A stretch of 64,000 nucleotides of DNA, taken from assembly GCF_900119185.1 (NCBI RefSeq), contig NZ_FPJE01000018.1:1-64000 (forward strand), given 5' to 3'. This DNA comes from Sinomicrobium oceani (GTDB lineage Bacteria; Bacteroidota; Bacteroidia; Flavobacteriales; Flavobacteriaceae). The position numbers were made by a program, and so were the translations under genes. Positions 1-64,000 of the stretch are shown here, piece by piece. Numbering within the stretch: the first letter of the stretch is position 1; each line of letters starts with the position of its first letter. The notes beneath the pieces are model-generated. The model was not told the DNA's origin. It saw only the letters and a list, made by a program, of their open reading frames with translations, and searched no databases.

Positions 1-1
1 C

Positions 2-340
2 GCGAGCTGGCAACGTAATTGGGAAGAACTTTCACAGTATTTTGAGTACACCGAACCGATTCGCAAGATCATTTACACCACCAATGCCGTAGAGGGCTTC
101 CACCGCCAGGTGCGTAAGGTGACCAAGACCAAAGGAGCCTTTACCAACGATATGGCCTTGCTAAAGCTGGTGTACCTGGCCACCAAAAATATCGAGAAGA
201 AATGGACCAGCCCCTTGCAAAATTGGAGTTTGACCATCCAGCAATTATACATTAAATTTGGGAACCGGATTCCCTTGGATTTAGCGGCCTCCCCTTCGGG
301 GGGTACCCCCCGAAGGGGAGAACAATCAGACAGAGTTTAA
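2..340 (+). CDS. IS256-family transposase, C-terminal part (5' end outside window)
   Basis: The frame is open from base 2 to a TAA at 340, so only the C-terminal third of the protein is in the window. It contains the block IIYTTNAVEGFHRQVRKVTK, followed by GAFTNDMALLKLVYLATKNI and a tail ending LYIKFGNRIPLDL, all typical of mutator/IS256 DDE transposases. These catalyse transposition of their own element. Family members normally stop soon after the RIPLDL block. Here about 18 extra residues follow, encoded by a perfect palindrome and then by the first copy of a 32-bp direct repeat, which supplies the stop codon. The tail is therefore probably not native. Whether the element is intact cannot be judged because its left part is missing. 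Confidence 0.9.
   Translation, partial: ASWQRNWEELSQYFEYTEPIRKIIYTTNAVEGFHRQVRKVTKTKGAFTNDMALLKLVYLATKNIEKKWTSPLQNWSLTIQQLYIKFGNRIPLDLAASPSGGTPRRGEQSDRV
289..320. repeat. Perfect 32-bp palindrome inside the 3' end of the transposase gene
   Basis: The two 16-base arms meet at a GGTACC centre with no loop; each arm is CTCCCCTTCGGGGGGT or its complement. It lies directly before the 32-bp tandem repeat at 320-383 and encodes the SPSGGTPRRGE part of the unusual transposase tail. It could be a small inserted palindromic repeat or a transcription stop between the IS and the convergent T6SS operon. Confidence 0.85.
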
Positions 341-383
341 TTTACAGACCCGAACAATCAGACAGAGTTTAATTTACAGACCC
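320..383. repeat. Two tandem copies of a 32-bp sequence at the IS256 right end
   Basis: Copy one is 320-351 and copy two is 352-383; by eye they are identical. Each starts GAACAATCAGACAG and ends TTTACAGACCC. Read on the other strand they begin GGGTCTGTAAATT, which looks like the terminal inverted repeat of IS256-family elements. The second copy forms the last codons and stop of the PAAR-like gene, so the IS end has become part of that gene. Confidence 0.85.
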
Positions 384-720
384 ACTCTGCCTCGTGTAAT
401 TCCTGATGCCCTTTATCCTGAACCGAAATTTTGCCTCCGATACTACATTGGCAAGTAGAATTTTCCGTTAAGATTTTACAGCCGTTAATCTCGTCTTTTT
501 CCGTGGTTTTATCCCATTTTACCACAGAGGGGCTGCACTTGCTTCTTGTAACAGTACAAGCACCAAAATTAGGGATATTGGTTTCTGCCTGCTTATCTTC
601 TTCTGTGGCAATAAGTTTGCCTTCTGCCATACAAAAATCCTGACTGGTTACCTTCAGTTGAGAAGGTTTAGCGCCTTTGTTACATAGTAATATCGCTTTT
701 TCTGTGAGTTTTTGCGGCAT
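358..720 (-). CDS. PAAR-like protein (DUF4280), T6SS spike tip
   Basis: This 120-residue protein has the DUF4280 pattern. A start with a small cysteine-containing strand (LLCNKGAKPSQLKV) is followed by a GKLIATEEDK segment, IPNFGACTVTRSKC, and a final NSTCQCSIGGKISVQDKGHQ. DUF4280 proteins are related to PAAR tips that cap VgrG and sharpen the T6SS spike, which fits the VgrG gene just upstream in the same orientation. The last residues (VCKLNSV) are encoded by the terminal repeat of the neighbouring IS256 element, so the native C-terminus has been replaced, although the recognisable domain appears complete. It is probably the last gene of the VgrG transcript. Confidence 0.85.
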   Translation of the reverse strand: MPQKLTEKAILLCNKGAKPSQLKVTSQDFCMAEGKLIATEEDKQAETNIPNFGACTVTRSKCSPSVVKWDKTTEKDEINGCKILTENSTCQCSIGGKISVQDKGHQELHEAEWVCKLNSV

Positions 721-729
721 TAAATGGAG

Positions 730-1413
730 TTATTGTTTATTGTTTTTAATACTATCCAAATACCTATTTAAAAGTGGCTTTCCATATTCTCCTTCAGTAA
801 TTACATCTTCAAACAATATTTTACCACTATTTCCTTCAAGCAAGTATTCTTTAAATTCATAAAATTTATCCGTCTTTAAAACCACTTCATAAAGTGGCCG
901 ACTTAAATGTTCTTTTTCTTCATATCTACTAATATTGATCACATTTGAAGGATTTTCCAAATCAACTTTATATTCATTTTTGAATTTATTGATTAAATCT
1001 TTTACTGAGAATTTATAGGGCTTATCCTCATCTTTTTCTTCGATTAAATCACCGCTTTTATCATAAAATTTCCATTTTCCATAGTGCACTGAATAAAAAT
1101 CTTGCCCCTTAATTTTCAATCTTTTATTAGGGTGGAAAGTTTTTACTATTGAATATGGAGTCCCTGTCCTTTTAGTTTTTTCTACAAATCCTTTCCCTCC
1201 ACTTTGGGTAACGACCTGTACTTTATCTCCATCAGGTGAAATATAATTCCCTGGAGATGATATTTCAGGGTCTGTCTTCCAATCTTTGTATTTGCTCATA
1301 TCAAAGTATTCCATAGTATCTTTCTTTTGTGTTGCAATATCATTCTTTCTGGTTTGGGATCTACAACTAATACTCATACAAAACAAAAACGTAATAAGGA
1401 TGATATTTTTCAT
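730..1413 (-). CDS. Lipoprotein of unknown function, candidate immunity protein for the VgrG toxin
   Basis: This 227-residue protein starts MKNIILITFLFCMSISC, a lipoprotein signal peptide with a cysteine at residue 17, so it should be anchored in a membrane facing the periplasm. The middle part (HPNKRLKIKGQDFYSVHYGKW, then KFYDKSGDLIEE) resembles the MORN-like repeats of YwqK-type proteins often found beside toxins. No catalytic motif was seen. The gene lies 11 bp downstream of the toxin-bearing VgrG and upstream of the PAAR-like gene. An immunity role is inferred from position and periplasmic targeting only. Confidence 0.6.
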   Translation of the reverse strand: MKNIILITFLFCMSISCRSQTRKNDIATQKKDTMEYFDMSKYKDWKTDPEISSPGNYISPDGDKVQVVTQSGGKGFVEKTKRTGTPYSIVKTFHPNKRLKIKGQDFYSVHYGKWKFYDKSGDLIEEKDEDKPYKFSVKDLINKFKNEYKVDLENPSNVINISRYEEKEHLSRPLYEVVLKTDKFYEFKEYLLEGNSGKILFEDVITEGEYGKPLLNRYLDSIKNNKQ

Positions 1414-1424
1414 GTTATTATGTG

Positions 1425-4400
1425 TTAAAGTCCTCTACGCATAATTACCCACTGCCAATTCCAAGTGGTTTTTCTGGGGCGCGCATAACTTATAATATTG
1501 TCTGTTGTATATTTATCATAAATATACTTTATATCACTTTCTGGTATTGGGGTCTTGTCCCTATGCGTATGGTATAAACCAATACCATGTACTCCTTCAT
1601 GTGCAAGAGTGGTATCACTTCTTGCCGGCAGCATAATGGCATTCTTAACATTTATGTCCTCTACTGCCCCCGCTACACCAGAATAATTTGGATCAATGCC
1701 TAAGAAAAACAAAGGAAAATAGCCTCCCTCCTTATACGTTGTATTATCAGAAGCATTCATAAAGAGATTTTTTATAGCACGAAACATTGCTTTATTCAAA
1801 CTTCCGGTAGTCATATCCACAAATTTCAATTTGCCATTATTATCGACATGGGCTCCTCCCACTTGAAAGTCAGCCTCTGAAGTCAAATCTAATTTTAAAG
1901 GACTTCCCGAATCATCCTTTTCTACTAAAGTAGGAATAATTAATGCTTGATGTAAAATATTATAAATATTATTTACTTCCGTAGAGCTATGTGTACCGCT
2001 TTTAAAAGATTGCCCATCTGCATCCGTATCGACATCTACCAATACAAATTTAAGTTCTTTCCGTACAGTTGCATCATTCCGCAATACTCTTATCTTCCCT
2101 GCCAATTTTCGTTCCAATAACTGCTCTGCCTCGCTTTTAGCTGTACTATCTTTTGGATAAGCATAGATTTCTATCTCGGTATCAGAAGTGATGTCCTTAT
2201 TACAAGTGATTTTCACAGTAGTATCGGCAGAATTGACTAGACCGCTTGTCTTTGTTTTATCCGACAATTCCGGTTTGTCTATGGTAAATACTTTATCATC
2301 ATAATCAAACGCCAGTTTGTCTATTTCTTCCTCTATTTCCACCAACACCCGTAGTTCGGCTTCATAAGAAGGTTTTACAGCTCCGGAAGGAAGGGTAAGT
2401 CCATCTACATAATCTTTGGGGAAGATCGTGAGATAGGGCACAAAATATTCATTGGATGGTGCAGGAGAGGGAGGTGTTGCTCCCGCTGGCAAAGGCTTTC
2501 TATTAATTGGTATTTGGGTATATTCTGTTTTTAATCTGTTATAAGCCTCGGTTTTAGTTAAATCTGTTGTACCATCTTTATAGCCACTTTCTATAATGGT
2601 TTCATAATCTGTCTCTTGTGTTAGACCATTGTCTTTTGCTCGCAGCCAGTCGAATCCAAACTCCCCGTTATAGCCATTTTGTTGGGTTCTAAACACTACG
2701 ATAGCCAATGCAATTTCCTCTGCAGGAGCAACATCATATTTGTCTGCTACATTGCTGTGTTTATTCCCCTGTTCTCCTTTAACTTCAGCTATACCTTTCG
2801 AGTTAATCGTAGCGGTTTCCTCTGAATGCAGGAACAGTTTCTTTTTCCCCGCGGCATAAAGTTCAGGACTTTCTATTTTTATCTCTTCCTTGCTATTTAT
2901 TAATGTCTTGCCTCCAAACAGGCTCATTACTCCACTAACCATTTGTTTCAAATAAGGCGTAAAAACAAAGAACTTGCTCATCACATTCATCACTATGTTA
3001 TTGGAGACGTTCATTTCCAAATTGTTATACGCATTGAGTTCTATGTCAGTGGCATTTAGTCTTAACCTGTTGGGTGCATTTACTTCAATATTTCCATTCC
3101 CATCCATAAACCATTTGGCACCATAGGCATCCTCAACAAGCATACTCCCGTCCTGGTCATTCATCACCACCTTGTTACCCCTGCGGCTCTGTATGGCTTT
3201 CAGGTGATTCGTAGGGCTGTGATAACCGCTTTTTGCCCCGTTGTGAAACAATGTTCCTGTGACGTATGGTAACTCCGCATTGCCACTGATAAAGTCTACA
3301 ATAACCATTTCCCCGATCTCCGGGATAAAATGAAAACCTTTGTTGTTTCCTGCATTTGCAGCAGCTAAAGGTATCCAGTCCGTAGTCTGGGCATTTTCCT
3401 TTTGCCATGCCATTTGTACCTGTACCCGCCCCAAACCTCTGGGATCATTGTTGTCTTTAACTTCTGCGGGCTGGCTTTCGCATTTGGGATAGCTATCCGG
3501 CACTGCATACGGCGGTATCTGTACAGATGCGGGGACAGCCTTAAAGGTGTTATTATAATCTCCCGTATCGGTGCACTGGTGGGTAGATGTTATAACCTTG
3601 TAATGGCCATGAAGACGGGCATCATCATCCAGTATTTTGACAATAACCCCGGGACGTATGGCTGGATTTTCACTTTTACCGTGTAAAAAGACCATATTGG
3701 CAGCTTTCTTATGAAGGTCTAATTGTGCCAGATCATCCATATCCACTTTTCCCATGCCTTCACTGACGAGGTGGTTACGTTGTACCATTGTCTCTTTGGA
3801 ATACACCTGCCCGGAGGATTTCATAAGCTCGGAAGCCATGCCATTGACCCTGTTCTCATAGTCCCTGCTATGGCTTTGATAAGGCTGTCCTTCGGAAAGA
3901 TCATTCCCGTGATATTTAAATCTCGTGGGTTGCAGGTTCATAGCAAAGTCAAACTCGGAGAGGTTATAGCCATAATGCAATTCTATTTCTTCTCCGGCAT
4001 TTTCCTGTCCTATGATAAGCTGTGTTCCATTATAATAAAACCATTCTCCCTGTCGTGCACAAATACGTTTCACGAAGTCATAATCACTTTCGTTGTATTG
4101 TACAACATAAGGGTAAACGGGAAGTTTTAGCGGTTTATTGGTTATTTGTAAAAGCTGCTGGTCATATAACCGGGTAGTATCATGGACAATGTCCACAAGA
4201 TCTTTTTTCAGGTAAGAAGCCGATTCCGGACCATTATCCATTAATATGGTAGGACTGTAGGCCTTGAATTCGATACGTTTACCATCCTTTTCTTCGGAAC
4301 TACAAGTTTTGATCTGGGTCACCACTCCCTTAAAATAACCGGTATGGGTAGAAAACATACGGTCTATGCCCCGCATGGTTACCAGTATATTCTCACCTAT

Positions 4401-4571
4401 AAGGTTTTGGTAATTACCTTTTAGGCCAATGTCTTGCAGGTAGATCTCATCTTCCCGGCAACTAATGGTAAGTTCGTGATGGTTGTTGGTATCCTGAATT
4501 AAGGAAAAACCATAAAAAGTAACCAACTTTAGTTCCCCGATCTTAACTGTGACCTCCGTTTGTAATGCCAT
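1425..4571 (-). CDS. vgrG: VgrG (TssI) spike protein with C-terminal metalloprotease-like effector domain
   Basis: The protein has 1048 residues. Residues 1-350 match the gp27-like base of VgrG and about 360-450 the gp5 OB fold (LGRVQVQMAW, then GFHFIPEIGEMVIVDF). About 460-570 is the repetitive beta-helix (GNIEVNAPNRLRLNATDIEL). A plain spike would end there. Instead about 450 further residues follow, including a proline-rich linker near residue 690 and a C-terminal domain with HEGVHGIGLYH at 991-1001, the HExxHxxGxxH zinc-binding motif of metzincin-type proteases. The later NIISYARPRKTTW stands where a Met-turn is expected but has isoleucine instead of methionine. The spike should puncture neighbouring cells and deliver the protease domain. 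The lipoprotein downstream is the obvious immunity candidate. Confidence 0.9.
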   Translation of the reverse strand: MALQTEVTVKIGELKLVTFYGFSLIQDTNNHHELTISCREDEIYLQDIGLKGNYQNLIGENILVTMRGIDRMFSTHTGYFKGVVTQIKTCSSEEKDGKRIEFKAYSPTILMDNGPESASYLKKDLVDIVHDTTRLYDQQLLQITNKPLKLPVYPYVVQYNESDYDFVKRICARQGEWFYYNGTQLIIGQENAGEEIELHYGYNLSEFDFAMNLQPTRFKYHGNDLSEGQPYQSHSRDYENRVNGMASELMKSSGQVYSKETMVQRNHLVSEGMGKVDMDDLAQLDLHKKAANMVFLHGKSENPAIRPGVIVKILDDDARLHGHYKVITSTHQCTDTGDYNNTFKAVPASVQIPPYAVPDSYPKCESQPAEVKDNNDPRGLGRVQVQMAWQKENAQTTDWIPLAAANAGNNKGFHFIPEIGEMVIVDFISGNAELPYVTGTLFHNGAKSGYHSPTNHLKAIQSRRGNKVVMNDQDGSMLVEDAYGAKWFMDGNGNIEVNAPNRLRLNATDIELNAYNNLEMNVSNNIVMNVMSKFFVFTPYLKQMVSGVMSLFGGKTLINSKEEIKIESPELYAAGKKKLFLHSEETATINSKGIAEVKGEQGNKHSNVADKYDVAPAEEIALAIVVFRTQQNGYNGEFGFDWLRAKDNGLTQETDYETIIESGYKDGTTDLTKTEAYNRLKTEYTQIPINRKPLPAGATPPSPAPSNEYFVPYLTIFPKDYVDGLTLPSGAVKPSYEAELRVLVEIEEEIDKLAFDYDDKVFTIDKPELSDKTKTSGLVNSADTTVKITCNKDITSDTEIEIYAYPKDSTAKSEAEQLLERKLAGKIRVLRNDATVRKELKFVLVDVDTDADGQSFKSGTHSSTEVNNIYNILHQALIIPTLVEKDDSGSPLKLDLTSEADFQVGGAHVDNNGKLKFVDMTTGSLNKAMFRAIKNLFMNASDNTTYKEGGYFPLFFLGIDPNYSGVAGAVEDINVKNAIMLPARSDTTLAHEGVHGIGLYHTHRDKTPIPESDIKYIYDKYTTDNIISYARPRKTTWNWQWVIMRRGL

Positions 4572-4729
4572 AACAACACGTAATTTATCCTAACTATAAT
4601 ACTTCTCTACACCATCAAATGGCCGTTTAGTTAGCTTAGGGGGGAAAGCCAGGGCAGACCGTAAATATACGAAAAATCCTCTGTTTTTATGTTTCCCAAA
4701 ATGTTCCTCCCTGAGTTTTTCTTACACTA

Positions 4730-5125
4730 CTACATTTGCATGGGCCATTTCTTGGTATAAGGAGTATTCCCTATGTGTATTTCCTTTGCAGAAATCGTGA
4801 TCTCCGTACTCATAGGTTCGTCTCCTACAGCCCTGAATTTTTCTTTATACCGGATGCAATAGCCTTTTTTAAAACTTACAGACTTCATCCGGCTCATACC
4901 GTCCCGCTTGTAAAAAATGAGTTTTCCATCCTTCACCTGGGTAGCGCTGACTACCCAATCGGAAAAGTGATCCTTCATATCCGTTTCTACCACAAGACGT
5001 ATTTCACCTCCCTTTGCATTGGTAGCAGGTTTCCCGTTGTGGTCTATTCCTTTTTCTATCCGTATATCATACTCCAAAATGTTATATGATATATCATCGA
5101 TCTCAAATTTAGCAAGGAAGCTCAT
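4730..5125 (-). CDS. tssD: T6SS tube protein TssD (Hcp-like), first copy
   Basis: This 131-residue protein belongs to the Bacteroidota TssD family. It has an MSFLAKFEIDD start, a GKPATNAKGGEIRLVVET strand, a KSVSFKKGYCIRYKEKF block, and an EITISAKEIHIGN end. TssD hexamers stack into the inner tube of the subtype-iii type VI secretion system and can carry effectors. It lies 158 bp upstream of vgrG in the same direction. It is clearly diverged from the second copy, as expected when different TssD paralogues pair with different cargo. Confidence 0.9.
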   Translation of the reverse strand: MSFLAKFEIDDISYNILEYDIRIEKGIDHNGKPATNAKGGEIRLVVETDMKDHFSDWVVSATQVKDGKLIFYKRDGMSRMKSVSFKKGYCIRYKEKFRAVGDEPMSTEITISAKEIHIGNTPYTKKWPMQM

Positions 5126-5346
5126 TGGCTATTGGTATATATTAGGTTATATAAATACATCATTGCCTGAAACTCATGGCGTTTCAAAGCATAAAATCCT
5201 GTCCCTCGGGATCTCAGGGACATTTTTGTATAGTTGGCTTAATTGTATGCTTGGGGGGGTAGGGTAAATAAAGGGGATGGTGCAAAACCCTCCCCTTTTG
5301 GTAATATCTGATTTGATCGCTTATTACAATAAATAAGGGAACGGGA

Positions 5347-5733
5347 TTATACCCATTCGTTGATATGTTCTCCGTCTCCGCTCTTAATGATACGGCAGGA
5401 GATCGTAAAGGTCTCTGTTAAAGGGTTTCTTCCGGAAGCTTCAAAGTTTTCTTTATACTTCACCAAATATCCTTCGGTAAAGTGTACTTCACGAAGTTTG
5501 GCATCGGTATCTCGCTTGAGATAAGTGATTACACCGTTCTTGCGTTCGAAATTATTGGTCATCCACTCAAAAAAGAAAGAGTCTCCGGTGGATTCAACGG
5601 TCAGGTAGATTCGTCCGCCACGGGTAACCGAAGAAGGTCTTCCTGTGGCATCTACTTCTTGTGCCAGGTCATAATTGGCGTTGAGAATATTCACTTTCTT
5701 GCCGCCAACAGATAATGTTGCTTTAAATGACAT
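5347..5733 (-). CDS. tssD: T6SS tube protein TssD (Hcp-like), second copy
   Basis: This 128-residue protein shares the layout of the TssD above. It starts MSFKATLSVGGKKVNI, has RPSSVTRGGRIYLTVEST in place of the GKPATNAKGG segment, and has REVHFTEGYLVKYKENFEAS and TFTISCRIIKSGDG near the end. It is the first gene of the island in transcription order. Two TssD genes, one vgrG and one PAAR-like gene, without sheath, baseplate or ATPase genes, suggest an orphan effector-delivery island served by a core T6SS elsewhere in the genome. Confidence 0.9.
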   Translation of the reverse strand: MSFKATLSVGGKKVNILNANYDLAQEVDATGRPSSVTRGGRIYLTVESTGDSFFFEWMTNNFERKNGVITYLKRDTDAKLREVHFTEGYLVKYKENFEASGRNPLTETFTISCRIIKSGDGEHINEWV

Positions 5734-6078
5734 AATACGTAAAATTTAAAAATTAAGGTTAACAAATAAAAAATACCAAATCAAATATTGAGTTATATAT
5801 AGCGCGCAAGATATTAAATCTGAATGTTTTACGCAAAAAAAAATATTATTAAAGACGTATTATACTTCTCTTTTTGCGATTATAAATTCCCGTGAAAAGG
5901 CCATGAAAAGTCTCATTTTGTAAGAAAAAAAGAGCTGTCTTTTTATAAGCAATAATTGAATTTACTCTATTTACCAGATGAATTATTCTTTATGCATAAA
6001 AGGATGTAATTTCTCGGCATGCATATATTCATGAACGCCATCTAAAGCAGATATGTCCCCTTTTGGGTAAGCCCCACT

Positions 6079-6136
6079 GGCGCTCGTTTGAGCAAAGCGG
6101 AAACGAGTGCCTATCGTTCAGGGCGTTTGTAACGCC
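6079..6136. repeat. Pair of adjacent hairpins
   Basis: The first hairpin pairs GGCGCTCGTTT (6079-6089) with AAACGAGTGCC (6101-6111), 11 bp with one G-U pair. The second is the perfect GGCGTT-TGT-AACGCC at 6122-6136. They may be remains of a small mobile repeat or part of the hipT transcript end. No T-tract follows either on this strand. Confidence 0.5.
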
Positions 6137-6157
6137 AGGGAAAGGACTTGTTAAGAC

Positions 6158-6245
6158 GGCAGGAAGAAAGCGCGAAGCATGGGGCAGGAAGCACGAAGCG
6201 TGAAGGATGGAGTGGGAAGTAGGGAGCATAAAGCAGGAAGTGAGG
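6158..6245. repeat. Degenerate purine-rich repeat (GCAGGAAG / GCRYGAAG units)
   Basis: The plus strand is almost entirely purine with units such as GCAGGAAG, GCGCGAAGC, GCACGAAGC, GTGAAGG and GGGAAGT recurring every 8-12 bases. The opposite strand reads as CTTC/GCTTC runs, a type of intergenic low-complexity repeat common in Flavobacteriia. No function can be assigned. Confidence 0.45.
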
Positions 6246-6305
6246 GTATTGGGGATTACACGTTAGCTTAGAATGGCTGCTACCGATAACGACACTACAG
6301 TTTAA

Positions 6306-7229
6306 TTAAAACATTTTTAATCTGGTTTCCAACAAGTTGAAATACTTCTCTTTCATTTCCTCTGAAAGGAAAGAGATCTCTATCAATTCCTTCCATTTTA
6401 GTGCTGCTTCTTGCACTTGTCCGAGGATCGTTGCTATTATTTTTTCGTTCAACTGCAATCGCTCCTTCGCATAGTAGTCTGTAAAGTCAGAAGCTTTCAG
6501 ATTACTTTTCTTTCCTTTCAGGGTCAGTGCAATTTCCTCTTCGGGATTTTTTATGGCAATCGAAGAGTTCAATAGATCGTAGGTTGGCGTTAAGGTTGTT
6601 TTACCGTTTTTGGTGATCAGGGAAAAGTTCTTTAAATGCATGTCCTCATTCCCGGTCACATAACAGAAAATGACCCGTTTGAAAAAATCCGCCTTTTCAA
6701 TTGCTGGAAACGAGCAATATTCTTCGATCACCGGAACCAGTTTTTCCATGGTAAAACGGTATTTCGTATCCCTTGTATTTCCGGTCAATTGCGCAAAATC
6801 TTCCGTGGCATATTTTTTCCCCTTGCCGTAGCGGTCAAAACGCTTTACAAAATACGACAGACTGCCATCCTTGGCATATAGCATCCCATGAAAGGGTACA
6901 TCCAGGCCAAATATCTTGGCCATGCGCATGGTCAAATCTTCATTTTCCGGCAACTGGGGAAATAGATCGTTTTGTGGCTTTATGATATAGGTTCCAAATT
7001 GGTCCACAATTTTAAACTCCTGATGGACCACGGAAACCGTTGCACTCAATTTAGGCTGTACCCCCTGTATGGATAACTTCTTTGCCCTGTTTACCGCCTC
7101 TTGTCTCAATTCAGTGGCAGTATAGGGCAAGTCATTTAAATGGTCTAACCTTGGCGAAATCATTTTAAGTCCTCTTTCACTATATTTTGCTGTACCGCAT
7201 AATTCGTATGTGATGGGACATCTATTCAT
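6306..7229 (-). CDS. hipT: HipT-like serine/threonine kinase toxin (HipA C-terminal domain)
   Basis: This 307-residue protein corresponds to the kinase core of HipA without its N-terminal subdomain. It carries a glycine-rich loop region KLSIQGVQPKLS at about residues 51-62, the strand TYIIKPQ with the ATP-binding lysine, the catalytic loop GNEDMHLKNFSLI, and the PTYDLLNS metal-binding segment. HipA-family kinases phosphorylate aminoacyl-tRNA synthetases and stop growth: HipA acts on GltX, and the HipT of the E. coli O127 HipBST system acts on TrpS. The start codon overlaps the end of hipS by 8 bases, so the two are translationally coupled. The missing N-terminal piece is supplied by hipS as a separate protein. 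All key kinase residues appear present. Confidence 0.88.
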   Translation of the reverse strand: MNRCPITYELCGTAKYSERGLKMISPRLDHLNDLPYTATELRQEAVNRAKKLSIQGVQPKLSATVSVVHQEFKIVDQFGTYIIKPQNDLFPQLPENEDLTMRMAKIFGLDVPFHGMLYAKDGSLSYFVKRFDRYGKGKKYATEDFAQLTGNTRDTKYRFTMEKLVPVIEEYCSFPAIEKADFFKRVIFCYVTGNEDMHLKNFSLITKNGKTTLTPTYDLLNSSIAIKNPEEEIALTLKGKKSNLKASDFTDYYAKERLQLNEKIIATILGQVQEAALKWKELIEISFLSEEMKEKYFNLLETRLKMF

Positions 7230-7536
7230 CTTCCATTGGTTTAACTGTTACCGCACCTACCAGATCAGTTCCTGTTGCCACCAATTGGGAGAAATAATCC
7301 TTCTGGTCAATTTTGGCAATCCTCAGCAATCCCTCCAACATAATACCTTCTGGCAATACACCTTCAAAAAAGGGAGGGAATGAAGTATAACTGTATTTTT
7401 TCTGACCAACGGGCATGGTCAATGAGATGGCTTCTCCCTCGTAGTGATCATCATATTCAAAATGATATTCGTTAGGGGAAACCTCTGTCAGCACGCCTGC
7501 CCTTTTTCCGTGAACATATACAACTGCTTTCCTCAT
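7222..7536 (-). CDS. hipS: HipS-like protein (stand-alone HipA N-terminal subdomain)
   Basis: This 104-residue protein matches the N-subdomain-1 of HipA: KAVVYVHGKRAGVLTE at the start, ISLTMPVGQKKYSY, FPPFFEGVLPEGIMLEGLL, and a DYFSQLVATGTDLVGAVTV end. In classical HipA this module is fused to the kinase. In tripartite HipBST systems it is separate and acts as the antitoxin. The gene begins 1 base after the hipB stop and overlaps hipT, which makes a tight three-gene operon. An antitoxin role is inferred from the family, not visible in the sequence. Confidence 0.85.
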   Translation of the reverse strand: MRKAVVYVHGKRAGVLTEVSPNEYHFEYDDHYEGEAISLTMPVGQKKYSYTSFPPFFEGVLPEGIMLEGLLRIAKIDQKDYFSQLVATGTDLVGAVTVKPMEDE

Positions 7537-7537
7537 A

Positions 7538-7747
7538 CTATTTGGTCAATGGACTTTTAAATTCCACTTTAATGTTCAAAACTCGGAGCACCGATAGAAG
7601 ATTATTCCAGCGAACAGTTTCCTTATTTTTTTCAATATCAAAAACGGTGGTTTTCCCGACTCCGGCCAGATTGGCCAATTCGAGTTGTGTAAGCCCTGCT
7701 TTTTTTCGATGATCTTTCACCATAGGCCCTAATTCGAAATCATCCAT
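7538..7747 (-). CDS. hipB: HipB-like transcription regulator (XRE HTH)
   Basis: This 69-residue protein is a single Cro/C1-type helix-turn-helix: LGPMVKDHRKKAGLTQLELANLAGVGKTTVFDIEKNKETVRWNNLLSVLRVLNIKVEF, about residues 6-64. HipB dimers bind palindromic operators and repress their own operon. The first of three matching 20-bp palindromes begins 3 bases upstream of the ATG. In this tripartite layout HipB may act mainly as the DNA-binding part. Confidence 0.88.
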   Translation of the reverse strand: MDDFELGPMVKDHRKKAGLTQLELANLAGVGKTTVFDIEKNKETVRWNNLLSVLRVLNIKVEFKSPLTK

Positions 7748-7749
7748 AA

Positions 7750-7769
7750 TTTACTGTTTAGGCAGTAAA
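7750..7769. promoter_or_regulatory. Candidate HipB operator O1
   Basis: TTTACTGTTTAGGCAGTAAA has perfect 7-base arms (TTTACTG/CAGTAAA) around a 6-base spacer. It starts 3 bases upstream of the hipB ATG, so a bound repressor would cover the start region. Confidence 0.75.
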
Positions 7770-7820
7770 AATACGCAATTTAATAATGCGAATGTATATA
7801 AAATTTAAAAACAATACTTT

Positions 7821-7840
7821 TTTACTGTTATAGCGGTAAA
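7821..7840. promoter_or_regulatory. Candidate HipB operator O2
   Basis: TTTACTGTTATAGCGGTAAA shares arms TTTACYG/CRGTAAA with O1 and lies exactly 71 bases further upstream. It has one mismatched arm pair. Confidence 0.7.
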
Positions 7841-7891
7841 ATGAAAGATGAAAGAGCGGAAGAACGAGTGATAAATAATTTCAACCTTGTA

Positions 7892-7911
7892 ATTACCGGT
7901 ATAGCGGTAGA
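7892..7911. promoter_or_regulatory. Candidate HipB operator O3
   Basis: ATTACCGGTATAGCGGTAGA is the most diverged of the three sites and again lies exactly 71 bases from O2. The core TTACCG...CGGTA is symmetrical. Confidence 0.6.
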
Positions 7912-8027
7912 ATGTCATTTTCAGTACAGTATGGATGATTTCCTTTTGACCACCCTTATTGGTCTATCAACAGCATACCCCTCCCCCGCATGATTGTACC
8001 TTAAATCCGTAGGTTCATGTTAAAAAC

Positions 8028-8062
8028 AACCGCAAAGATTTGATAACAAATACTTTGCGGTT
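8028..8062 (+). terminator. Hairpin with T-run at IS1380 left end
   Basis: AACCGCAAAG (8028-8037) pairs with CTTTGCGGTT (8053-8062), a perfect 10-bp stem, and the right arm runs on into TTTTGG. It lies 5' of the transposase and could stop transcripts entering the IS from outside. Confidence 0.6.
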
Positions 8063-8104
8063 TTGGTGTTTTCACCTAAATTGGTGATGCTCAAATACAC
8101 CAAT

Positions 8105-9400
8105 ATGAAAGTAATAAAATCTAAAAATATTCCCGCATTTGGAGGGATAAATTTTGTGATTGAAGAATTTGATAGGCAAGGTTTAGGCCAATTGCTCAAC
8201 GAATAGCTCCCAAACCTTGGTTCCCAAAGTTGTTATGATTGGCGTGATATTTTATATAGTTATTGGTCTGTTTTCTTTTGTGGTGGGGATTGCGCCGAAG
8301 ATTTGTCCGGAAATTTTAAACCAAGCCTGTCCCAATCCCCGTTTTTAAAAGTTCCTAGTCCGGACAGGGTTCTGGGCAGGTTAAAGGAACTGGCACTGCC
8401 AGGAACCCTTTTTTCTACACCAAGAGGACAATTTCAACATCACTTTGCGATCAATGAAAAACTGTCGGATTTAAACCTTTCGGTATTAGATAGGTTATTT
8501 AGCTTGTCCAAAAACAAAGTTGATCTGGACTATGACAACACGGTTTGTTTTACCAAAAAACAGGATGCAGAATGTACCTACCACAAAAAACTTGGTTACA
8601 TACCCGGAGTTGGGCTTGTTGGCTCAAAAATAGTCTATGTGGAAAATCGAAATGGGAGGAGCAACGCCGCCATATTGCAAGAAGAAACCCTTGAGCGTAT
8701 GTTTGGGCACCTTGGAAGCAAGGGCATCAAAGTAAACAGGTTTAGGGCAGACAGCGCTTCTTACACTTTCAAGATCATCAAGGTCATTGAAAAACATACG
8801 GACAAATTTTACATCAAGGCCAGGATGTCCGCAGGCTTGGCCAGTACTATAGCTTCGATAAAACAATGGAAACAAATTGATAAAGAAAAGGAGGACACTT
8901 TCAGGGGAGAAACATTTTATGTCCCTTTTGAACGGGCGGCAAGGGATACCAAATCAAAGGGAGAACTAAAGGCCTACAGGTTTATCGTCACCAAGGAAAA
9001 AAGAAGGGACGGGCAGATCAATGCTTTTACGGGGGAAGCCTGTAATTATTCGGTGATCATTACCAACGATGAAGAAAGCCAAGTGGACGATACCGTGTAT
9101 TACTATAATCAACGGGGAAGCATAGAAAAAGAGTTCGATGTACTGAAAAATGATTTTGGATGGGGGAAATTACCGTTCTCTGTACTGGAACAAAATCTTG
9201 TTTACTTACAAATAACAGCCATCTGTCGTAACCTGTACCATTATATTATCCAGGCATTTTCCAAAAAGGTTAAGGGACTCTTGCCTTCCTTTAGAATTAA
9301 AAAGTTTATCTTCAGGTTTATTGCCGTACCAGCTAAATGGGTGTACCGTTCAAGGCAATGGCACTTAAAAATATATGGGGATATAGCTTTGAAAATATAG
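8105..9400 (+). pseudogene. IS1380-family transposase with in-frame amber stop
   Basis: Translation from the ATG at 8105 gives MKVIKSKNIPAFGGINF and continues in one frame to 9400, 431 codons, the normal IS1380 length. Codon 34 (8204-8206) is TAG. The frame resumes directly with LPNLGSQSCYDWRDILYSYW. DDE-transposase landmarks downstream include LDYDNTVCFTKKQDAECTYHKKLGY, FRADSASY and GEACNYSVIITND. The nonsense codon probably inactivates the enzyme unless it is read through or the downstream TTG at 8303 is used. The element would otherwise look young, because both ends are nearly perfect. Confidence 0.85.
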
Positions 9401-9616
9401 GAGATCTGTAGCAGTCGCTCCTTGAAAACATTGGTCTTTGCCTTAAAAGGATGGTTTCTTCAAGGGAAAAAATATGCCCTGTGGCCAAGCAGTTTTGTTT
9501 CCATAAAGGAACTTCCCATTCTTTTTTACCTACCTTAAGCCATCCCAAAGGGCTTCTTTTCATTTTTATCCGGAGTTGCGGATTTAAGGTACAATCGTGC
9601 GGTAGCGTAATTATTT

Positions 9617-10540
9617 TTACTGCAACACAGGGACTTCCATATAAAAGGCAGTCATGCCAATATAGTTGGTGGTAGCATTCAGTTTTTTGGTCAGTATCTT
9701 TTCTATGGTGGTCACCGGGGCATCCGGGACGTTAAAGGAACAAATACATCTTACGCGTTTGCCATTGTAGTTAAAGATAAGGCCTTCGGTGGGCGTGTCG
9801 GGGTATTGTTGGGCAAGGGCGATTTGTATAGCTTGGAGGGTTTGATTGAGTTCTTTTGTGTGAATATTATCTTCCTCATCCCGGTCATAAGTAGCATCTG
9901 CCTGACCTATGGACTTACTGCCTGGCTTTAATATACGGGCAGAAGTCATTTTTACAGCTTTTTTTTCCGGTGTACGTACCTTGATTTGATGGTATCTTTT
10001 GAGTGCACAATCATACTCAGATATAGCATATACCAGGATGATATCAAAATTTTTATCCATAAACAGGTATTTCCAAAAAGGCACCTCTCTAAATACAATA
10101 TTGGCAACATTATTAGTAAGCTCTTCACCATCACCGGTATTAAATGGAAGATTTTTTAGTTTTCCATCGCTCCTATCCGGCCCGTAGGAATACAACTGAT
10201 ATTCTACATAACTTCTTTTTAAGGTATCATCCTCCACATCTACAGTATCGATCTTTATATTATAGCCGTATTTTTCTATAAATTGTGTTTTCCCTTCACG
10301 TTCATTGTGAATATCTTCCAGGATTTCCGCCATTTCCTTTTTATTGCGAGGCCATACTTCTCCATATTCGTCATGGCTGTCCGTGATATCCAGTATAATA
10401 TCATCCTCGACAAAAGAAGACTTATAATCCTCTAAATAGTTTTGTAAATCCGTGTACCGGTAATACTGGTATCCTAAAAAGAATAGTATTAGCACGGTTA
10501 AAATTACCAGGCCTGTTTTAATACCCTTTATATTCTTCAT
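9617..10540 (-). CDS. Membrane-anchored protein of unknown function, paralogue A
   Basis: The family is not recognised. The 307-residue protein has one N-terminal membrane segment (about residues 8-25, TGLVILTVLILFFLGYQYY) and then a soluble domain likely outside the cytoplasm. The last 70 residues (from QYPDTPTEGLIFNYNGKRV to YMEVPVLQ) are almost the same as in paralogue B just upstream, with about 9 base differences over roughly 195 bases, while the first two thirds are only moderately similar (shared EKYGYNI, YSYGPD, LKNLPFN and YLFMDKNFD). The start overlaps the remnant of a partner gene, and the IS1380 element abuts the 3' end. Confidence 0.75.
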   Translation of the reverse strand: MKNIKGIKTGLVILTVLILFFLGYQYYRYTDLQNYLEDYKSSFVEDDIILDITDSHDEYGEVWPRNKKEMAEILEDIHNEREGKTQFIEKYGYNIKIDTVDVEDDTLKRSYVEYQLYSYGPDRSDGKLKNLPFNTGDGEELTNNVANIVFREVPFWKYLFMDKNFDIILVYAISEYDCALKRYHQIKVRTPEKKAVKMTSARILKPGSKSIGQADATYDRDEEDNIHTKELNQTLQAIQIALAQQYPDTPTEGLIFNYNGKRVRCICSFNVPDAPVTTIEKILTKKLNATTNYIGMTAFYMEVPVLQ

Positions 10541-10728
10541 TAAACAACTCTTTATACACTTGTTTAAATGCTGTCTTATCCTCGATTTTTATTATGATTG
10601 TTGGTTTGTCTTGCTTTCCATAGAATTCAAACCAATTATATCTTGAATTATCCCTTTTTTCATCATATTTAATATGGTGTATGGTATTACTGTAGCCCTG
10701 ATGGAAGCGAGCCCCGGATGGTATACAT
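10518..10728 (-). pseudogene. 3' remnant of a second copy of the 269-residue partner gene
   Basis: Reading leftward from 10728, an open frame without a start codon gives YSNTIHHIKYDEKR, RYNWFEFYG, PTIIIKIEDKTAFKQVYKEL and FNEEYKGY before a stop at 10518. This matches the C-terminus of the complete gene at 11662-12471 (NTLSHIES, KYNVFKFTG, MIYIQMDREAFKQVYKEI, GDEYRD). It shows that a two-gene unit was duplicated and that the first gene of the second unit lost all but its last 60 codons. Its stop lies 22 bases inside the next gene. Confidence 0.8.
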
Positions 10729-10732
10729 TATT

Positions 10733-11650
10733 TTACTGCAACACAGGGACTTCCATATAAAAGGCCGTCATGCCTATATAGTTGGCGGTAGCATTTAGTT
10801 TTTCGGTGAGTATCTTTTCTATAGTGGTCACCGGGGCATCCGGGACGTTAAAGGAACAAATACATCTTACGCGTTTGCCATTGTAGTTAAAAATAAGGCC
10901 TTCGGTGGGCGTGTCGGGATATTGTTCCGTTAGATTTTCCCGGATGGTTTTGAGGGTTTGGTTAAACGTTTTGGTATATGAGTTTTCCTTATCTTCTTCA
11001 TATTTTTTAATATAGGTAATATCCAAAGGACCATTTCTTTTCTGAACAGGTTTTATGATATAGGCATCTTGCATTCTTCCTGATTTCGATTGGGGAGCTC
11101 CACTATTTACCTGGCTGTATTTTTTATTCTCGCAATTATAATACGGAGAAGCATACACAAGAACGACATCGAAGTTTTTATCCATAAAAAGATACTCCCA
11201 AAAAGTGATTTCTTTTATGGGAATTCCCCAGGGAGTATACTCCATTGGAAGATTGTTGAAAGGAAGGTTTTTTAGCTGGTCGTCTTTTTTATCTGGTCCG
11301 TAAGAATACAGTTTGTATGCTATATACTTTACTTTCAAGGTATCCGTGTCGATCATTACGGTATCTATATGGATGTTGTAACCGTATTTCTCTATATATA
11401 GCCGGTCTGTCTGGCCATTCAAAAATTTTATCCTGTCCAAAACCGAGTCCAGATCCTTTTTATTCTTGGGCCACAACTCCCCATAATGATCGAATGAAGA
11501 GGTAAGGGCTGTACTTACAGATAATTCATTACCGGAATTTTTAAACTGCTTTATGAATTCCCGGAAAGAAGTAAACTGATAATATTGATATCCTATATAG
11601 GATAACAGGGTTATGACCAATAAGGATAATATAACTTTAATGATCTTCAT
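10733..11650 (-). CDS. Membrane-anchored protein of unknown function, paralogue B
   Basis: This 305-residue protein has the same plan as paralogue A: an N-terminal membrane segment (KVILSLLVITLLSYIGYQYY, about residues 4-23) and a soluble remainder with the shared C-terminal block ending YMEVPVLQ. It begins 11 bases after the stop of the 269-residue gene and is presumably cotranscribed with it. The near-identical C-termini and diverged middle parts suggest gene conversion at the 3' end. Function unknown. Confidence 0.75.
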   Translation of the reverse strand: MKIIKVILSLLVITLLSYIGYQYYQFTSFREFIKQFKNSGNELSVSTALTSSFDHYGELWPKNKKDLDSVLDRIKFLNGQTDRLYIEKYGYNIHIDTVMIDTDTLKVKYIAYKLYSYGPDKKDDQLKNLPFNNLPMEYTPWGIPIKEITFWEYLFMDKNFDVVLVYASPYYNCENKKYSQVNSGAPQSKSGRMQDAYIIKPVQKRNGPLDITYIKKYEEDKENSYTKTFNQTLKTIRENLTEQYPDTPTEGLIFNYNGKRVRCICSFNVPDAPVTTIEKILTEKLNATANYIGMTAFYMEVPVLQ

Positions 11651-11661
11651 TACAAACTTGT

Positions 11662-12471
11662 TTAGTCTCTATACTCATCACCCATTATCTCCTTATAAAC
11701 TTGCTTAAAAGCCTCGCGGTCCATCTGTATATATATCATAGGCTGGTTTATGCCAATCGTGGGGCCCGTAAACTTGAATACGTTATATTTTGAATGTCCT
11801 TTCCTGATTTCGGCAGATTCTATGTGGCTAAGCGTATTTGGAGCATCTACTCTTGGGTCCAGCGGGTCGAAACTCACATTTGCAGTAAAAACAATGCCTT
11901 CATACTCCAATTTTAGAATCGCTCCATGGATAGCACCTTCTTTGATACCGAAGGCACGCCCTGTCCCATAGTATTGTCCACTTCCCCTGACGCTCAAATC
12001 AATAGGCTCGAAATTATTGTTTACGCTGTCTACTCTATTTTTTATGGCATCAAATATTTTTTCCAGCAATTTCTTCAAATCTTCATTCCGGGCACTATAA
12101 AACGAATCTTTATCTATATCCGGAGCCCCTATGTATTTACGGTACAACCTGCTTAGGCCATTCGACGCACTGTTTTGATAGTCTTTCCATACGTCACCCT
12201 CATTTGGCCCTACGTAATCAAAACCATCGGGTGTATTTTCTTCTGAAGTAACATCTTCTTTCCAAACGTATCGGCCGGTTTTTTTCTCCTTAGTCCAGTC
12301 AAACGGTTCTTCTCCCCTGGTATTTTTAAAGGGCATATCAATTAGTGAATCTTCACCGGGAATATCAGGACTTCGTTTAATGTGAAAATGAAGATCTATA
12401 TCCATACCTGTCGTCCGATGAATCTCTAACCAGCTTTCAATGTCCTTTATGGAGTGTACGGTAAACTCCAT
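11662..12471 (-). CDS. Protein of unknown function, 269 residues
   Basis: The family is not recognised. There is no signal peptide or membrane segment, so it is probably cytoplasmic or exported by another route. Visible features are an acidic, aromatic first half (EPFDWTKEKKTGRYVW, GPNEGDVWKDYQNS) and a C-terminal FKQVYKEIMGDEY helix conserved in the remnant copy. It is first in a leftward operon with the membrane proteins. The repeated pairing of this gene with a membrane-anchored protein suggests the two work together. Confidence 0.65.
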   Translation of the reverse strand: MEFTVHSIKDIESWLEIHRTTGMDIDLHFHIKRSPDIPGEDSLIDMPFKNTRGEEPFDWTKEKKTGRYVWKEDVTSEENTPDGFDYVGPNEGDVWKDYQNSASNGLSRLYRKYIGAPDIDKDSFYSARNEDLKKLLEKIFDAIKNRVDSVNNNFEPIDLSVRGSGQYYGTGRAFGIKEGAIHGAILKLEYEGIVFTANVSFDPLDPRVDAPNTLSHIESAEIRKGHSKYNVFKFTGPTIGINQPMIYIQMDREAFKQVYKEIMGDEYRD

Positions 12472-12557
12472 AATTTTTTAGATTTACACGGGGTAGTATC
12501 AACTCATAAATATAAAGATTTTTCTGATATACGGTAAGAATTCCCGGGACATTGCTC

Positions 12558-12657
12558 CTGCTACCGCCGGTTTGCAACTGGTAGCGGGCATGCGTACGTA
12601 ATGCGTCTTAGCACAAAAAGCTATGATTGCATAGTGTTGTTTTTATATTTTTAGGAA
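12558..12657 (+). repeat. REP-like element, copy 1
   Basis: A stem made of GCTACC (12560-12565) and GGTAGC is followed by GGGCATGCGTACGTAATGC and an AGCACAAAAAGCTATG segment. The same order recurs at 14485 and 16681. It precedes a transposase remnant, the usual arrangement of a REP repeat with its RAYT. Confidence 0.75.
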
Positions 12658-12668
12658 AGGGAGTGCCA

Positions 12669-12787
12669 ATGTATGCCTACTATTTTATGCCGAACCATGT
12701 GCATTTTATATTGCGATCGGCCGGCGAAGATCCTTCAGGTGTTTTGGTCGATTTCAGGAAATACACCTCAACCTGTCTTATTTTGCA
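12669..12787 (+). pseudogene. RAYT (Y1/HUH transposase) remnant with the HxH motif
   Basis: The frame reads YAYYFMPNHVHFILRS and then VLVDFRKYTS, the characteristic HUH segment and following helix of REP-associated tyrosine transposases. The N-terminus before it and everything after YTSTC are missing, and the 3' end runs into the end of the Fic gene on the other strand. It cannot be active. Confidence 0.75.
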
Positions 12788-14340
12788 CCCGGCAAGGCGG
12801 CGACCGGTTTTCCCTGTAACCTGTCATTGACCAACCTACTGATAAAAGCTGTAAAAGGTTTGAGATCCTGTTCCACGCTTGCCTTTTCCAATGCCTGCAT
12901 ATATTCGTCCCGGCTTTCCACTGGTATCACCGTCCACGGGTATCCTCCGGAAGCCAACATGACATTCATCAGAAAACGCCCCATACGTCCGTTGCCATCC
13001 ATATAGGGATGGATGAACACAAATATAAAATGGCCCAATACAGCACGAACGGATGCTTCGGGCTCCTCTTCGAGGAGTTCGAATAATACGGGCATGGTAT
13101 CTCGCATGGCATCTACATGCAACGGAACGTGTTTGGAATTGCCGATATACACCTGATGATTACGGTAGCCCGACAAATCGGAAGTCTTCAGCAAGCCTGC
13201 GGTCACACTCGGGTCAAACAACTGCCTGTACCATTTGGAATGGTCTTTATCGGCCTGTACGGCCGGGTTGCCCCCTTCCAATATAGCTTTAATACTTTCC
13301 TTTACCGATTGAAAGGCCTGGTAATATCCCCTGGCGGCCATGGCATCACGTTGTTTACGGTCTTCTTCACTTTCTTCGGTGTTCCACCGGCCGGAACTTA
13401 CTTTTGCAATCAACTCTGGTGTTACACGATAGCGTTCAATAGACAGCGAATGATAGGCATCCGCCAGGTAAATGTCATCTACATCTTTCATAAATGCTTC
13501 ATGGTCGGCTTGTATCCCGGGAGCCTTGGGAAAATTCGAAATGACCTCTTCACGCATCCGTGTCCACATCAAACGGATGCGATTGGCGTATGGCGAGTGT
13601 TCCCTCGCGGGCAACTTCAGTTCCAGCCTGGTGTCAAAAGGATCTTCTTCCCGGATATCATAATCTGCTTGCTTAAAAGTATCCATAATCTGATCGGCTA
13701 TCTTATCCCTGCCCATATTGCGGAATGCTCCGGCCAATCTTCCGGCCAGCGTGGTATGGCCGTTTTCCAACAGTACGGGTAAGAGTTCCGATGCATTGCG
13801 TATCAGGGATAATGCAGTCCGGGTATCTATGGCATTTCGGGTATATACCGAGGCGCCGGCATAGATCAGGGAGGCTTGTAAGTTATACATACGGATACCT
13901 TTTTCTATGACTATTTGCTCTGCTGTCGGAATCCTGGTCTTGAGATTGAACAGGGAGGTATTGTATGGCAATGGGGTTGGCTTATTGTTACCGTCTGGTG
14001 ACCGGACAAGTAATTGCTGTGGCACCGTCCAGTTCCCGGCATGGAGTAACAAGGACTGATCTGCCGAAAGGCACCAATGATCGCCATATTTACGCTGAAG
14101 GAAACGAGCGATAAACTCCCAATACGAACTATACCATGCGGTAGTCTCACCGTCTATCTCATTGGGATCAGTAGCTATGTACCACCCTTTGGTCACTTCA
14201 CGTATAAAACCGTTCTTCACCAATAATTGACGGTGCTTGGAATTGGGTATATCCTCGGTATGGATACCTACTGTCCCCCGATCCTGTAAGCTTTTTAGAA
14301 AGGTAAGTGCTTCTACAAATCGTTCTCTCGGTGTTGCCAT
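12778..14340 (-). CDS. Fic-domain protein fused to an AbiEi-like N-terminal region
   Basis: The protein has 520 residues. The N-terminal 220 residues begin with a winged-helix-like segment (TEDIPNSKHRQLLVKNGFIREVTKGWYIA), followed by WCLSADQSLLLHAGNW and a further region like AbiEi antitoxins. The C-terminal half is a Fic domain with HPYMDGNGRMGRF starting at His444, matching HPFxDGNGRxGR, so AMP-transfer to protein targets is expected. An inhibitory-helix-like SLSIERYRVT occurs before it, with arginine where glycine or asparagine is usual. The protein therefore looks like a toxin-type enzyme carrying its own DNA-binding regulator. Three phased direct repeats and a palindrome lie upstream. 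Confidence 0.8.
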   Translation of the reverse strand: MATPRERFVEALTFLKSLQDRGTVGIHTEDIPNSKHRQLLVKNGFIREVTKGWYIATDPNEIDGETTAWYSSYWEFIARFLQRKYGDHWCLSADQSLLLHAGNWTVPQQLLVRSPDGNNKPTPLPYNTSLFNLKTRIPTAEQIVIEKGIRMYNLQASLIYAGASVYTRNAIDTRTALSLIRNASELLPVLLENGHTTLAGRLAGAFRNMGRDKIADQIMDTFKQADYDIREEDPFDTRLELKLPAREHSPYANRIRLMWTRMREEVISNFPKAPGIQADHEAFMKDVDDIYLADAYHSLSIERYRVTPELIAKVSSGRWNTEESEEDRKQRDAMAARGYYQAFQSVKESIKAILEGGNPAVQADKDHSKWYRQLFDPSVTAGLLKTSDLSGYRNHQVYIGNSKHVPLHVDAMRDTMPVLFELLEEEPEASVRAVLGHFIFVFIHPYMDGNGRMGRFLMNVMLASGGYPWTVIPVESRDEYMQALEKASVEQDLKPFTAFISRLVNDRLQGKPVAALPGAK

Positions 14341-14412
14341 GATATTATATGCTCTATAGTTATACTTTGCTGTTCTAACGGATTATTCTTAGTTTTTGAT
14401 TCCGTGGAAATA

Positions 14413-14470
14413 TTAGCAAACATAAATGTACTAAATTTAGTAAACACACACGTTCTGTTTTTAGCAAATA
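14413..14470. promoter_or_regulatory. Three direct repeats spaced 24 bp plus a perfect palindrome
   Basis: TTAGCAAACA (14413), TTAGTAAACA (14437) and TTAGCAAATA (14461) are spaced exactly 24 bases apart, and the middle copy is half of the perfect 14-base palindrome TACTAAATTTAGTA (14429-14442). They lie 73-130 bases upstream of the fused AbiEi-Fic gene, whose N-terminal winged helix is a plausible binder. Confidence 0.55.
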
Positions 14471-14484
14471 ATAACAACGCGCTC

Positions 14485-14582
14485 TGTTACTGCCAGTTTT
14501 CAACTGGTAGCGGGTATGCGTACGTAATGCGCCTCAGCACAAAAAGCTATGCTTTAATAGTATAGTTTTTGTATGTTCAGGA
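14485..14582 (+). repeat. REP-like element, copy 2
   Basis: It starts with the stem TACTGCCAGTT-TTC-AACTGGTAG and continues GCGGGTATGCGTACGTAATG, then AAAAAGCTATGC...GTATAGTTTTT, itself an imperfect hairpin with a T-run. It is nearly identical to copy 3 and less so to copy 1. It ends at an ATGAGCAGAAACTACAA transposase start. Confidence 0.75.
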
Positions 14583-14773
14583 CATGAGCAGAAACTACAA
14601 ATTTTATAACAGGTGCCGGCACCGGTTTTGTGACCGGGCCAACGGAATGGAAATATAGCAGCGCGAGAAATTTTGCCGGGGATTATACCGTTTTGGAAAT
14701 AGACAATATGGGTTTTTTGGGTTCGTTAGTTGCTGGCCTACTGTTGTGGCCACCAGTTGCAAACCGGCGGTAG
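14583..14773 (+). pseudogene. RAYT remnant reduced to its two ends
   Basis: The start codon is followed by SRNYKFYN, the usual RAYT N-terminus. After an internal deletion, another frame gives GFVTGPTEWKYSSARNFAGDY and VLEIDNMGFLGS, the usual RAYT C-terminus. The catalytic HUH and tyrosine regions are gone. The C-terminal frame reads on to a TAG at 14771 within an inverted REP. Confidence 0.75.
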
Positions 14774-14774
14774 C
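14752..14774 (-). repeat. REP-like element, inverted partial copy
   Basis: The opposite strand reads GCTACCGCCGGTTTGCAACTG, matching the stem of copy 1. With copy 2 it brackets the transposase remnant in opposite orientations, as in a minimal REP-transposase unit. Confidence 0.65.
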
Positions 14775-14999
14775 GAGAGGAGATGCTGTGGTTGCTGAGC
14801 ATGCTAAGTAAAGGCATCCAATAGGTAGATGGCAGGGACCACTGAAATGTATTCCTTAAAAAATGCCATGGAAACCGGTATTGCATCGGGCAAGAAAAAT
14901 ATCCCCGGAGCAACCGTTGATGATCTGACCCCATAAAGGGCTATAAAAGACCCGACTGCAAAAGAATGTAACCATAATTCACACCACCCCTATAAAAAC

Positions 15000-15106
15000 A
15001 ATCGTTTTTCATGGAAAGTAATCGTTTTTCATACTATATTTGTCATTGAATTTCATGATGAACAATTATGAGTAATTATTTTTCACGAAAAGTAACCGTT
15101 TTTCAT
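15000..15106 (+). repeat. 33-bp repeat upstream of and within the start of the second Fic gene
   Basis: Bases 15000-15032 and 15074-15106 match at 28 of 33 positions. Each contains the ATCGTTTTTCAT-type motif, present at 15001, 15021 and 15095. The second copy encodes residues 3-13 of the Fic protein (NYFSRKVTVFH); the first would encode NRFSWKVIVFH. It is either a duplication of the gene's 5' end or a repeated regulator site that extends into the coding region. Confidence 0.6.
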
Positions 15107-16612
15107 GGTCGTACCCTACCGGAAGAAGGCTTTTTGGCAGGCTATTCCTTGTTGATTTCAGAAATAGAAAACAAGCTAAAAATAATGGTCCCCCTGCCTG
15201 ATATTTTAGCCATTGTAACAGAAAAACACCAACGGTATAATACAGACCAATGGCAGGTATTTACTATTAGATATAAACCCAAAGCTGATCTCAAAAGTCA
15301 TTTGGTCTTTGCTTTGAAATATGAGCCTTTGGACCTTTACATATTAAAAAAATTCTTCGAGTCGACTGGCGATGGGATCATACTGAAAATGTTGGAAGAA
15401 GAGCCGACCGGACAATATACCAGAAGAGCTTGGTTTTTATATGAATGGTTGATGGGAAAAACACTTGACTTCCCTGACCTGAAAAAAGGCACTTATGTAG
15501 AAGTTGTTGATGCTTCGTTACAATTTACCGGCCAACCTCAAAATTCTACCCGGCACAGGGTGAGAAATAACTTGCCCGGGGTTCCCGGTTTCTGTCCTAT
15601 GATACGAAAGACAAAAAACCTGGAACGGTATATTGCAAAAGATTTGTCCGGTACTATTGAAAAAGGACTGGGAAAAAGGGACAAAGACCTGATAAGGAGA
15701 ACCGCAGCTTTTTTATTGCTGAAAGATTCCAAAGCATCCTTCGCCATCGAAGGGGAATACCCTCCAAATATGCGGGCAAGGAATTGGGGAAAAGCCATAG
15801 GCCAATCTGGAAAAGCACTTCTTACCATTGAAGAAATTGAACGGTTGCAGCATATTGTAATTGGAAATAAAAAGCTAAAGTATATGGGCATACGGAAAGG
15901 GGAAGGCTTTATTGGCGAACACGATAGAGAAACATTTACCCCCATGCCCGACCACATATCGGCCAGGGCCAAGGATCTGCCCCTACTGATGAAAGGTTTA
16001 TTGGAAACAAATGCCTTGCTGCAACACGTTCATTACAATCCTGTATTGGCCGCAGCAACCATAGCTTTTGGTTTCGTTTTTGTCCATCCCCTATCCGATG
16101 GTAATGGAAGGATTCACAGGTATATTATACATCATTTGCTCACCCGGATGGGATACACCAAGAGAGGAATGATTTTTCCTGTATCTTCTGCTATTTTGGA
16201 AAGGATAGACGAATATCAGGACGTTTTGGAGCATTTTTCTTCTCCAAGGGTAGATTTAATTCAATGGGAAGAGACATCGGATCACAATGTTAAAATCCTT
16301 AATGAAACCATTGACCTATACCGGTATTTTGATCTAACCAGGCAAGCAGAGTTTTTATACGCATGCGTGGAAGAAACCATTGAAAGAATCATACCGGAAG
16401 AATTAGACTACCTTGAAAAATATGACCGACTGACCCGATTTATCAATGTCCACGTAACCTTACCTGATACAAAAGTGGATTTATTGATCAAATTTCTTGA
16501 CCAGAACAATGGAAAATTGTCAAAGAAAAAAAGGGACAAAGAATTTGAGGAATTAACAAATAAAGAAGTACAGGAAATAGAAAGTGCATTCCAAAGCATT
16601 TTTATTGAGTAA
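15068..16612 (+). CDS. Fic-domain protein (putative AMP-transferase)
   Basis: This 514-residue protein is divergent from the other Fic gene. The Fic core is HPLSDGNGRIHRY starting at His340; histidine replaces the glycine in the final GR of the consensus. An inhibitory helix motif SKASFAIEGE lies upstream at about residue 223, in the same chain, as in class II Fic enzymes that control themselves. The N-terminal 190 residues and the C-terminal helical tail (about 410-514) are not assigned; the tail may be a winged-helix region. The start at 15068 is supported by the NYFSRKV block at the repeat. The function is probably post-translational AMP transfer to an unknown target. Confidence 0.82.
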   Translation: MSNYFSRKVTVFHGRTLPEEGFLAGYSLLISEIENKLKIMVPLPDILAIVTEKHQRYNTDQWQVFTIRYKPKADLKSHLVFALKYEPLDLYILKKFFESTGDGIILKMLEEEPTGQYTRRAWFLYEWLMGKTLDFPDLKKGTYVEVVDASLQFTGQPQNSTRHRVRNNLPGVPGFCPMIRKTKNLERYIAKDLSGTIEKGLGKRDKDLIRRTAAFLLLKDSKASFAIEGEYPPNMRARNWGKAIGQSGKALLTIEEIERLQHIVIGNKKLKYMGIRKGEGFIGEHDRETFTPMPDHISARAKDLPLLMKGLLETNALLQHVHYNPVLAAATIAFGFVFVHPLSDGNGRIHRYIIHHLLTRMGYTKRGMIFPVSSAILERIDEYQDVLEHFSSPRVDLIQWEETSDHNVKILNETIDLYRYFDLTRQAEFLYACVEETIERIIPEELDYLEKYDRLTRFINVHVTLPDTKVDLLIKFLDQNNGKLSKKKRDKEFEELTNKEVQEIESAFQSIFIE

Positions 16613-16680
16613 TAGTTCTTTAAATAAATTTGAAAACCGACACCCCGGGAGGGACCGAAACCAAAAGGTGAACGTGCTCC

Positions 16681-16780
16681 CCGCTACTGCCAGTTTTCAA
16701 CTGGTAGCGGGTATGCGTACGTAATGCTCCTTAGCACAAAAAGCTATGCTTTAATAGGATAGTTTTTGTATTATTAGGAC
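16681..16780 (+). repeat. REP-like element, copy 3
   Basis: It repeats the copy 2 sequence almost base for base (CTACTGCCAGTT, TTC, AACTGGTAGCGGGTATGC, then AGCACAAAAAGCTATGC) and ends at the same ATGAGCAGAAACTACAA. It lies about 70 bases after the second Fic gene. Confidence 0.75.
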
Positions 16781-16913
16781 ATGAGCAGAAACTACAACCC
16801 TGCCTGTCGGGCAGGCAAGGTTTTGAACAGAGCCGGTGCCTACTGTTTTATACCGGGTCATGTAAGTCTGCATGTCAGCCCACCTGATGCAAAACCTGTG
16901 TTGAAGGCAGTTT
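16781..16913 (+). pseudogene. RAYT remnant with degenerate HUH motif
   Basis: MSRNYN is followed by a small GC-rich hairpin (CCTGCCTGTCGGGCAGGC) and then AYCFIPGHVSLHV, a decayed version of the AYxxMPNHVHxI segment. Asparagine and the second catalytic histidine are changed, so the transposase cannot be active. The frame stays open to 17029 across the end of the next gene, but I see no RAYT similarity beyond about 16900. Confidence 0.65.
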
Positions 16914-17363
16914 TTATTTTTCTGTCCAATATTTTTCTTTTAAATGTTCTGTTTTTTGAATGTCACAACCTAATACAAATACTCTGTAAACAGGTCTGTC
17001 TATTCCGTAATAAGGTATTTTGTCGTTAAAAAAATCTGTTTTCATTTTCTGCAATTCGCTTTTCAAATCATTGATTATATTATAGTCTGTCGAAAAACCA
17101 ATGCAATGTGTCTTTGCCCATTTATCTAAATTAATTTGATTAAAAGCGTATGCTACGATTTCAACTTCAGTCTGGAAGTATTTCAAATTGTTTTTTTGTC
17201 CACGCTCTGTATAATACCAGATATAAAATCCATCTGATTTGTCTATTCCAAAACCTTCTTCAATACTATTTTCGTTTATTGAATAACTGTTAAAATTGAA
17301 ACAATTTTCTTCCATCCAATTTTCAAGTTCGATTTCTGTCTTTGGTAAATAGTTGTTATCCAT
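16914..17363 (-). CDS. Hypothetical protein, 149 residues
   Basis: The family is not recognised. There is no signal peptide or membrane segment. The sequence is acidic and rich in aromatic residues (WMEENCFNFNSYSINENS, GFYIWYYTERGQKNN, CIGFSTDYNIINDL). Small acidic proteins of this kind are often immunity proteins of polymorphic toxins, but no toxin lies next to it, so this is only a guess. Low GC and its position between a transposase remnant and the ATPase gene point to acquired DNA. Confidence 0.6.
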   Translation of the reverse strand: MDNNYLPKTEIELENWMEENCFNFNSYSINENSIEEGFGIDKSDGFYIWYYTERGQKNNLKYFQTEVEIVAYAFNQINLDKWAKTHCIGFSTDYNIINDLKSELQKMKTDFFNDKIPYYGIDRPVYRVFVLGCDIQKTEHLKEKYWTEK

Positions 17364-17505
17364 TTGTCAGTTTTTTGTAGGTAAATGTATAGCCTTCCCC
17401 CGCTGGTGTCCGATTGTATCGCGTTCTCTCTTCCCGCTCTCCGAAATGTCATAGGTTATGCGAATGTCCCCTGACTTCACAGCCCAGACGTTTGAGCTTT
17501 CTTGG

Positions 17506-18696
17506 TTAGTACAACATTCCGAAAACCCAAAGTGGAATATGGAGTGCGGGAAAGTCCACATCGTCAACAACGACAAAGGCATGCTCCATCCCTTCAATCT
17601 GCTTGCGACCTTTCTGCTTTCCGCCAATTTCAAATACATAGGTATCGTTTATGGTAAAGTCGCCTTGTTTGGGGAGAGATATTTTATGGTGTACTGCCAT
17701 TTGCGATGCAAAAAAAGTTTCACGCAGATTCCCTTTATCAGTAGCATTGGGAGCCAATGCAAAGGCCAGATTGGAATTGTTCAAAAAGATCTTTTCCGGT
17801 TTTTGCAAGGTACTTACACTTATTCCTGCCGGGTAAACCAGTCGTATGAGCTGGGCTTCTTCCAAAAAATGCAGGTATTCGTTTATGGTGTTTCGGTGTA
17901 TGTGACTTTTTCTGGCCAGTTCCGAAATATTGGGTTTGAACGGAACATTGGCAGAAAGAATGTATAAAAGCTGTAACAGTTTCTGAGCGTTCTTGATATC
18001 AAACCCCGATAGCTGTGCCATATCATACTCCACGATAATACGGATGACCTGTTGCAGTCGTGTAGCAAAACCTTCTTCATCTTCCAGTGAAAACGGATAG
18101 TACCCTTGCTGCAGGTATTCCGCAAAATATTCTAATGGTCGGAATTTTTCTGGAAATTTATCTTGCCATACCTGTGTACCGCTGATTATTTCGCCGAAAG
18201 ACAGCACAGGCAGTTCTGATCTGTATTTGAAGTTCATATATTCCCTGTAAGACATTCCGTAAAGTGTGTACATCAATGCCCGGCGGCTTAAATCTACCTC
18301 TTCTTTTGCTATATCTATAATGGATGAACCCGTAAATATGATTTGCAGATCATCGTATTCGTCATAAAGGTTTTTAATGTGCTGCGACCAGGCAGGGTAC
18401 TTGTGTACTTCATCCAGAAACAAAATTCTCCCGCCCCTGTTGTAAAAAAGCCGGGCAGTATCTGCCAAACCCGAATCGGTAAAATACAAATCGTCTAAGG
18501 TCCAGTAGGTCGCCTGGTGCGGTGGAAGACTCAGTGCTTTTAACCGTTGCAACAACAAAGTGGTTTTACCTGTTCCCCTGGCACCTTTAATTCCTATTAA
18601 TCTATTATTCCACACTATCTTATCAAACAGATAACGCACACTGTCTGTCTTTACTCCGCGGACTAACCTTACTGATTTATTTAATAATGCTTCCAT
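17506..18696 (-). CDS. AAA-type ATPase with DUF4143 C-terminus
   Basis: This 396-residue protein has a P-loop GARGTGKTT at residues 38-46 and a Walker B ILFLDEVHK near residue 90, followed by IIFTGSS (sensor 1). A winged-helix-like segment (SELARKSHIHRNTINEYLHFLEEAQLIR) leads into the DUF4143 region ending FEIGGKQKGRKQIEG, which resembles a PD-(D/E)xK nuclease fold with a conserved E-x-G-x-K. Proteins of this type are common in prokaryotic accessory DNA; their job is not established. An 11-base inverted repeat lies 14 bases upstream of the start. Confidence 0.85.
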   Translation of the reverse strand: MEALLNKSVRLVRGVKTDSVRYLFDKIVWNNRLIGIKGARGTGKTTLLLQRLKALSLPPHQATYWTLDDLYFTDSGLADTARLFYNRGGRILFLDEVHKYPAWSQHIKNLYDEYDDLQIIFTGSSIIDIAKEEVDLSRRALMYTLYGMSYREYMNFKYRSELPVLSFGEIISGTQVWQDKFPEKFRPLEYFAEYLQQGYYPFSLEDEEGFATRLQQVIRIIVEYDMAQLSGFDIKNAQKLLQLLYILSANVPFKPNISELARKSHIHRNTINEYLHFLEEAQLIRLVYPAGISVSTLQKPEKIFLNNSNLAFALAPNATDKGNLRETFFASQMAVHHKISLPKQGDFTINDTYVFEIGGKQKGRKQIEGMEHAFVVVDDVDFPALHIPLWVFGMLY

Positions 18697-18709
18697 AAAA
18701 CGACCATAT

Positions 18710-18742
18710 AAAAGTGCAAATTAAGTTATTTTTTGCACTTTT
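18710..18742. promoter_or_regulatory. Inverted repeat upstream of the ATPase gene
   Basis: AAAAGTGCAAA (18710-18720) and TTTGCACTTTT (18732-18742) are perfect 11-base arms around an 11-base AT-rich centre. Being 14 bases upstream of the start, it is a likely operator or the mRNA leader structure of the ATPase gene. Confidence 0.5.
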
Positions 18743-18815
18743 AAAAATGCACTATGACTCATTAATGCATATTTTATTGTGCAATTATTCTTAAACAATA
18801 GTGAATTCATGGGAT

Positions 18816-19124
18816 TCATTCATCCCCATTGGTGCGCGATTGTACCACATTCTCTCTCCCCTCTTGCCAGTTCCACAACCGTACCACAAAATTGAGTAGC
18901 TTTAACCTATACGCAGCAACTACAAGTTCCACCATACCGAAGACCTGTATTTTGTACGTTTTGCCGTAGCGGAGTGGCCGGATGTTTTTCATAAGAACCC
19001 CATCCAAGAACGTATGGCTCGATAGCCGGTCTTTTGCCATAAGCAAAAAGGTATGGAAATAATAGCCTGGTGCATCATGATCAACCATTTGCATTTGGTC
19101 TTCAGGAGCGTAAAGGGTCAACAT
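18816..19124 (-). CDS. Small hypothetical protein, 102 residues (weak)
   Basis: This open frame starts MLTLYAPEDQMQM and ends VVQSRTNGDE. The segment PLRYGKTYKIQVFGMVELVVAAYRL has reasonable hydrophobic periodicity, but I recognise no family and no conserved motif. It may be a remnant rather than a working gene. The rest of 18743-19422 holds no other coding sequence that I can see. Confidence 0.3.
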   Translation of the reverse strand: MLTLYAPEDQMQMVDHDAPGYYFHTFLLMAKDRLSSHTFLDGVLMKNIRPLRYGKTYKIQVFGMVELVVAAYRLKLLNFVVRLWNWQEGRENVVQSRTNGDE

Positions 19125-19422
19125 CCTGCCTTGCTGTTGGGTGGATATCTCGGAATCAATTAGTGCCCTAAAAACGGCGTGTTAGATTCTTCATCAAATT
19201 TGGGGGAATTATATGAACTGCTTTTTGATTTTGTGCTTATTGGAGTAAAACCCTCATGTTTATCACAGCGCATTATTATGAAATGACATAGAAAGCGAAT
19301 TAAAATGAAAAACAACATTCTTAACCCTCCTATATTTTCTGGTAAGCAGTTGGGAGCAATGACCTAACTACACAGAGATATTCGAAGATCATCCCTATCT
19401 TTATAAACCATAAAACTTCTAT

Positions 19423-20274
19423 ATGAAAATAATCACTGTAGCTACCGATTTAAATAATTTCTTTTTAAGAAAATTCCTGGTTCCTTCTTGCGAATATTTT
19501 GGCTTCGATCTCGTCATTCTATATGCAAAGGCTCCCTGGGAAAGTCACCGTATGAAGGATAAATTATTAATCCCGTATTTAAAACAACTGAATTCTAATG
19601 AATTAATTCTATTTACGGATGCCTATGATACTATGATGCTCAACAATGCCCACCGGCTTATGGAGCTATATAGCCAACTTGAAGGCTCCTTCATTTTCTC
19701 ATCTGAAACGAACTGTTTTCCGGAACCCGATTTATCAACGGTTTATCATAAAATAAAAAATAATGATAATAATAACTATTTAAACAGCGGAGGATTTATA
19801 TGCCGATCCAATCATATATTAAAAATCTTGAGTAATCCTTCTCTAAATGCTAAAAAGATTTTAGAACCATTTGGTTTCAAAAATGATATTATAGATCATT
19901 ATGATAAAAGATATGGATGGAGTAATCAATATTATTGGACTTTAAAATACTTTTCGATGTATCCTGAAATAGAAATAGATACAGACTCGCGATTATTTTT
20001 AACAACGGGAACTCCTCTGGATCTATTTAAAGAAAGTTATGGAGAATATACACAGTATCAGGAGCAATCAAATCTTTACAAAAAGGAAAAAAATCGGTTA
20101 CGTAACATGATGGCATCATTGAAAGAAAAAAACGTTGTTCATTTACATTTTTTCAATACTGTTTCCAATCATATATTTCGGGAATTTTATCTTACAAATT
20201 CTTTTCCTAAGTGGATTTATGAAATCTTAGATTCAAAAAAAATAATTGAAAGAGCTGAAGTTATAGAATTTTAA
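19423..20274 (+). CDS. PLOD-like glycosyltransferase
   Basis: This 283-residue protein resembles the glycosyltransferase domain of procollagen lysyl hydroxylases (PLOD). It starts MKIITVATDLNNFFLRKF, and has ELILFTDAYDTMML with the DxxD-type metal motif near residue 67, GSFIFSSETNCFPEP, and NNYLNSGGFICRS. A late HLHFFNT provides a histidine for the metal site. Enzymes of this fold transfer a sugar from a nucleotide sugar. There is no signal peptide, so it acts in the cytoplasm. It converges with the glycosyltransferase-like gene of the peptide locus (108 bp apart) and has the same low GC, so it probably belongs to that locus. Confidence 0.75.
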   Translation: MKIITVATDLNNFFLRKFLVPSCEYFGFDLVILYAKAPWESHRMKDKLLIPYLKQLNSNELILFTDAYDTMMLNNAHRLMELYSQLEGSFIFSSETNCFPEPDLSTVYHKIKNNDNNNYLNSGGFICRSNHILKILSNPSLNAKKILEPFGFKNDIIDHYDKRYGWSNQYYWTLKYFSMYPEIEIDTDSRLFLTTGTPLDLFKESYGEYTQYQEQSNLYKKEKNRLRNMMASLKEKNVVHLHFFNTVSNHIFREFYLTNSFPKWIYEILDSKKIIERAEVIEF

Positions 20275-20382
20275 AGACATTATTGAGTAACCTGTAGGAG
20301 AGATATTACATATTACGGGATGCTCTGTAAGGCTCCCCCCAGACAGAAGCACTGTTAAAGACGGTATTTTCTTGGCAGAAGC

Positions 20383-21906
20383 CTATATTTGCTCTGTAGG
20401 ATGTTTAACATAAATACATTGATGAATAAAAAGTTTTTTTAAATGATGTAAAGTCAGGTTATATATGATATCGTAATTACTTTTCCCTTTACCGGGAGGA
20501 AAACATTTTTCCAGATATAAGACAATATCATTTATACAATGAGGCTCTTCCAGAAGTATTAAAATATTATAATCAAGTTCACTTATCACTACTTCTTTAT
20601 ATCCTTCAAAAAACAACCGTGGTACATATGCAAGTCCGAAATTCTCAACTTCGTCACCCAAAAGATCAGGGTTTATAGCTTCTTTTACAGCTTTATCCCA
20701 ACCGAAAGATTCTTCAAGTATTTCCAAATAACAATTTTTCTGAACAAGGGTTTCAGCTTGCTGTTCCTTTTTTAGATAAAAATAACTGTAAAAATCTGTA
20801 GCAGCCAGCTCTCCATCCAATAATTTCTGATTTTTTATATCTCCCCATTTCTGTTTTAATTCTTTCAACGTATCAGCAAATGAATTGACTTCTTTTGAAT
20901 TTGAATACGAACATTTATTAATAGTGTCAAGTTGATCTGATTTACATAGAGATTCATTTTTATGAGCAGGGACAGGTACGTTAGAGGTTTCGTACGTCCG
21001 AGTCAGAAAGAAACTGATCTTTTTTTCAAAATTTACATGTTCGTGACGAAAAAGAGAGACTATTTTATAAAAAAAATCGGGATATTCTTTAAGCAAGATC
21101 CGGCTAAGAAGTTCGCATATTTCTTGTTCTCGTTTCTTTGTTCCAATAATATGTAAGTATTTCAGGTTAAATGGTACTGCGGAAAAATCAGCAAACCTGC
21201 TGGACGAATAACCGCTATCTTTAAATGTTTCCGAAAATAAGGTAGTAACTTTTTTTTCTTCTGATCCGGTTAATGATGCAAAAAGTATTTGTTCAAAAAG
21301 TATATTAAAATTAATCGAAGGATTAAAGCCCTCTCTTTGATTATGATTAATAAATTTTATGGCCTCTTTTGTATATTCTTTTATAAAAGTTATGTCGGAC
21401 CCTCCTAAAATACCAGCATTATAAGACGTTATAGATTCTTTCTTTAAATTATCTATGAGGAAATCGGGAATATATTTCAGGTCCTTTTCCAGATGAGTCA
21501 TCATTTGTTTATAATAGTCTGTTCCGCGTTCAATATTTTGTGCAATTAAATCTCCGGCCTCTAAATGCTCAGGAAATCGTTCCCAAATAAACACGTCTCC
21601 ATCAACATGTATAAAAGACTCCTCTTGAGATGCATATGTCATTATCTTGGGTAAAGCCCATAAGCTTTCATGATAGTGATTGATCGTATCGTAACATACC
21701 TCAACACCTTTATAGGGCAACTTCAAATAATCGATGAGGATATTGTATCCGTGGGTATCTGTATACAGGTACAAATCTTTATAATATTCCTTTAACCTAA
21801 GACAACTTAAGGTCCAGGCCATTACATGATACTGTGGAGAATGCCAGCCAAAATTATTGGTTAGTAAGTTCTTACTACCAGACCATAACGATTGGACAAT
21901 TCTCAT
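20383..21906 (-). CDS. Large glycosyltransferase-like protein (DUF6734-type) with PqqD/RRE-like tail
   Basis: The protein has 507 residues. The first 300 resemble DUF6734 proteins, which look like glycosyltransferases: HSPQYHVMAWTLSCLRL, LYLYTDTHGYNIL, FIHVDGDVFIW with the D-x-D metal motif near residue 100, and SYNAGILGGSD. A variable linker follows. The last 70 residues (SELDYNILILLEEP, NDIVLYLEKCF, then NLTLHHLKKLFIHQCI) have the pattern of PqqD-like winged helices that bind RiPP leader peptides. The gene lies downstream of the double-glycine peptide and TlpA genes in the same direction. I infer, without proof, that it adds sugar to that peptide. Confidence 0.6.
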   Translation of the reverse strand: MRIVQSLWSGSKNLLTNNFGWHSPQYHVMAWTLSCLRLKEYYKDLYLYTDTHGYNILIDYLKLPYKGVEVCYDTINHYHESLWALPKIMTYASQEESFIHVDGDVFIWERFPEHLEAGDLIAQNIERGTDYYKQMMTHLEKDLKYIPDFLIDNLKKESITSYNAGILGGSDITFIKEYTKEAIKFINHNQREGFNPSINFNILFEQILFASLTGSEEKKVTTLFSETFKDSGYSSSRFADFSAVPFNLKYLHIIGTKKREQEICELLSRILLKEYPDFFYKIVSLFRHEHVNFEKKISFFLTRTYETSNVPVPAHKNESLCKSDQLDTINKCSYSNSKEVNSFADTLKELKQKWGDIKNQKLLDGELAATDFYSYFYLKKEQQAETLVQKNCYLEILEESFGWDKAVKEAINPDLLGDEVENFGLAYVPRLFFEGYKEVVISELDYNILILLEEPHCINDIVLYLEKCFPPGKGKSNYDIIYNLTLHHLKKLFIHQCIYVKHPTEQI

Positions 21907-22186
21907 ATAGTCAGAGTTCTATTGATTTGTATCATTACACATATAGAAGAACCATTATGGCCAAGGTAAAATTTTACGACCGGATACTACAAGCAGAATC
22001 AACATAACATCTTTAATACTAATAAAGCTATCATAGTTTTAGCTTTGGTAAAGCGTTGCCTATTGGTGTGGTCATAAAACTATCTCCCGCCCTGCAACAC
22101 GTAATAATACCTACTTAAGATCACAATGAATAAACGCATAAAGTTTCGATTCATATATACAACTCTAACCTATGAGTTCAAAAATA

Positions 22187-23389
22187 CTACTGCTTTTTAT
22201 CAACAGATATTGGTGAGCTAAAAATTTCACTAAGTTTTTTAACCAACGGGCTATTCTGTTCTATAACATTATAACGTCCCACTATAACCCCTTGCCTATC
22301 AACGAGAATATACATAGGTATGGTAGTCAGATCGTATTGATGACTAATATGATCAAAGGTTTCTCCGCGAGGCCCTACCAAAATATGCAACCAACTGTCC
22401 AGTTTCTCCTTTTGTATTGCATTTTCCCAGGCGATTTTGCTATGATCAAGAGACAGACTGACAATTTCAAGGCCTTCGTCTTTATAAGTCTCATACATTT
22501 TTTTCAGGTAAGGATTCATCCGTACACACGGAATACACCACGATGCCCAAAAGTCCAGCAGCACATATTTTTTTGATTGGAAAGATTTCAAGGATACCCA
22601 TTTGTCATGAATATCACGCATAAGAATCTCCGGCGCAACACTTCCGGCAACAGCTGTAGGTTTATCATCAGGTATCAAGCTCTTTTGTATTTGCCGGCCA
22701 TATTTATTGTTTTTTACAGCATCAGAAAGCATACTGTAATAATATTCCAGAGAATCCCCGGATATTCTCCCCGCATAATATCCCAATATATAAGAACTTA
22801 TAAATGTATTGTTATGAGTTTCTACAAAGTGCAGGTCAATAGCTTTAATACTGTCCTGAAAAGGAATAAGTTCGCGTCTCAGACTTTCCATTTTACGCAA
22901 CACCGTTTTAGAGGTATCTCCTTTCGCATAGCTATCCTTTATTTGTCCATAAGCCTTTTTAACAGGTTTACTCGAGGCTTCAATGGTTTTCTTCAACAGT
23001 TTCAATTCTTCCAGTATTTCCTGGGAACGTGAGCCTTCTATAACCACGTTTTTAAAGTCATGTTCTGTTAACGCTATGGTGGTTATTCCCGGCTCGATAA
23101 AAAATTCTGTCATATTCGGATCGTCAACCGCTCTCGATTTGGTGTTACCCTGTATTGTTACGCGTGTGGGTTCGGTAATTGAACCACGAAACTCGAATTT
23201 TCCGTTCTCTATCTTGGTCGTATCCTCTGTCCATATTGCATTCTCATCAAAATAAGAAATAGTAAGAGCTTTTGTATCCCGGCCTGTAAACTCTCCATAA
23301 ATCGTAAAATCATGCCCAGGTTTACCAGCTTGAGCGTATATCGCCCCGAAAGAAAAACTACAAATTATATATAACAAAAAATTTTTCAT
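22187..23389 (-). CDS. TlpA-type thioredoxin with DUF4369 domain, peptide-locus copy
   Basis: I chose the ATG at 23389 because it starts a clean signal peptide (MKNFLLYIICSFSFGAIYAQ); the frame is open further upstream. The 400-residue product has a DUF4369 beta domain at about 30-125, a helical middle, and an AhpC/TSA-type thioredoxin fold with WASWCIPC (Cys285 and Cys288) and a cis-proline loop TTIPMYILVD. It should act in the periplasm on disulfides. It begins about 95 bases after the stop of the six-cysteine peptide gene, which makes that peptide a possible substrate. It is closely related along its length to the TlpA at 37131-38306, with the CxxC at the same residue numbers. Confidence 0.88.
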   Translation of the reverse strand: MKNFLLYIICSFSFGAIYAQAGKPGHDFTIYGEFTGRDTKALTISYFDENAIWTEDTTKIENGKFEFRGSITEPTRVTIQGNTKSRAVDDPNMTEFFIEPGITTIALTEHDFKNVVIEGSRSQEILEELKLLKKTIEASSKPVKKAYGQIKDSYAKGDTSKTVLRKMESLRRELIPFQDSIKAIDLHFVETHNNTFISSYILGYYAGRISGDSLEYYYSMLSDAVKNNKYGRQIQKSLIPDDKPTAVAGSVAPEILMRDIHDKWVSLKSFQSKKYVLLDFWASWCIPCVRMNPYLKKMYETYKDEGLEIVSLSLDHSKIAWENAIQKEKLDSWLHILVGPRGETFDHISHQYDLTTIPMYILVDRQGVIVGRYNVIEQNSPLVKKLSEIFSSPISVDKKQ

Positions 23390-23484
23390 CGAGAATAATA
23401 TATTAAAAATATATAAAGTAAGAAGCATCGAAAAAATTCTTAGTAAACCTTTTCAATGCTTCATTGAATTACAGTACACATCCC

Positions 23485-23718
23485 CTAAGAAGTAGCACAG
23501 ATACTATAGTCCTGTTGTGGTATTTTAACACATTTCGGACAGTTTCCACCACATTCGCTGTCAGATGTACATTTCTGACCCGGCACACTACAGTTAAAGC
23601 CTCCGCTACCACCATTGCCTCCGCTACCATTACTACCTCCCAAAATTGCTTTCATTTGTGCCCTGGTCAATAATTCTTCTGCATTGAGATTTAGAGCTTT
23701 TAATTTTAGTTTTTTCAT
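23485..23718 (-). CDS. Double-glycine leader peptide with six-cysteine, knottin-like core
   Basis: The 77-residue precursor starts MKKLKLKALNLNAEELLTRA and QMKAILGG, a leader typical of Bacteroidota GG-type natural-product precursors, with cleavage expected after Gly28. The core starts with a glycine/serine/asparagine linker and then has six cysteines at 43, 50, 56, 60, 63 and 74. The loop lengths of 6, 5, 3, 2 and 10 fall in the range of inhibitor cystine knots. The central GQKCTSDSECGGNC resembles such knots. It is probably exported by a C39-type transporter (none in the window) and oxidised outside the cytoplasm. The neighbours are a TlpA thioredoxin, a winged-helix regulator and glycosyltransferase-like genes. 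The role could be a bacteriocin, signal or protease inhibitor; the sequence does not say which. Confidence 0.8.
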   Translation of the reverse strand: MKKLKLKALNLNAEELLTRAQMKAILGGSNGSGGNGGSGGFNCSVPGQKCTSDSECGGNCPKCVKIPQQDYSICATS

Positions 23719-23780
23719 GTTATTAAATTTTGATTAATAATTACAAATATTCAGAATCAGAATATATTATAAGTAGATTT

Positions 23781-24140
23781 TCAATCTTTTATATTTTTTT
23801 CACATGGCCTAAAAACTTTTATCTCATCAAAACAAAGGTTTTTTACATCTGAAAGATCTATTTTCTTCAATTCCGTTGTTGTCAATATTGCCTTAGCAGT
23901 AATTTTGTTTTCTACAAATAACTCCTTGACCATCTTTCCTTCCCTCGTATACAAATAGGTTTGCCTGTTTTTATCATATTTAATCGGAAACCCCATTCCT
24001 TTCATATCCTTTAACACATTGGCCAGACCGGATTTACTCAGATGAATTTTTCTCGCAAGCGTCCCCTGATCACCCGTGGCCTTCATCCGGATCAGAAAAT
24101 CAATATATTGTAACCTTAAAAAATACTTGGCTATTGACAT
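23781..24140 (-). CDS. Winged-helix DNA-binding protein of the peptide locus
   Basis: This 119-residue protein has an N-terminal helix-turn-helix: YIDFLIRMKATGDQGTLARKIHLSKSGLANVLKDMKGMGFPIKYDKNRQTYLYTREG, about residues 12-68, with the beta-wing including the YDKNRQTYLYT strand. Similar small HTH proteins often accompany double-glycine peptide genes in Bacteroidota, so it probably controls the precursor gene 62 bp downstream in the same direction. No effector-binding domain is apparent. Confidence 0.75.
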   Translation of the reverse strand: MSIAKYFLRLQYIDFLIRMKATGDQGTLARKIHLSKSGLANVLKDMKGMGFPIKYDKNRQTYLYTREGKMVKELFVENKITAKAILTTTELKKIDLSDVKNLCFDEIKVFRPCEKNIKD

Positions 24141-24151
24141 GTAAATTAATT

Positions 24152-24671
24152 TTAGGTTTTAGCAGTCATACGATAAAAGTATTTGAGATCAGTTACCGAA
24201 CATATTTCGGGCAACTGATAAAATTCAACAACCCCATTATCATCGTATAAAAACATGAAAAAAGTTGGTGTAAATCTATTTGAGTTTTCTCCACCCAACT
24301 GTGCATCGCCTCTATTTTAGAATATTGTTGTTTCAGCTCTCTATTGTGTGGATATTTAGATGTAAATAATTGATAATCCTTCAACAGTAAAAAATCATAG
24401 AATTCTTCTTTCCTTCCAATTACGGAATAAAAGGCGTTGAGATTTTACCGAACTTATCCCGATCCATCTGAATACCTATATTTTCTATTTCATAGCTGTT
24501 CAAAATATCACTAATACTTAAAAGACTTGGATAATCAGGATGTTCTTCGTTTTCTTTAGTAAGCGTCCGAATGGAAATTTTGACCTTTAGTAAATAATCT
24601 ATTTCCGGACCTTTTTCTTTTGGTTCCAAAAGTCTTCTGAAAGGTGTTAACATCACAAAAAATATGAACAC
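24152..24671 (-). pseudogene. Remnant of a C39-like / thioredoxin maturation protein
   Basis: Three frames must be joined. The first, from 24671, gives FRRLLEPKEKGPEIDYLLK and EEHPDYPSLLSISDILNSYEI, ending TPFIP and a stop at 24420. This is the C39-peptidase-like N-terminus of Bacteroidota VKOR/thioredoxin fusion proteins. The second gives EEFYDFLLLKDYQLFTSKYP. The third gives FTPTFFMFLYDDNG and YQLPEICSVTDLKYF, the C-terminus of the thioredoxin part. The VKOR membrane domain and the CxxC region are missing. It appears to be an internally deleted, frameshifted gene that once served disulfide formation or leader processing for the peptide locus. Confidence 0.7.
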
Positions 24672-25171
24672 ATATAATCAAATCGCATTGAAAAAGTATA
24701 AATATTTACAAATATTATAATAATATAGGTAAAAATCAAAAACAATTTAAAAAAACAACTTAACTATTTGGTAAGTAATAATTTTATATCAAATAAGAAT
24801 TATCTTCTAAAAAACAAAAAGACCATGATGATATAGCATGGTTCCTGTACACAAGTGGTTAAAAATATTCATAAGAAGACGGGTTCGTTTTCTCAAGATA
24901 TAGTTTTGGGGATTGTAGAACTAAAACCGTATCTTTAGGAAATTGGAAGCAGCACCGGAAAAGGTATGGAAAGCAGTCAGTTTGGAGCTTGTTCCTGTAA
25001 TTTGAACAGGGCCTGTTCTCATCATACGGAATCCAGGTGACAATAAAGAAACCCGAAACATGTGCTGACCGCGGTGTTCACCTGCCAGTAAACAGAATTT
25101 CCATTTCGAAAAACAGGTAAAATAAAACCTTGTTTTACAATCATTTGTAAAACCATTATGCCTTAAAATTA
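24672..25171. other. Gene-free AT-rich stretch
   Basis: About 500 bases lie between the divergent maturation remnant and the S41 peptidase. The left part is extremely AT-rich and could hold promoters for both sides. The right part contains short open frames without recognisable content. I see no repeat, RNA gene or convincing coding region. Confidence 0.5.
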
Positions 25172-27445
25172 ATGCCCCGTACCCTTAGCACTTTTGTAAA
25201 TTCGGTCCTTGTTTTAGTATTCCTCACAGCTTGCTCAAATCATACCACATTCAACGATCCTGAGCAGGAAAAGGAGATAGACAACCTTATGATTTTTGCA
25301 AAATCCTACGGATTGGTAAAATATTTTCATCCCAGCGACAATGCCGCTTCCATAGACTGGGATTTGTTTTCGGTATACGGAACAACGCAAATACTCGAAA
25401 ATACCGGTAAAGATTCCATAAATACCATACTCAAAAATATATATGCCCCTATTGCCCCAACGGTTTTGTTTAGTAATGAAAAACAATCGATTGAAAATAT
25501 CAACACTACAGATTCCTGTGTTAAATGGGCCTATTGGCAACATCAGGGGCTTGGCATGGATTCATACGATCCCAGTAAAATATATTATAGTGTAAGGGTC
25601 AATGCGATAACCCGGGAAAGTAAAGCATCCGGCCAGGGCAAAATTCTCAAAAGTTTCAGTGCTATAGATTACCATGGACAGGAAATAGCGTTCAGAGCAA
25701 AAGTCCGCCTGAAAGAATTTTCAAAAGGAACCGGACATTTGGTATTGAAAATTACAGATAAGAACGGAGAGGCCTTATTTTATAATGCGATGTCCCGCAA
25801 ACCGATAAAGAGCGGCGAATGGGCAGAATACACGATCAGCACGAAGGTAGACTCTTTGGCAAATAAAATTGCTTTTGGCTTCTCCCTTAAGGATCAAGGA
25901 ACACTGTTTATAGACAGCTATTCTATCTCACAGGGAAAACCAAATACGAATTCTGAAAAACTTATCCTCAGTAAAGGCAGCCCGATGGACTTATCAATGG
26001 ATTGGGAACGCGAGGGAAGCGGATATGCATTCTTACCTGAGAAGGAGCAAACCGATAAAGAAAATACAACCATAGCCTTAAAATTTACAGATTCTGTTAT
26101 TGAAAAAGTTGAAGATAAATTATTTGAAGAAACTCCAAAACCAAACCAAATCCTCACAAAAAAATTAGGTAATGCAACCTATTGTGAACTTCCCGTAACC
26201 CTTTGCCTGGAGCATGAAAAAACGCTCCCTATAGTCCCGGATCGCGATTTTGCTCAATTCAAGGAAAAGCTTAACAAAACTAAAATTGATACCAGCGGAC
26301 TGGGTTTCCGAATTGCCAATGTCATCAAGGTGTATAACATTGCCGAGCATTTTCATCCCTATTTAAAAGAGTTGGATGTAGACTGGGAAAAAGAGCTTAG
26401 AAATGCTATTGTAAAATCCTATGAAGACCGGACTTTTGCCGATCATGTAGCAACTCTCGAGGAGATGGTTGCCAGGCTAAAGGATGGGCACACCAGAATC
26501 GATGGGTATGATAAGGAAAAAGGAAGGCTCCCCGTGGCCTGGGATATTCTGGAAGACCAGCTGGTAATAACAAATGTTTTAGATGAGAAATTACCTGTAC
26601 ATATAGGCGATGTGGTCGTTAAAATAAACGGGGAAGATCCCGATACCTTTTTAGACAGGTTCCGGTCAAAAATATCTGCCGGAACCCCGGGCTGGCTCCA
26701 TGTGAGACTTGCGGAAGAATCGGTCATCGGAAAGCCCGGTGAGGAGATCACGGTCCGGGTAAATGGCAAAACCATCCCGCTTTCGTATACCGATACCATT
26801 TATAATGATGGAAAGCGAAAAAATTGGTACAGGCCGGCATACAAGGATATTTCAAAGGATACAAAATATATAAACCTTACCATGAATGATATTGAGGCTT
26901 TTAACAATTTAATTCCGAGATTGATTAAAGCCAAAAATCTTATCTTCGACCTGAGAGGATATCCCTATCCAAATCTCTCCTCGGATGTTATTTCCTATTT
27001 ACTTAAAGAAAAAGATACGGCATCTTCGTGGATGAGGTTGCCTAAATATATCTATCCCGACCAGGATAATGTTGCCGGTTATATAAAAGGAGATTGGCGT
27101 CTTGACCCCAAAAAACCTTATTTGGGCCAGAAAAACATTGTTTTTTTAACCAATGGTAAAGCTATTAGCTATTCCGAAAGTTTATTGGGGTATATCAAAA
27201 GCTATAAATTAGGCACCATTATCGGTGAACCTACTGCCGGAGCTAATGGAAATTATAATAAAAGCTCGCTATTAGGGGGGTTGAAATTTTTATGGACAGG
27301 ATTATATCTGGTACAACCAAATGGCGAAAAAGTCTATGCAAGGGGCATACTCCCGGATATCGAACGGAAAGAAACGATCGAAGGCTTAAAAGAAAATAAA
27401 GATGAAGTGCTGGATTTTGCCATTCGATACCTGGAGTCTATTTAA
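25172..27445 (+). CDS. S41-family (tail-specific) peptidase lipoprotein
   Basis: This 757-residue protein has a lipoprotein signal (SVLVLVFLTAC, Cys about residue 21), placing it at a membrane outside the cytoplasm. Residues 140-265 look like a jelly-roll domain (FRAKVRLKEF, GEWAEYTIS). A helical region with YNIAEHFHPYLKELDVDW repeats the pattern of the N-terminal YGLVKYFHPSDNAASIDWDLF. A PDZ-like segment follows near 450-530, and then the S41 core with LIFDLRGYPYP and NGKAISYSES, where Ser668 is the likely nucleophile, and GEPTAGANG. This layout is common for S41 peptidases in Bacteroidota. It is transcribed away from the peptide locus, and I see no operon partner. Confidence 0.88.
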   Translation: MPRTLSTFVNSVLVLVFLTACSNHTTFNDPEQEKEIDNLMIFAKSYGLVKYFHPSDNAASIDWDLFSVYGTTQILENTGKDSINTILKNIYAPIAPTVLFSNEKQSIENINTTDSCVKWAYWQHQGLGMDSYDPSKIYYSVRVNAITRESKASGQGKILKSFSAIDYHGQEIAFRAKVRLKEFSKGTGHLVLKITDKNGEALFYNAMSRKPIKSGEWAEYTISTKVDSLANKIAFGFSLKDQGTLFIDSYSISQGKPNTNSEKLILSKGSPMDLSMDWEREGSGYAFLPEKEQTDKENTTIALKFTDSVIEKVEDKLFEETPKPNQILTKKLGNATYCELPVTLCLEHEKTLPIVPDRDFAQFKEKLNKTKIDTSGLGFRIANVIKVYNIAEHFHPYLKELDVDWEKELRNAIVKSYEDRTFADHVATLEEMVARLKDGHTRIDGYDKEKGRLPVAWDILEDQLVITNVLDEKLPVHIGDVVVKINGEDPDTFLDRFRSKISAGTPGWLHVRLAEESVIGKPGEEITVRVNGKTIPLSYTDTIYNDGKRKNWYRPAYKDISKDTKYINLTMNDIEAFNNLIPRLIKAKNLIFDLRGYPYPNLSSDVISYLLKEKDTASSWMRLPKYIYPDQDNVAGYIKGDWRLDPKKPYLGQKNIVFLTNGKAISYSESLLGYIKSYKLGTIIGEPTAGANGNYNKSSLLGGLKFLWTGLYLVQPNGEKVYARGILPDIERKETIEGLKENKDEVLDFAIRYLESI

Positions 27446-27612
27446 AGCCTGTTCCTTTGATAAACTCTGCACGGAGATAACACCCCATGGAGACCGTAAG
27501 TGCACGTTACCTTGCCATGCTTCGCACAACCTTAACAGCATAAAATGAAGGCTATAGCCTCTTAGGGACGCCTTACAGACAAAATTAGATAGTTTCCCGG
27601 ATAAATTATTCA

Positions 27613-27996
27613 TTATAACACCGAACCCAGGTCTTTGCCCGACCCGGAACCGCTTATAAGAAAAGTTAATTCATCACAACAGGCAATTTTACCATGCCGG
27701 ATTTTAAACTCCGCCAATACTTTATGCGTATTTGTAGTACCATCTCGCAATACGGAATAGACGTGGTGTTTGGTAAAAACCGTATTGGAATTACCAGCAC
27801 AGTTAATGACTTCTACGTGCACATGCTTGATTAAGTCTTTCAGCTTTCTGATATGTTGCTTAAAATGTGCTAAATCTAAAGTGGAGTGATCAACGGTTTG
27901 CGTGTAATTATCCGTAAAATACTGATGAATCAATTTTTCGTCATACACCGGGTTTTCGATAATGTCTTTTAGCATTCCTTTTACTATTGCTTCCAT
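27613..27996 (-). CDS. SnoaL/NTF2-like protein
   Basis: I prefer the ATG at 27996 (MEAIVKGMLKDI) to the upstream start at 28023. The 127-residue protein has the cone-shaped NTF2-like pattern: a long first helix with HQYFTDNYTQTVDHSTLDLAHFKQHIRKLKD, then strands HVHVEVINCAGNSNTVFTKHHVYSV, and an EFKIRHGKIACCDELTFLI end. Such proteins are small enzymes or ligand binders of varied function. It is 41 bases downstream of the Crp/Fnr gene and in the same direction, so it is probably part of that transcript. Confidence 0.75.
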   Translation of the reverse strand: MEAIVKGMLKDIIENPVYDEKLIHQYFTDNYTQTVDHSTLDLAHFKQHIRKLKDLIKHVHVEVINCAGNSNTVFTKHHVYSVLRDGTTNTHKVLAEFKIRHGKIACCDELTFLISGSGSGKDLGSVL

Positions 27997-28064
27997 GGCA
28001 TTAAGATTTAATGTTCGAAACAAAACTAAGAACAGGAAAGAACGAAACAGATAACAATTGTTAA

Positions 28065-28598
28065 TTAACGTCGGTTACGTATTCTACTTAAAGAAACGGA
28101 TGTGATGCCCAAATATGAGGCAATATAATGTTGTGGTACCCGACGGAAAATCTCCGGAGCCCGATCTAACAACTCCTGATATCTTTTTTCGGGCTTGTCT
28201 TTTATTCTGTCAATAAGCATTTTTTGATAGGTTAACAGGCGGTTCATCAAATATTCATTAAAAGTTGCCAATAAGGCAGGTTTTTGCGCCAGGAGTTCCA
28301 TTGTTTTTTGTTTATCGATTGCTAATAATTCTACATCTTCAATCGCTTGAACAGAATAAAGGCTTTGCTTGTTATACCAAAAGCTTTCCATGCTACAGAA
28401 GAAATGATTTTCGAAGAGGAACTGAAAAGTAACTTCCTTGCCTTCGTGAAGCGTCCACCCTCGTAAAATACCTTTTTTCAGATAGTAAAACTTTCCCGAA
28501 CGTTTTCCTTCCCGGATGATCATCGCTTTTGACTTTGCATATTCTGGTGTAAGATGTTCTTCAAGCAAATGATAAAAGGTGCTATTGACATCAGGCAT
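28065..28598 (-). CDS. Crp/Fnr-family regulator
   Basis: The protein has 177 residues. Residues 15-110 form a cyclic-nucleotide-binding-like beta barrel (GKFYYLKKGILRGWTLHEGKEVTFQFLFENHFF). A long dimer helix (LMNRLLTYQKMLIDRIKDKPEKRYQELLD) leads to an HTH with VPQHYIASYLGITSVSLSRIRNRR at the end. This short form is typical of Bacteroidota. The residues that bind cAMP in Crp are not evident, so the ligand is unknown. A short gene remnant ends 2 bases upstream. Confidence 0.82.
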   Translation of the reverse strand: MPDVNSTFYHLLEEHLTPEYAKSKAMIIREGKRSGKFYYLKKGILRGWTLHEGKEVTFQFLFENHFFCSMESFWYNKQSLYSVQAIEDVELLAIDKQKTMELLAQKPALLATFNEYLMNRLLTYQKMLIDRIKDKPEKRYQELLDRAPEIFRRVPQHYIASYLGITSVSLSRIRNRR

Positions 28599-28600
28599 AT

Positions 28601-28755
28601 TTATAAATTTCTTTTGTTACTTTCCATGGCAATAAACTCCGGTAAATATTCTGGTGTACACCTTTTTGAAACCATTTTACCTTTGTACAGACCGGTTTTT
28701 CCACTAAAGGCAATACCATCCATGGTTTCGATACGCTTCCCATAAACTCCAATTC
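28601..28755 (-). pseudogene. Possible 3' gene remnant upstream of the Crp/Fnr gene
   Basis: An open frame without a start codon reads IGVYGKRIETMDGIAFSGKT, then LYKGKMVSKRCTPEYLPEFI, and stops at 28601. Its composition looks like real protein and the stop is 2 bases from the next start, as in an operon. I do not recognise the family. The stretch 28756-29034 holds nothing else I can identify. Confidence 0.3.
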
Positions 28756-29034
28756 AGCCTGCTGTAAAGTTCATAACCCAATCATAGCCTCGGTTATGTT
28801 GATACTGAGCTTACCGAAGTGCCCAATTACCTAAGGCTGTACTTCGATAGACTCCGTACAGGTAATCTCAGCGCAGATGTAACCTACGCAAAAGGTTGTG
28901 CTAAGATAAGTACTGTTTACTTTCTTTTCGCATAACCGTAATGGCCTATTAGCAATCCGGGAAAATACAGAATATTTGAAAGTGTTTTTGTTTAGGGGGC
29001 GCCTTACCCTGACATCCCCGGGATTGGGAAACGA

Positions 29035-29667
29035 TTATTTCAGTTTCACTTTAATGGTTTCTTTCCCCGGTTCCACCTCTATAATACGCATCAGGAAATC
29101 GCTGTGAGACACCGTATAATACTGGCGCTCGTAATAGTCTACCCTTCCCCCGTAGGAGCCATAGCCACTTCCGGAATACTGGTCATAGGAACCTCCGGAG
29201 GTCCAGGGTAACGTTCCCATAATAATGTATTTTCCGGGTTTCATTTTGGGAAACGTAAACTCTCCCCGCGCATTGGTTTCGCAATACAACCTGTACCGGT
29301 ACGCAATGCTGTCCATATAAACAATCCTGTTTTTCTTGACGTTTTCCTTCTTCTTTTTAAGTTCATACCACTCCTCAAAATAAGGCGTATACGGAAACAG
29401 CTCTACCGTAATATGGTTGGCAAAAATCCTGTTAGCCAACGGAGCTTTAAACCCCAGGTTGTTTTTAGGTTTGGTAAAAGCCACACCTTTTACGGTCGCA
29501 TCGCCCTGGGCCAGGGCATTTATAGCGGCAACCGAATCGAACTGTTGCTCCGGAAAGATCTTCTGGAGCGGGTGTTTTTGATATTCTTCCTGCTTATATT
29601 GGGCATTTACGGGTACCCACCCCATAAAAAGAAAGAGGATCGGTAAAAGGACATGTACGTTTTTCAT
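29035..29667 (-). CDS. Exported protein with carboxypeptidase-regulatory-like beta sandwich
   Basis: This 210-residue protein has a signal peptide (MKNVHVLLPILFLFMGWVPVNAQ). From about residue 55 it has a prealbumin-like pattern: DATVKGVAFTKPKN, then a large insertion with many lysines (YELKKKKENVKKN), and CETNARGEFTFPKMKPGKYIIMG. A glycine/tyrosine-rich loop (SYDQYSGSGYGSYGG) and IEVEPGKETIKVKLK close it. It should be periplasmic or on the surface. Function unknown. Confidence 0.7.
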   Translation of the reverse strand: MKNVHVLLPILFLFMGWVPVNAQYKQEEYQKHPLQKIFPEQQFDSVAAINALAQGDATVKGVAFTKPKNNLGFKAPLANRIFANHITVELFPYTPYFEEWYELKKKKENVKKNRIVYMDSIAYRYRLYCETNARGEFTFPKMKPGKYIIMGTLPWTSGGSYDQYSGSGYGSYGGRVDYYERQYYTVSHSDFLMRIIEVEPGKETIKVKLK

Positions 29668-30201
29668 GGGTGTATGGTTTTAGCTACGGATACTTCATTG
29701 TGGTACGGTTGCGGAACTTCATACTGAAACCGATAATATTCATGGCTGTGATCATCACCGGAGCACGGAGGCCGGCAACCTGAGTACTACGCGATAGAAA
29801 ACGGTACTATAGTACGTTTTGTTTTACGAGTATTTGTTTTTTCGGATCAAAATGATCCCGGTTCTCGAAAATTTAAGATATCAGGGTTAAAATTATGCAT
29901 TAATCATGATACGACCGGCATAACCTCCCGGTGCTTTTTAGGATGCTACCCCGGTTAATGAGAATTCCAGGCAAAACAGCGACGATCCCAGAGCATCCGG
30001 AGTAATCCGTGCGGATATCAGGAGAGCACATGATGACTTTCTTTGTGGTAACGGCCCAAACTTATAAGCTGCCCCTGAATGGTACAACCCCTGAAAAATA
30101 TAGAACACGAATTTTAAAATCTCCTCGAGCTCCCGGGCAGCTGTAGACGATAGTATACCTATTGTTAACCTAACCTGTCTTTTATGGACAAGGAAACTAT
30201 G
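29668..30201. other. Gene-free stretch
   Basis: About 530 bases lie between two leftward genes. No start-stop frame of convincing composition was found on either strand, and no clear hairpin, repeat or RNA gene. The part near 29850-29900 is AT-rich and may hold the promoter of the exported-protein gene. Confidence 0.45.
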
Positions 30202-31044
30202 TCACATCAATGTCGAGATTTTAGCCTTATACGCGTCTACCGACAATTTACCCATGGAGAATTCGATATCGGCAAGTCCTTTTTCTTCTGCCGGACTTAG
30301 CTGGCGCCGGTATATTTGTTCCACCATTTCAGTTTCATTTTTCAGCGGCTCAAAAACATGTTGTCTTTTTTGAAAACTTTCAAAATAGCGAACCCCGAAA
30401 ATCCTTTGAGAAGATGCATCTATATGTATCTTATCCGGGTTGGCCGTCAGGCCGGAAGCCGTGACAAAATAGCAATTCGGATTGTTTTCAGCATACTTTT
30501 TCAATGCCTGGTTTACCTCGGTATAAGATGCGAAGTAAGCCCCGTATACACCTTCTGTAAGAAAATCACCCAGCCCCCCGATAAGCAGAGGGATATCCGG
30601 CACACCGAGCTCCTCCCTTAAGGTTTTGATGATAACCGCAAATTTTTCACCGTAATACCGGGCATTGTCGGGTTGCGAATCATTTTCCCCCTGGTGCCAG
30701 AGGATACCTTGTAAACTGCTCGTTTTTTGAGCAAGCTTTGCCTGGGAAACAGCATGTTGAAACAACGCTCCGTTTACATCCCAATCCGCCAGGCTCGTAC
30801 CCCCGTCTGCACAGGGAATCAGACCTATTTTGCCGGTCTCATTACTCAAATGCCATGCAGCGGCAAAAGAAGCAGCAAGGCCTATACCGGCATTGGGGCG
30901 ATCGTAATTTACAGGCTCCCACATCGTTTGCCAGCGTCCGTTTCTAAGCATACTGATATGGTGATTGTAAATCAATGGGACGTCGTTTAAAAATCCGCGG
31001 CCCGCCATATTGGATTGACCTATCATTAAAAATGAATGCAACAT
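30202..31044 (-). CDS. SGNH-type carbohydrate acetylesterase (sialate O-acetylesterase family)
   Basis: The ATG at 31044 is preferred over the TTG 21 bases upstream because family members start close to the GQSN block. The 280-residue protein has MIGQSNMAGRG (nucleophile Ser11), PCADGGTSLADW, GILWHQGEND and DKIHID with the catalytic Asp/His. It should remove acetyl groups from sugars. With no signal peptide it acts in the cytoplasm, possibly on imported oligosaccharides. It is not next to the polysaccharide locus further right. Confidence 0.82.
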   Translation of the reverse strand: MLHSFLMIGQSNMAGRGFLNDVPLIYNHHISMLRNGRWQTMWEPVNYDRPNAGIGLAASFAAAWHLSNETGKIGLIPCADGGTSLADWDVNGALFQHAVSQAKLAQKTSSLQGILWHQGENDSQPDNARYYGEKFAVIIKTLREELGVPDIPLLIGGLGDFLTEGVYGAYFASYTEVNQALKKYAENNPNCYFVTASGLTANPDKIHIDASSQRIFGVRYFESFQKRQHVFEPLKNETEMVEQIYRRQLSPAEEKGLADIEFSMGKLSVDAYKAKISTLM

Positions 31045-31200
31045 ATCGCTATCGGTTTCCGGCAAAAATAAAATATATTTTCAGCCTGCCGGGCCCATTT
31101 TCAACTTTTTCAACAGACTAAAAACTCCTCATCCCCGATTTTTATCCTTCCTGACGATTCTTCATAACAAAAGACGTTTGGAGTGCCCCCTGTACTCCCC

Positions 31201-31336
31201 CTATCCGATTTTCACTGCTTTACCGATTAATTTATCTCCGAAAAAGGTCATATTGGGTACTTTCGTTTGTGTAACAACCACGCTTTTATAAAAGGTGCAC
31301 CCTGCCCCGGGAGAAGTATAATCCGGCCCCTTTCTT
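31201..31336 (-). pseudogene. Possible short gene remnant
   Basis: A frame with no start codon reads RKGPDYTSPGAGCTFYKSVV, VTQTKVPNMTFFGDKLIGKA and VKIG before a stop at 31201. It lies in another frame directly after the lipoprotein gene. Composition suggests former coding sequence; the family is unknown. Confidence 0.25.
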
Positions 31337-32276
31337 AAAACTGCTCCCTCAGCGCATCTTCACCTATCGGTTTGGTCTGGATAAGCACCCTTTTCGTATT
31401 TCTTTTTAAGACCGTTTCCCCAAAATAAAACACATCATCCCTTTGGCCAACGACCAGTAAGCGGGTGTTCCGGACTATAGGAATTTCTGACAAAAAAAGG
31501 TCTTCACTCGCTTTTTGGTACGATATAAAAGAGTTTATGCCCTTGTAGAGCACATAAAAAGTATAATAATCGCATGTTTTTCCGGAAATCTCTACCTCAA
31601 CATCCAGGTAACCATCCGGCTCTACAAAGGCATCTATATTGATCCATTTCAACTTATCTGACATGATGGGATAACCGATCTTTTCATAAGCTATCTCATG
31701 GTAACGGGAAAGCGAGTCCCTCGGAATAGTTTTGGGCATATCTATACGGTATTCCGTATCAAATGCAATTATGGAAACATAGAGAGATTCCTCTAACTTC
31801 CATCGTATATCACCGGGAGACTTCGCATCCGCATACAAAATCTGATGCCCTGCAAGGCGATTATCTGGGAAGTGTATAGGGATTCTTTGATTTTTCCGCA
31901 GTGAAACAGATGCTCCTTTTTCGTCGATAAGGTCCAGGAATACCACACCTGAAGATCGCAGTAACCTGTTATCGTCCGTTATCGTATTGATACGGTGAAA
32001 CAACAGCTCCCGAAAATCATAAAACTCCCGTAGTACCAACGTTACGTTTTGATCTTCACCAAGGTTAAAAAAATTCCGCTCAAACCATATTTTAGTTCCT
32101 GCTTTCCCGGTAAGCATTATAGCATCGCCGGTACCGATATCAAAACATTGTGTTTGCGTAGTACTAAAGGGTTGCAACAGGTACTCCGGATCGTCTTTTT
32201 CTTTGTCCGGCTGACAACTGCAAAAAATCATAATTTGCAATAAGGTGATAAAAAAAGGAGTCTGTATTTTCCGCAT
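31335..32276 (-). CDS. Lipoprotein of unknown function
   Basis: This 313-residue protein has a lipoprotein signal (FFITLLQIMIFCSC, lipid cysteine at residue 19 or 21). After an acidic QPDKEKDDPE stretch come beta-strand-rich segments: QCFDIGTGDAIMLTGKAGTKIWFERNF, VTLVLREFYDFRELL, VVFLDLIDEKGASVSLRKNQ. The start resembles the ZU5-like or surface-adhesion domains of Bacteroidota, but I cannot assign it firmly. Divergent from the megasynthase gene 370 bp away. Confidence 0.65.
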   Translation of the reverse strand: MRKIQTPFFITLLQIMIFCSCQPDKEKDDPEYLLQPFSTTQTQCFDIGTGDAIMLTGKAGTKIWFERNFFNLGEDQNVTLVLREFYDFRELLFHRINTITDDNRLLRSSGVVFLDLIDEKGASVSLRKNQRIPIHFPDNRLAGHQILYADAKSPGDIRWKLEESLYVSIIAFDTEYRIDMPKTIPRDSLSRYHEIAYEKIGYPIMSDKLKWINIDAFVEPDGYLDVEVEISGKTCDYYTFYVLYKGINSFISYQKASEDLFLSEIPIVRNTRLLVVGQRDDVFYFGETVLKRNTKRVLIQTKPIGEDALREQF

Positions 32277-32646
32277 AGAAACAGTTTTCTAATCCCTTAA
32301 CAATAATCCTGCCGGGACCACAAAAAATAAAGCTCTTAGATACTATCCGAATTTCAACTACCGCCTCTCCGGTATAAAAACACCTCCACAACCTCAACGG
32401 AACAGCGCCCCGGCTTATGATAGTTGCTTCTACTTTTCTTAAAATTCCCATATCCGGAAAAAATCCGGAACTTTTAAGATATTATGCCGGGCTGATCTGT
32501 ATATTTTTTCTAATATTAAATGGCAGAAAAAATTCTGATTATAGTACGTAAAGTTGCCAGGCAACAACGACGAACCCAAATGTACAGGACAGCTTACCAG
32601 CCAAATGGTATTTTATCCTTTTTTAAAACCCTATATACCCCTACTT

Positions 32647-35600
32647 ATGGAAAAAAGATTTGATGCCCCTACCGGAAACTCCACGAAACCCCAAACCACG
32701 GGACGTGCTTCCAACGAACAACAACATCCCGCTACAGCCACCATTTGCGGACTCATTGCACAAAACGCACAGGCACAACCCGGGCGTACGGCAATTATCG
32801 ATAGAAACCGGACTGTGACCTACGGGCAACTCACGGACCGGGCCCATGCTATTGCCGGAGAACTCGCGGCACGCGGTGTGGCATCCGGATCGCTTGTCGG
32901 GGTGTGTATGCACCGCCACTGGGAGCTGGCAGCTACCCTGCTGGGCATATTACAGGCCGGCTGTGCCTATGTCCCGCTCGATCCTGCTTACCCGAAAGAT
33001 CGCGTACGCTACATGCTGGAACATTCCCGTGCCGTGGCAGCTATAGTAGACGATGAGCACTGTGCAGCACGTTGTACGGGTGTAGACGAACTGGTATGGC
33101 TCAACGAGGTAAAAACGGAAAATACCACACCCCCTCCAGGCCCTTCTGCAAACGACCTCGCCTATGTCATCTATACCTCCGGTTCTACGGGTCGCCCCAA
33201 AGGAGTGGCTGTAACGCACCGCAACGTGGTGACCATGACCCGGGCCATGGCCGACATCCTGGATGCCAAAGCCCTGGAGGGTATGCTGGCCGCAACCTCC
33301 GTCTGTTTCGACCCCTCTGTTATGGAAATCCTGGGGACCTTAACCCTGGGCGGAACAGTGGTCCTTGCAGAAAACATGCTCGACCTGCCGGCCTTGTCAG
33401 CAAAAAACCTGGTAAAAAGCTGCGTGGTCGTGCCCTCTGCCATACAGGCACTGCTCGCCTCCGGATGGGTTCCGCGAGGCATACGCACTATCGTGTTTGG
33501 CAGTGAAGCACTGAAGCAGCCACTGGCCGACCAATGGTTTGCACTGCATACCGGGTCGCGGGTATTCAACGCCTACGGTCCTACCGAAGATACCGTCTTC
33601 TCCACAGCTACCGAGATTTTTAAGGACACCCGGAACATCACCATAGGAAAATCGGTCGTCGATTCCCGTTCCTATATTCTCGATGAAACGATGAACCCGG
33701 TTGCCCGGGGGGCGGAAGGCGAACTATTCCTGGCCGGAAACAAACTTGCCCAAGGCTATCTGTTTGACGAAGAACGTACCGCAGAACGTTTTATCAGCAT
33801 GAAACCTACCGATACCATTCCGGAGCATAGACTGTACAGAACCGGCGATCTTTGCCGGAGAAATAAAAACGGGGATATCGAATTTCTGGGTCGTATCGAT
33901 CAGCAAGTCAAGATCAGGGGTTTCCGGATCGAACTGGAAGAGGTCGAAACCGCACTGGAATCTATCCCCGGCATTACCGTAGCGGCCGCTGCCGCCATCG
34001 ATGGCGGTACGGGACAGAAAATACTCGTCGCCTATATCGTGAGTTCCCATACAGCGGTCGGCAGTGAAGACATAAAAAAACATCTCGCAAAAAAGTTGCC
34101 CGGTTATATGGTCCCGCAGCGGATCATTCCGCTGGAAGAACTCCCCCTCTTACCCAACGGCAAGCTCGATCGCAACCGGTTAACACACCTTGCCGATCCC
34201 GGACGGGAACACCGCGAAACCCTATCGCAAAACCTGCCGGGCCACCGCAAGGATGCCATACAAACCACAATCCGTAACGAGGTCTCCGCCATTCTCAATC
34301 TCCCCGACCCCGGATATATCCTGACGGACGATTCCTTCGACAGCCTGGGGCTCGATTCGTTGTCGAGCCTCGAACTGAGTGTCCGGCTTTCCAAACTATT
34401 CAACCTGAAACTTTCTGCTACCGTAGCCATGGAATACCCCTCTCCCGGAGCGCTCTCCCGCCATATCCTGGAGCGTAAAGACAACGGTACGGCTGACACC
34501 CCGGGAAGACCACCCTGTAAAGTTGCATCGGATACCCTGGGGACTTTCCAGGATCACATCCGCTCCAGCCACCCCACATTTCAGGCGGCAAAAGTATCCT
34601 CCTGGTCTGCCAACGACAAGAGCAAACTGGTACGGGAAGTGCTGCGTATGGTCAACGACCAGGACCGTAATCCGTACAGCAAAGTACTCCGTACCGGGAG
34701 CGCCACCCGGGGTACTGTTACCGATGCCTATAAAGACGAAGAACAGGAAGCTATTATATGGACCACCAACCTCTACCTGGGGCTGAACCGGGACAAAGAG
34801 GTGATCGCAGAAGCCGGTAAAGCGCTGCAGCAGTTCGGGAGCGGTATGGGAACTTCCGCAGCAGCTTCCGGGATGACCGACCTGCATGTTACCTTCGAAA
34901 AAGAGTTTGCCGGACTGGTAGGCAAACCCTCGGCCTGCCTTTTTCCTACGGGCTACACCGCGAATGTCGGCGCCGTAGCAGGGCTTCTCGGCAGGAATGA
35001 TGTCGTGGTCATCGATCAGCTCTGTCACGCCTCTATCGTAGACGGCGCCCGCCTGTGCGGGGCTGCGATCCGGACATTCCGGCACAACAGCGCCTCCGAC
35101 CTCGAAGCCGTACTGAAATCGGAAGTATCCCCGTACCGTACGGTCCTTGTGGTTCTCGAAGGGGTATACAGTATGGGCGAAGGTGCTGCGCCCGTGGCAG
35201 ACATTGTACGTACGGCAAAAGCGTATGGCGCATTGGTGCTGGTGGATGAGGCCCACTCCTTCGGGTTTTACGGCGAAGGCGGTGCGGGTATCTGTGCCGC
35301 ACAGGGGGTTACCGAAGAAGTCGATTTTATTATGACCACACTCAGCAAAGCCCTGGGTAGCCTCGGGGGCGTAGTCGCCGCCAGAAAAGATCATATAGAT
35401 CTGCTGAAATCATCATCGAGGGCCTATATTTTCCAGGCCTCTGTAAGTCCGGCCGACATGGCTGCGGCGCTTACCGCCTTACGACGGTTACGCGAAGACG
35501 ATAAACTGCGGGAACGGCTCTGGGATACGACCCGTTATATGCGCCGCCGGTTTACCGAAGCCGGCTATGACCTCGGCACAGGGGACGGTCCTATCGTAAC

Positions 35601-36228
35601 CCCGCATTTCAGCGACAAGGATACCTTATATGCCATCGTACAGGGCATGTACAAACGCGGTGTTCAAACCTCGGCAGTTACCTATCCTATCGTAGAAAAC
35701 GGAAGGGGGCGCCTCCGGCTGATATGCTCCTCCGCCCATACCCGTGACGATGTGGACAAAACCCTCGATGCGCTGATCGCTGCCGAACACGAGGTCCGTG
35801 CGCAGAAGCCCTCCGAAAGTAGCCGGAATACCGACAAAGAAACACGGATAGCCATGCAGGCCGACATAGAAAAGTGGCAGCACGATTTTGTAGCCTACCT
35901 CCGGGCCTCATTAGCCGGAACCCCCGTGCGGCAAACTCCCGATCTCGTGCTAACCGTACGTACTGCGGACGAGGAAAACCCGTCTTCCATAATTATCCGT
36001 AAACAGGAAATTACCACGGCTGCCGAAGATATCCCCGATCTTCCCCGGTGTACCCTGCTGCTCAAAGACAACCGGACGGTTACCGCCCTGCAAAACGCAG
36101 ACATACAGGAACTGCTGTACGGTATCAGCACAGGTTCCTGTGTGCTGAGCGGGCAGGTAGAACCCTTTGTCTGGTTTATGGCCCGGATCGTGGAAAAACA
36201 ACAACCCGTTATGGCAGCACTTTCATAA
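32647..36228 (+). CDS. Stand-alone megasynthase: adenylation - carrier - alpha-oxoamine synthase - SCP2-like tail
   Basis: The ATG at 32647 is chosen over an upstream TTG; the product is 1193 residues. Residues 30-520 are an NRPS adenylation domain with [14 protein letters not shown] (A3), [10 protein letters not shown] (A5), YRTGDLCR (A7), [18 protein letters not shown] (A8) and LPNGKLDR (A10). Its pocket residues, read by alignment to GrsA, are D-P-M-V-V-G-A-V-F-K. A carrier domain has LGLDSLS with the phosphopantetheine serine at 571. Residues about 640-1050 are a PLP alpha-oxoamine synthase ([27 protein letters not shown], Lys901). The last 100 residues resemble SCP2 lipid-binding domains. 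No condensation or thioesterase domain is present. The carrier-bound acyl group is probably joined to a free amino acid with loss of CO2, releasing an aminoketone. High GC separates it from its left neighbours. Confidence 0.88.
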
Positions 36229-36245
36229 ACCTTAAAATACAGAAG

Positions 36246-36278
36246 AGACCGCCTAAAGCGTTTAAAGCGGCCTTTTTC
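36246..36278 (+). terminator. Weak terminator-like hairpin after the megasynthase
   Basis: ACCGCCT and AAGCGGCC form an imperfect stem followed by TTTTTC, 18 bases after the stop codon. Confidence 0.4.
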
Positions 36279-36490
36279 TATGGTTACTGTTGCGTTGTTT
36301 CCTACCTCGGGCCGGCAAGCGCTGAGCCATGGTCACCGGCCTGTTGCAGCGCTTGCTTTATCGAGTTTCCTCATTGTAAAAGCGCTTGAAACGCATATTT
36401 TGATTTAATATACTCCAAGGCCGTCCCCTGGCACATCGCACGGGCAACAAAACCTGGCCCTGGCAACGCCCGGGTGTGCTTAAGCCTATG

Positions 36491-36979
36491 CTATAAACCG
36501 TCCTGGTGCTCCGGGTTGTCCTGGGTTATATTTTTGTCTTTTCGGTGGTTTTCAAACATCTCTATACCCGACTTTAGCACCCCGACAAATCCGATTCCGA
36601 GAACGATCACCCCTACCGCGATATTCGACGTGACTTCCGACGATGAAAAACAGTGCATCAAAAGACCGCAAGCGATAAACCCGAAAGCCAGCATAGCGAG
36701 CAGCAGCAGGGCCATTCTCCCCTTTTCGGGGCTTTCCCATATTTTTTTCGAAAATTTATTTTGGGTTTTAGCCGTATCCTGTAAAGTCGAAAAGCTCAGT
36801 GCCACACCGAATAACAGCAGGGCATAATTCAGATAGCCCCAGTCGGGATGACGTTGTGCAAGAGAAATGACAAAAGGAATATAATACCCTGTTGCTACCA
36901 GCATAAATGGGTATTGAAGGTAACTGATAAGGTGAAATACCTGGCATGGACGGATCATGGTTTCTGAGGGTGTGTTCAT
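36491..36979 (-). CDS. Four-helix membrane protein of unknown function
   Basis: I prefer the ATG at 36979 (MNTPSETMIRP) because the upstream extension is arginine-rich and not protein-like. The 162-residue product has four predicted membrane segments: YPFMLVATGYYIPFVISL, YLNYALLLFGVALSF, MALLLLAMLAFGFIACGLL and IAVGVIVLGIGFVGVL, with a charged tail ending HQDGL. No family recognised. It lies between the megasynthase (convergent) and the TlpA gene upstream. Confidence 0.65.
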   Translation of the reverse strand: MNTPSETMIRPCQVFHLISYLQYPFMLVATGYYIPFVISLAQRHPDWGYLNYALLLFGVALSFSTLQDTAKTQNKFSKKIWESPEKGRMALLLLAMLAFGFIACGLLMHCFSSSEVTSNIAVGVIVLGIGFVGVLKSGIEMFENHRKDKNITQDNPEHQDGL

Positions 36980-37130
36980 ACGGCCCAAACACAAATATAC
37001 TCCAATCCCGCTTCCGTCCGTCAACAAATGTGCAACTCCGCTACAGAAGAAGGGACGGCGGGGAAACAAAGCCTCTTGCGGTATATGCCGGCGCGACCTG
37101 AAAGGCCTCGCTTTTGTCTTACACGACGGG

Positions 37131-38306
37131 CTATTCAAAAATTTCACCGAGTTTTTGCAACAGCGCGCCATCTTCTGTTATCGAATCATAACGCCCGACA
37201 ATTGTCCCTTCTTTATCGATAAGGATATACAAGGGGATGGTCGTAAGCCCGTAATGTTTACGGAACTCATCGAAAGCATCTCCCCGGAAACCTATCAGAA
37301 TATGGGTCCACGCATTCAGCGACGATTTTCGGATCTCGTTTTCCCAGGCGTCACGGTTATGATCGAGAGACAGGCTTACTATTTCCAGCCCACGGTCTTT
37401 ATAGGTCTCATATACCTTTTTCAGTTGCGGGTTCATCCGCACGCACGGGATACACCACGATGCCCAGAAATCGAGCAGCACATATTTTTCGGACCGAAAA
37501 GATTCCAGGGATACCCATTGGCCATCGATATCACGCATCCCGATCTTCGGGGCAACACTTCCGGGCATGGCAACAGGCTGCTCATCCGCGACCAGGGCCT
37601 TACGGATATCGCGGCCGTATTTGTTGTTTTTCGCAACATCCGAAAGCCTGTTGTAATAATATGCCAGGGAATCCCGGGATATTTTCCCCGTATAATAGCC
37701 CAACACATAAGCGCTGACAAAGGCGTCGCTGTAGGTTTCGACAAAGTTCAGGTCGATGGTTTTAAGGCGGTCCTGAAAAGGAAGGAGCTGACGTCTCAGG
37801 CTTTCCATCTTCTCCGTCACCGTCACGGACGTATCGCCCTTCGCATACACCGATTTGATCTGTGCATAAGCTTTTGCCACAGGTTTGCGCAAGGCTTCGA
37901 CATCTTTTCTCCGTACGTTCAGGGTATCCAGCAGTGCCTGGGACTTCGAACCTTCCGTCACCGCGTTTTTAAAATCGTGCTCAGTGACCCGTACCCTCAT
38001 CGCCCCGGGTTCTATGAATAATATGGTCCTGTCCGGATCGTCTACCGATCCCGATAGGGTATTCCCCTGTATGGTGACCAAGGTAGGTCGGATTACCGAC
38101 CCGCGAAATTCGAAGGTTCCGTCGGCTATCTTCGCCGTATCTTCCACCCAGACTGCATTCCTGTCGAAATAAGAAATGCTAATAGCCCGGGTACCGCTGC
38201 CGTTAAAGACGCCATATAAGATAAATTCACCTTCCGGTTTTCCCTCCTGGGCACCTATCATACAGCAGGAAAGCGCATATATTGCATACAGGAATAAATG
38301 CTTCAT
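37131..38306 (-). CDS. TlpA-type thioredoxin with DUF4369 domain, stand-alone copy
   Basis: The ATG at 38306 is chosen because it starts a signal peptide (MKHLFLYAIYALSCCMIGAQ). The 391-residue protein has a DUF4369 domain, a helical middle and a thioredoxin fold with WASWCIPC (Cys285/Cys288) and the loop TTIPLYILID. It should be a periplasmic disulfide oxidoreductase. Long blocks match the peptide-locus TlpA at 22187-23389 (VRMNPxLKKxYETYK, ASWCIP, TIQGNT, TEHDFKN, KNNKYGR), but the bases are much more GC-rich here. This is probably the housekeeping form and the other a transferred or duplicated one. Confidence 0.88.
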   Translation of the reverse strand: MKHLFLYAIYALSCCMIGAQEGKPEGEFILYGVFNGSGTRAISISYFDRNAVWVEDTAKIADGTFEFRGSVIRPTLVTIQGNTLSGSVDDPDRTILFIEPGAMRVRVTEHDFKNAVTEGSKSQALLDTLNVRRKDVEALRKPVAKAYAQIKSVYAKGDTSVTVTEKMESLRRQLLPFQDRLKTIDLNFVETYSDAFVSAYVLGYYTGKISRDSLAYYYNRLSDVAKNNKYGRDIRKALVADEQPVAMPGSVAPKIGMRDIDGQWVSLESFRSEKYVLLDFWASWCIPCVRMNPQLKKVYETYKDRGLEIVSLSLDHNRDAWENEIRKSSLNAWTHILIGFRGDAFDEFRKHYGLTTIPLYILIDKEGTIVGRYDSITEDGALLQKLGEIFE

Positions 38307-38460
38307 ACGACAATATATCAAAAATATACGGTATAGTACGCGGTTGTCCGGCAATAGCCCGGCAAAAAAGCGAACGAGATTAAAATCCCCTGAAAACAAT
38401 GATGTTATCTTCGAATAATCACATCTATATTTGCAGAACAGTCCTGAACGACATGCAGCA

Positions 38461-38892
38461 ATGAAAAACCAAAACATTCGCAACCCGTATTTTTATACGG
38501 TCATCGCAGTTTCTGCGCTTACTGTGGCCTTCCTGGTCTCTGCCGACAACGATATAGGCTGGGACTTTGCTGTGGTATGGTGTGGTTTTCTGCTATACAT
38601 TCCTTTACTCTTTGTGAAAAACCGGATATTCCAGGGTATCGTAATCGCGGCAGAATACCTGTTTATGTCACTGGTGTTCCTGGTGATCATGGCTTTGATC
38701 AGGTACGCTCCGGGAGAGCAACTGGGGGCATTGACCCTGTTTATCGTACATTCGTTTTTGCGCTTGTACATTTTTCTTAAAATAGCAGGAGCCGGAAACC
38801 GCTATGCCCTGGTCCTGGGCCTCGCTATTACGCTACTCCTGGGCATTGCAGTATATGGGTACGGCTCCACGGATTATCTCAAGCTGATGTAA
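38461..38892 (+). CDS. Small four-helix membrane protein of unknown function
   Basis: The 143-residue product starts MKNQNIRNPYFYTVIAVSAL and has about four membrane segments: TVIAVSALTVAFLV, FAVVWCGFLLYIPLLF, IVIAAEYLFMSLVFLVIMAL and YALVLGLAITLLLGIAVYGY. It is divergent from the TlpA gene, with 154 bases between the starts. No family recognised. Confidence 0.65.
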   Translation: MKNQNIRNPYFYTVIAVSALTVAFLVSADNDIGWDFAVVWCGFLLYIPLLFVKNRIFQGIVIAAEYLFMSLVFLVIMALIRYAPGEQLGALTLFIVHSFLRLYIFLKIAGAGNRYALVLGLAITLLLGIAVYGYGSTDYLKLM

Positions 38893-39111
38893 GAGCGGCC
38901 CGTACCGGTAACCGCGCCCTACAATATGGTGAGGGATACATGCCCTTGTATGTACCTCCTAACCCATAATTACGGCAGACTCCGAGGGAAGTTGTTCCGT
39001 GCCTGTCGCTTACACCGGAGCTTTCAGGCACATATCCTTTTGTTTTCACTTCTTAGATAACAATACGGGCACACTTCTTAATCTCCCCGAAGCATGGCAA
39101 AAGACATTACA

Positions 39112-40254
39112 TTATTTATCCTGCGGATGTTCTTTCATATACCGGTACAATTCCGACCCGGCCAGTAAAAACGCACCGACCCCGTAAACCTCCGTACTAT
39201 CGGCGTTCACCTGTGCGGGGCTGGCCCCTACGGGTTGCACATATCCCAGTTTTCCGTCTTTGGTAACGGCCGAGTTAAGCACCTTCCACGCCTTGGCCAC
39301 CACCGGGAAATAGGTATCCTTATCGAGCATTCCATGGTTCAGCCCCCAGGCAAAAGCATAGCAGAAAAACCCGGTGCCACTCATCTCCTTTACCGGGAAA
39401 CTCTCCGGATCGAGCAGGGAAGTACGCCAGCTGCCGTCCGGCTGTTGCAAATCGGCTAACCTTTTCATCATGGTTTTGTACAACATTTCGAATTTCGGAC
39501 GATCGGGATGATCGGAAGGCATATTTTCCAGGACCCGCACCATGCCCCCGACGACCCATCCGTTGCCCCTGGACCAGAAGATTTTGGCCCCGTTCTTTTC
39601 CCTTTTATCAAAATAACGTTCATCGCGAAAAAAGAGATGTTCCTCCGGATCGTACAAAAAATCAGTCGTTTTCCACCAGAGCGTACTCGCAGTGTTGAGA
39701 TATTCGGACTTACCGGTCACCGTACTCAGGTAGGCCAGCGCGGGAGGCCCCATAAACAAGGCATCGCACCATGCCCATTCGCGATACTGAATATCATTTT
39801 TCCAGGACAAAGACTCCTTATTCGGTTTGCCGATAATACTGTCGGCCTGCCTGGTAAAGGGTTCGATCATTTTTTCTTCCCCGTACCTGCCGTAAAGCTG
39901 TGCATAGGTCTGCCCGATACAGTAATCATCCGCATAGAAACGGCGGCGGCCCGTATTCCAGTTCATGTCTTCCCCGATATCGACAAGAACACGAAGATAC
40001 TTTTCCCCGCCTTCCAGGCTGCCCATGGCATAAAGGCCGGTATAGCAGGAGGCGTGTATCCAGTCTGTTTTACCATAGCTGAATCCTTTCGTCTTCCAGG
40101 AATCGAGTTGCCAATCGGCTACGCGATGCATAATGTTGAGTATTTCCGACGGCCGGAATATAGATACCGGGGGCGCCGGATCGTTACCCAGGACAGGAAG
40201 CCTAAAACCTGATACCAGGAGTACGATAATTACGTGTTTAAGCTTAAATTTCAT
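39112..40254 (-). CDS. GH105 unsaturated uronyl hydrolase (YteR/YesR type)
   Basis: This 380-residue protein has an N-terminal signal peptide and the (alpha/alpha)6 barrel of GH105. Landmarks are WIHASCYTGLYAM, the YADDYCIGQTYAQLY acid residue segment, WAWCDALFMGPPALAYLS with the catalytic aspartate, FWSRGNGWVVGG and MSGTGFFCYAFAWGLN. GH105 removes the unsaturated uronic acid left at the non-reducing end by polysaccharide lyases, so it acts after the lyase encoded just upstream. Last gene of the leftward polysaccharide locus. Confidence 0.9.
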   Translation of the reverse strand: MKFKLKHVIIVLLVSGFRLPVLGNDPAPPVSIFRPSEILNIMHRVADWQLDSWKTKGFSYGKTDWIHASCYTGLYAMGSLEGGEKYLRVLVDIGEDMNWNTGRRRFYADDYCIGQTYAQLYGRYGEEKMIEPFTRQADSIIGKPNKESLSWKNDIQYREWAWCDALFMGPPALAYLSTVTGKSEYLNTASTLWWKTTDFLYDPEEHLFFRDERYFDKREKNGAKIFWSRGNGWVVGGMVRVLENMPSDHPDRPKFEMLYKTMMKRLADLQQPDGSWRTSLLDPESFPVKEMSGTGFFCYAFAWGLNHGMLDKDTYFPVVAKAWKVLNSAVTKDGKLGYVQPVGASPAQVNADSTEVYGVGAFLLAGSELYRYMKEHPQDK

Positions 40255-40330
40255 TCTTTTTCATTTTAACAGGTTTGTATAGTATTATGATCATGGTTTC
40301 GGTCCGGAGATTCACGTTTTTTGTCCCGGT

Positions 40331-41440
40331 CTACGGATAACCGTCCAGGCTCAAAGGCATCAGTGAGGGGAATACCCAGGCAAAATCGTGCGCTACATAC
40401 ACCAGTGGCCTGTAAGGTGCTACAAACGTTTCGTAAGCCGTACTCCGGTAAACGGGTCTCATCGCTTCCAGCAGATTGGCCGGCCAAAATCCGTATCTCG
40501 AATCGGCATGCCCCGTAGCCGGGCCCTTAAAAAAAGGCCATTCCTGCGGATGCCGGTTGTAATACAGAAGATAGTCCAGGGCCTTGTTTACCGAAGCCCC
40601 GTCTTTTTCCAGGAAAAAGAGGTTTTCCCCGGTATGGTTATAGATCACCCACATGGACGCGGTCAGGGGCGCCAGGGAAAAATGTGTGTACCAAATACCG
40701 TTTTTCTCCCTTTTTACCTCTTCTACCAGGTGTCCGTCCGTAGCTATTTTTTCGAAGAGGTCACTTTTAATGAGGCGTATATTTTCTTCGAAATCGGCAG
40801 TATCTTCCAGATATACATCAGCCAGCAAAGAGGCGAAGCGCGACCAGTCTCCCGAATTGTTATTCCGGAAACGGATACTGTTTGCCGCATCGCGGAATAC
40901 ATGCCTGGTCCACCATTCAAACTGCTGCTGGTCTTCCGCGTTCCATTCCTCATAATCTTTCAGGAGATTTGCCGCAAACAGCAATGCGGTCCCCGAATAG
41001 GACATGACCAGGGACCCGTCCATTTCCGAGTACCTCTTATTTACCGTAGCCCAGCCCTTAAGAAAATACAGGGCCCGGTCCGCATACCTGCTTTGCCCCG
41101 TCAAGGCCCATACCAGGGCACAACTGTAGGCCCCGATAGCATCGGTCTGTAACCCCAGCGACAATCTCCTGTGATTTTCCTTGTCCTGGTAAAACCCCGG
41201 CACGGCAAAATCTTCTACCGCATGGTGGGACGTCCCGAAAGCGGCATCTGCTTTTTCCGTCAATATGCCAAATGCGGCGGTAAAAGGTGCTTTATCTTGC
41301 TCTAACTGTCGTTTTACAAAGTCGATCTGCGCTTTCGGGTGCATGGCCGAGGTACCGGGAATACGATCACCGGTACAGGCCGAGACAAGAACTATGATTA
41401 TGGCGGCAATGCACAAGGATTGAAATCGAAATAGGTTCAT
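40331..41440 (-). CDS. Alginate-lyase-fold polysaccharide lyase (lipoprotein)
   Basis: This 369-residue protein has a lipoprotein signal (IIIVLVSAC). It matches the alginate lyase (alpha/alpha) fold: HPKAQIDFVKRQLEQDKAPF, DAIGAYSCALVWALTGQSRYADRAL, NNNSGDWSRFASLLADVYL with the conserved Asn/Trp pair, and NGIWYTHFSLAPLT with the catalytic Tyr/His. It should cut a uronic-acid polysaccharide by beta-elimination and feed the GH105 enzyme downstream (76 bases away). Not all families with this fold act on alginate, so the substrate is open. Confidence 0.82.
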   Translation of the reverse strand: MNLFRFQSLCIAAIIIVLVSACTGDRIPGTSAMHPKAQIDFVKRQLEQDKAPFTAAFGILTEKADAAFGTSHHAVEDFAVPGFYQDKENHRRLSLGLQTDAIGAYSCALVWALTGQSRYADRALYFLKGWATVNKRYSEMDGSLVMSYSGTALLFAANLLKDYEEWNAEDQQQFEWWTRHVFRDAANSIRFRNNNSGDWSRFASLLADVYLEDTADFEENIRLIKSDLFEKIATDGHLVEEVKREKNGIWYTHFSLAPLTASMWVIYNHTGENLFFLEKDGASVNKALDYLLYYNRHPQEWPFFKGPATGHADSRYGFWPANLLEAMRPVYRSTAYETFVAPYRPLVYVAHDFAWVFPSLMPLSLDGYP

Positions 41441-41684
41441 GCTTTGTTTTTTTAACGTGAATACTGTTTAAGATATGTATCCATAATCTCATTTCAACAA
41501 TTTTAAAAATATAAAGATCGTCTCCCGGCAGGTTTGCGTTTGCCTTTGAGGGTATGCGGCCTGCCTCTGGAAGATTGCCTCACCCTGTTTATGGCAGGGT
41601 TCGCAAATACGCTTTTCCGTTACGGCTCCGGGAAATACCCAAATCATCACGAATACGTCATCTGTTTATCAGGCATCTGCCCCA

Positions 41685-43232
41685 CTATTTCACCTCCACC
41701 TCTATGAGTTTCGTCCATCCGTCACCCGTGATATCATCATTGACGGCAATTGCTATACCGGGTTGGTTTTCCTTTGACGTATCTACAATAGCTACGGCCC
41801 AGGTATAATGTCCTGCCGGTACGTCGATATTGGCCTTAAAGTCATAGGATACGGGGGCGTCTTTCAACCATTCGGAAGGGTCGCTATCCGCATCGACCCA
41901 GATTTTTTGCACCTGGTCATCGGCATCCAGGAGTGCAAAAGCGACCTTGTATTTATACTTCCATTGCGGAATGTTATTGGGACAATATCCCCATCCCGTA
42001 TTTCTCCAGCGATGTGTAATCACGGTTTCGTCACCGGAGGCGATTTCTTCGGGCAGGTAAACCCTATCGGGGTAGAGGCGGTATCCTCCTTCGGAAATAA
42101 AGCGCTGTACCAGGGGAAAACTCTTCTCGAACCACGATGCCGTTTCTCCTACCCGAAAGTCCATCATATTCACACACGCCTCTGCCGAAGCATCGAATTC
42201 GCCCTGACGGACATCTTCCGGGTGTCCTTCCCGGTATTTTCCGCTCGGATCGGTCCAGTACCGGTGCGTCCCTGTAGTAATCCAGCCTCCCTCCATAATA
42301 ACGGGGCGCTTGTAATTCCAGGTCCTGGCAAATTGCTTTTCCCAATCGGCATAATAATCGGTCATACCAAAAGCATCCTGCCGGAGTCCGTATCCCTTAT
42401 TGATGGCATCGACCAGGAGCCTGTCACTGTTTTCGTTGGGTGCTCCCCAACTTTCGGGATGCCCGATCAACCGGTGGTAATTAATCACCAAAGGCACTTC
42501 CGAAAAACACCTTACATACAAATCGGTAACCCAGGTAAACACCTCTTCCTTGAGGCGTTCGGTACGTTCTGCAGTAGCAGTGGCAGGATCTTCATAGATC
42601 ACGTTATGCGCTTCTCCCCATTTGCCCAGGCCATAGGCATCGATAAAAGCGGTACGCTCCGGGTCATTGAACCGTTCGCCCAGGGCTTCGATAAACCGGG
42701 TATAATAATCCTGAAAAACAGGGTCCTGAGGGAGTGGGGTAATACGTGTGGGGAATGCCTCGTTCTCTACATAATATGCCGCCCCCGCATCGAAGACAAA
42801 CTGCGGGGTGTTCATGCCCTGGTCGCGTCCGTCCACTACGATACGAAATGCTATCGGGAGACCACGGTCTTCCGCCCCCCGGATCAATTGCCCGATACGG
42901 GAGTCGGGATCATTCCAGGCATAAACACCTTCCTGCGGGTTCAGGGATGCCCAGCTGGTACGGATATAACAAGCCGAGGCATAATCGATAGCTTTTACAT
43001 TTTTGCCCAAATCCGGCACATAATATTCGGTATCCCAGTAAGACTCATCGGCTGTACGCCCGGCATACATCACCCATCCGTTCAGAGGGTTTCGCAACAC
43101 GGAATTCCTGTTATACAAGGGTTTTACCAGGGTATTATCGCCCCGATATGTCTCGTCTTCCGTCTCATTGTCCCTGGCAGCGCAGCCAAACAACTGCAGG
43201 CATACCAGTACGGTTAAGACATGTTTAGTCAT
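41685..43232 (-). CDS. DUF4832 lipoprotein, glycoside-hydrolase-like
   Basis: The ATG at 43232 starts a lipoprotein signal (MTKHVLTVLVCLQLFGC); an in-frame ATG 24 bases upstream is possible. The 515-residue protein has a TIM-barrel-like N-terminal half (IRTSWASLNPQEGVYAWNDP, IAFRIVVDGRDQGMNTP, FIDAYGLGKWGEAH, PVIMEGGW) and a DUF4832 beta domain from about 360 (VITHRWRNTGWGYCPNN, VDVPAGHYTWAVAIVD-like end). Glutamates in GKWGEAH and MEGGW are in places used by retaining glycosidases. Placement in the polysaccharide locus supports a role as surface glycosidase or binding protein. Substrate unknown. Confidence 0.75.
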   Translation of the reverse strand: MTKHVLTVLVCLQLFGCAARDNETEDETYRGDNTLVKPLYNRNSVLRNPLNGWVMYAGRTADESYWDTEYYVPDLGKNVKAIDYASACYIRTSWASLNPQEGVYAWNDPDSRIGQLIRGAEDRGLPIAFRIVVDGRDQGMNTPQFVFDAGAAYYVENEAFPTRITPLPQDPVFQDYYTRFIEALGERFNDPERTAFIDAYGLGKWGEAHNVIYEDPATATAERTERLKEEVFTWVTDLYVRCFSEVPLVINYHRLIGHPESWGAPNENSDRLLVDAINKGYGLRQDAFGMTDYYADWEKQFARTWNYKRPVIMEGGWITTGTHRYWTDPSGKYREGHPEDVRQGEFDASAEACVNMMDFRVGETASWFEKSFPLVQRFISEGGYRLYPDRVYLPEEIASGDETVITHRWRNTGWGYCPNNIPQWKYKYKVAFALLDADDQVQKIWVDADSDPSEWLKDAPVSYDFKANIDVPAGHYTWAVAIVDTSKENQPGIAIAVNDDITGDGWTKLIEVEVK

Positions 43233-43429
43233 CGTTCTGTAACTTGGTGTTCTCATGGTTTAAAGGTTTACAGGCCATGACGCCATTACAAAATCTGTCA
43301 TGGTCCCGGGTTGAATATTGTTTTAGCGTATTTAAGCCGTTGTTTAAGGACCGTCCCCCGAAAAACACGATCGTTATGCATCCGGACAAGCCTTTACAAA
43401 AATGCTTTCAGGGCTACGGTACGGAACTG

Positions 43430-44659
43430 CTACCGTTTTTGAGCTACAATGGTTTTGTTCCTGAGGTCGAGCACGACCATATTGGTTCCCGAAGGAATGG
43501 TGTAATACGAATTGCGTTGTCCTCTCGAAGCGCTTCCGTACAGGTCGGCCGCTTTGTCCGGTATAAGCGACTGTTCCTGTCCTTCTGTTTCGGATTTGGG
43601 CGGGCAGCTAAACGCATAGGCCAGGTTCTTATTGTTATCGGAACCTCCGTAAACTATAAATTTTGTTTTACCCGTTACACCCCCGGTATATACGAGTACC
43701 TGCGGGTCTGCAAGGCTCACGGCAACATTACAGGGTATCGGCGTGCCCCAGCCGTTTACAGCGCCGTGCATCCACAGATCGGTAATGGTTGTCGTCACGG
43801 CTTCCCCTGCATCTGTAGTCCAGTCCACACTAAGGGGTTCAAGGGCCTTTTCCGGCGAATATATCGTTACTTCCGCTTTTTGCATATCCACGACAATACG
43901 GTATTCCCCGGGAGTATCTATCTTCCATGAAACCGGAGATTCTCTCATTTTTACATCTACCGCTTCGCCATCGTGTAAAGTATCGTCTCCGTCTGCAGGA
44001 GCTATATAATTCGTTTCTCCCTCGAAAGCTACCGGAATCTGCAACGTCCCGCCCTGCAGATCCAGGAGGTATGCAAACGTGTTCGGGTTTTCCAGGGTCC
44101 TGCTCATCTCCACCGGGGCGGTATCCCCCAGGGCGGTTCCGCTCAGAAATACCGTATCCGCATCAAAAACTATAGTACGGACAGGCTCTACATCCACCTT
44201 AACCGTACGGACTTCAGGCGCTTCGAAAGCAGGTCCGCCTTCCCACTGAGCTATGACACGGAATTCCAGCGTAAATGGCGTATTTACCGGAATACTCCAT
44301 TTCTCATTCGCCCAGTTTTGCAACTGTTCGGAGGTAAAACTCCGTTGGTATATTCCTTCGTCTTCATAATTGAATATGGCTGTGGAAGCTCCGAAATTAT
44401 TCCCTACTACATCCAGTTTTGTCGTATAGGACACCATATAGTCATCGTCTTCCAACGACCTGGCTTCGGTCCATGTAAAAGTCACGATGTCTGCAGTAAG
44501 ATGATCGGCATCGAGTGCAACAGCTTCGGAAGACACCGAAAGTTCCAGAAATTCTTCTGTTTTGTCTATATCTTGGATGCCCTGATCGCAGGCACCCAGC
44601 CCGAGGACAAGGCCCCATAACGGCACTAATAAGGTATATCGAAATGGTATTGTTTTCAT
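43430..44659 (-). CDS. susE: SusE-like surface glycan-binding lipoprotein
   Basis: This 409-residue protein has a lipoprotein signal (GLVLGLGACDQ) and starts with a SusE domain pattern (LELSVSSEAVALDADHLTADIVTFTWTEA, then GNNFGASTAIFN). Two further beta domains follow, with WMHGAVNGWGTPIP and TGGVTGKTKFIVYGG, resembling the carbohydrate-binding repeats of SusE/SusF. It should sit on the outer face of the outer membrane and hold the glycan for the SusCD transporter. It lies directly after susD. Confidence 0.82.
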   Translation of the reverse strand: MKTIPFRYTLLVPLWGLVLGLGACDQGIQDIDKTEEFLELSVSSEAVALDADHLTADIVTFTWTEARSLEDDDYMVSYTTKLDVVGNNFGASTAIFNYEDEGIYQRSFTSEQLQNWANEKWSIPVNTPFTLEFRVIAQWEGGPAFEAPEVRTVKVDVEPVRTIVFDADTVFLSGTALGDTAPVEMSRTLENPNTFAYLLDLQGGTLQIPVAFEGETNYIAPADGDDTLHDGEAVDVKMRESPVSWKIDTPGEYRIVVDMQKAEVTIYSPEKALEPLSVDWTTDAGEAVTTTITDLWMHGAVNGWGTPIPCNVAVSLADPQVLVYTGGVTGKTKFIVYGGSDNNKNLAYAFSCPPKSETEGQEQSLIPDKAADLYGSASRGQRNSYYTIPSGTNMVVLDLRNKTIVAQKR

Positions 44660-44826
44660 TTGTATTAGTATTTGCAGGCTATTGTCGTTGTACGCACCGC
44701 AGGTGTGCTGACACGGCCCCGGGTTTTCATAATATTTTGCTATCGTTGAGGTCTGACACCCCGTATATCCGTGATTTCTCCGGATGTTTTTTGCACCATA
44801 TCCGGTGTGATGGAGGGCTGGGATTA

Positions 44827-46482
44827 TCAGTTGCCATACCCGTCGTTCTGGGGGAATTCGACATCCTTGTTGGCATTAATTATCGACTGCGGAATAGGCC
44901 ATAAGGCATGAAAGTCCCGTACTTTATCTCTTAGTGCATCGTTATGCTCCTTTACCCGCTCTACCAGTTTGTGCGTACGTACCAGTGTAAAACGGCGGCT
45001 TTCCTCTCCGACGAGTTCCCGGATACGCTCATCGAGCAGAAAATCCATGTTCATTTCACCTGTATTGATTACGGATGCCCCGGAGCGCCGTCGTACCTCG
45101 TTTACGGCTTCGGCGGCTTTAGAGGGGTTATCCTGCCCCAGGTAAGCTTCAGCGAGCAACAGGTAGGTTTCTGCCAGTCGGAACTTCATACGGTCTTTGT
45201 AACTCCCTGTCAGACTCAGGTTTTCTTCCCTGCCGTAGAAAAATTTGGTCAGGGCCGGGAACAGGGTATTGGCAGACAGCCAGGTCTGATCGGTAATATT
45301 GGCCTTCTTACCGTATAAGGAAGGTTCCCCGGAATTGTTATAGTACCAGTTTCGCTTTATGTTATAATTGGAATTCCGGATATCGGCATCATCAAAAATC
45401 CCTTCAATATCCCCGGAAGCATTGGTGCCGTCCGTACCTACCCACCATTTCATCGGGACAATCTGGGCCAGCCCCCTGCCTCCGAGGGTATCGGCCAGTA
45501 CAAAACCGGTGATGTTCTGATATTTCGGATTCCATGCTCTACGGGTCCAATCGTCCGAATTGGTCCCTCCTCCTATCGTATTGAATTCGAATTGCAGCAC
45601 CCAGATACTCTCCCTGTTTCCGCTCTTTCTGTTCTGGTTATTTTCTACGAAAAGATCGCTGAACGGGTCCCCCGGTTCATCTTTTTTCACTCCGAAACGT
45701 GTTTTCATCAACTCGAAATATCCGCTGTTGATCACTTCGAGGGCTGCTTCCCCTGCCAGGGCATAATTTTCCTGTAGCAGGTACATTTCGCTCAGCAGGT
45801 GATAAGCGGCCCACCTGGTCAGTCTTCCGGGCTTGAAACCTTCACTGTCCGGATTCTCCGGAAGGTGCTCTGCGGAAAATTGCAGATCTTCGATAACATG
45901 CCCGAGTACCTCCTCCCTGGGGGTACGGGTAAAGTTGAGCTGAAAATCGTAAAGTATCGTCTCTACATAAGGGACATCGCCATAGAGGTACATCAGCGTT
46001 CTATAGGCATAAGCCCGGAAAAAACGGGCCTCAGCCTGAAAAAGTTCTTTGTCCGAAGGCTGGTCCCAGTTGGTGTTTTTTTCGGAAAAAAGCAGGATTT
46101 CATTAGCCGAAGCGATCAGGCTGTAGGCCCAGTTCCAGTACGTCCCTACAAATCTTTCTTCCGGGGTCAGCGTGAGATTGGCGAATGCCGTTAGCGAGGC
46201 ATCCCCATAACCCAGGGATACAATATCCGTAGCCACCTGCAGCGCCTCGTACGGACAGGCCCCGTTGTGAATGTACGCTCCGCCTTCGCCATAGGTATTA
46301 TACTCCGAACGGGTCAGTGCGTAGAGCCCGCTGACACCTACTTCAAATCCGTACGTGCTGGTAAAGGTATTGGTCGGCGACAGTTCCGATTTAAAATCTT
46401 CATCGAGAAAGTCCTGGCATGCCGTGACCATCAGGGTACACAGCAACAATACGCCTGCTTTTAAGTATGTATTCATCTTCAT
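44827..46482 (-). CDS. susD: SusD/RagB-type surface lipoprotein
   Basis: The protein has 551 residues, normal for the family. It has a lipoprotein signal (LLCTLMVTACQDFLDEDFKS) and the TPR-like helices of SusD: RFFRAYAYRTLMYLYGDVPYVE, RLTRWAAYHLLSEMYLLQENYALAGEAALEVI, KFRLAETYLLLAEAYL and EAVNEVRRRSGA. The end is FHALWPIPQSIINANKDVEFPQNDGYGN. It caps the SusC channel and presents glycan. Its start is 12 bases after the susC stop. Confidence 0.92.
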   Translation of the reverse strand: MKMNTYLKAGVLLLCTLMVTACQDFLDEDFKSELSPTNTFTSTYGFEVGVSGLYALTRSEYNTYGEGGAYIHNGACPYEALQVATDIVSLGYGDASLTAFANLTLTPEERFVGTYWNWAYSLIASANEILLFSEKNTNWDQPSDKELFQAEARFFRAYAYRTLMYLYGDVPYVETILYDFQLNFTRTPREEVLGHVIEDLQFSAEHLPENPDSEGFKPGRLTRWAAYHLLSEMYLLQENYALAGEAALEVINSGYFELMKTRFGVKKDEPGDPFSDLFVENNQNRKSGNRESIWVLQFEFNTIGGGTNSDDWTRRAWNPKYQNITGFVLADTLGGRGLAQIVPMKWWVGTDGTNASGDIEGIFDDADIRNSNYNIKRNWYYNNSGEPSLYGKKANITDQTWLSANTLFPALTKFFYGREENLSLTGSYKDRMKFRLAETYLLLAEAYLGQDNPSKAAEAVNEVRRRSGASVINTGEMNMDFLLDERIRELVGEESRRFTLVRTHKLVERVKEHNDALRDKVRDFHALWPIPQSIINANKDVEFPQNDGYGN

Positions 46483-46494
46483 ATCGGTTTTGGT

Positions 46495-49400
46495 TTAGAA
46501 AGTTAGATTGAGCCCGAGCATATACGATCGTGCCGTAGGGTAGGAAGCCATCCAGCTGTTGTCGTAATTCAGTACCTGCCTGATGTTCGAGAAGGTATGT
46601 GCATTGTTTACACTGATATTGACATCGACAGCACTCAGGCCCAGCTTTTTTGCCAGGTCGGGCCCCATCGTATAGCCGAAGGTGATGTTTTTTACCTGTA
46701 CATAAGAGACCTTTTTATAAAAACCATGCCCGAAAGTATTCACATATCCAGGTGAAACGATATCGGCATCCGGGTTTTCCGGCGTCCAGTAATCGGCCCC
46801 GTGCACGTAATTGGTAATTCCGAAAGTCCAGGCACCCATATTGGCCATGTGGTCGTCCCGCCAGACACCAAATACCCCGTTGAGCAGAAAAGAGGAGTAA
46901 AAGTTCTTATAGCTGAACCTGTTACCCATGGACATTCTGAAATCCGGCATTCTCGACCCTATGACCTTCCTGTCGTCTGTATTGATATACCCGTTTCCGT
47001 CCACATCTTCGAGCCGGGCCGAACCGGGGGCAGCCCCGGTCTGGATTTCTCTCTGGTTACCGTCAGGATCGGTGTAGAAATACGTATCGCCCTGTTGCCA
47101 CAACCCGGTCATGTTATAATCGTAGTACACGCGAAGGGGCTTTCCGATAAACCAGTTATTCCCGATGTCATCGGTATTATCTCCCCGGAGCTGTACAATC
47201 TTATCCCTGTTGAGCGAGAAATTCAGGTCGGTCGTCCAGTGGAAATCCCCGGCATTGATATTCATGGTATGCAGAGCAATTTCGATCCCCTTATTCCGGG
47301 TCTGCCCGATGTTATCCCATATCCGGCTATAGCCGTTCATGATAGGTACGGTACGTATCATCAGCAGGTCGTGTGTATTGGACAGGTACATTTCTACCGT
47401 TCCGCCCAGCCTGTTATTAAAAAACTGGAAGTCCAGACCGATATTGGTCGTATAGGTTGTCTCCCATTTCAGATTGGGGTTCCCGATACCGTCACCGGCC
47501 AGGTAGGCCGTATTAACGGCAGTTCCCCCGTCTCCCCAGATATATTTGACATCCGAATGGAGCCGGTCCAGGGTCCGATAGGCCGTTATCGCCTGGTTAC
47601 CGTTGGCACCGTAGGAAACCCTGAGCTTAAGCATATCCACCCAGGTGGCATGATCCCTGATAAAACTTTCGTCTCCGATTTGCCAGGCCAGGGCAGCAGA
47701 AGGGAAAAAAGCATACTTATTGTTTTCCCCGAACACAGACGACCCGTCGGTACGCGCGGTTACCGTGGCCATATACTTGCCCTTATAGGCATAATTAAGC
47801 CGCAGCATATACGACAACAGTGCGGTTTCCGACAGTCCGGACGATATTTTCTGGTTGCGCTCGGCAGTATCCATCATGTGATAACCGGAATCATCGGTTA
47901 TAAACCCTTCTCCGCTCTGGGAACTGCTTATCCTCTTGGTTTGCTGCATACTGAACAACCCGGTGGCATCCAGGCTGTGATCGTCCGTTTTTAATTCGTA
48001 CCGGAGCAGGTTTTCCCAGGTGTAATCGGTATAGTGACTGTTGGAGATACTGGCTCTTCCCCCGATAAGCCCGGCCTGTTCCCGTCCTGCAAACGTATCA
48101 CGGCCATAATATATTCCCGAAAATCCACTGCGGTAATTGTAGCCGTAGTTGGTACGAAAAGACAATCCTTTTACCGGCAAAAGCATATTGGCATAAGCGC
48201 TGAGAAAAAAGTTACGGCTGGTCACATCCTGATCTGCATTGACATTGATCATCGGGTTTGTAATCAGGGAGTACTCCATGGGTTCCGTAATATAATATCC
48301 CGATTCGTCCTTGTATTTCCCGTAAGGGCTTTGTTTGATGGCATGTTCGATATTCGGTGTAACACCACCGGTCTCTTTCTGTATAAACTGACTTCCTATA
48401 CCTACGGTAAGCCAGTCGTTAAATACCTGATCTATATTTGTGGAGATATTGGTCCGGGTCAGCTTCGAATTGTAAACCACCCCGTCCTGGTCCAGGTGAG
48501 AAATAGCTGCAAGATACTTCGTCGACGGTGTACCTCCCGAAACGCTCACCTGGTGATCCATGGTATATCCGGTCTGGAACACGTAATCCTGCCAATCGTG
48601 TGTAATACCCCTGGCATAATTCTCGCGTTCGCTCACGCTGATAATGTCTCCCGCTACAGGATCGAGCTGGTCTCCGGAATATCCCTGTCTCAGCCGGCCG
48701 ATATCCTGCTTGAGCTTTATGTACTCATTAGGCCCCATTACTTCGATACGCTGCATCGGTTCGGCCAGACCAAACTGGGTCCGGTAATTTACCCGGGGCT
48801 TTCCTTCGAGTCCCCTTTTGGTTTGTATAAGGATAACCCCGTTAGATCCGCGTGCCCCGTAGATCGCTACTGCCGAAGCATCTTTTAAGACCGAAAGATT
48901 ATCGATGATATTGGGATCCAGATCCGAGAGCGATCCGCTATACGGAATTCCGTCCAGTACAATAAGCGGATCGTTATTGGCCGACAGGGAGTTCTGTCCG
49001 CGGATAAGAATGCTCTGGTCCTGCCCGGGAGCAGCATTGGACGTCGTAATGTTCAGCCCCGCAACCTGGCCCGCAAGACGGTCCATCAGGTTGGTGCTGG
49101 AAACCATATTCAGCTTTTCCTTTCCTACCACAGAGAGCCCCCCGGTAAGATCCTTCTTCCGCACTTTTCCGTACCCGACCACGACAACTTCTTCGAGCGA
49201 CATGTCTCCTGCCATGATAACATCCATAACCCCCGAAGACGCTACGGTGACTTCCTTGGGCGTATACCCGATATAGGTAAAGATCAGGGTGGCCCCCACA
49301 GGTGCCTGCAATTCGTAATTTCCGTCAAAATCGGTAACTGTCCCGGTATTGGTGTCTTTTATCCGGACATTGACCCCGAGCAACGGTTCGCCGTTCTCAT

Positions 49401-49521
49401 CTATAACGTTACCCGTGATCTTTATCGGGTCCTGTTGCCCGTACAGCTGAAATACGGAAAGCAACAACAAAACGGAAAGCATAAAACCGATTTTCGGCTT
49501 TACATGATTTTTTTTCAACAT
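46495..49521 (-). CDS. susC: SusC/RagA-type TonB-dependent outer-membrane transporter
   Basis: The protein has 1008 residues. A signal peptide is followed by a CarboxypepD_reg-like domain (ITGNVIDENGEPLLGVNVRIKD, about 33-115). Then come the TonB box/plug start (LEEVVVVGYGKVRKKDLTGG), a plug with NTRDQSILIRGQNSLSANNDPLIVLDGIPYSG-like sequence, and a beta-barrel ending YMLGLNLTF. No STN domain is present, consistent with control by the hybrid two-component protein upstream rather than by sigma/anti-sigma. It imports oligosaccharides across the outer membrane. Confidence 0.93.
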   Translation of the reverse strand: MLKKNHVKPKIGFMLSVLLLLSVFQLYGQQDPIKITGNVIDENGEPLLGVNVRIKDTNTGTVTDFDGNYELQAPVGATLIFTYIGYTPKEVTVASSGVMDVIMAGDMSLEEVVVVGYGKVRKKDLTGGLSVVGKEKLNMVSSTNLMDRLAGQVAGLNITTSNAAPGQDQSILIRGQNSLSANNDPLIVLDGIPYSGSLSDLDPNIIDNLSVLKDASAVAIYGARGSNGVILIQTKRGLEGKPRVNYRTQFGLAEPMQRIEVMGPNEYIKLKQDIGRLRQGYSGDQLDPVAGDIISVSERENYARGITHDWQDYVFQTGYTMDHQVSVSGGTPSTKYLAAISHLDQDGVVYNSKLTRTNISTNIDQVFNDWLTVGIGSQFIQKETGGVTPNIEHAIKQSPYGKYKDESGYYITEPMEYSLITNPMINVNADQDVTSRNFFLSAYANMLLPVKGLSFRTNYGYNYRSGFSGIYYGRDTFAGREQAGLIGGRASISNSHYTDYTWENLLRYELKTDDHSLDATGLFSMQQTKRISSSQSGEGFITDDSGYHMMDTAERNQKISSGLSETALLSYMLRLNYAYKGKYMATVTARTDGSSVFGENNKYAFFPSAALAWQIGDESFIRDHATWVDMLKLRVSYGANGNQAITAYRTLDRLHSDVKYIWGDGGTAVNTAYLAGDGIGNPNLKWETTYTTNIGLDFQFFNNRLGGTVEMYLSNTHDLLMIRTVPIMNGYSRIWDNIGQTRNKGIEIALHTMNINAGDFHWTTDLNFSLNRDKIVQLRGDNTDDIGNNWFIGKPLRVYYDYNMTGLWQQGDTYFYTDPDGNQREIQTGAAPGSARLEDVDGNGYINTDDRKVIGSRMPDFRMSMGNRFSYKNFYSSFLLNGVFGVWRDDHMANMGAWTFGITNYVHGADYWTPENPDADIVSPGYVNTFGHGFYKKVSYVQVKNITFGYTMGPDLAKKLGLSAVDVNISVNNAHTFSNIRQVLNYDNSWMASYPTARSYMLGLNLTF

Positions 49522-49796
49522 ACAAGTATCGTTTTACAATTTGTGGTTTGGTAATGGTCAACAACATACTTTTCGGGATGTCCGTTCCGGCCTGCACACC
49601 TTTTGCAGATGCTTCCGGTAATGATGCCGATTAAGGGTTAAACAAATCGCTCAGCCGGCAGGGACGGACAATCGTCGTATGGCTGTTTCAAAAGTAGAGG
49701 AAGGGTTTTGTTCCGTTGGTCCCGGTTTGTACGGAAATGGTTCGATTCTGTACGTAAGGTGTAAAATTTTGACAATCAGGCAAAAAAAACAGGTGT

Positions 49797-52700
49797 TTAT
49801 AGCCTATTTCTGAATTCGGAAGGGGTTAAATTGTATTGTTTCTTAAAACAGGTGCTGAAGTATTTCGGGTTTTTGAACCCTGTCATATAGGATATCTCCG
49901 CAATGGTTACATCGGATTTTTCCAGTAAGCGGGCCGCACGTTTAAGGCGGATATCCATGATAAACTCTTTGATGGACATCCCCAGTATATCGTTCATTTT
50001 CTGGTACAGTAAGGTACGCCCGATTCCCATATCCGCCACAAAGGACTCGACGTTATAATCTGCGGTACTCATATTTTTCTCGATATGCTCCATAGCCGTT
50101 TTCAACAGCTTTTCGTCTGTAGATGATATGGTAACCTCGGAAGGCTCTGCAATATATTTTCTGCTGTAACGCTCTTTGAGCCTATGCTGATCCGCAATGA
50201 GACTGCCTACCTGTTTGAGCAGGTAATCCATATCGAAGGGTTTGTTTATAAAGACATTGGCACCACTTTCGAGCGCCCTGATCTTATTTTCGGTATTTCC
50301 GCCAAGGGCCGACAAGACCACGATCGGGATATGGCTGGTCCTGATATTATCGCGAAGTTTCCGGCAAACATCAAACCCGTCCGCTTCGGGCATCATCAGA
50401 TCCGTGATCACCACCTGGGGAAATATCTTTTCTGCCCTGCTTATGCCCTCCTGTCCGTTCACTGCGGTATAGACATTGTAATACCGCGATAAGCGCTGCC
50501 TCATATAATCGCGAAGCCCCTTGTCGTCTTCAATAACCACTATACTATACGCCTTACGCCGCTGTTCATCGGGCCACCGGGGTTCTTCCTGCCGGTTTAT
50601 AATATGCCCGATCTCCGAAATCGTATGTTCGTAAGCAGGACTCCCGGAACTCATGCCTTCCACGCCCCTCTCCAATGGCAGCACTACGGTAAAAGTCACC
50701 TGCGAATGTGCAGAATCCAGACAGATTTTACCTCCGAGATGATTCACCAGTTCGCGTACTATCGCCAAACCGAGCCCCGTTCCTTTTTCAAAAGCAGGCT
50801 GTTCCTGGAGCAACCGGTTATAAGATTCGAAAATAACGTCTTTTTTATCGTCAGGAATCTCTGTTCCGCTATTGGTTACGGCAAAAGCCATATAAGCACT
50901 ATCTGCCTTCTCCGGAAGGCCCATACCGGAAAGTTCATCCGGCGACACCCAACGCATCGCTACCTTTACATACCCGTTTCGGATGTTGTAGTTTATAGCA
51001 TTGGAAAACAGGTTGGTGAAAATTTTTTCTATGATGTCGTGATCGAACCGGGTGTAAAAACCCGTAATCCCGGTTGAAACCGTGGTTTCGATATCCCTTT
51101 GTTCCGCATACACACCAAATAAAGAAAAAATGTCTTTGACAAACCGGACTATGTCTCCCGGTTGTTCGTTACTCGTTATTTTCTGACTTTCGATCTCCCG
51201 GAACTGTAACAGCTGGCTTATCATGTTCTGAATACGGTTTACATTTTTTTCGATAAGCATCACGTAAGCATTGGCTTGCGCAGCCTGCTGACCGGATAGA
51301 AGCGTCTTTAATTGCTTTAACGGGTCTATCACCAGGGTAAGCGGCGTTTTCAGATCGTGGGAAATATGGGTGAAAAAATTAATCCGTGCCTGTGTCAGCA
51401 TCTTCATGTTTTGCTCCTTCAACTGTTCTATACGGAGCCGGTGGGCAAATATCTTTTTGTTTGTAAAATATCTCCAGGTTATATATACGATGCCCAGTAA
51501 AAGTAAGGAATAGATCAGATAGGCCCACCCCGAAGCAAAGGGAGAAGGGGTGATCCTGAAAGACAGCGTAGAAATATCATCACCCCAAAGGCCATCGTTG
51601 TTTGCGGCTTTTACTTCGAATTGATACGTACCTGCGGGAAGGTTAAAAAACTGTACGGATTTCTGTCCCTCCGGTAAAGAATACCATTGCTCCGAAAGAC
51701 CGAGCATCCGGTAGGCATACCGGTTTTTATCGGCCTGCAAATAGCTGTTGGATGACATCCTCACCTCGATGTTAGATTGTTTGTGAGTCAGTACGATCCG
51801 GCGGTCCTTTTCCGTCGGGCCGGTCCATGTGGATATATCCTGTTTCAGCAGGGATCCTTTGTCCCCGGGAACTATTTTTTCGTTATTGATCAGCAATCCG
51901 GTAAAAAAGACCCGCGGTTTCTGAAGATTCTGCTTCATCTTTCCGGGAGTAAACATGATAAAACCGTCGGTTCCCCCGAAAAGCATTTCTCCGCCGGAGG
52001 TCTTAAAACAGGATCGTACATAAAATGCACCGCATAGCCTGGAGTTGTCGATGGCAGAAGCGCGGATCTCGCCGGTATTATCCTCATAATAATACAGCCC
52101 GCTATTGGTGCTCATCCAGATGTCGTGCGTTTCCGTATCTTCCAAGATACCGAAAACGGTTTTCCCCGGAAGGCCCTCTGCCGCCCCGTAATTCATATAG
52201 CGCCCGTCCCTGTAGAGACGGTTAACCCCGCCACCGTGAGTACCGAACCAGACGGTCGAATCCGAAGCGATGTAATAAGAGCAAAGGTTATTTACGGGAT
52301 ATGGTGCCTGGTCTATATAATAGTGTTTTTTAATTGCGAGAGTATTTACATTCACAACATATAAACCTTCATAGGTCATCAGCCATAGTTCGTTGCCCGC
52401 ACCACGAAACAGCGTCTCGATCTTCATCGGAACCTTATTCCCGGAATCATCGGTAACGGCAACCTCCGTGACCTTCCCGGTCCCCAGATCCTTATATAAC
52501 AACTCGGCATCGGGATTGGTCATCCAGATACCGGCATCTTTTTCCCGGGCAAAATCATAGACACTCAACGGTTCTGAAGTTTCGGGGCGGTACACCTGCA
52601 GATCGCTGAAATGCTCCCCGTTACGGTCGAGTTGCTGCAGGCCACCGTTAAACGTAGAAACGCGGAGAATCTCCTGCTCTTTATCGTAATGCAGGTTTTT

Positions 52701-53849
52701 GACCAGGTTAAAATTCAGCCCCGAATGATTCTCCTGTGTATAATACGAAAACCGGTCGGTACCCCGGTCCCAGTAATTCAGGCCGCCTCCTTCCGTTCCT
52801 ATCCACAAATTTCCCTTTTCATCTTCTTCGAAACAGCTTACAATAGGATGATTCAGTCCGCCCGGAGTAGCCTTAAAATAATTGACATCGTTATCCGAAA
52901 AGGTCATATACGCCAGTTTGCCCCCGTAAGTGCCTATCCACACTCCCCCGTCCGGGTCCGGGTATATACTCCATACAGAATTATTGGGCAGGGAATAAGG
53001 ATAGTGAAGATTGGAACGGAGCAGGCGGACCTCTCCCGTAGCGTGATCGACAAGAAAAAGCCCCGATTGCGTCGCGATCCATACCATACCGGCCGTATCA
53101 TAATAAAGGCCCTTGGCACGGGTGGTTTTGCCATCTGCCGACTCCAGCCTGAAATGAGCGGTTATTTCTCCCTTGTCATCACATACATAAAGACCGTCCA
53201 GTGCAGTAAGTATGTATTTCGATGTTCCGACAACCAAAACGTCCCGGATTTCCGAAAGCGGATTCTCCACATGGGTATATGGTGTATAATGCCCCCGATC
53301 CAGACGGTACAGCGTATTTCCCGAAGCAGCATACACTCCCTCGGGCGTATCCATCAATGCGGACGGCGTAGCTCCGCCGGATAAAGGATGTTTCCTTAAA
53401 CCAGACAACTCACCGGGGCCGAAAGATTCGATCTCCTGATCCCTGATCAACCAGACCGTACCATCTTCTGCCGTTGTGACCGTTCCGATATTTCCCTGCA
53501 GGACGAGTTCGAACCTCAAGGTCTCATAGTCAAAACGCAGTAGCCCCCGATTCGTAGCCACGTATAAGGCCCCCGAGCTGTCGGTGACTACCCGCCCGTA
53601 CGTCCAGTAAGACATGGGAGAATGACAGGTCGCCAGGTCATTCATCTGCGTGTAGGTGTTGCCGTCATATACGAATAGGGCATCGTACCCGCTAAACCAG
53701 ATCCGCCCTATGCGATCTTTGGCAATGCTGTGTATTCCTCCGTAATAGGAAGTTTCGGGCATGCTGTAAAAACGGTAGTCGGGGAGCTGTATCGCATGAC
53801 CGGTTCCGGAGCATAAAACAAAAAACACAAGAAGTAAAACAAATCTCAT
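49797..53849 (-). CDS. Hybrid two-component system sensor/regulator (HTCS)
   Basis: This single 1350-residue chain has a signal peptide, about 650 residues of two-bladed-propeller Reg_prop repeats (pattern GxIWIGTxxGLxxYD), a Y_Y_Y domain near 690-760 (YRMLGLSEQWYSL), and one membrane helix (WAYLIYSLLLLGIVYITW). A histidine kinase follows, with SHDLKTPL (His831) and an ATPase domain with GTGLGLAIV. A receiver has ITDLMMP (Asp1150), and the end is an AraC-type HTH (NVESFVADMGIGRTLLY, EISYMTGFKNPKYFSTCFKKQYNLTPSEF). It senses a breakdown product in the periplasm and switches on the locus downstream. The kinase H-box has SHD rather than the usual SHE. Confidence 0.94.
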   Translation of the reverse strand: MRFVLLLVFFVLCSGTGHAIQLPDYRFYSMPETSYYGGIHSIAKDRIGRIWFSGYDALFVYDGNTYTQMNDLATCHSPMSYWTYGRVVTDSSGALYVATNRGLLRFDYETLRFELVLQGNIGTVTTAEDGTVWLIRDQEIESFGPGELSGLRKHPLSGGATPSALMDTPEGVYAASGNTLYRLDRGHYTPYTHVENPLSEIRDVLVVGTSKYILTALDGLYVCDDKGEITAHFRLESADGKTTRAKGLYYDTAGMVWIATQSGLFLVDHATGEVRLLRSNLHYPYSLPNNSVWSIYPDPDGGVWIGTYGGKLAYMTFSDNDVNYFKATPGGLNHPIVSCFEEDEKGNLWIGTEGGGLNYWDRGTDRFSYYTQENHSGLNFNLVKNLHYDKEQEILRVSTFNGGLQQLDRNGEHFSDLQVYRPETSEPLSVYDFAREKDAGIWMTNPDAELLYKDLGTGKVTEVAVTDDSGNKVPMKIETLFRGAGNELWLMTYEGLYVVNVNTLAIKKHYYIDQAPYPVNNLCSYYIASDSTVWFGTHGGGVNRLYRDGRYMNYGAAEGLPGKTVFGILEDTETHDIWMSTNSGLYYYEDNTGEIRASAIDNSRLCGAFYVRSCFKTSGGEMLFGGTDGFIMFTPGKMKQNLQKPRVFFTGLLINNEKIVPGDKGSLLKQDISTWTGPTEKDRRIVLTHKQSNIEVRMSSNSYLQADKNRYAYRMLGLSEQWYSLPEGQKSVQFFNLPAGTYQFEVKAANNDGLWGDDISTLSFRITPSPFASGWAYLIYSLLLLGIVYITWRYFTNKKIFAHRLRIEQLKEQNMKMLTQARINFFTHISHDLKTPLTLVIDPLKQLKTLLSGQQAAQANAYVMLIEKNVNRIQNMISQLLQFREIESQKITSNEQPGDIVRFVKDIFSLFGVYAEQRDIETTVSTGITGFYTRFDHDIIEKIFTNLFSNAINYNIRNGYVKVAMRWVSPDELSGMGLPEKADSAYMAFAVTNSGTEIPDDKKDVIFESYNRLLQEQPAFEKGTGLGLAIVRELVNHLGGKICLDSAHSQVTFTVVLPLERGVEGMSSGSPAYEHTISEIGHIINRQEEPRWPDEQRRKAYSIVVIEDDKGLRDYMRQRLSRYYNVYTAVNGQEGISRAEKIFPQVVITDLMMPEADGFDVCRKLRDNIRTSHIPIVVLSALGGNTENKIRALESGANVFINKPFDMDYLLKQVGSLIADQHRLKERYSRKYIAEPSEVTISSTDEKLLKTAMEHIEKNMSTADYNVESFVADMGIGRTLLYQKMNDILGMSIKEFIMDIRLKRAARLLEKSDVTIAEISYMTGFKNPKYFSTCFKKQYNLTPSEFRNRL

Positions 53850-54111
53850 CGATCAAACATTACTATCTGCCCGTTGCGAACTTAATAAAAAAAGGAGTGC
53901 TCACATTTGTTTTTCGTCAAGGTTTCACAAAAAATATTAATATTTCATCATAAAAAAACAGCATAAACCGATCCATTCGTACAAAATAAATAAAAAAATA
54001 TACTATGGTGTAATCTTCTTCATACAGGCTTCGGGATTAGGGCACTGCTCCGTAAGTTCGATAAAAGGATATCCGTCCTCAGCAGTGTTTAGAAAAGATG
54101 CATACCCTCCT

Positions 54112-54648
54112 CTAAAAAAACAGGAGTAGATAGTACCTGTCTTTTAACAATTCCCGAAGTTTCCTAAAGGCATTTCTTTTGATTGTTTTTACGGTATTCT
54201 CTGTAATTCCGAGTCTTTCTGCAATCTCAGGATTTTTTATGCCCTCCAGTGTCATATCCACGATCTCGGCCTGCCTGGCAGGAAGACTTGCCACGGCCAG
54301 CCGGACATGGTGAAATATTTCCTGATCCAGAATATTCTCTTTGAGAAAAGATGCCCCTTCCACCGATAGCAATACAGACTCATCCGTTATTTTCCTGTTT
54401 CTTTTCAAGACCGTTAGACAACGGTTCCTGACCGCGATATACAAAAAACTTTTAACACTCCGGATATGATCAAACTTTCCACGCTGTTCCCAATATCTGA
54501 TAAAGGCTTCCTGGGCAATATCCTCACTCAAATCTGAAGATCCAACGTATTTTTTGGCAAAAGAGCACAGTATGGGATAGAAATCATCAAAGAATGCCTT
54601 GAATGATTCCTGATCTCCCTTTTTGATATCCGGAATTAAGCTTTTCAA
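54112..54648 (-). CDS. ECF RNA polymerase sigma factor (Bacteroidota sigma-70 subfamily)
   Basis: This 178-residue protein has sigma region 2 (FKAFFDDFYPILCSFAKKYVG, then SEDIAQEAFIRYWEQR) and region 4 (LPARQAEIVDMTLEGIKNPEIAERLGITENTVKTIKRNAFRKLRELL). It should direct RNA polymerase to the SusC-type locus on the right when released by the FecR protein. It is transcribed away from fecR, which is less common than the fecI-fecR operon order. Confidence 0.92.
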   Translation of the reverse strand: MKSLIPDIKKGDQESFKAFFDDFYPILCSFAKKYVGSSDLSEDIAQEAFIRYWEQRGKFDHIRSVKSFLYIAVRNRCLTVLKRNRKITDESVLLSVEGASFLKENILDQEIFHHVRLAVASLPARQAEIVDMTLEGIKNPEIAERLGITENTVKTIKRNAFRKLRELLKDRYYLLLFF

Positions 54649-54864
54649 TAGTGCAGTAACGAATTAGAAAGGGTAAATATAAAAAAAGAACGGAAGTATC
54701 CTCCTATACCCCATAATTTACATGTCATAATGGAGTTTACGGAACATTTTTAAAATATTTATGTTAAAATCACAAAGAAAGATACTACCAAATCCTTATT
54801 GCGCAGTTATATGGTAAAAACTCCGGAAATCTCCGGCGATGCCATATACACAATAGCAAAAACA

Positions 54865-56049
54865 ATGAATATTTCCAAACAGTATTACCATATTTCCCGT
54901 CTCATAGCCCGTGTAATCATCGGTCAATCCGATGAGAACGAAAAGAAGGCCGTACAGCGATGGGTAGAAACGTCTCCCGAAAACAGAAAAATTTACGATA
55001 ATATTCGAAAAGCCACATGGTACGGAAATAAGAAACAAGCTCATGGCGAATTCGATCCCGAAAAGGCCTGGTTAAGAATAAAACCGCAGATCAATACCTA
55101 TCCAAAAGTTCTTCCGGTAAACAAACAAATGTACAGGTATATCGCCGTAGCAGCTGTAATACTCGTTCTCGCAGGTTTTATGCTCAAAACCACATGGAGT
55201 GGCCTGATACCTTTTTCCGGTGAGGAACAACCGGTGATAGTCCGAAATAGTATTGTTCCAGGACAGCATACTGCAGTGTTGACGCTATCCACCGGGACAG
55301 AGCTGACCCTTTCCGGGTCTGATACAAAGACCATTCCGAATGCTACGACCAACGGCAAAGAACTCATATACACGAAAAAACCAGGAGATGAAAACACAAC
55401 GGCATTCCATACGCTGACGGTCCCCAGGGGCGGACAATATGCCATGACACTATCCGATGGTTCCAGGATTTGGCTGAACTCGGAATCAAAAATCAGTTAT
55501 CCTGTAACTTTCGAAGAAGGAAAACCCAGAATAGTGCGCTTTATCTACGGCGAGGCTTATTTCGAAATATCTCCGGCATCCGCACATCAGGGTGCTGCAT
55601 TTACGGTACATCACGAGCTGCAGGAAATTGAGGTATTGGGTACTCAGTTTGACATAAAAGCTTTCCTTGACGAAGCCACTGTTTACACAACCCTGGTAGA
55701 AGGATCTGTAAAAATAGCTTCCGGAGAAGATTCCCGCGTGATGCGTCCGGGCGAACAAGCTGTTCTCCAAAGCGCAGACAACCGTATCAGGCTTAATACC
55801 GTAGACACTTCCCGGGAAGTGTCCTGGAAAAACGGATATTTCACTTTTAAGGATAAAAGTCTTGCCGAAATCATGAAAGTACTTTCCAGATGGTACGACA
55901 TGGATGTTATTTTCCAGAACCCCTCACTCAAAAAGCAAAAATTTAACGGAACCATTCATAAAAAACAGTCCATAGAAGAGGTCATGGATATCATCAAACA
56001 GGGCTTCGATACCTATGAAATACACGAAAAAACGCTAATTATCCGATGA
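54865..56049 (+). CDS. FecR-family anti-sigma factor
   Basis: The ATG at 54865 is preferred (MNISKQYYHISRLIARVIIG). The 394-residue protein has a cytoplasmic N-terminal helix region with SDENEKKAVQRWVETSPENRKIYDNI, one membrane segment (YIAVAAVILVLAGFML, about residues 90-107), a FecR beta domain (LTVPRGGQYAMTLSDGSRIWLNSESKISYP), and a DUF4974 domain near the end (YFTFKDKSLAEIMKVLSRWYDMDVIF). It receives the signal from the STN domain of the SusC protein next to it and controls the sigma factor. Confidence 0.92.
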   Translation: MNISKQYYHISRLIARVIIGQSDENEKKAVQRWVETSPENRKIYDNIRKATWYGNKKQAHGEFDPEKAWLRIKPQINTYPKVLPVNKQMYRYIAVAAVILVLAGFMLKTTWSGLIPFSGEEQPVIVRNSIVPGQHTAVLTLSTGTELTLSGSDTKTIPNATTNGKELIYTKKPGDENTTAFHTLTVPRGGQYAMTLSDGSRIWLNSESKISYPVTFEEGKPRIVRFIYGEAYFEISPASAHQGAAFTVHHELQEIEVLGTQFDIKAFLDEATVYTTLVEGSVKIASGEDSRVMRPGEQAVLQSADNRIRLNTVDTSREVSWKNGYFTFKDKSLAEIMKVLSRWYDMDVIFQNPSLKKQKFNGTIHKKQSIEEVMDIIKQGFDTYEIHEKTLIIR

Positions 56050-56247
56050 GATAATATTCCTGTAGCAGAAACAAAGAGTATCATCAACGTATTGTCTAAC
56101 CATACTTCAAATGAAATGAATACTACATACACCTAACCAAAAAGCATGAAAAAAGGGAACAAAGGTCAAATCTCGTCAAAAATTCACGCCTTTATTCCCG
56201 TGCATCGTCAGAAAGAAAATAATACTAACTAACAACCCTGTAAATTT

Positions 56248-59200
56248 ATGAAAACTAACGCTAACTCAGGTAACAATCATTACCTGATAAGGCATTTGCA
56301 TTTCGTTATGAAATTGATTGCTTTATTATTTTGTACAACGGTATTCAGCATGGTTCCTATAGAGCTGGGTGCACAAAATACCAGTATAAGAATTGACCAC
56401 AATCGAACTATTTCCATAGATGAATTGTTCGACATTATTACCCGGCAGACAGATTACTCCTTTATTTATGAGTCGGAAATGTTCCGGGATTCCCCCAGGG
56501 TCGAATTAAAAAAAGGGACGGTAACTATAGGTTCGCTCATTCGTAAAAGTTTGTCTGCTCAAAATTTCGATATCATCTTCACGACAAATAATACCATTAT
56601 TATCAAGGAGAAAACCGTACCGCAACAAATCAAGGTTTCAGGTAGAGTATCCGACAAGAACGGATTGCCTGTTCCCGGTGCTACGGTGCTTATTAAGGGT
56701 ACTTTTATGGGAACATCTACCGATTTGGACGGACATTACGAAATCGTGGTTTCCGATACCAGAAATGTCCTGGTCTACTCATCGCTTGGTTACACGACAC
56801 AAGAGGTTACGGTAGGTCATCAAAGCACCATAGACGTCAGCCTGAAGGAAGAAATCAACGAACTCGATGAAATGGTACTGATCGGTTACGGAAAAACGTC
56901 AAAACGATTGGCTACGGGAAACGTATCCACTATCACTTCGGAAGACATCGCCAGGCAGCCGGTAACCAATGTCTTGGAAGCATTACAGGGAAAAGTTCCC
57001 GGCATGTTCATTGCACAAAGCAACGGGTTGCCGGGGAGTAAACCAAACGTATCCATACGCGGACAGGTATCTATAGCCAGCGGAGAACAACCTTTATATA
57101 TTATAGATGGGGTTCCTTTCAACGCCTCTCCCGTAAACCCTGTCACCGGTTACGGATCTGCAGCCGGGCCCATAGACCCGCTAAACTCTATTAATCCGAA
57201 TGATATTGCAAGTATAACAGTACTCAAGGACGCCGATGCCACTGCAATATACGGATCCAGGGGTGCCAATGGAGTTATACTCATAAAAACCAAAAAATCC
57301 AGGGGAAAGGGTCACCGCCTGGATGTAAACACCTATACCGGTATGGGCAAAATTACCAATACGGTATCTACACTATCACTCTCCCAGTACTTAAACATCA
57401 GACAGGAAGCCTTTGCCAATGACGGGATAACGCCCACCTCTAATAATGCTCCCGACCTGATGGATTGGGATCGGAACAACAACACGGATTTCCAAAAGGA
57501 ATTTCTTGAAAATACGGCTCAGAAAACCGAAGTATCCGCCTCGTTTTCAGGAGGAAGTGATCGTGTCAGTTATATCTTTTCCAATACTTTCCATGAAGAG
57601 ACAACGGTATTTCCCGGTAGTCTCGGATACCGGCGCCTCTCTTCACATTTAGGCGTTGAAAGTACTTCCTCGGATAATAAGTTCAGGATTAGTGTCAGTG
57701 CCTTTTATACCAAGGAAGACAACAACCAGAGCGCAGCAGATCTAACGAGAATCGTGTATCATTTACCTCCAAATTATCCGCTATACAACACCGATGGCTC
57801 ACTATATTGGATACCTAATTCCGACCTGAGCAATCCCATGTCCTATCTCATGCAAAAGTCGATATTCAAATCGACAAACCTGCTGGCCAATACTACAATC
57901 AGTTACAAAATTACGCCCGATCTTACCGTTACTGCAAACCTGGGCTATAACAAGATATCACAAACCAGTAATATACAAATCCCTTTGTCTTCGGTGGAAC
58001 CCGGGACAGCAGACAGTTCTACCTCCCTGTTTGCCTCTAATTATGTAGAAACTTTCAATGTAGAGCCACAACTGGATTACGTCCGGTATTTCCGATCCGG
58101 TAAATTATCGATCATGCTGGGCGGAAGTTTTCAGGCATCCGATTACGTTCAGCCTTTCGATGTAAGAGCCACCGGGTACACGGTGGATAAGCTGCTGGGA
58201 AGCCTCGCAGCAGCAGGAGAAATCACTTCCTACACCAACAATTTCCGCGAGTATAACTTTGCTTCTGTATTCGGACGCATCAACTACGTCCACCAAAACC
58301 GCTACCTTCTTACCCTCACCGCACGCCGCGACGGCTCTACACGTTTCGGAGAAAATAAGCGATGGGGTAATTTTGGCTCGGTAGGAGCCGGATGGATTTT
58401 CAGCAATGAAACCTGGTTCAGCAATAAATTACCCTGGCTGAGTCATGGAAAACTAAGGGGCAGCTACGGTAGTGTCGGTAACGACCAGATATCCGACTAT
58501 GGTTACCTGGACTCTTATGGCAACTGGTACTACAAATACAATGATGCCGTAATCATACCACAACGTATCGCTAACCGGAATTATGGTTGGGAAACAACCC
58601 GTAAAACAGAAGTTTCCCTGGAAACCGGTTTTTTTAAAGACCGGATATTCCTGACATCCTCCTGGTTCCGAAACCGTACTGACAACCAGCTCATCAATGC
58701 TCCGCTACCTGCCCAGACCGGTTTCGATTCCTTCCAGGCCAATCTCCCCGCACTGGTGGAAAGCAAGGGCATGGAATTCGAACTTACCTCCATGAACATC
58801 CAAAACGACAATTTTTCATGGAACAGTGCGTTCAACATCACGATACCCCGCAACCGCCTGATATCATTTCCAGGGCTTGAAAACACTGTCTACAGGGGAA
58901 TATTCATAGAAGGCAAACCCATAAGAAATCTCAGCGGATATATTTTTACCGGCCTTGTCAACGGTGTCGTTACCGTAGAAGATGTAAACAACGATGGAGA
59001 GATTACCTCAGGGCTTACAGAAACCCTGGGAGGTGATTATAAATTACTGGACCGAAGCACCCCCGATTTTTACGGCGGATTTAGCAACAGCCTGACATAT
59101 AAAAATCTACGACTGGATATCTTGTTGCAGTTTGTGCGGCAAATGAAAAACGGAATACGGGAAAACAGCAATATTCCCGGAACAATATCTAACTTCAACA

Positions 59201-59514
59201 GAGATATCCTCAACGAAGGATTCCGCTATTCCCAGGATACCGGAAGTGATGCTTACATCGCCTACAACAACCAGTATATCTATTCCAACGGGATCCTCTC
59301 CGATGCTTCCTTCATCCGGTTGAAAAACGTATCCCTCTCCTATCAATTCCCCGCTTCCCTGCTGAAATCAACGGTTATAAAAAGTGCAGGAATAGCACTG
59401 AGGGGGCAGAACCTTTTAACCCTCACCCGTTACGACGGTTATGATCCGGAAACAGGCCCCCTGTCCCTGCCTCCACTGAAAATGCTGACCGTGGGAATCA
59501 ATTGTTCTTTCTAA
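56248..59514 (+). CDS. SusC/RagA-type TonB-dependent transporter with STN signalling domain
   Basis: The protein has 1088 residues. A long N-terminus with a signal segment (LIALLFCTTVFSMVPIELGAQ) is followed by an STN domain at about 45-110 (ISIDELFDIITRQTDYSFIYES). A CarboxypepD_reg-like domain comes next (VSGRVSDKNGLPVPGATVLIKG, about 130-210). Then come DEMVLIGYGKTSKRLATG at the plug start, SIRGQVSIASGEQPLYIIDGVPF, and a barrel ending LTVGINCSF. The STN domain links the receptor to FecR. It begins 198 bp after the fecR stop and 4 bp before susD. Confidence 0.93.
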   Translation: MKTNANSGNNHYLIRHLHFVMKLIALLFCTTVFSMVPIELGAQNTSIRIDHNRTISIDELFDIITRQTDYSFIYESEMFRDSPRVELKKGTVTIGSLIRKSLSAQNFDIIFTTNNTIIIKEKTVPQQIKVSGRVSDKNGLPVPGATVLIKGTFMGTSTDLDGHYEIVVSDTRNVLVYSSLGYTTQEVTVGHQSTIDVSLKEEINELDEMVLIGYGKTSKRLATGNVSTITSEDIARQPVTNVLEALQGKVPGMFIAQSNGLPGSKPNVSIRGQVSIASGEQPLYIIDGVPFNASPVNPVTGYGSAAGPIDPLNSINPNDIASITVLKDADATAIYGSRGANGVILIKTKKSRGKGHRLDVNTYTGMGKITNTVSTLSLSQYLNIRQEAFANDGITPTSNNAPDLMDWDRNNNTDFQKEFLENTAQKTEVSASFSGGSDRVSYIFSNTFHEETTVFPGSLGYRRLSSHLGVESTSSDNKFRISVSAFYTKEDNNQSAADLTRIVYHLPPNYPLYNTDGSLYWIPNSDLSNPMSYLMQKSIFKSTNLLANTTISYKITPDLTVTANLGYNKISQTSNIQIPLSSVEPGTADSSTSLFASNYVETFNVEPQLDYVRYFRSGKLSIMLGGSFQASDYVQPFDVRATGYTVDKLLGSLAAAGEITSYTNNFREYNFASVFGRINYVHQNRYLLTLTARRDGSTRFGENKRWGNFGSVGAGWIFSNETWFSNKLPWLSHGKLRGSYGSVGNDQISDYGYLDSYGNWYYKYNDAVIIPQRIANRNYGWETTRKTEVSLETGFFKDRIFLTSSWFRNRTDNQLINAPLPAQTGFDSFQANLPALVESKGMEFELTSMNIQNDNFSWNSAFNITIPRNRLISFPGLENTVYRGIFIEGKPIRNLSGYIFTGLVNGVVTVEDVNNDGEITSGLTETLGGDYKLLDRSTPDFYGGFSNSLTYKNLRLDILLQFVRQMKNGIRENSNIPGTISNFNRDILNEGFRYSQDTGSDAYIAYNNQYIYSNGILSDASFIRLKNVSLSYQFPASLLKSTVIKSAGIALRGQNLLTLTRYDGYDPETGPLSLPPLKMLTVGINCSF

Positions 59515-59518
59515 AAAA

Positions 59519-60938
59519 ATGAAAAAAATGAAAAGACATAGCAATATATATATCTTGTTTATAGTGGTAATTATGACTTTTATAAGTTGTGAGGATCTTA
59601 TCGAAATCGACACTCCACACAACCAGCTGGTCACAGATAACGTTTTTAAGGATACGACAACCATACATGCAGCTGTCCTGGGTATGTATGCCAAAATGGC
59701 TAATCCCGATGGCACACAGGGAGGTCTGGGAACTAATGCTACAATGTTCAATGGCATGTCTGCCGATGAAATTCATCATTTCTACTCCTTCCTGTACGGA
59801 GAATTTGTGACGAACAGCCTGTTACCCGACAATATTTACGTCGATAATTACTGGGGTTTTATTTACAACAATGTTTATACCGCCAATGCCCTCATTGAAG
59901 GGCTCGCTCGAGACGTCTACCCAACCCGAAACATACATCGCACCCCTGATTGGCGAAGCCAAGTTTATCCGGGCTATGTGCTATTTTTACCTGGTCAACA
60001 GTTTCGGAGATGTACCTCTGGTGCTCGAAACCAATCCGGCGATAACCGCTGAACTCCCCCGTGCAGATACGGAGGTGGTATATACACAGATCAAAACAGA
60101 TTTGCTGGAAGCTATCGCAGTACTTCCCGAAGACTTCCGGTCGTACGGAGGAGAGAAGATCAGGGCAACTACCGGGGCGGCACAAGCACTACTGGCGAGA
60201 GTTTACCTTTACATGAAAGATTGGGAAAATGCCGAAATTACGGCCTCCGAAATTCTACGGAAAACCGACCTGTACCACCTGGAACCCGATCCTGGCAAAG
60301 TTTTTCTGGCTAACAGTCAGGAAGGTATTCTGCAATTTGTACCAGCCTTCAGTTCTTCGATATGGATGGCATCTGCTTTCTACCCTTCGGCAGCTCCCAA
60401 TTTTGTTCTCAATGACGGGCTTACTGCCGCTTTTGAGGAGGGAGATTACCGCAGATTCGCCTGGACTATCGACTATAATACCCAAGGAGATATCTACCCA
60501 CATTCTGCCAAATATAAGCGTACCTTTTCCAACCCCTCAGCAATAGAGTACAACCAGGTGTTCCGGGTAGCAGAACAATACCTGATCCGGGCTGAGGCAA
60601 GAGCACAGCAGAACAATTTTGATGAAGCCACCGAAGATATCAACAAGATCAGGCGGCGTGCCAATTTGGACGATCTGCGGAATCTCAATACAAAAGAAGC
60701 ACTTATTGCTGCCATCGAGCAGGAAAAAAGGATAGAGTTCTTTTGCGAATGGGGTCACCGCTGGTTCGATCTCAAACGCTGGCCGGGACGAATCGACCCA
60801 TCTGTATCCCGTGCCGATGAAATCCTGTCCGAATACAAAGGAGATAACTGGCAAACTACCGATCAGTTATTTCCGATCCCACAAGCCAGCAGAACTACAA
60901 ACCCTAACCTGTCCCAAAACCCGGGCTACACCAATTAA
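59519..60938 (+). pseudogene. SusD/RagB-type lipoprotein broken by a 4-bp duplication
   Basis: Reading from 59519, a lipoprotein signal (FIVVIMTFISCEDL) and SusD sequence run to NNVYTANALIEGL. At 59903-59910 the sequence is CTCGCTCG. Removing one CTCG restores a continuous SusD frame: GLETSTQPETYI, then GEAKFIRAMCYFYLVNSFGDVPLV, AEQYLIRAEARAQQN, INKIRRRANL and the C-terminal QLFPIPQ end at 60938. As it stands, the first frame stops at 60052 after 178 codons. The cause may be true inactivation, a reversible slipped-strand switch, or a sequencing error. Confidence 0.85.
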
Positions 60939-60955
60939 ATCTGTAAAAATATCAT

Positions 60956-62071
60956 ATGAAAAAACAATTTTGTTTGCTTTGGCTTCTATGTTTTGTCACA
61001 TCGGCCATAGCTCAGGAAAATAATTATAAGATCAAAGGACATCTTACCGGAGACGATGTCCCTATGAAAGTATTGCTGTATTACCGGGACGGAAACCGTA
61101 AGGTTGCAGACTCTGTCATGGCAGAAAAAAACAGGTTTGTCTTTACCGGAAAACTCGATCATCCTACCCAGGCCGCTATATCTGTTCAATACCATTATCC
61201 TTCCGACAAGGAAAAGGATAGTATCATCAGCGAAGGAGTGAATTTTATGCTCGACCTCGGTACCACAACAATCCAAGGCACTTCCGTGCAAACAGCAGAA
61301 ATAAAAGGCAGCAAAGCACAGGAAGATTTTAAGGCCTATCGGAGTATTGTGGATTCTGTTGGAAATGTGGTCTACAAAATATGGAAGAGACAACAGGAAG
61401 AACTCCCGGAAGATTCTACCGCCGCTTTTAAGCGATTGTTATATGCCAGGAGCAAAATAATCAGAAGCATAACACAGCATTATGTAAAAACCCATCCCAA
61501 ATCCGGATTTTCCTTCTGGATACTGCAATCCAATACCGTATTGATCAACGATTTGGAATATGTCGAATCCCTTATGGAAATCTTGAAACCTGAATTCGGG
61601 AATTTTCCCCGTTTTAAAGAACTTGAAGAAAAAATTGTTCTTACACGAAGACTGGCTATCGGAGAAAAGGCGACGGATTTCTCCCAGATTAACGATCAAG
61701 GTGTTGAGGTATCGCTTTCAGATCTGAGAGGAAAATATGTACTGATCGATTTCTGGGCAAGCTGGTGCGGCCCATGCCGGGCCGAATATCCCTATCTGAA
61801 ACGGGTGTATAAAAAATACGGGCACAAGAATTTTGAGATCCTGGGGGTTTCCCTCGATGATAAAGAATCCGTCTGGAGAAATGCCATTACTTCCAATGGC
61901 TTCGAATGGATACAGCTTGCCGACTTAAAAGGACGTCACAATGCCGTAGCAATAGCGTATGGTATTTCGGCCATCCCTCAGAACTTCCTTATCGACCCTC
62001 AGGGAATAATCATTGCCAAAAACCTCAGAGGAGAAGAACTGGAGGAAAAACTGTCGGAAATCATCGACTAA
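60956..62071 (+). CDS. TlpA-type thioredoxin with DUF4369 domain (uptake locus, first)
   Basis: This 371-residue protein has a signal peptide (MKKQFCLLWLLCFVTSAIAQ), a DUF4369 beta domain (YKIKGHLTGDDVPMKVLLYY, about 24-115), a helical linker, and a thioredoxin domain with WASWCGPC (Cys271/Cys274) and the cis-proline loop SAIPQNFLID. It should reduce or exchange disulfides in the periplasm. It starts 17 bases after the SusD frame and is probably in the same operon. Confidence 0.9.
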   Translation: MKKQFCLLWLLCFVTSAIAQENNYKIKGHLTGDDVPMKVLLYYRDGNRKVADSVMAEKNRFVFTGKLDHPTQAAISVQYHYPSDKEKDSIISEGVNFMLDLGTTTIQGTSVQTAEIKGSKAQEDFKAYRSIVDSVGNVVYKIWKRQQEELPEDSTAAFKRLLYARSKIIRSITQHYVKTHPKSGFSFWILQSNTVLINDLEYVESLMEILKPEFGNFPRFKELEEKIVLTRRLAIGEKATDFSQINDQGVEVSLSDLRGKYVLIDFWASWCGPCRAEYPYLKRVYKKYGHKNFEILGVSLDDKESVWRNAITSNGFEWIQLADLKGRHNAVAIAYGISAIPQNFLIDPQGIIIAKNLRGEELEEKLSEIID

Positions 62072-62193
62072 AATATATGTACTATCTGGCAGATCAGATC
62101 CACGTTTCACAACAATACAATAGACCGGACTTTTTTTGCGGGATATTATCATTCGGTAAGACCGCATCTCTTATTTAAATCCAATCCAATAAC

Positions 62194-63267
62194 ATGAAAA
62201 AAATAGTTATATTTCTCATCAGTCTCCTATGCTCAGCAACGATATATGCCCAAAAAATGAATGTACTTGGCGATATCCTGGCCTCAGCAGATTCGCTGGC
62301 TATCTTTTTTTACCAGCATACAGATGGTAGTTACCAGTACGACACCGTACCGGTAACACAAGGAAGATTTACCTGGGAGGCCGACATCCCGGAATACCAG
62401 AAGATCCTGACCACATTTTTGCCAAGCCGTAAATTTCTGGATTTTATTTCCGAAAACAGCACCATTTACCTTACCGGAAGAGCCAATGCTCTGGAAGTAG
62501 ATATTTACGGTTCCGGAGCCGAAAAAGAAGCAACCCTTTTTGGCCTGGAAATGCAAGACCTGACCCTCAACATCATTCAAAAATGGAATGCATACAGCAC
62601 AGCTTCCAAAACACAACAATCCGCCATAAAGAAAGAGATCGATGAGCTGAATACAAAAAAGTCCGAACAGACCGCGGCCTACATCAGGGAACATCCGGAC
62701 AGCGGTATGGCTGCAAACCTGGTCTATCAGATGGCCAGAACCGAAGATTACAATACGGTTTTTCCCCTTTTTTCCGCATTGAGCGAAACGACCCGAAAAA
62801 GTACTACCGGAAAGCTCATTGCAGAAAAACTGGAGAAGACCAGGAAGTATGCGCTCCAGGCCTCTATATTCAATTTTTCACAGAAAGACCCGGATGGCAA
62901 CATCATATCGTACGAAGATTTCAGAGGAAAATATCTCCTTGTAGACTTCTGGGCCAGCTGGTGTGCGCCTTGCCGGGCTGAAAACCCCAATATTCTCAAG
63001 GTATACAACACATATAAAGATAAAGGCTTTGAGGTCGTTGGCATATCCCTGGATACCGATGCCATAAAATGGGTAAAAGCCATCAAAGAAGATCATCTGC
63101 CGTGGCCCCAGCTCTCCGACCTCAAAGGATATCAGAATGAAATTGCCGTGTATTATGATATTTATGCCATTCCATATTCGCTCCTGGTTTCTCCGGAAGG
63201 AAAGATCATCGCAAAAGGGTTACGGGGAGAAGCCCTAAACAAAAAACTGTCCGAACTGTTTGATTAA
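62194..63267 (+). CDS. TlpA-type thioredoxin with DUF4369 domain (uptake locus, second)
   Basis: This 357-residue protein follows the same plan: signal peptide (MKKIVIFLISLLCSATIYAQ), a DUF4369-like domain that is shorter and poorly conserved, helices, and a thioredoxin fold with WASWCAPC (Cys257/Cys260) and YAIPYSLLVS. It differs strongly from the first outside the active site. Together with the partial DsbD next to it, it makes a periplasmic reductant chain plausible. Confidence 0.9.
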   Translation: MKKIVIFLISLLCSATIYAQKMNVLGDILASADSLAIFFYQHTDGSYQYDTVPVTQGRFTWEADIPEYQKILTTFLPSRKFLDFISENSTIYLTGRANALEVDIYGSGAEKEATLFGLEMQDLTLNIIQKWNAYSTASKTQQSAIKKEIDELNTKKSEQTAAYIREHPDSGMAANLVYQMARTEDYNTVFPLFSALSETTRKSTTGKLIAEKLEKTRKYALQASIFNFSQKDPDGNIISYEDFRGKYLLVDFWASWCAPCRAENPNILKVYNTYKDKGFEVVGISLDTDAIKWVKAIKEDHLPWPQLSDLKGYQNEIAVYYDIYAIPYSLLVSPEGKIIAKGLRGEALNKKLSELFD

Positions 63268-63357
63268 AGACTTTCGGGCACAGCCGTATCCGACACTATA
63301 AAAAACCATCATAAGAAGAAAAACGCCTCCGTTTTTTAATTCAAAAAAAGACTTTAT

Positions 63358-64000
63358 ATGTTCAGAAAATCATATTTGACTTTTGTATTGTTGCTCTCCG
63401 CGATACCTCTTACTGCTCAGATCCTCGATCCGGTACAATGGGAAGCCAAACTTGAAAAAACCGGTCGTCGCACTTACACAATCACTGTTAAAGCTGTCAT
63501 TGAAAAGGGATGGCACCTGTACTCACAGCAGGAATACGGGGATACGGGCCCGGTCTCTACAACTTTTTCCTTTGCCGAGAGTACAGGAAATTATGAGTTA
63601 GACGGGAAAACCACGGAAAGTGAAGGTATTGCAAAATATGACGATATCTTTCAGATGAACATCAGGTATTTCGAGCACGCAGCCACATTCACCCAAAAGG
63701 TGATCATGATAAATGACAAGGCAGGGGAAATCCGGGGAGACGTATTCTACATGGTTTGTAACGATCAACAATGCCTCCCTCCCATAACCAAAGAATTCAG
63801 CGTTGCCGTGCCCGCAAGGCAAAAAACGGCAGTACCCGCCGAAAACCCTGAAACACCCTCGAAACCGGTCACAGAACGGCAACAAGAATTAGTAAAGAGC
63901 AACAATGCTACAGCACACAAAACTGCTGCTTCAAAGTCTTCCCACTATAAGGCAGAAACTGATTCCGAGGTCAAAAATGTCGTAACCACAACGAGCACTA
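63358..64000 (+). CDS. DsbD-type thiol:disulfide interchange protein, N-terminal part (cut by window end)
   Basis: The frame starts at the ATG at 63358 with a signal peptide (FRKSYLTFVLLLSAIPLTAQ) and is open to the window end. The first 140 residues match the DsbD alpha domain (QWEAKLEKTGRRTYTITVKA, EKGWHLYSQ, FYMVCNDQQCLPP with the C-x4-C pair at about residues 137-142). A low-complexity linker rich in alanine, lysine and threonine follows. The membrane part expected to pass electrons from cytoplasmic thioredoxin lies beyond the window. It likely recharges the two TlpA proteins upstream. Confidence 0.85.
   Translation, partial: MFRKSYLTFVLLLSAIPLTAQILDPVQWEAKLEKTGRRTYTITVKAVIEKGWHLYSQQEYGDTGPVSTTFSFAESTGNYELDGKTTESEGIAKYDDIFQMNIRYFEHAATFTQKVIMINDKAGEIRGDVFYMVCNDQQCLPPITKEFSVAVPARQKTAVPAENPETPSKPVTERQQELVKSNNATAHKTAASKSSHYKAETDSEVKNVVTTTST

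What the first reader, a model, noticed from the sequence alone, without database searches (positions are those of the whole stretch)
7750..7911. Three hipBST operator palindromes at exact 71-bp steps
20-bp palindromes sharing TTTACYG arms start at 7750, 7821 and 7892. The exact equal spacing, close to seven helical turns, would put bound dimers nearly on one face and permit looping or cooperative repression. Divergence increases away from the gene.
Basis: seen in the sequence. Interest (0 to 1): 0.55.

Follow-up and report, generated by a model that had tools for sequence, protein, structure and literature searches.

The report
Helix-phased operators of a toxin switch
Upstream of a three-gene bacterial toxin-antitoxin unit lie three binding sites for its own repressor, set at steps of 71 base pairs that relatives mostly keep or change by about whole turns of the DNA helix, which suggests that the bound repressors must line up on one side of the DNA.

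Summary
Three near-palindromes (7750, 7821, 7892; exact 71-bp steps) lie upstream of hipB-hipS-hipT in a Sinomicrobium-like genome; 0 of 20,000 shuffles gave two such sites. They are conserved: of 131 distinct hipT loci, 116 hold a pair of sites at 69-74, 60-62 or 40-42 bp; 9 of the other 15 lack hipB, are contig-cut or have a remoter hipT. Linkers drift to chance identity while mean length differences stay under 1 bp. Steps cluster at 31, 40-42, 61-62 and 70-73 bp; best zero-phase period about 10.2 bp.

Three evenly spaced HipB operators with 53-bp gaps, a 71-bp period, are already published for Legionella HipBST (PMC10653801). So this is a new member of a known kind. Its spread over Bacteroidota and neighbours and the whole-turn ladder I did not find in print.

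Most likely: autoregulatory HipB operators, O1 over the predicted transcription start, phased for same-face cooperative repression. Cooperativity or looping is inferred, not shown. At textbook 10.5 bp/turn, 71 bp is 6.76 turns, so the same-face claim rests on the ladder.

The parts
7750..7769 (.). O1, proximal HipB operator; predicted to cover about +2 to +21 of the transcript
   Evidence: 14/14 match to TTTACYG-N6-CRGTAAA; a site of 11 or more at this place in 99 of the 108 loci tested
7821..7840 (.). O2, middle HipB operator, 71 bp from O1
   Evidence: 14/14; at 61-62 or 70-73 bp from O1 in 95 of the 99 loci with O1
7892..7911 (.). O3, distal HipB operator, 71 bp from O2
   Evidence: 12/14; at 61 or 69-73 bp from O2 in 89 of the 95 loci with O2
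7770..7820 (.). O1-O2 linker, 51 bp, holds the predicted core promoter
   Evidence: length kept; sequence above chance until HipT identity falls to 50-60%
7841..7891 (.). O2-O3 linker, 51 bp
   Evidence: near chance identity between loci already at HipT identity 80-90%, mean length difference 0.6 bp
7775..7782 (-). predicted -7 promoter box TAAATTGC (flavobacterial SM5 type TAnnTTGY)
   Evidence: TAnnTT at this fixed place in 20 of 57 flavobacterial loci, mean over positions 1.7; SM5 motif from PMC9723704 passages
7538..7747 (-). hipB, 69 aa Xre/Cro-type HTH repressor
   Evidence: HTH_3 2.7e-08; couple_hipB 7.7e-19 at 67.4 bits, under its 71.65 cut-off
7222..7536 (-). hipS, 104 aa, HipA N-terminal-domain antitoxin
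   Evidence: Couple_hipA 5.4e-23
6306..7229 (-). hipT, 307 aa HipA_C kinase toxin of the HipT(Lp) type
   Evidence: HipA_C 2.8e-46; solved HipT(Lp) 8ezr 8e-111

Best explanation
The three palindromes are the autoregulatory operators of a HipBST toxin-antitoxin operon of the Legionella type. A HipB dimer, alone or carrying HipT and HipS, binds each site. O1 lies over the predicted transcription start and blocks initiation directly; O2 and O3 lie upstream. Selection holds the distance between sites to whole helical turns, so that the complexes face the same way and reinforce each other, by neighbour contact over bent or looped DNA or by adding their bends. Shown here: sites, conservation, length constraint, near-whole-turn jumps. 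Shown elsewhere for the Legionella homologue: HipB binds each site. Inferred: binding here, the start site, and the cooperative step.
For: Sites beyond chance. O1-O2 steps in 95 of the 99 loci with O1: 61 (7), 62 (5), 70 (6), 71 (50), 72 (25), 73 (2), with 50-89 bp open to the search. Both intervals belong to one class in 88 of 89 loci; L126 is the exception (62, 72). O2-O3 linker identity 0.38 against 0.36 shuffled at HipT 80-90% (238 pairs), mean length difference 0.6 bp. The 61-bp class needs 4 changes on a quick HipT tree, at least 2 forced by starred branches. Second set, fetched after two classes were seen: of 31 steps under 100 bp, 24 fall in those classes and 7 are new (31 or 41 bp); 30 of 31 lie within 1.5 bp of a multiple of 10.2, a value fitted afterwards (my count). 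Cluster-level: best zero-phase period 10.18, score 0.79, against 0.27 at 10.5; without the 66-76 class 10.22, score 0.72; uniform random sets as periodic, 0 of 5000 in both. The hipB-less loci L059, L060 and L072 hold no array. In seven loci a TTGACA/TATAAT-like promoter has the operator as its spacer, a register unlike the window's, and all but one of their steps stay on the ladder. E. coli HipBST heterohexamers partly associate in solution (SAXS, PMC10627512 passages).
Against: The Legionella paper raises intermediate occupancy, in contrast to cooperativity. At 10.5 bp/turn, 71 and 142 bp are not whole turns. With each distinct step counted once the periodicity is weak: 365 of 5000 random sets as good at threshold 11, 155 at threshold 12. 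With threshold 12 and without the 66-76 class only 11 steps remain (18 of 5000). Off-ladder steps occur: 24, 27, 43, 45 and 46 bp, 5 of 34 non-71 cluster-level values, and 38 bp in L156 with a weaker site. The random test ignores kinship beyond 75% clustering. No binding or expression data exist here for this organism.
Confidence: 0.72

Rival explanations
1. Phased bends without contact: each HipB dimer bends its site, and whole-turn spacing makes the bends add up in one plane, curling the promoter; the proteins never touch.
For: Steps of about 3, 4, 6 and 7 turns all occur, which suits a phase rule better than one fixed contact distance. E. coli HipA-HipB2-HipA bends its operator by 70 degrees (PMC3376134 passages).
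Against: Nothing here tells it from contact or looping.
Confidence: 0.25
2. Three independent operators whose equal spacing is left over from tandem duplication of a 71-bp unit.
For: L068 has a clearly duplicated linker (72% identical), so duplication can happen.
Against: Within-locus linkers are no more alike (0.386) than those of other loci (0.390), shuffles 0.371, n = 89. Length is kept where sequence is at chance level.
Confidence: 0.06
3. The spacing is set by RNA polymerase: operators stand at the two edges of the promoter.
For: A -7-like box sits at a fixed place before O1 in 20 of 57 flavobacterial loci.
Against: O2-O3, outside the predicted promoter, is kept about as tightly (sd 0.75 against 0.62 bp in the 71 class). 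In L155, L156, L157, L160, L163, L167 and L168 (7 of the 10 loci matched by the promoter pattern) the operator is the promoter spacer itself, yet steps stay on the ladder except 38 bp in L156.
Confidence: 0.05
4. The palindromes act as RNA hairpins or attenuators in the leader.
For: O1 is near the start codon; one terminator-like hit falls on O3.
Against: O3 and O2 lie upstream of the predicted start. 38 of 89 O1 copies have a C-A mismatch at one arm pair (positions 5 and 14). The terminator-like count (1) is at the shuffled level (0.8).
Confidence: 0.02

Closest known systems
HipBST of Legionella pneumophila, operators O1-O3 (PMC10653801)
   Same: Same gene order and HipT type (8e-111). Three evenly spaced HipB operators; 18-nt sites with 53-bp gaps = 71 bp. 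O1 is the most conserved and lies just upstream of hipB.
   Different: Operator letters are not in the text I could read. That paper describes the sites in 28 Legionella species, says the motif is absent upstream of E. coli hipBST, and raises intermediate occupancy; helical phase does not come up in the passages and section I read.
HipBA of Escherichia coli K-12
   Same: HTH antitoxin autoregulates through several palindromic operators, cooperatively (PMC3376134 passages).
   Different: Operator TATCCN8GGATA; O1-O2 28 bp apart (counted from the oligonucleotide printed in PMC3376134); two genes.
HipBST of E. coli O127:H6 (PMC10627512)
   Same: Three genes, HipS neutralises HipT, HipB represses the operon; heterohexamers partly associate in solution (passages).
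   Different: Its HipT is far less like the window's: 7ab4, 3.8e-29 (that 7ab4 is this HipT is recalled, the table says HipA_C domain-containing protein). This operator motif is reported absent there (PMC10653801).
NrdR box pairs (PMC12051234)
   Same: Works like it: paired sites whose spacing differs by one whole turn between species, binding best at whole turns.
   Different: Unrelated protein; two boxes, 15-16 or 25-26 bp spacers.

Membership tests
HipBST, Legionella (HipT-Lp) type | Operon order hipB-hipS-hipT, HipT lacking the HipA N-subdomain, HipS supplying it | tested here: met
HipBST, Legionella (HipT-Lp) type | HipT closer to HipT(Lp) than to HipT(Ec) or HipA | tested here: met
   8ezr 8e-111; 7ab4 (E. 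coli HipT, name recalled) 3.8e-29; 2wiu HipA 3.1e-06
HipBST, Legionella (HipT-Lp) type | Three evenly spaced operators, period 71 bp | tested here: met
   53-bp gaps of 18-nt sites in PMC10653801
HipBST, Legionella (HipT-Lp) type | Operator sequence the same as in Legionella | not tested
   letters not in the readable text; the one Legionella record met was not fetched
HipBST, Legionella (HipT-Lp) type | HipB binds each operator; HipS, not HipB, neutralises HipT | not testable with these tools
   needs protein
HipBA of E. coli K-12 | One full-length HipA and TATCCN8GGATA operators | tested here: not met
   split hipS/hipT; operator TTTACYG-N6-CRGTAAA
Whole-turn phased operator arrays | Steps differ between relatives by whole helical turns | tested here: met
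   weak if each distinct value counts once (365 of 5000 at threshold 11, 155 of 5000 at 12)

The most novel reading that the evidence does not exclude
HipBST operators across Bacteroidota and neighbouring phyla form a phase-locked ladder: sites may sit 3, 4, 6 or 7 turns apart, and arrays may hold two to five of them, but at whole turns of about 10.2 bp, a value nearer to DNA wrapped on protein than to free DNA (the wrapped value is recalled). The repressed state would then be a compact same-face nucleoprotein of HipB-HipS-HipT that stores toxin on its own promoter.
Probability: 0.4. Interest if true: 0.68.

Novelty: new member of a known kind. Interest (0 to 1): 0.5.

Why it matters
Whether HipBST operators act one by one or as a unit is open: the one paper with HipBST operators that I found left it so. 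A spacing kept to about 1 bp over 51 bp of drifting linker, and changed by about whole helical turns, is a strong sign that geometry matters, and it yields a simple test (5-bp against 10-bp insertions). It also indicates that the 71-bp layout published for Legionella reaches Bacteroidota, Ignavibacteriota and candidate phyla.

Tried and rejected
Chance: rejected. Recent tandem duplication: rejected except L068. Other HipB targets in the same genome: a pattern scan with up to 1 mismatch gave 117 places a strand against 71 for the control; among the first places listed (the output is cut) no other array showed, and the single sites cannot be told from background. Extra sites inside 61/71 intervals: 10 seen in 211 linkers against 3.1 expected, 8 of 10 on the ladder against 37% in shuffles; two pairs are near relatives, so I treat this as suggestive only. 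Phages: no hit. IMG/VR: one query found nothing, the other two remote loci without the motif. Structure prediction: not run, since single chains would not bear on operator spacing. Of 131 distinct loci, 15 show no pair at 69-74, 60-62 or 40-42 bp: L041, L150 and L166 are cut by contig ends; L059, L060 and L072 lack hipB; L002, L170 and L171 are remoter hipT types (39-46% identity); L107-L109, L118, L127 and L169 are divergent, GC-rich or broken and not resolved. The second set and later counts used a motif that also allows G at the fourth base; the first count did not.

Full report
What is there. The window belongs to a Sinomicrobium-like genome: the nearest named HipT is that of S. pectinilyticum, 94% identical. 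On the minus strand hipB, hipS and hipT follow each other and match HTH_3, Couple_hipA and HipA_C. HipT's best solved relative is Legionella HipT(Lp), 8e-111; 7ab4, which I recall as E. coli HipT, is at 3.8e-29. Upstream of hipB the three near-palindromes stand at 7750, 7821 and 7892, scoring 14, 14 and 12 of 14 against TTTACYG-N6-CRGTAAA. None of 20,000 shuffles held two such sites.

Conservation. I gathered hipT loci by protein similarity alone, without regard to operators: the best 80 of 469 confirmed matches in one genome scan, plus genome searches and two IMG/VR loci. The locus is patchy: 4 of 299 genomes of the family and 17 of 395 of the phylum had a hipT at E 1e-60. After removing near-copies 109 of 128 loci remained. 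Of these, 108 could be tested for O1 and 99 had it. Of the 99, 95 had O2 at 61-62 bp (12 loci) or 70-73 bp (83 loci), although anything from 50 to 89 bp was allowed. In 89 of the 95, O3 follows: 61 (7), 69 (1), 70 (26), 71 (42), 72 (11), 73 (2). Both intervals are of one class in 88 of 89; the exception, L126, is GC-rich (0.61) and reads 62 then 72 with weak sites. The 71 class includes Bacteroidota, Ignavibacteriota (L062, L073), KSB1 (L065), Delongbacteria (L069) and Neomarinimicrobiota (L082) by record title, the last five being MAGs. One locus is filed as Bifidobacterium breve (L066); it groups with Flavobacterium, so I take the MAG label as wrong.

Length, not sequence. Between loci of one class the O2-O3 linker is near chance identity already when HipT is 80-90% identical (0.38 against 0.36 shuffled), while its mean length difference is 0.6 bp. 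The O1-O2 linker, which holds the predicted promoter, stays above chance longer (0.53 against 0.39 at 80-90%) and reaches it at 50-60% (0.39 against 0.38); mean length differences stay under 1 bp throughout. Sites stay at 0.71 or more in every band (1,500 random same-class pairs). Inside a locus the two linkers are no more alike (0.386) than those of other loci (0.390), except in L068. So the spacing is kept by selection and is not a trace of recent duplication.

The ladder. The 61-bp class needs four changes on a quick HipT tree, two of them forced by starred branches. After the two classes were seen I fetched more loci: 29, of which 22 remained after removing copies. Adjacent steps were 31 (1), 41 (6), 61 (2), 69 (1), 70 (5), 71 (14), 72 (2), and three above 100 bp (112, 137, 276). 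So 24 of 31 steps under 100 bp fell in the known classes, and 7 made shorter rungs that I had not foreseen; the period of 10.2 bp was fitted afterwards. L155 has five sites at 41, 41, 31 and 41 bp. Over all 131 loci, grouped into 54 clusters at 75% HipT identity, the best zero-phase period of 91 steps is 10.18 bp; leaving out the 66-76 class it is 10.22 (34 steps); none of 5000 uniform random sets was as periodic in either case. Results against: with each distinct step counted once, 365 of 5000 random sets were as good at threshold 11 and 155 at threshold 12; five of the 34 non-71 values (24, 27, 43, 45, 46) are off the ladder; the random sets ignore kinship beyond clustering. At 10.5 bp/turn the zero-phase score is only 0.27. 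Pairs at 69-74 or 60-62 bp occur in 113 of 131 loci against 1 of 131 in a 390-nt coding control; 3 more loci have 40-42 bp alone.

Promoter. In 57 flavobacterial loci a TAnnTT box starts 13 bp before O1 in 20, against a mean of 1.7 over positions; the window has TAAATTGC, which fits the SM5 box TAnnTTGY at -12 to -5 described for Flavobacterium psychrophilum (PMC9723704 passages). That puts the start at about 7770, so O1 would cover +2 to +21 (inference). A TTGACA/TATAAT-like pattern matched 10 loci; in 7 of them (L155, L156, L157, L160, L163, L167, L168) the operator is its spacer. The promoter register thus seems to differ between lineages while the ladder stays, with one exception (38 bp in L156).

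Mechanism. Best supported: HipB, with or without HipS and HipT, binds all sites and represses; whole-turn spacing lets the complexes act together. Contact over a bend, looping and summed bends are not told apart. Shown here: sites, conservation, length constraint, near-whole-turn jumps. Shown for Legionella: HipB shifts 50-bp fragments with a complete site, and HipT joins the complex, HipS with it by the authors' reading (PMC10653801). Inferred: everything about binding and cooperativity in this organism.

Comparison and novelty. PMC10653801 (passages, one Results section in full) reports three operators with 53-bp gaps in nearly all of 28 Legionella species; 18 + 53 = 71. Its authors call these the first HipBST operators, note that HipBST(Lp) homologues are widespread in the FCB superphylum, and raise intermediate occupancy. 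I found no report of the array in Bacteroidota or of its helical phase in searches (listings; the library lacks most subscription journals) or in the passages seen of PMC10627512, PMC8262856, PMC6581861 and PMC9325769. NrdR (PMC12051234, abstract and section 2.5) is a worked precedent for spacing that shifts by a whole turn. Hence: new member of a known kind, with an unreported regularity worth a bench test.

Control loci. L059 and L060, two close relatives, carry hipS and hipT (L060's hipT is interrupted) but no hipB, and have no operators. L072 is a truncated copy, likewise without hipB or array. The second hip locus of the same genome (L002, HipT 39% identical) lacks this array and has different palindromes about 40 bp apart.

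Noticed in passing
window 7922-7942: An inverted near-copy of the O1/hipB-start boundary (CAGTA...ATGGATGATTTC, 90% over 21 nt) faces away from hipB just beyond O3; a similar stretch stands in L004, but the reading frame after it does not look like HipB by eye.
   Followed up: partly
window about 7984-9604: IS1380-type element with inverted ends of about 23 bp, read by eye, right upstream of the array; its transposase frame lacks the first part of the family model, so it looks broken, and no target duplication is evident by eye.
   Followed up: partly
window 1425-5733: hipBST lies beside type VI secretion genes (a VgrG-like protein and an Hcp/TssD protein).
   Followed up: no
window 9617-11650: Two tandem paralogues (307 and 305 aa) with nearly the same C-terminal end; the first has no Pfam or NCBIfam match, the second was not scanned.
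   Followed up: no
L002 (G000:C33 around 207340): A second, remote hip locus in the same genome with its own palindromes (ATATGC-AAAA-GCATAT type) about 40 bp apart.
   Followed up: partly
O1 in 89 related loci: O1 mostly pairs one TTTACTG-type with one TTTACCG-type arm (68 of 89), more than the column make-up predicts (about 44 by my arithmetic); O2 does not (40 of 89). Kinship was not corrected for.
   Followed up: partly
L126, L100: In GC-rich genomes the operator arm drifts to TTGCCG while steps near 71-72 bp remain.
   Followed up: partly
L068: Its two linkers are 72% identical, a sign of a recent tandem duplication of the operator unit.
   Followed up: no

What the first reader, a model, noticed from the sequence alone, without database searches (positions are those of the whole stretch)
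23485..23718. A double-glycine leader fused to a knottin-like six-cysteine core
Seen: leader ends LGG at residue 28, then a flexible Gly/Ser/Asn linker and six cysteines with loops 6-5-3-2-10, within the range used by inhibitor cystine knots, and the knot-like segment GQKCTSDSECGGNC. Known: Bacteroidota GG leaders usually precede lanthipeptide-like or graspetide-like cores, and knottins are mostly eukaryotic. Inference: a secreted bacterial disulfide-knotted peptide, with the TlpA next door as folding or proofreading partner.
Basis: partly seen in the sequence, partly recalled or inferred. Interest (0 to 1): 0.75.

Follow-up and report, generated by a model that had tools for sequence, protein, structure and literature searches.

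The report
Bacterial double-glycine peptide with knottin-like core
This is a small bacterial peptide of a secreted kind, probably cross-linked by three disulfide bonds into a knottin-like shape, and it belongs to a varied group of such peptides usually encoded beside a fused protein that looks like a dedicated disulfide-forming enzyme.

Summary
In detail: window 23718-23485, minus strand, encodes 77 aa; leader ends LGG (residue 28), then six Cys spaced 6-5-3-2-10. Three relatives keep all six Cys, and all four genes are followed by a TlpA-like gene; but 16 of 20 precursors in the ten named same-leader loci do not fit knottin spacing. At 47 loci with it, 84 GG precursors carry 4-12 Cys, even in 75; seven like-leader precursors at 23 exporter loci without it carry 0-2, with exceptions elsewhere. 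In loci fetched by the fusion alone, knottin spacing is enriched (9 of 34 six-Cys cores against 1.8). An AlphaFold model weakly resembles knottins. In the window the fusion is a deleted remnant; the neighbouring DUF6734 protein has a predicted glycosyltransferase fold. My paper searches found no such fusion in bacteriocin loci. Knot, oxidation and killing are inferred.

The parts
23485..23718 (-). GG-leader precursor peptide, 77 aa: leader residues 1-28, Gly/Ser/Asn linker, six-Cys core (6-5-3-2-10)
   Evidence: homologues
23422..23462 (-). terminator-like stem-loop between precursor and TlpA gene (possible partial terminator)
   Evidence: 18 pairs, 4 of them GC; 6 terminator-like sites found in 20200-25300 against 2.7 (sd 1.8) in shuffles, so weak evidence
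22187..23428 (-). TlpA-like protein with DUF4369 and thioredoxin domain (WCIPC); likely start at the internal Met of MKNFLL (inference); proposed disulfide isomerase/reductase partner
   Evidence: Thioredoxin_8 8.6e-20, DUF4369 5.3e-14; downstream of same-framework precursors in L033, L086, L096
20383..21906 (-). DUF6734 protein, 507 aa; N-terminal ~285 aa predicted GT-A glycosyltransferase with invariant DxD (D102, D104); C-terminal ~220 aa unresolved
19423..20274 (+). GT_PLOD-type glycosyltransferase gene, convergent with DUF6734; possible further glycosylation enzyme
   Evidence: PF25342 3.6e-21
23781..24140 (-). small protein, 119 aa, probably HTH, between the fusion remnant and the precursor; homologue sits upstream of the fusion in L034
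   Evidence: 39% to L034:7664-8005, which scores as HTH_3 over its cut-off; the window copy itself has no significant Pfam hit
24167..24653 (-). remnant of the C39-like/VKOR/DsbA fusion gene: about the first 80-90 aa, then about the last 70 aa in two frames; VKOR part and DsbA active site missing
   Evidence: matches residues 1-89 and about 481-559 of intact relatives

Best explanation
The gene encodes the precursor of an exported, three-disulfide peptide of ICK-like (knottin-like) topology, one member of a hypervariable group of GG-leader, Cys-rich peptides in Bacteroidota. Proposed route: the leader steers the precursor to a C39-type ABC exporter (PCAT + HlyD), which cuts after GG and exports it; a membrane fusion protein (non-catalytic C39-like domain in the cytoplasm, VKOR quinone-linked oxidase in the membrane, DsbA-like thioredoxin in the periplasm) oxidises the emerging cysteines; TlpA-DUF4369 proofreads or isomerises them. 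In this window the dedicated fusion gene is a deleted remnant and no exporter lies in the locus, so the peptide would depend on the intact fusion paralogue on contig C36 and on an exporter elsewhere, or is on its way to loss. DUF6734 (GT-A fold) may glycosylate this or a related peptide. Most likely role: interbacterial antimicrobial (bacteriocin-like). Shown: precursor, gene order, domain make-up, Cys parity, spacing enrichment, remnant. Inferred: leader binding, topology, order of steps, oxidation, knot, glycosylation, killing.
For: Even Cys count in 75 of 84 GG precursors at 43 of 47 loci that carry a fusion ORF (binomial p 4e-14, treating precursors as independent, which those of one locus are not; the regex did not select on Cys); in the 40 loci fetched by the fusion alone, 62 of 71. 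Contrast: 23 exporter loci without the fusion gave 7 precursors (in 5 loci) by the same regex, all with 0-2 Cys. Fusion domains in L036: Peptidase_C39 5.6e-8, VKOR 6.5e-14, Thioredoxin_4 1.2e-11; six VKOR/DsbA-type Cys in 43 of 43 aligned fusions; C39 catalytic Cys column without Cys in 48 of 48 and His column without His in 47 of 48. C39-ABC-type cluster at 35 and HlyD cluster at 31 of the 47 fusion loci. ICK spacing: 9 of 34 six-Cys cores of the fusion-fetched loci against mean 1.8, maximum 7 in 3000 gap-order permutations; 13 of 51 against 2.2, maximum 8, in the whole set without the window. AF2 core model mean pLDDT 72.8, about 86 over residues 20-49, two C-terminal strands; of 14 Foldseek rows seven are peptides that I recall as knottin-type. 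TlpA cluster at 7 of 52 loci, including 4 of 4 loci with the window's motif. DUF6734: GT-A hits, best E 2.5e-6 to glycogenin; fusion in 5 and a Cys-rich GG peptide in 7 of 16 fetched DUF6734 loci.
Against: The window's own fusion is broken, so this locus may no longer make a mature product. Cys-rich GG precursors also occur with no fusion found in the fetched DNA: L035, L037, L039 and L041 (8 precursors, six Cys each; L039 has an exporter), and G002 (L053, six Cys); and lanthipeptide-like GG precursors with many Cys lie by an exporter on C52 of the own genome, which my regex does not catch. Foldseek gave no significant hit (best E 2.2; 4 of 14 rows are P2X receptors), from a four-row alignment in which MAFFT misplaced the first Cys. 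The partial Mantel test gives no special role to the C39-like domain (leader against C39-like given VKOR/Trx r 0.05, p 0.18; against VKOR/Trx given C39-like r 0.36), which is against my claim that this domain reads the leader. Seven of 48 fusions have a Cys within two columns of the catalytic one, and one of them, L086, a His nearby too. The exporters used as C39 yardstick were picked for a DCG motif (23 of 25), so their Cys is by construction. Nine of 84 precursors have odd Cys counts. Looser framework fits (L035, L121, L122) lack the TlpA cluster. DUF6734 also lies in four loci of phage- or injection-like look (not tested). No activity data exist.
Confidence: 0.58

Rival explanations
1. Glycocin-like product: the peptide is a disulfide-bonded glycopeptide, with DUF6734 (and perhaps the GT_PLOD gene) putting sugars on Ser/Thr/Cys, the way SunS does for sublancin; the fusion replaces BdbA/BdbB.
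For: DUF6734 has a predicted GT-A fold and an invariant DxD in 14 of 14 rows; GT25-like genes at 7 of 10 named leader-clade loci (of the four members scanned from L034, L036 and L038, two pass the Pfam cut-off); Cys-rich GG peptides beside DUF6734 at 7 of 16 fetched loci. Parallel with glycocin gene sets (SunA/SunS/BdbAB/SunT), seen as a passage of PMC12457901.
Against: No sugar or acceptor site was tested; the core model shows strands, not the helices of glycocins; no GT2 domain was reported for either GT gene; the GT genes could make surface polysaccharide.
Confidence: 0.35
2. Disulfide-rich but not knotted: a class of oxidised GG bacteriocins (bacteroidetocin-like) in which Cys number is constrained but the fold varies freely; the ICK spacing of this one is incidental.
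For: 16 of 20 precursors in the ten named same-leader loci do not fit ICK spacing; bacteroidetocins have four Cys and a thiol oxidoreductase gene whose deletion attenuates activity (passages of PMC6671954).
Against: ICK spacing is enriched above permuted spacing and the CC pair falls at the knottin position (gap 3) in 13 of 52 six-Cys cores against 2-3 at each other gap (four of the 13 are in one locus).
Confidence: 0.35
3. Thioether-type RiPP (lanthipeptide or radical-SAM/TIGR04149 type), as for other Bacteroidota GG leaders.
For: The genome does encode LanC-like proteins and lanthipeptide-like GG precursors on C52; one relative (L086) scores sub-threshold against TIGR04149 (18.2 bits, cut-off 25).
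Against: The LanC-like genes lie on C33, C52 and C13, not on the window's contig C9; no CxxxCxxC motif in any window open frame of 200 residues or more; the precursor has no TIGR04149 hit at E <= 1; even Cys numbers and the VKOR/DsbA fusion point to disulfides.
Confidence: 0.05
4. Dead locus: the precursor is a relic that is no longer exported or oxidised because its maturase was deleted.
For: The fusion is a remnant; the only C39 match on contig C9 is that remnant, so no exporter is there; of five same-genus genomes searched only G002 gave a match below E 0.03, with a different core.
Against: Precursor, TlpA and DUF6734 frames are intact, and an intact fusion paralogue and three C39 exporters exist elsewhere in the genome.
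Confidence: 0.3

Closest known systems
Bacteroidetocins (class IIf; PMC6671954, passages seen)
   Same: Bacteroidota; small GG-leader peptide; four Cys (at least two in distant members); thiol oxidoreductase and C39 ABC exporter genes; disulfides suggested by gel migration
   Different: 15-16 aa leader against 28; four Cys against six with knottin spacing; separate 5-TM protein and thiol oxidoreductase, no C39-like/VKOR/DsbA fusion in the passages seen (whether those proteins are related to the fusion was not tested); the text has 0 occurrences of 'glycosyl'
Glycocins (sublancin, glycocin F, thermoglycocin; PMC12457901, passages seen)
   Same: Double-Gly-type leader, glycosyltransferase, thiol-disulfide oxidoreductases, C39 exporter; three-disulfide members exist
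   Different: The GT here is DUF6734/GT-A glycogenin-like, not a SunS-type enzyme (recalled as GT2); the oxidases are fused and carry a C39-like domain; core model shows strands
Eukaryotic knottins / inhibitor cystine knot peptides
   Same: Cys spacing fits the ICK consensus; weak model similarity to several
   Different: Bacterial GG leader in place of a signal peptide; topology not proven; no sequence homology found
NCBIfam NF047798 bacteriocin-like leader of Chryseobacterium
   Same: Similar leader end; the window peptide and L035, L040, L121 score against it
   Different: None of the nine precursors scanned passes its cut-off, and the model covers only the leader end

Membership tests
Inhibitor cystine knot (knottin) | Six Cys with spacing CX3-7CX3-8CX0-7CX1-4CX4-13C | tested here: met
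   6-5-3-2-10; consensus from a passage of PMC4942781
Inhibitor cystine knot (knottin) | C1-C4, C2-C5, C3-C6 pairing with the third bond threading the ring | not testable with these tools
   Model coordinates were not among the files open to scripts
Inhibitor cystine knot (knottin) | Knottin fold | tested here: inconclusive
   AF2 pLDDT about 86 over residues 20-49; knottin-type chains head the Foldseek list but E >= 2.2
Bacteroidetocin | Leader of 15-16 aa and four similarly placed Cys | tested here: not met
   28-aa leader, six Cys; feature from passages of PMC6671954
Bacteroidetocin | Thiol oxidoreductase, 5-TM protein and C39 exporter in the same region | tested here: not met
   Region has TlpA and a fusion remnant; no C39 exporter on C9; a relation of their 5-TM protein to VKOR was not tested
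Glycocin | GG-type leader and locus glycosyltransferase | tested here: met
   (GT by predicted fold and by PF25342)
Glycocin | SunS-type glycosyltransferase (recalled as GT2) | tested here: not met
   Neither GT gene was reported with a Glycos_transf_2-type domain
Glycocin | Sugar on Cys/Ser/Thr of the core | not testable with these tools
   needs mass spectrometry
Class I lanthipeptide | LanC in the locus | tested here: not met
   LanC-like matches at E <= 1e-5 only on C33, C52, C13; window is C9
Class I lanthipeptide | LanB in the locus | not tested
   not searched by family
TIGR04149 rSAM-modified RiPP | Precursor over the model cut-off and a radical SAM enzyme in the locus | tested here: not met
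   no hit at E <= 1; no CxxxCxxC in window open frames >= 200 residues

The most novel reading that the evidence does not exclude
Bacteroidota have a dedicated oxidative-folding system for a large, hypervariable family of secreted mini-proteins: a single membrane protein that joins a dead C39 leader-binding domain to a VKOR oxidase and a DsbA arm couples recognition of the GG leader with disulfide formation, so that one enzyme can fold very different cores, among them independently evolved bacterial cystine knots, some further glycosylated by DUF6734 enzymes.
Probability: 0.38. Interest if true: 0.82.

Novelty: new variant of a known kind. Interest (0 to 1): 0.62.

Why it matters
Knottins are prized stable scaffolds, and a bacterial, operon-encoded route with its own oxidase would give both a source of new folds and an enzyme set for making them. 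It also turns annotation blanks into testable functions: the two C39-like/VKOR/DsbA fusions scanned have no NCBIfam family above cut-off, and DUF6734 is a Pfam family of unknown function. The questions that become testable are leader-guided disulfide formation and peptide glycosylation.

Tried and rejected
Lanthipeptide and radical-SAM readings were tested and set aside. An RRE/PqqD-like domain in the C-terminal 220 aa of DUF6734 was suspected from the letters, but Pfam gave nothing relevant, AF2 left residues 289-476 under pLDDT 50 and BLASTP between long versions gave nothing below E 0.5: unsupported. A specific link between leader and C39-like domain failed the partial Mantel test. The search of 99 relatives with the precursor gave many low-complexity matches; by translation L004 (G002), L015 (G026) and L011 (G023) are GG precursors with a similar leader, and L018 (G005) is a lanthipeptide-like KGG precursor. 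In one search I had read the minus-strand loci on the wrong strand; one search repeats them. PDB sequence search with the precursor: the three alignments shown match Gly/Ser linkers; with the DUF6734 alignment nothing relevant. ICK spacing: the broad limits were recalled and used after I had seen the cores, and found in print afterwards; the strict limits agree (7 of 51 against 1.3). L033 and L035 are in the count although found by similarity to the window; one search repeats the test on the loci fetched by the fusion alone. The cluster called PCAT is single-linkage and may hold C39-less ABC transporters; the one in L037 looks like such a case. Papers: no hit for double-glycine + Bacteroidetes + vitamin K epoxide reductase or VKOR + C39 + bacteriocin; the 15 listed of 17 papers showed no such fusion in title or abstract start; the library lacks most subscription journals, so absence is weak.

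Full report
OBSERVATION. The reading frame is real and lies on the minus strand, 23718 to 23485: 77 aa, MKKLKLKALNLNAEELLTRAQMKAILGG, then SNGSGGNGGSGGFN and six cysteines with loops 6-5-3-2-10. No curated family claims it: sub-threshold hits only.

RELATIVES. One scan of named genomes gave ten loci, from Pedobacter, Mucilaginibacter, Chitinophaga, Flavihumibacter and metagenome bins. The leader is strongly kept; the cores are all Cys-rich but differ. These ten loci hold 20 regex-found precursors, all with an even Cys number, 4 of 20 within ICK spacing (L033, L035, L040 twice). Among them L033 (Pedobacter duraquae) is closest to the window's core (4-5-3-2-10). Two loci reached through the fusion, L086 (genome G207, 3-5-3-2-9) and L096 (genome G196), keep it too, so that all six Cys are invariant in 4 of 4 aligned precursors. 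In L096 the motif is doubled (12 Cys). In the same genus, G002 has the leader with another six-Cys core.

THE MISSING PARTNER. Beside the precursors of L033, L034, L036, L038, L040 and L042 stands a 532-572 aa protein. Pfam reads two of them (L036, L038) as Peptidase_C39, VKOR and Thioredoxin_4. The C39 part is probably not a protease: aligned with 23 exporters, 0 of 48 fusions have Cys in the catalytic Cys column and 1 of 48 has His in the His column. The exporters were picked for a DCG motif, so their Cys is by construction; their His (23 of 23) is not. Seven fusions have a Cys within two columns, and L086 has a His nearby as well. The four VKOR-type and two DsbA-type Cys are present in 43 of 43 fusions. 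A hydropathy scan gives five membrane segments between the C39-like and thioredoxin parts in L036 (for two other proteins the segments overlapped and I did not resolve them), which puts the C39-like part in the cytoplasm and the thioredoxin in the periplasm if VKOR keeps its usual orientation (inference). The fusion occurs in at least 54 of 397 genomes of the window's family at E <= 1e-20 (at most three candidates were scored per genome).

WHAT THE FUSION GOES WITH. I fetched 40 regions, mostly the best-scoring of the 73 match rows, and added the ten named loci, contig C36 of the own genome and the window: 52 loci. A regex for GG leaders, blind to Cys, was run on them. In the 47 loci with a fusion ORF it found 84 precursors in 43 loci; four of the 40 fetched regions gave none (L090, L099, L113, L120). 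Cys counts in the cores: 4 (25), 5 (5), 6 (43), 7 (4), 8 (6), 12 (1): even in 75 of 84. In the 40 fetched regions alone it is 62 of 71. With one precursor drawn per locus, over all loci with precursors, the even fraction is 0.91. As contrast, 23 exporter loci without the fusion (20 fetched, plus three of the own genome) gave 7 precursors in 5 loci, with 0, 0, 0, 0, 1, 1 and 2 Cys; 18 gave none. My script flagged two of the 23, L164 and L168, as fusion-like; their matches cover the C39-like part only, which I take to be the exporter's own C39 domain. The contrast is not clean: the regex misses lanthipeptide-type leaders such as the Cys-rich ones on C52, and Cys-rich like-leader precursors occur without a fusion in the fetched DNA of L035, L037, L039, L041 and L053; L039 has an exporter there. 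C39-ABC-type clusters are at 35 and HlyD clusters at 31 of the 47 fusion loci.

KNOTTIN SPACING. In the 40 regions fetched by the fusion alone, 9 of 34 six-Cys cores (7 of 23 loci) fit the published ICK consensus; permuting the gap order within each peptide gives a mean of 1.8 and a maximum of 7 in 3000 trials. In the whole set without the window it is 13 of 51 (10 of 33 loci) against 2.2, maximum 8. The adjacent CC pair, typical for knottins, falls at the third gap in 13 of 52 (7 loci) and at each other gap in 2 or 3. The AF2 model of the window's core has mean pLDDT 72.8, about 86 in residues 20-49, with two C-terminal strands. Foldseek has no significant match; 14 rows at E 2.2-8.5, of which seven are peptides that I recall as knottin-type (1hp3, 9ep7, 8uwf, 2roo, 1g9p, 1q3j, and 6msu with EETI-II) and four are P2X receptors. 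I read this as in favour of, not proof of, a knot.

THE WINDOW'S OWN LOCUS. Order on the minus strand: fusion remnant (24653-24167), HTH-like protein (24140-23781), precursor, stem-loop, TlpA-DUF4369 (23428-22187), DUF6734 (21906-20383); GT_PLOD lies opposite (19423-20274). The remnant keeps about the first 80-90 and last 70 residues of the fusion, the latter in two frames; the oxidase core is gone. An intact fusion paralogue sits on C36 with a four-Cys precursor, and three C39 exporters lie on C52, C13 and C33. So the peptide either borrows these or is decaying.

TlpA. The TlpA cluster is found at 7 of 52 loci; BLASTP shows further TlpA-like proteins in L034 and L039 outside that cluster. All four loci whose precursor has the C-x5-C-x3-C-x2-C motif with DS(E/D) (window, L033, L086, L096) have it after the precursor, on the same strand, with a gap of about 50-230 bases. 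Looser framework fits (L035, L121, L122) do not have the cluster.

GLYCOSYLTRANSFERASES. DUF6734 is found in 17 of 397 family genomes. The predicted structure of the window protein matches GT-A enzymes, glycogenin best (E 2.5e-6), with its confident residues mostly in the first 285, and a DxD is invariant in 14 of 14. In 16 fetched DUF6734 loci the fusion is present in five (L147, L149, L150, L152, L153) and a Cys-rich GG peptide in seven (L146-L151, L153); four others look like phage or injection-system loci (from ORF starts only, not tested). GT25-like genes occur at 7 of the 10 named leader-clade loci. Glycosylation of the peptide is therefore possible and untested.

LEADER RECOGNITION. Leader distance correlates with fusion distance over 43 loci (r 0.41 with the C39-like part, 0.52 with VKOR/Trx), but the partial test gives no special role to the C39-like part. 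Leader binding by that domain rests on analogy with C39-like domains of type I secretion (recalled) and is not shown.

COMPARISON AND NOVELTY. The working parts match glycocin and bacteroidetocin loci (GG precursor, thiol oxidoreductase, C39 exporter; passages of PMC12457901 and PMC6671954), but leader length, Cys number, oxidase architecture and glycosyltransferase type differ, so I file it in neither. The two fusions scanned have no NCBIfam name above cut-off, and my paper searches found no description of it (search listings only, in a library without most subscription journals). I call it a new variant of a known kind.

Noticed in passing
32554-36228 (+): 1224-aa protein joining an AMP-binding (adenylation) domain, a carrier domain and a class I/II aminotransferase domain, at the start of a stretch (about 32-54 kb) with GC 0.47-0.57 against 0.33-0.46 elsewhere.
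   Followed up: no
22187-23428, 37131-38483, 60956-62071, 62194-63267: Four TlpA-like ORFs within one window, all matching the TlpA genes of the peptide loci.
   Followed up: partly
L049:3458-3634 and L046:301-1866: A second, intact fusion gene in the same genome with a four-Cys, GK-ending precursor nearby; the ORF next to it looks SusD-like (recalled, not tested).
   Followed up: partly
L147:9541-9696, L149:9944-10156, L153:5571-5726: Conserved Tyr/Cys-rich GG peptides (YYCANVNP motif) next to fusion, DUF6734 and a ~208-aa unknown protein: perhaps a second peptide sub-family of this system.
   Followed up: no
L155, L156, L158, L159: DUF6734-like genes inside loci whose ORF starts look like phage tails or contractile injection systems (not tested).
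   Followed up: no
L096:8661-8993: Precursor with 12 Cys in which the window's six-Cys motif appears to be doubled.
   Followed up: partly
L051:9908-11039: Own genome, contig C13: three GG precursors with Cys-free, hydrophobic Gly/Val-rich cores beside a C39 exporter, class II bacteriocin-like.
   Followed up: no
L003:1052-1315, 1495-1707 (own genome, contig C52): Lanthipeptide-like, Cys-rich GG precursors in a cluster with a LanC-like gene and a C39 exporter on the same contig.
   Followed up: no
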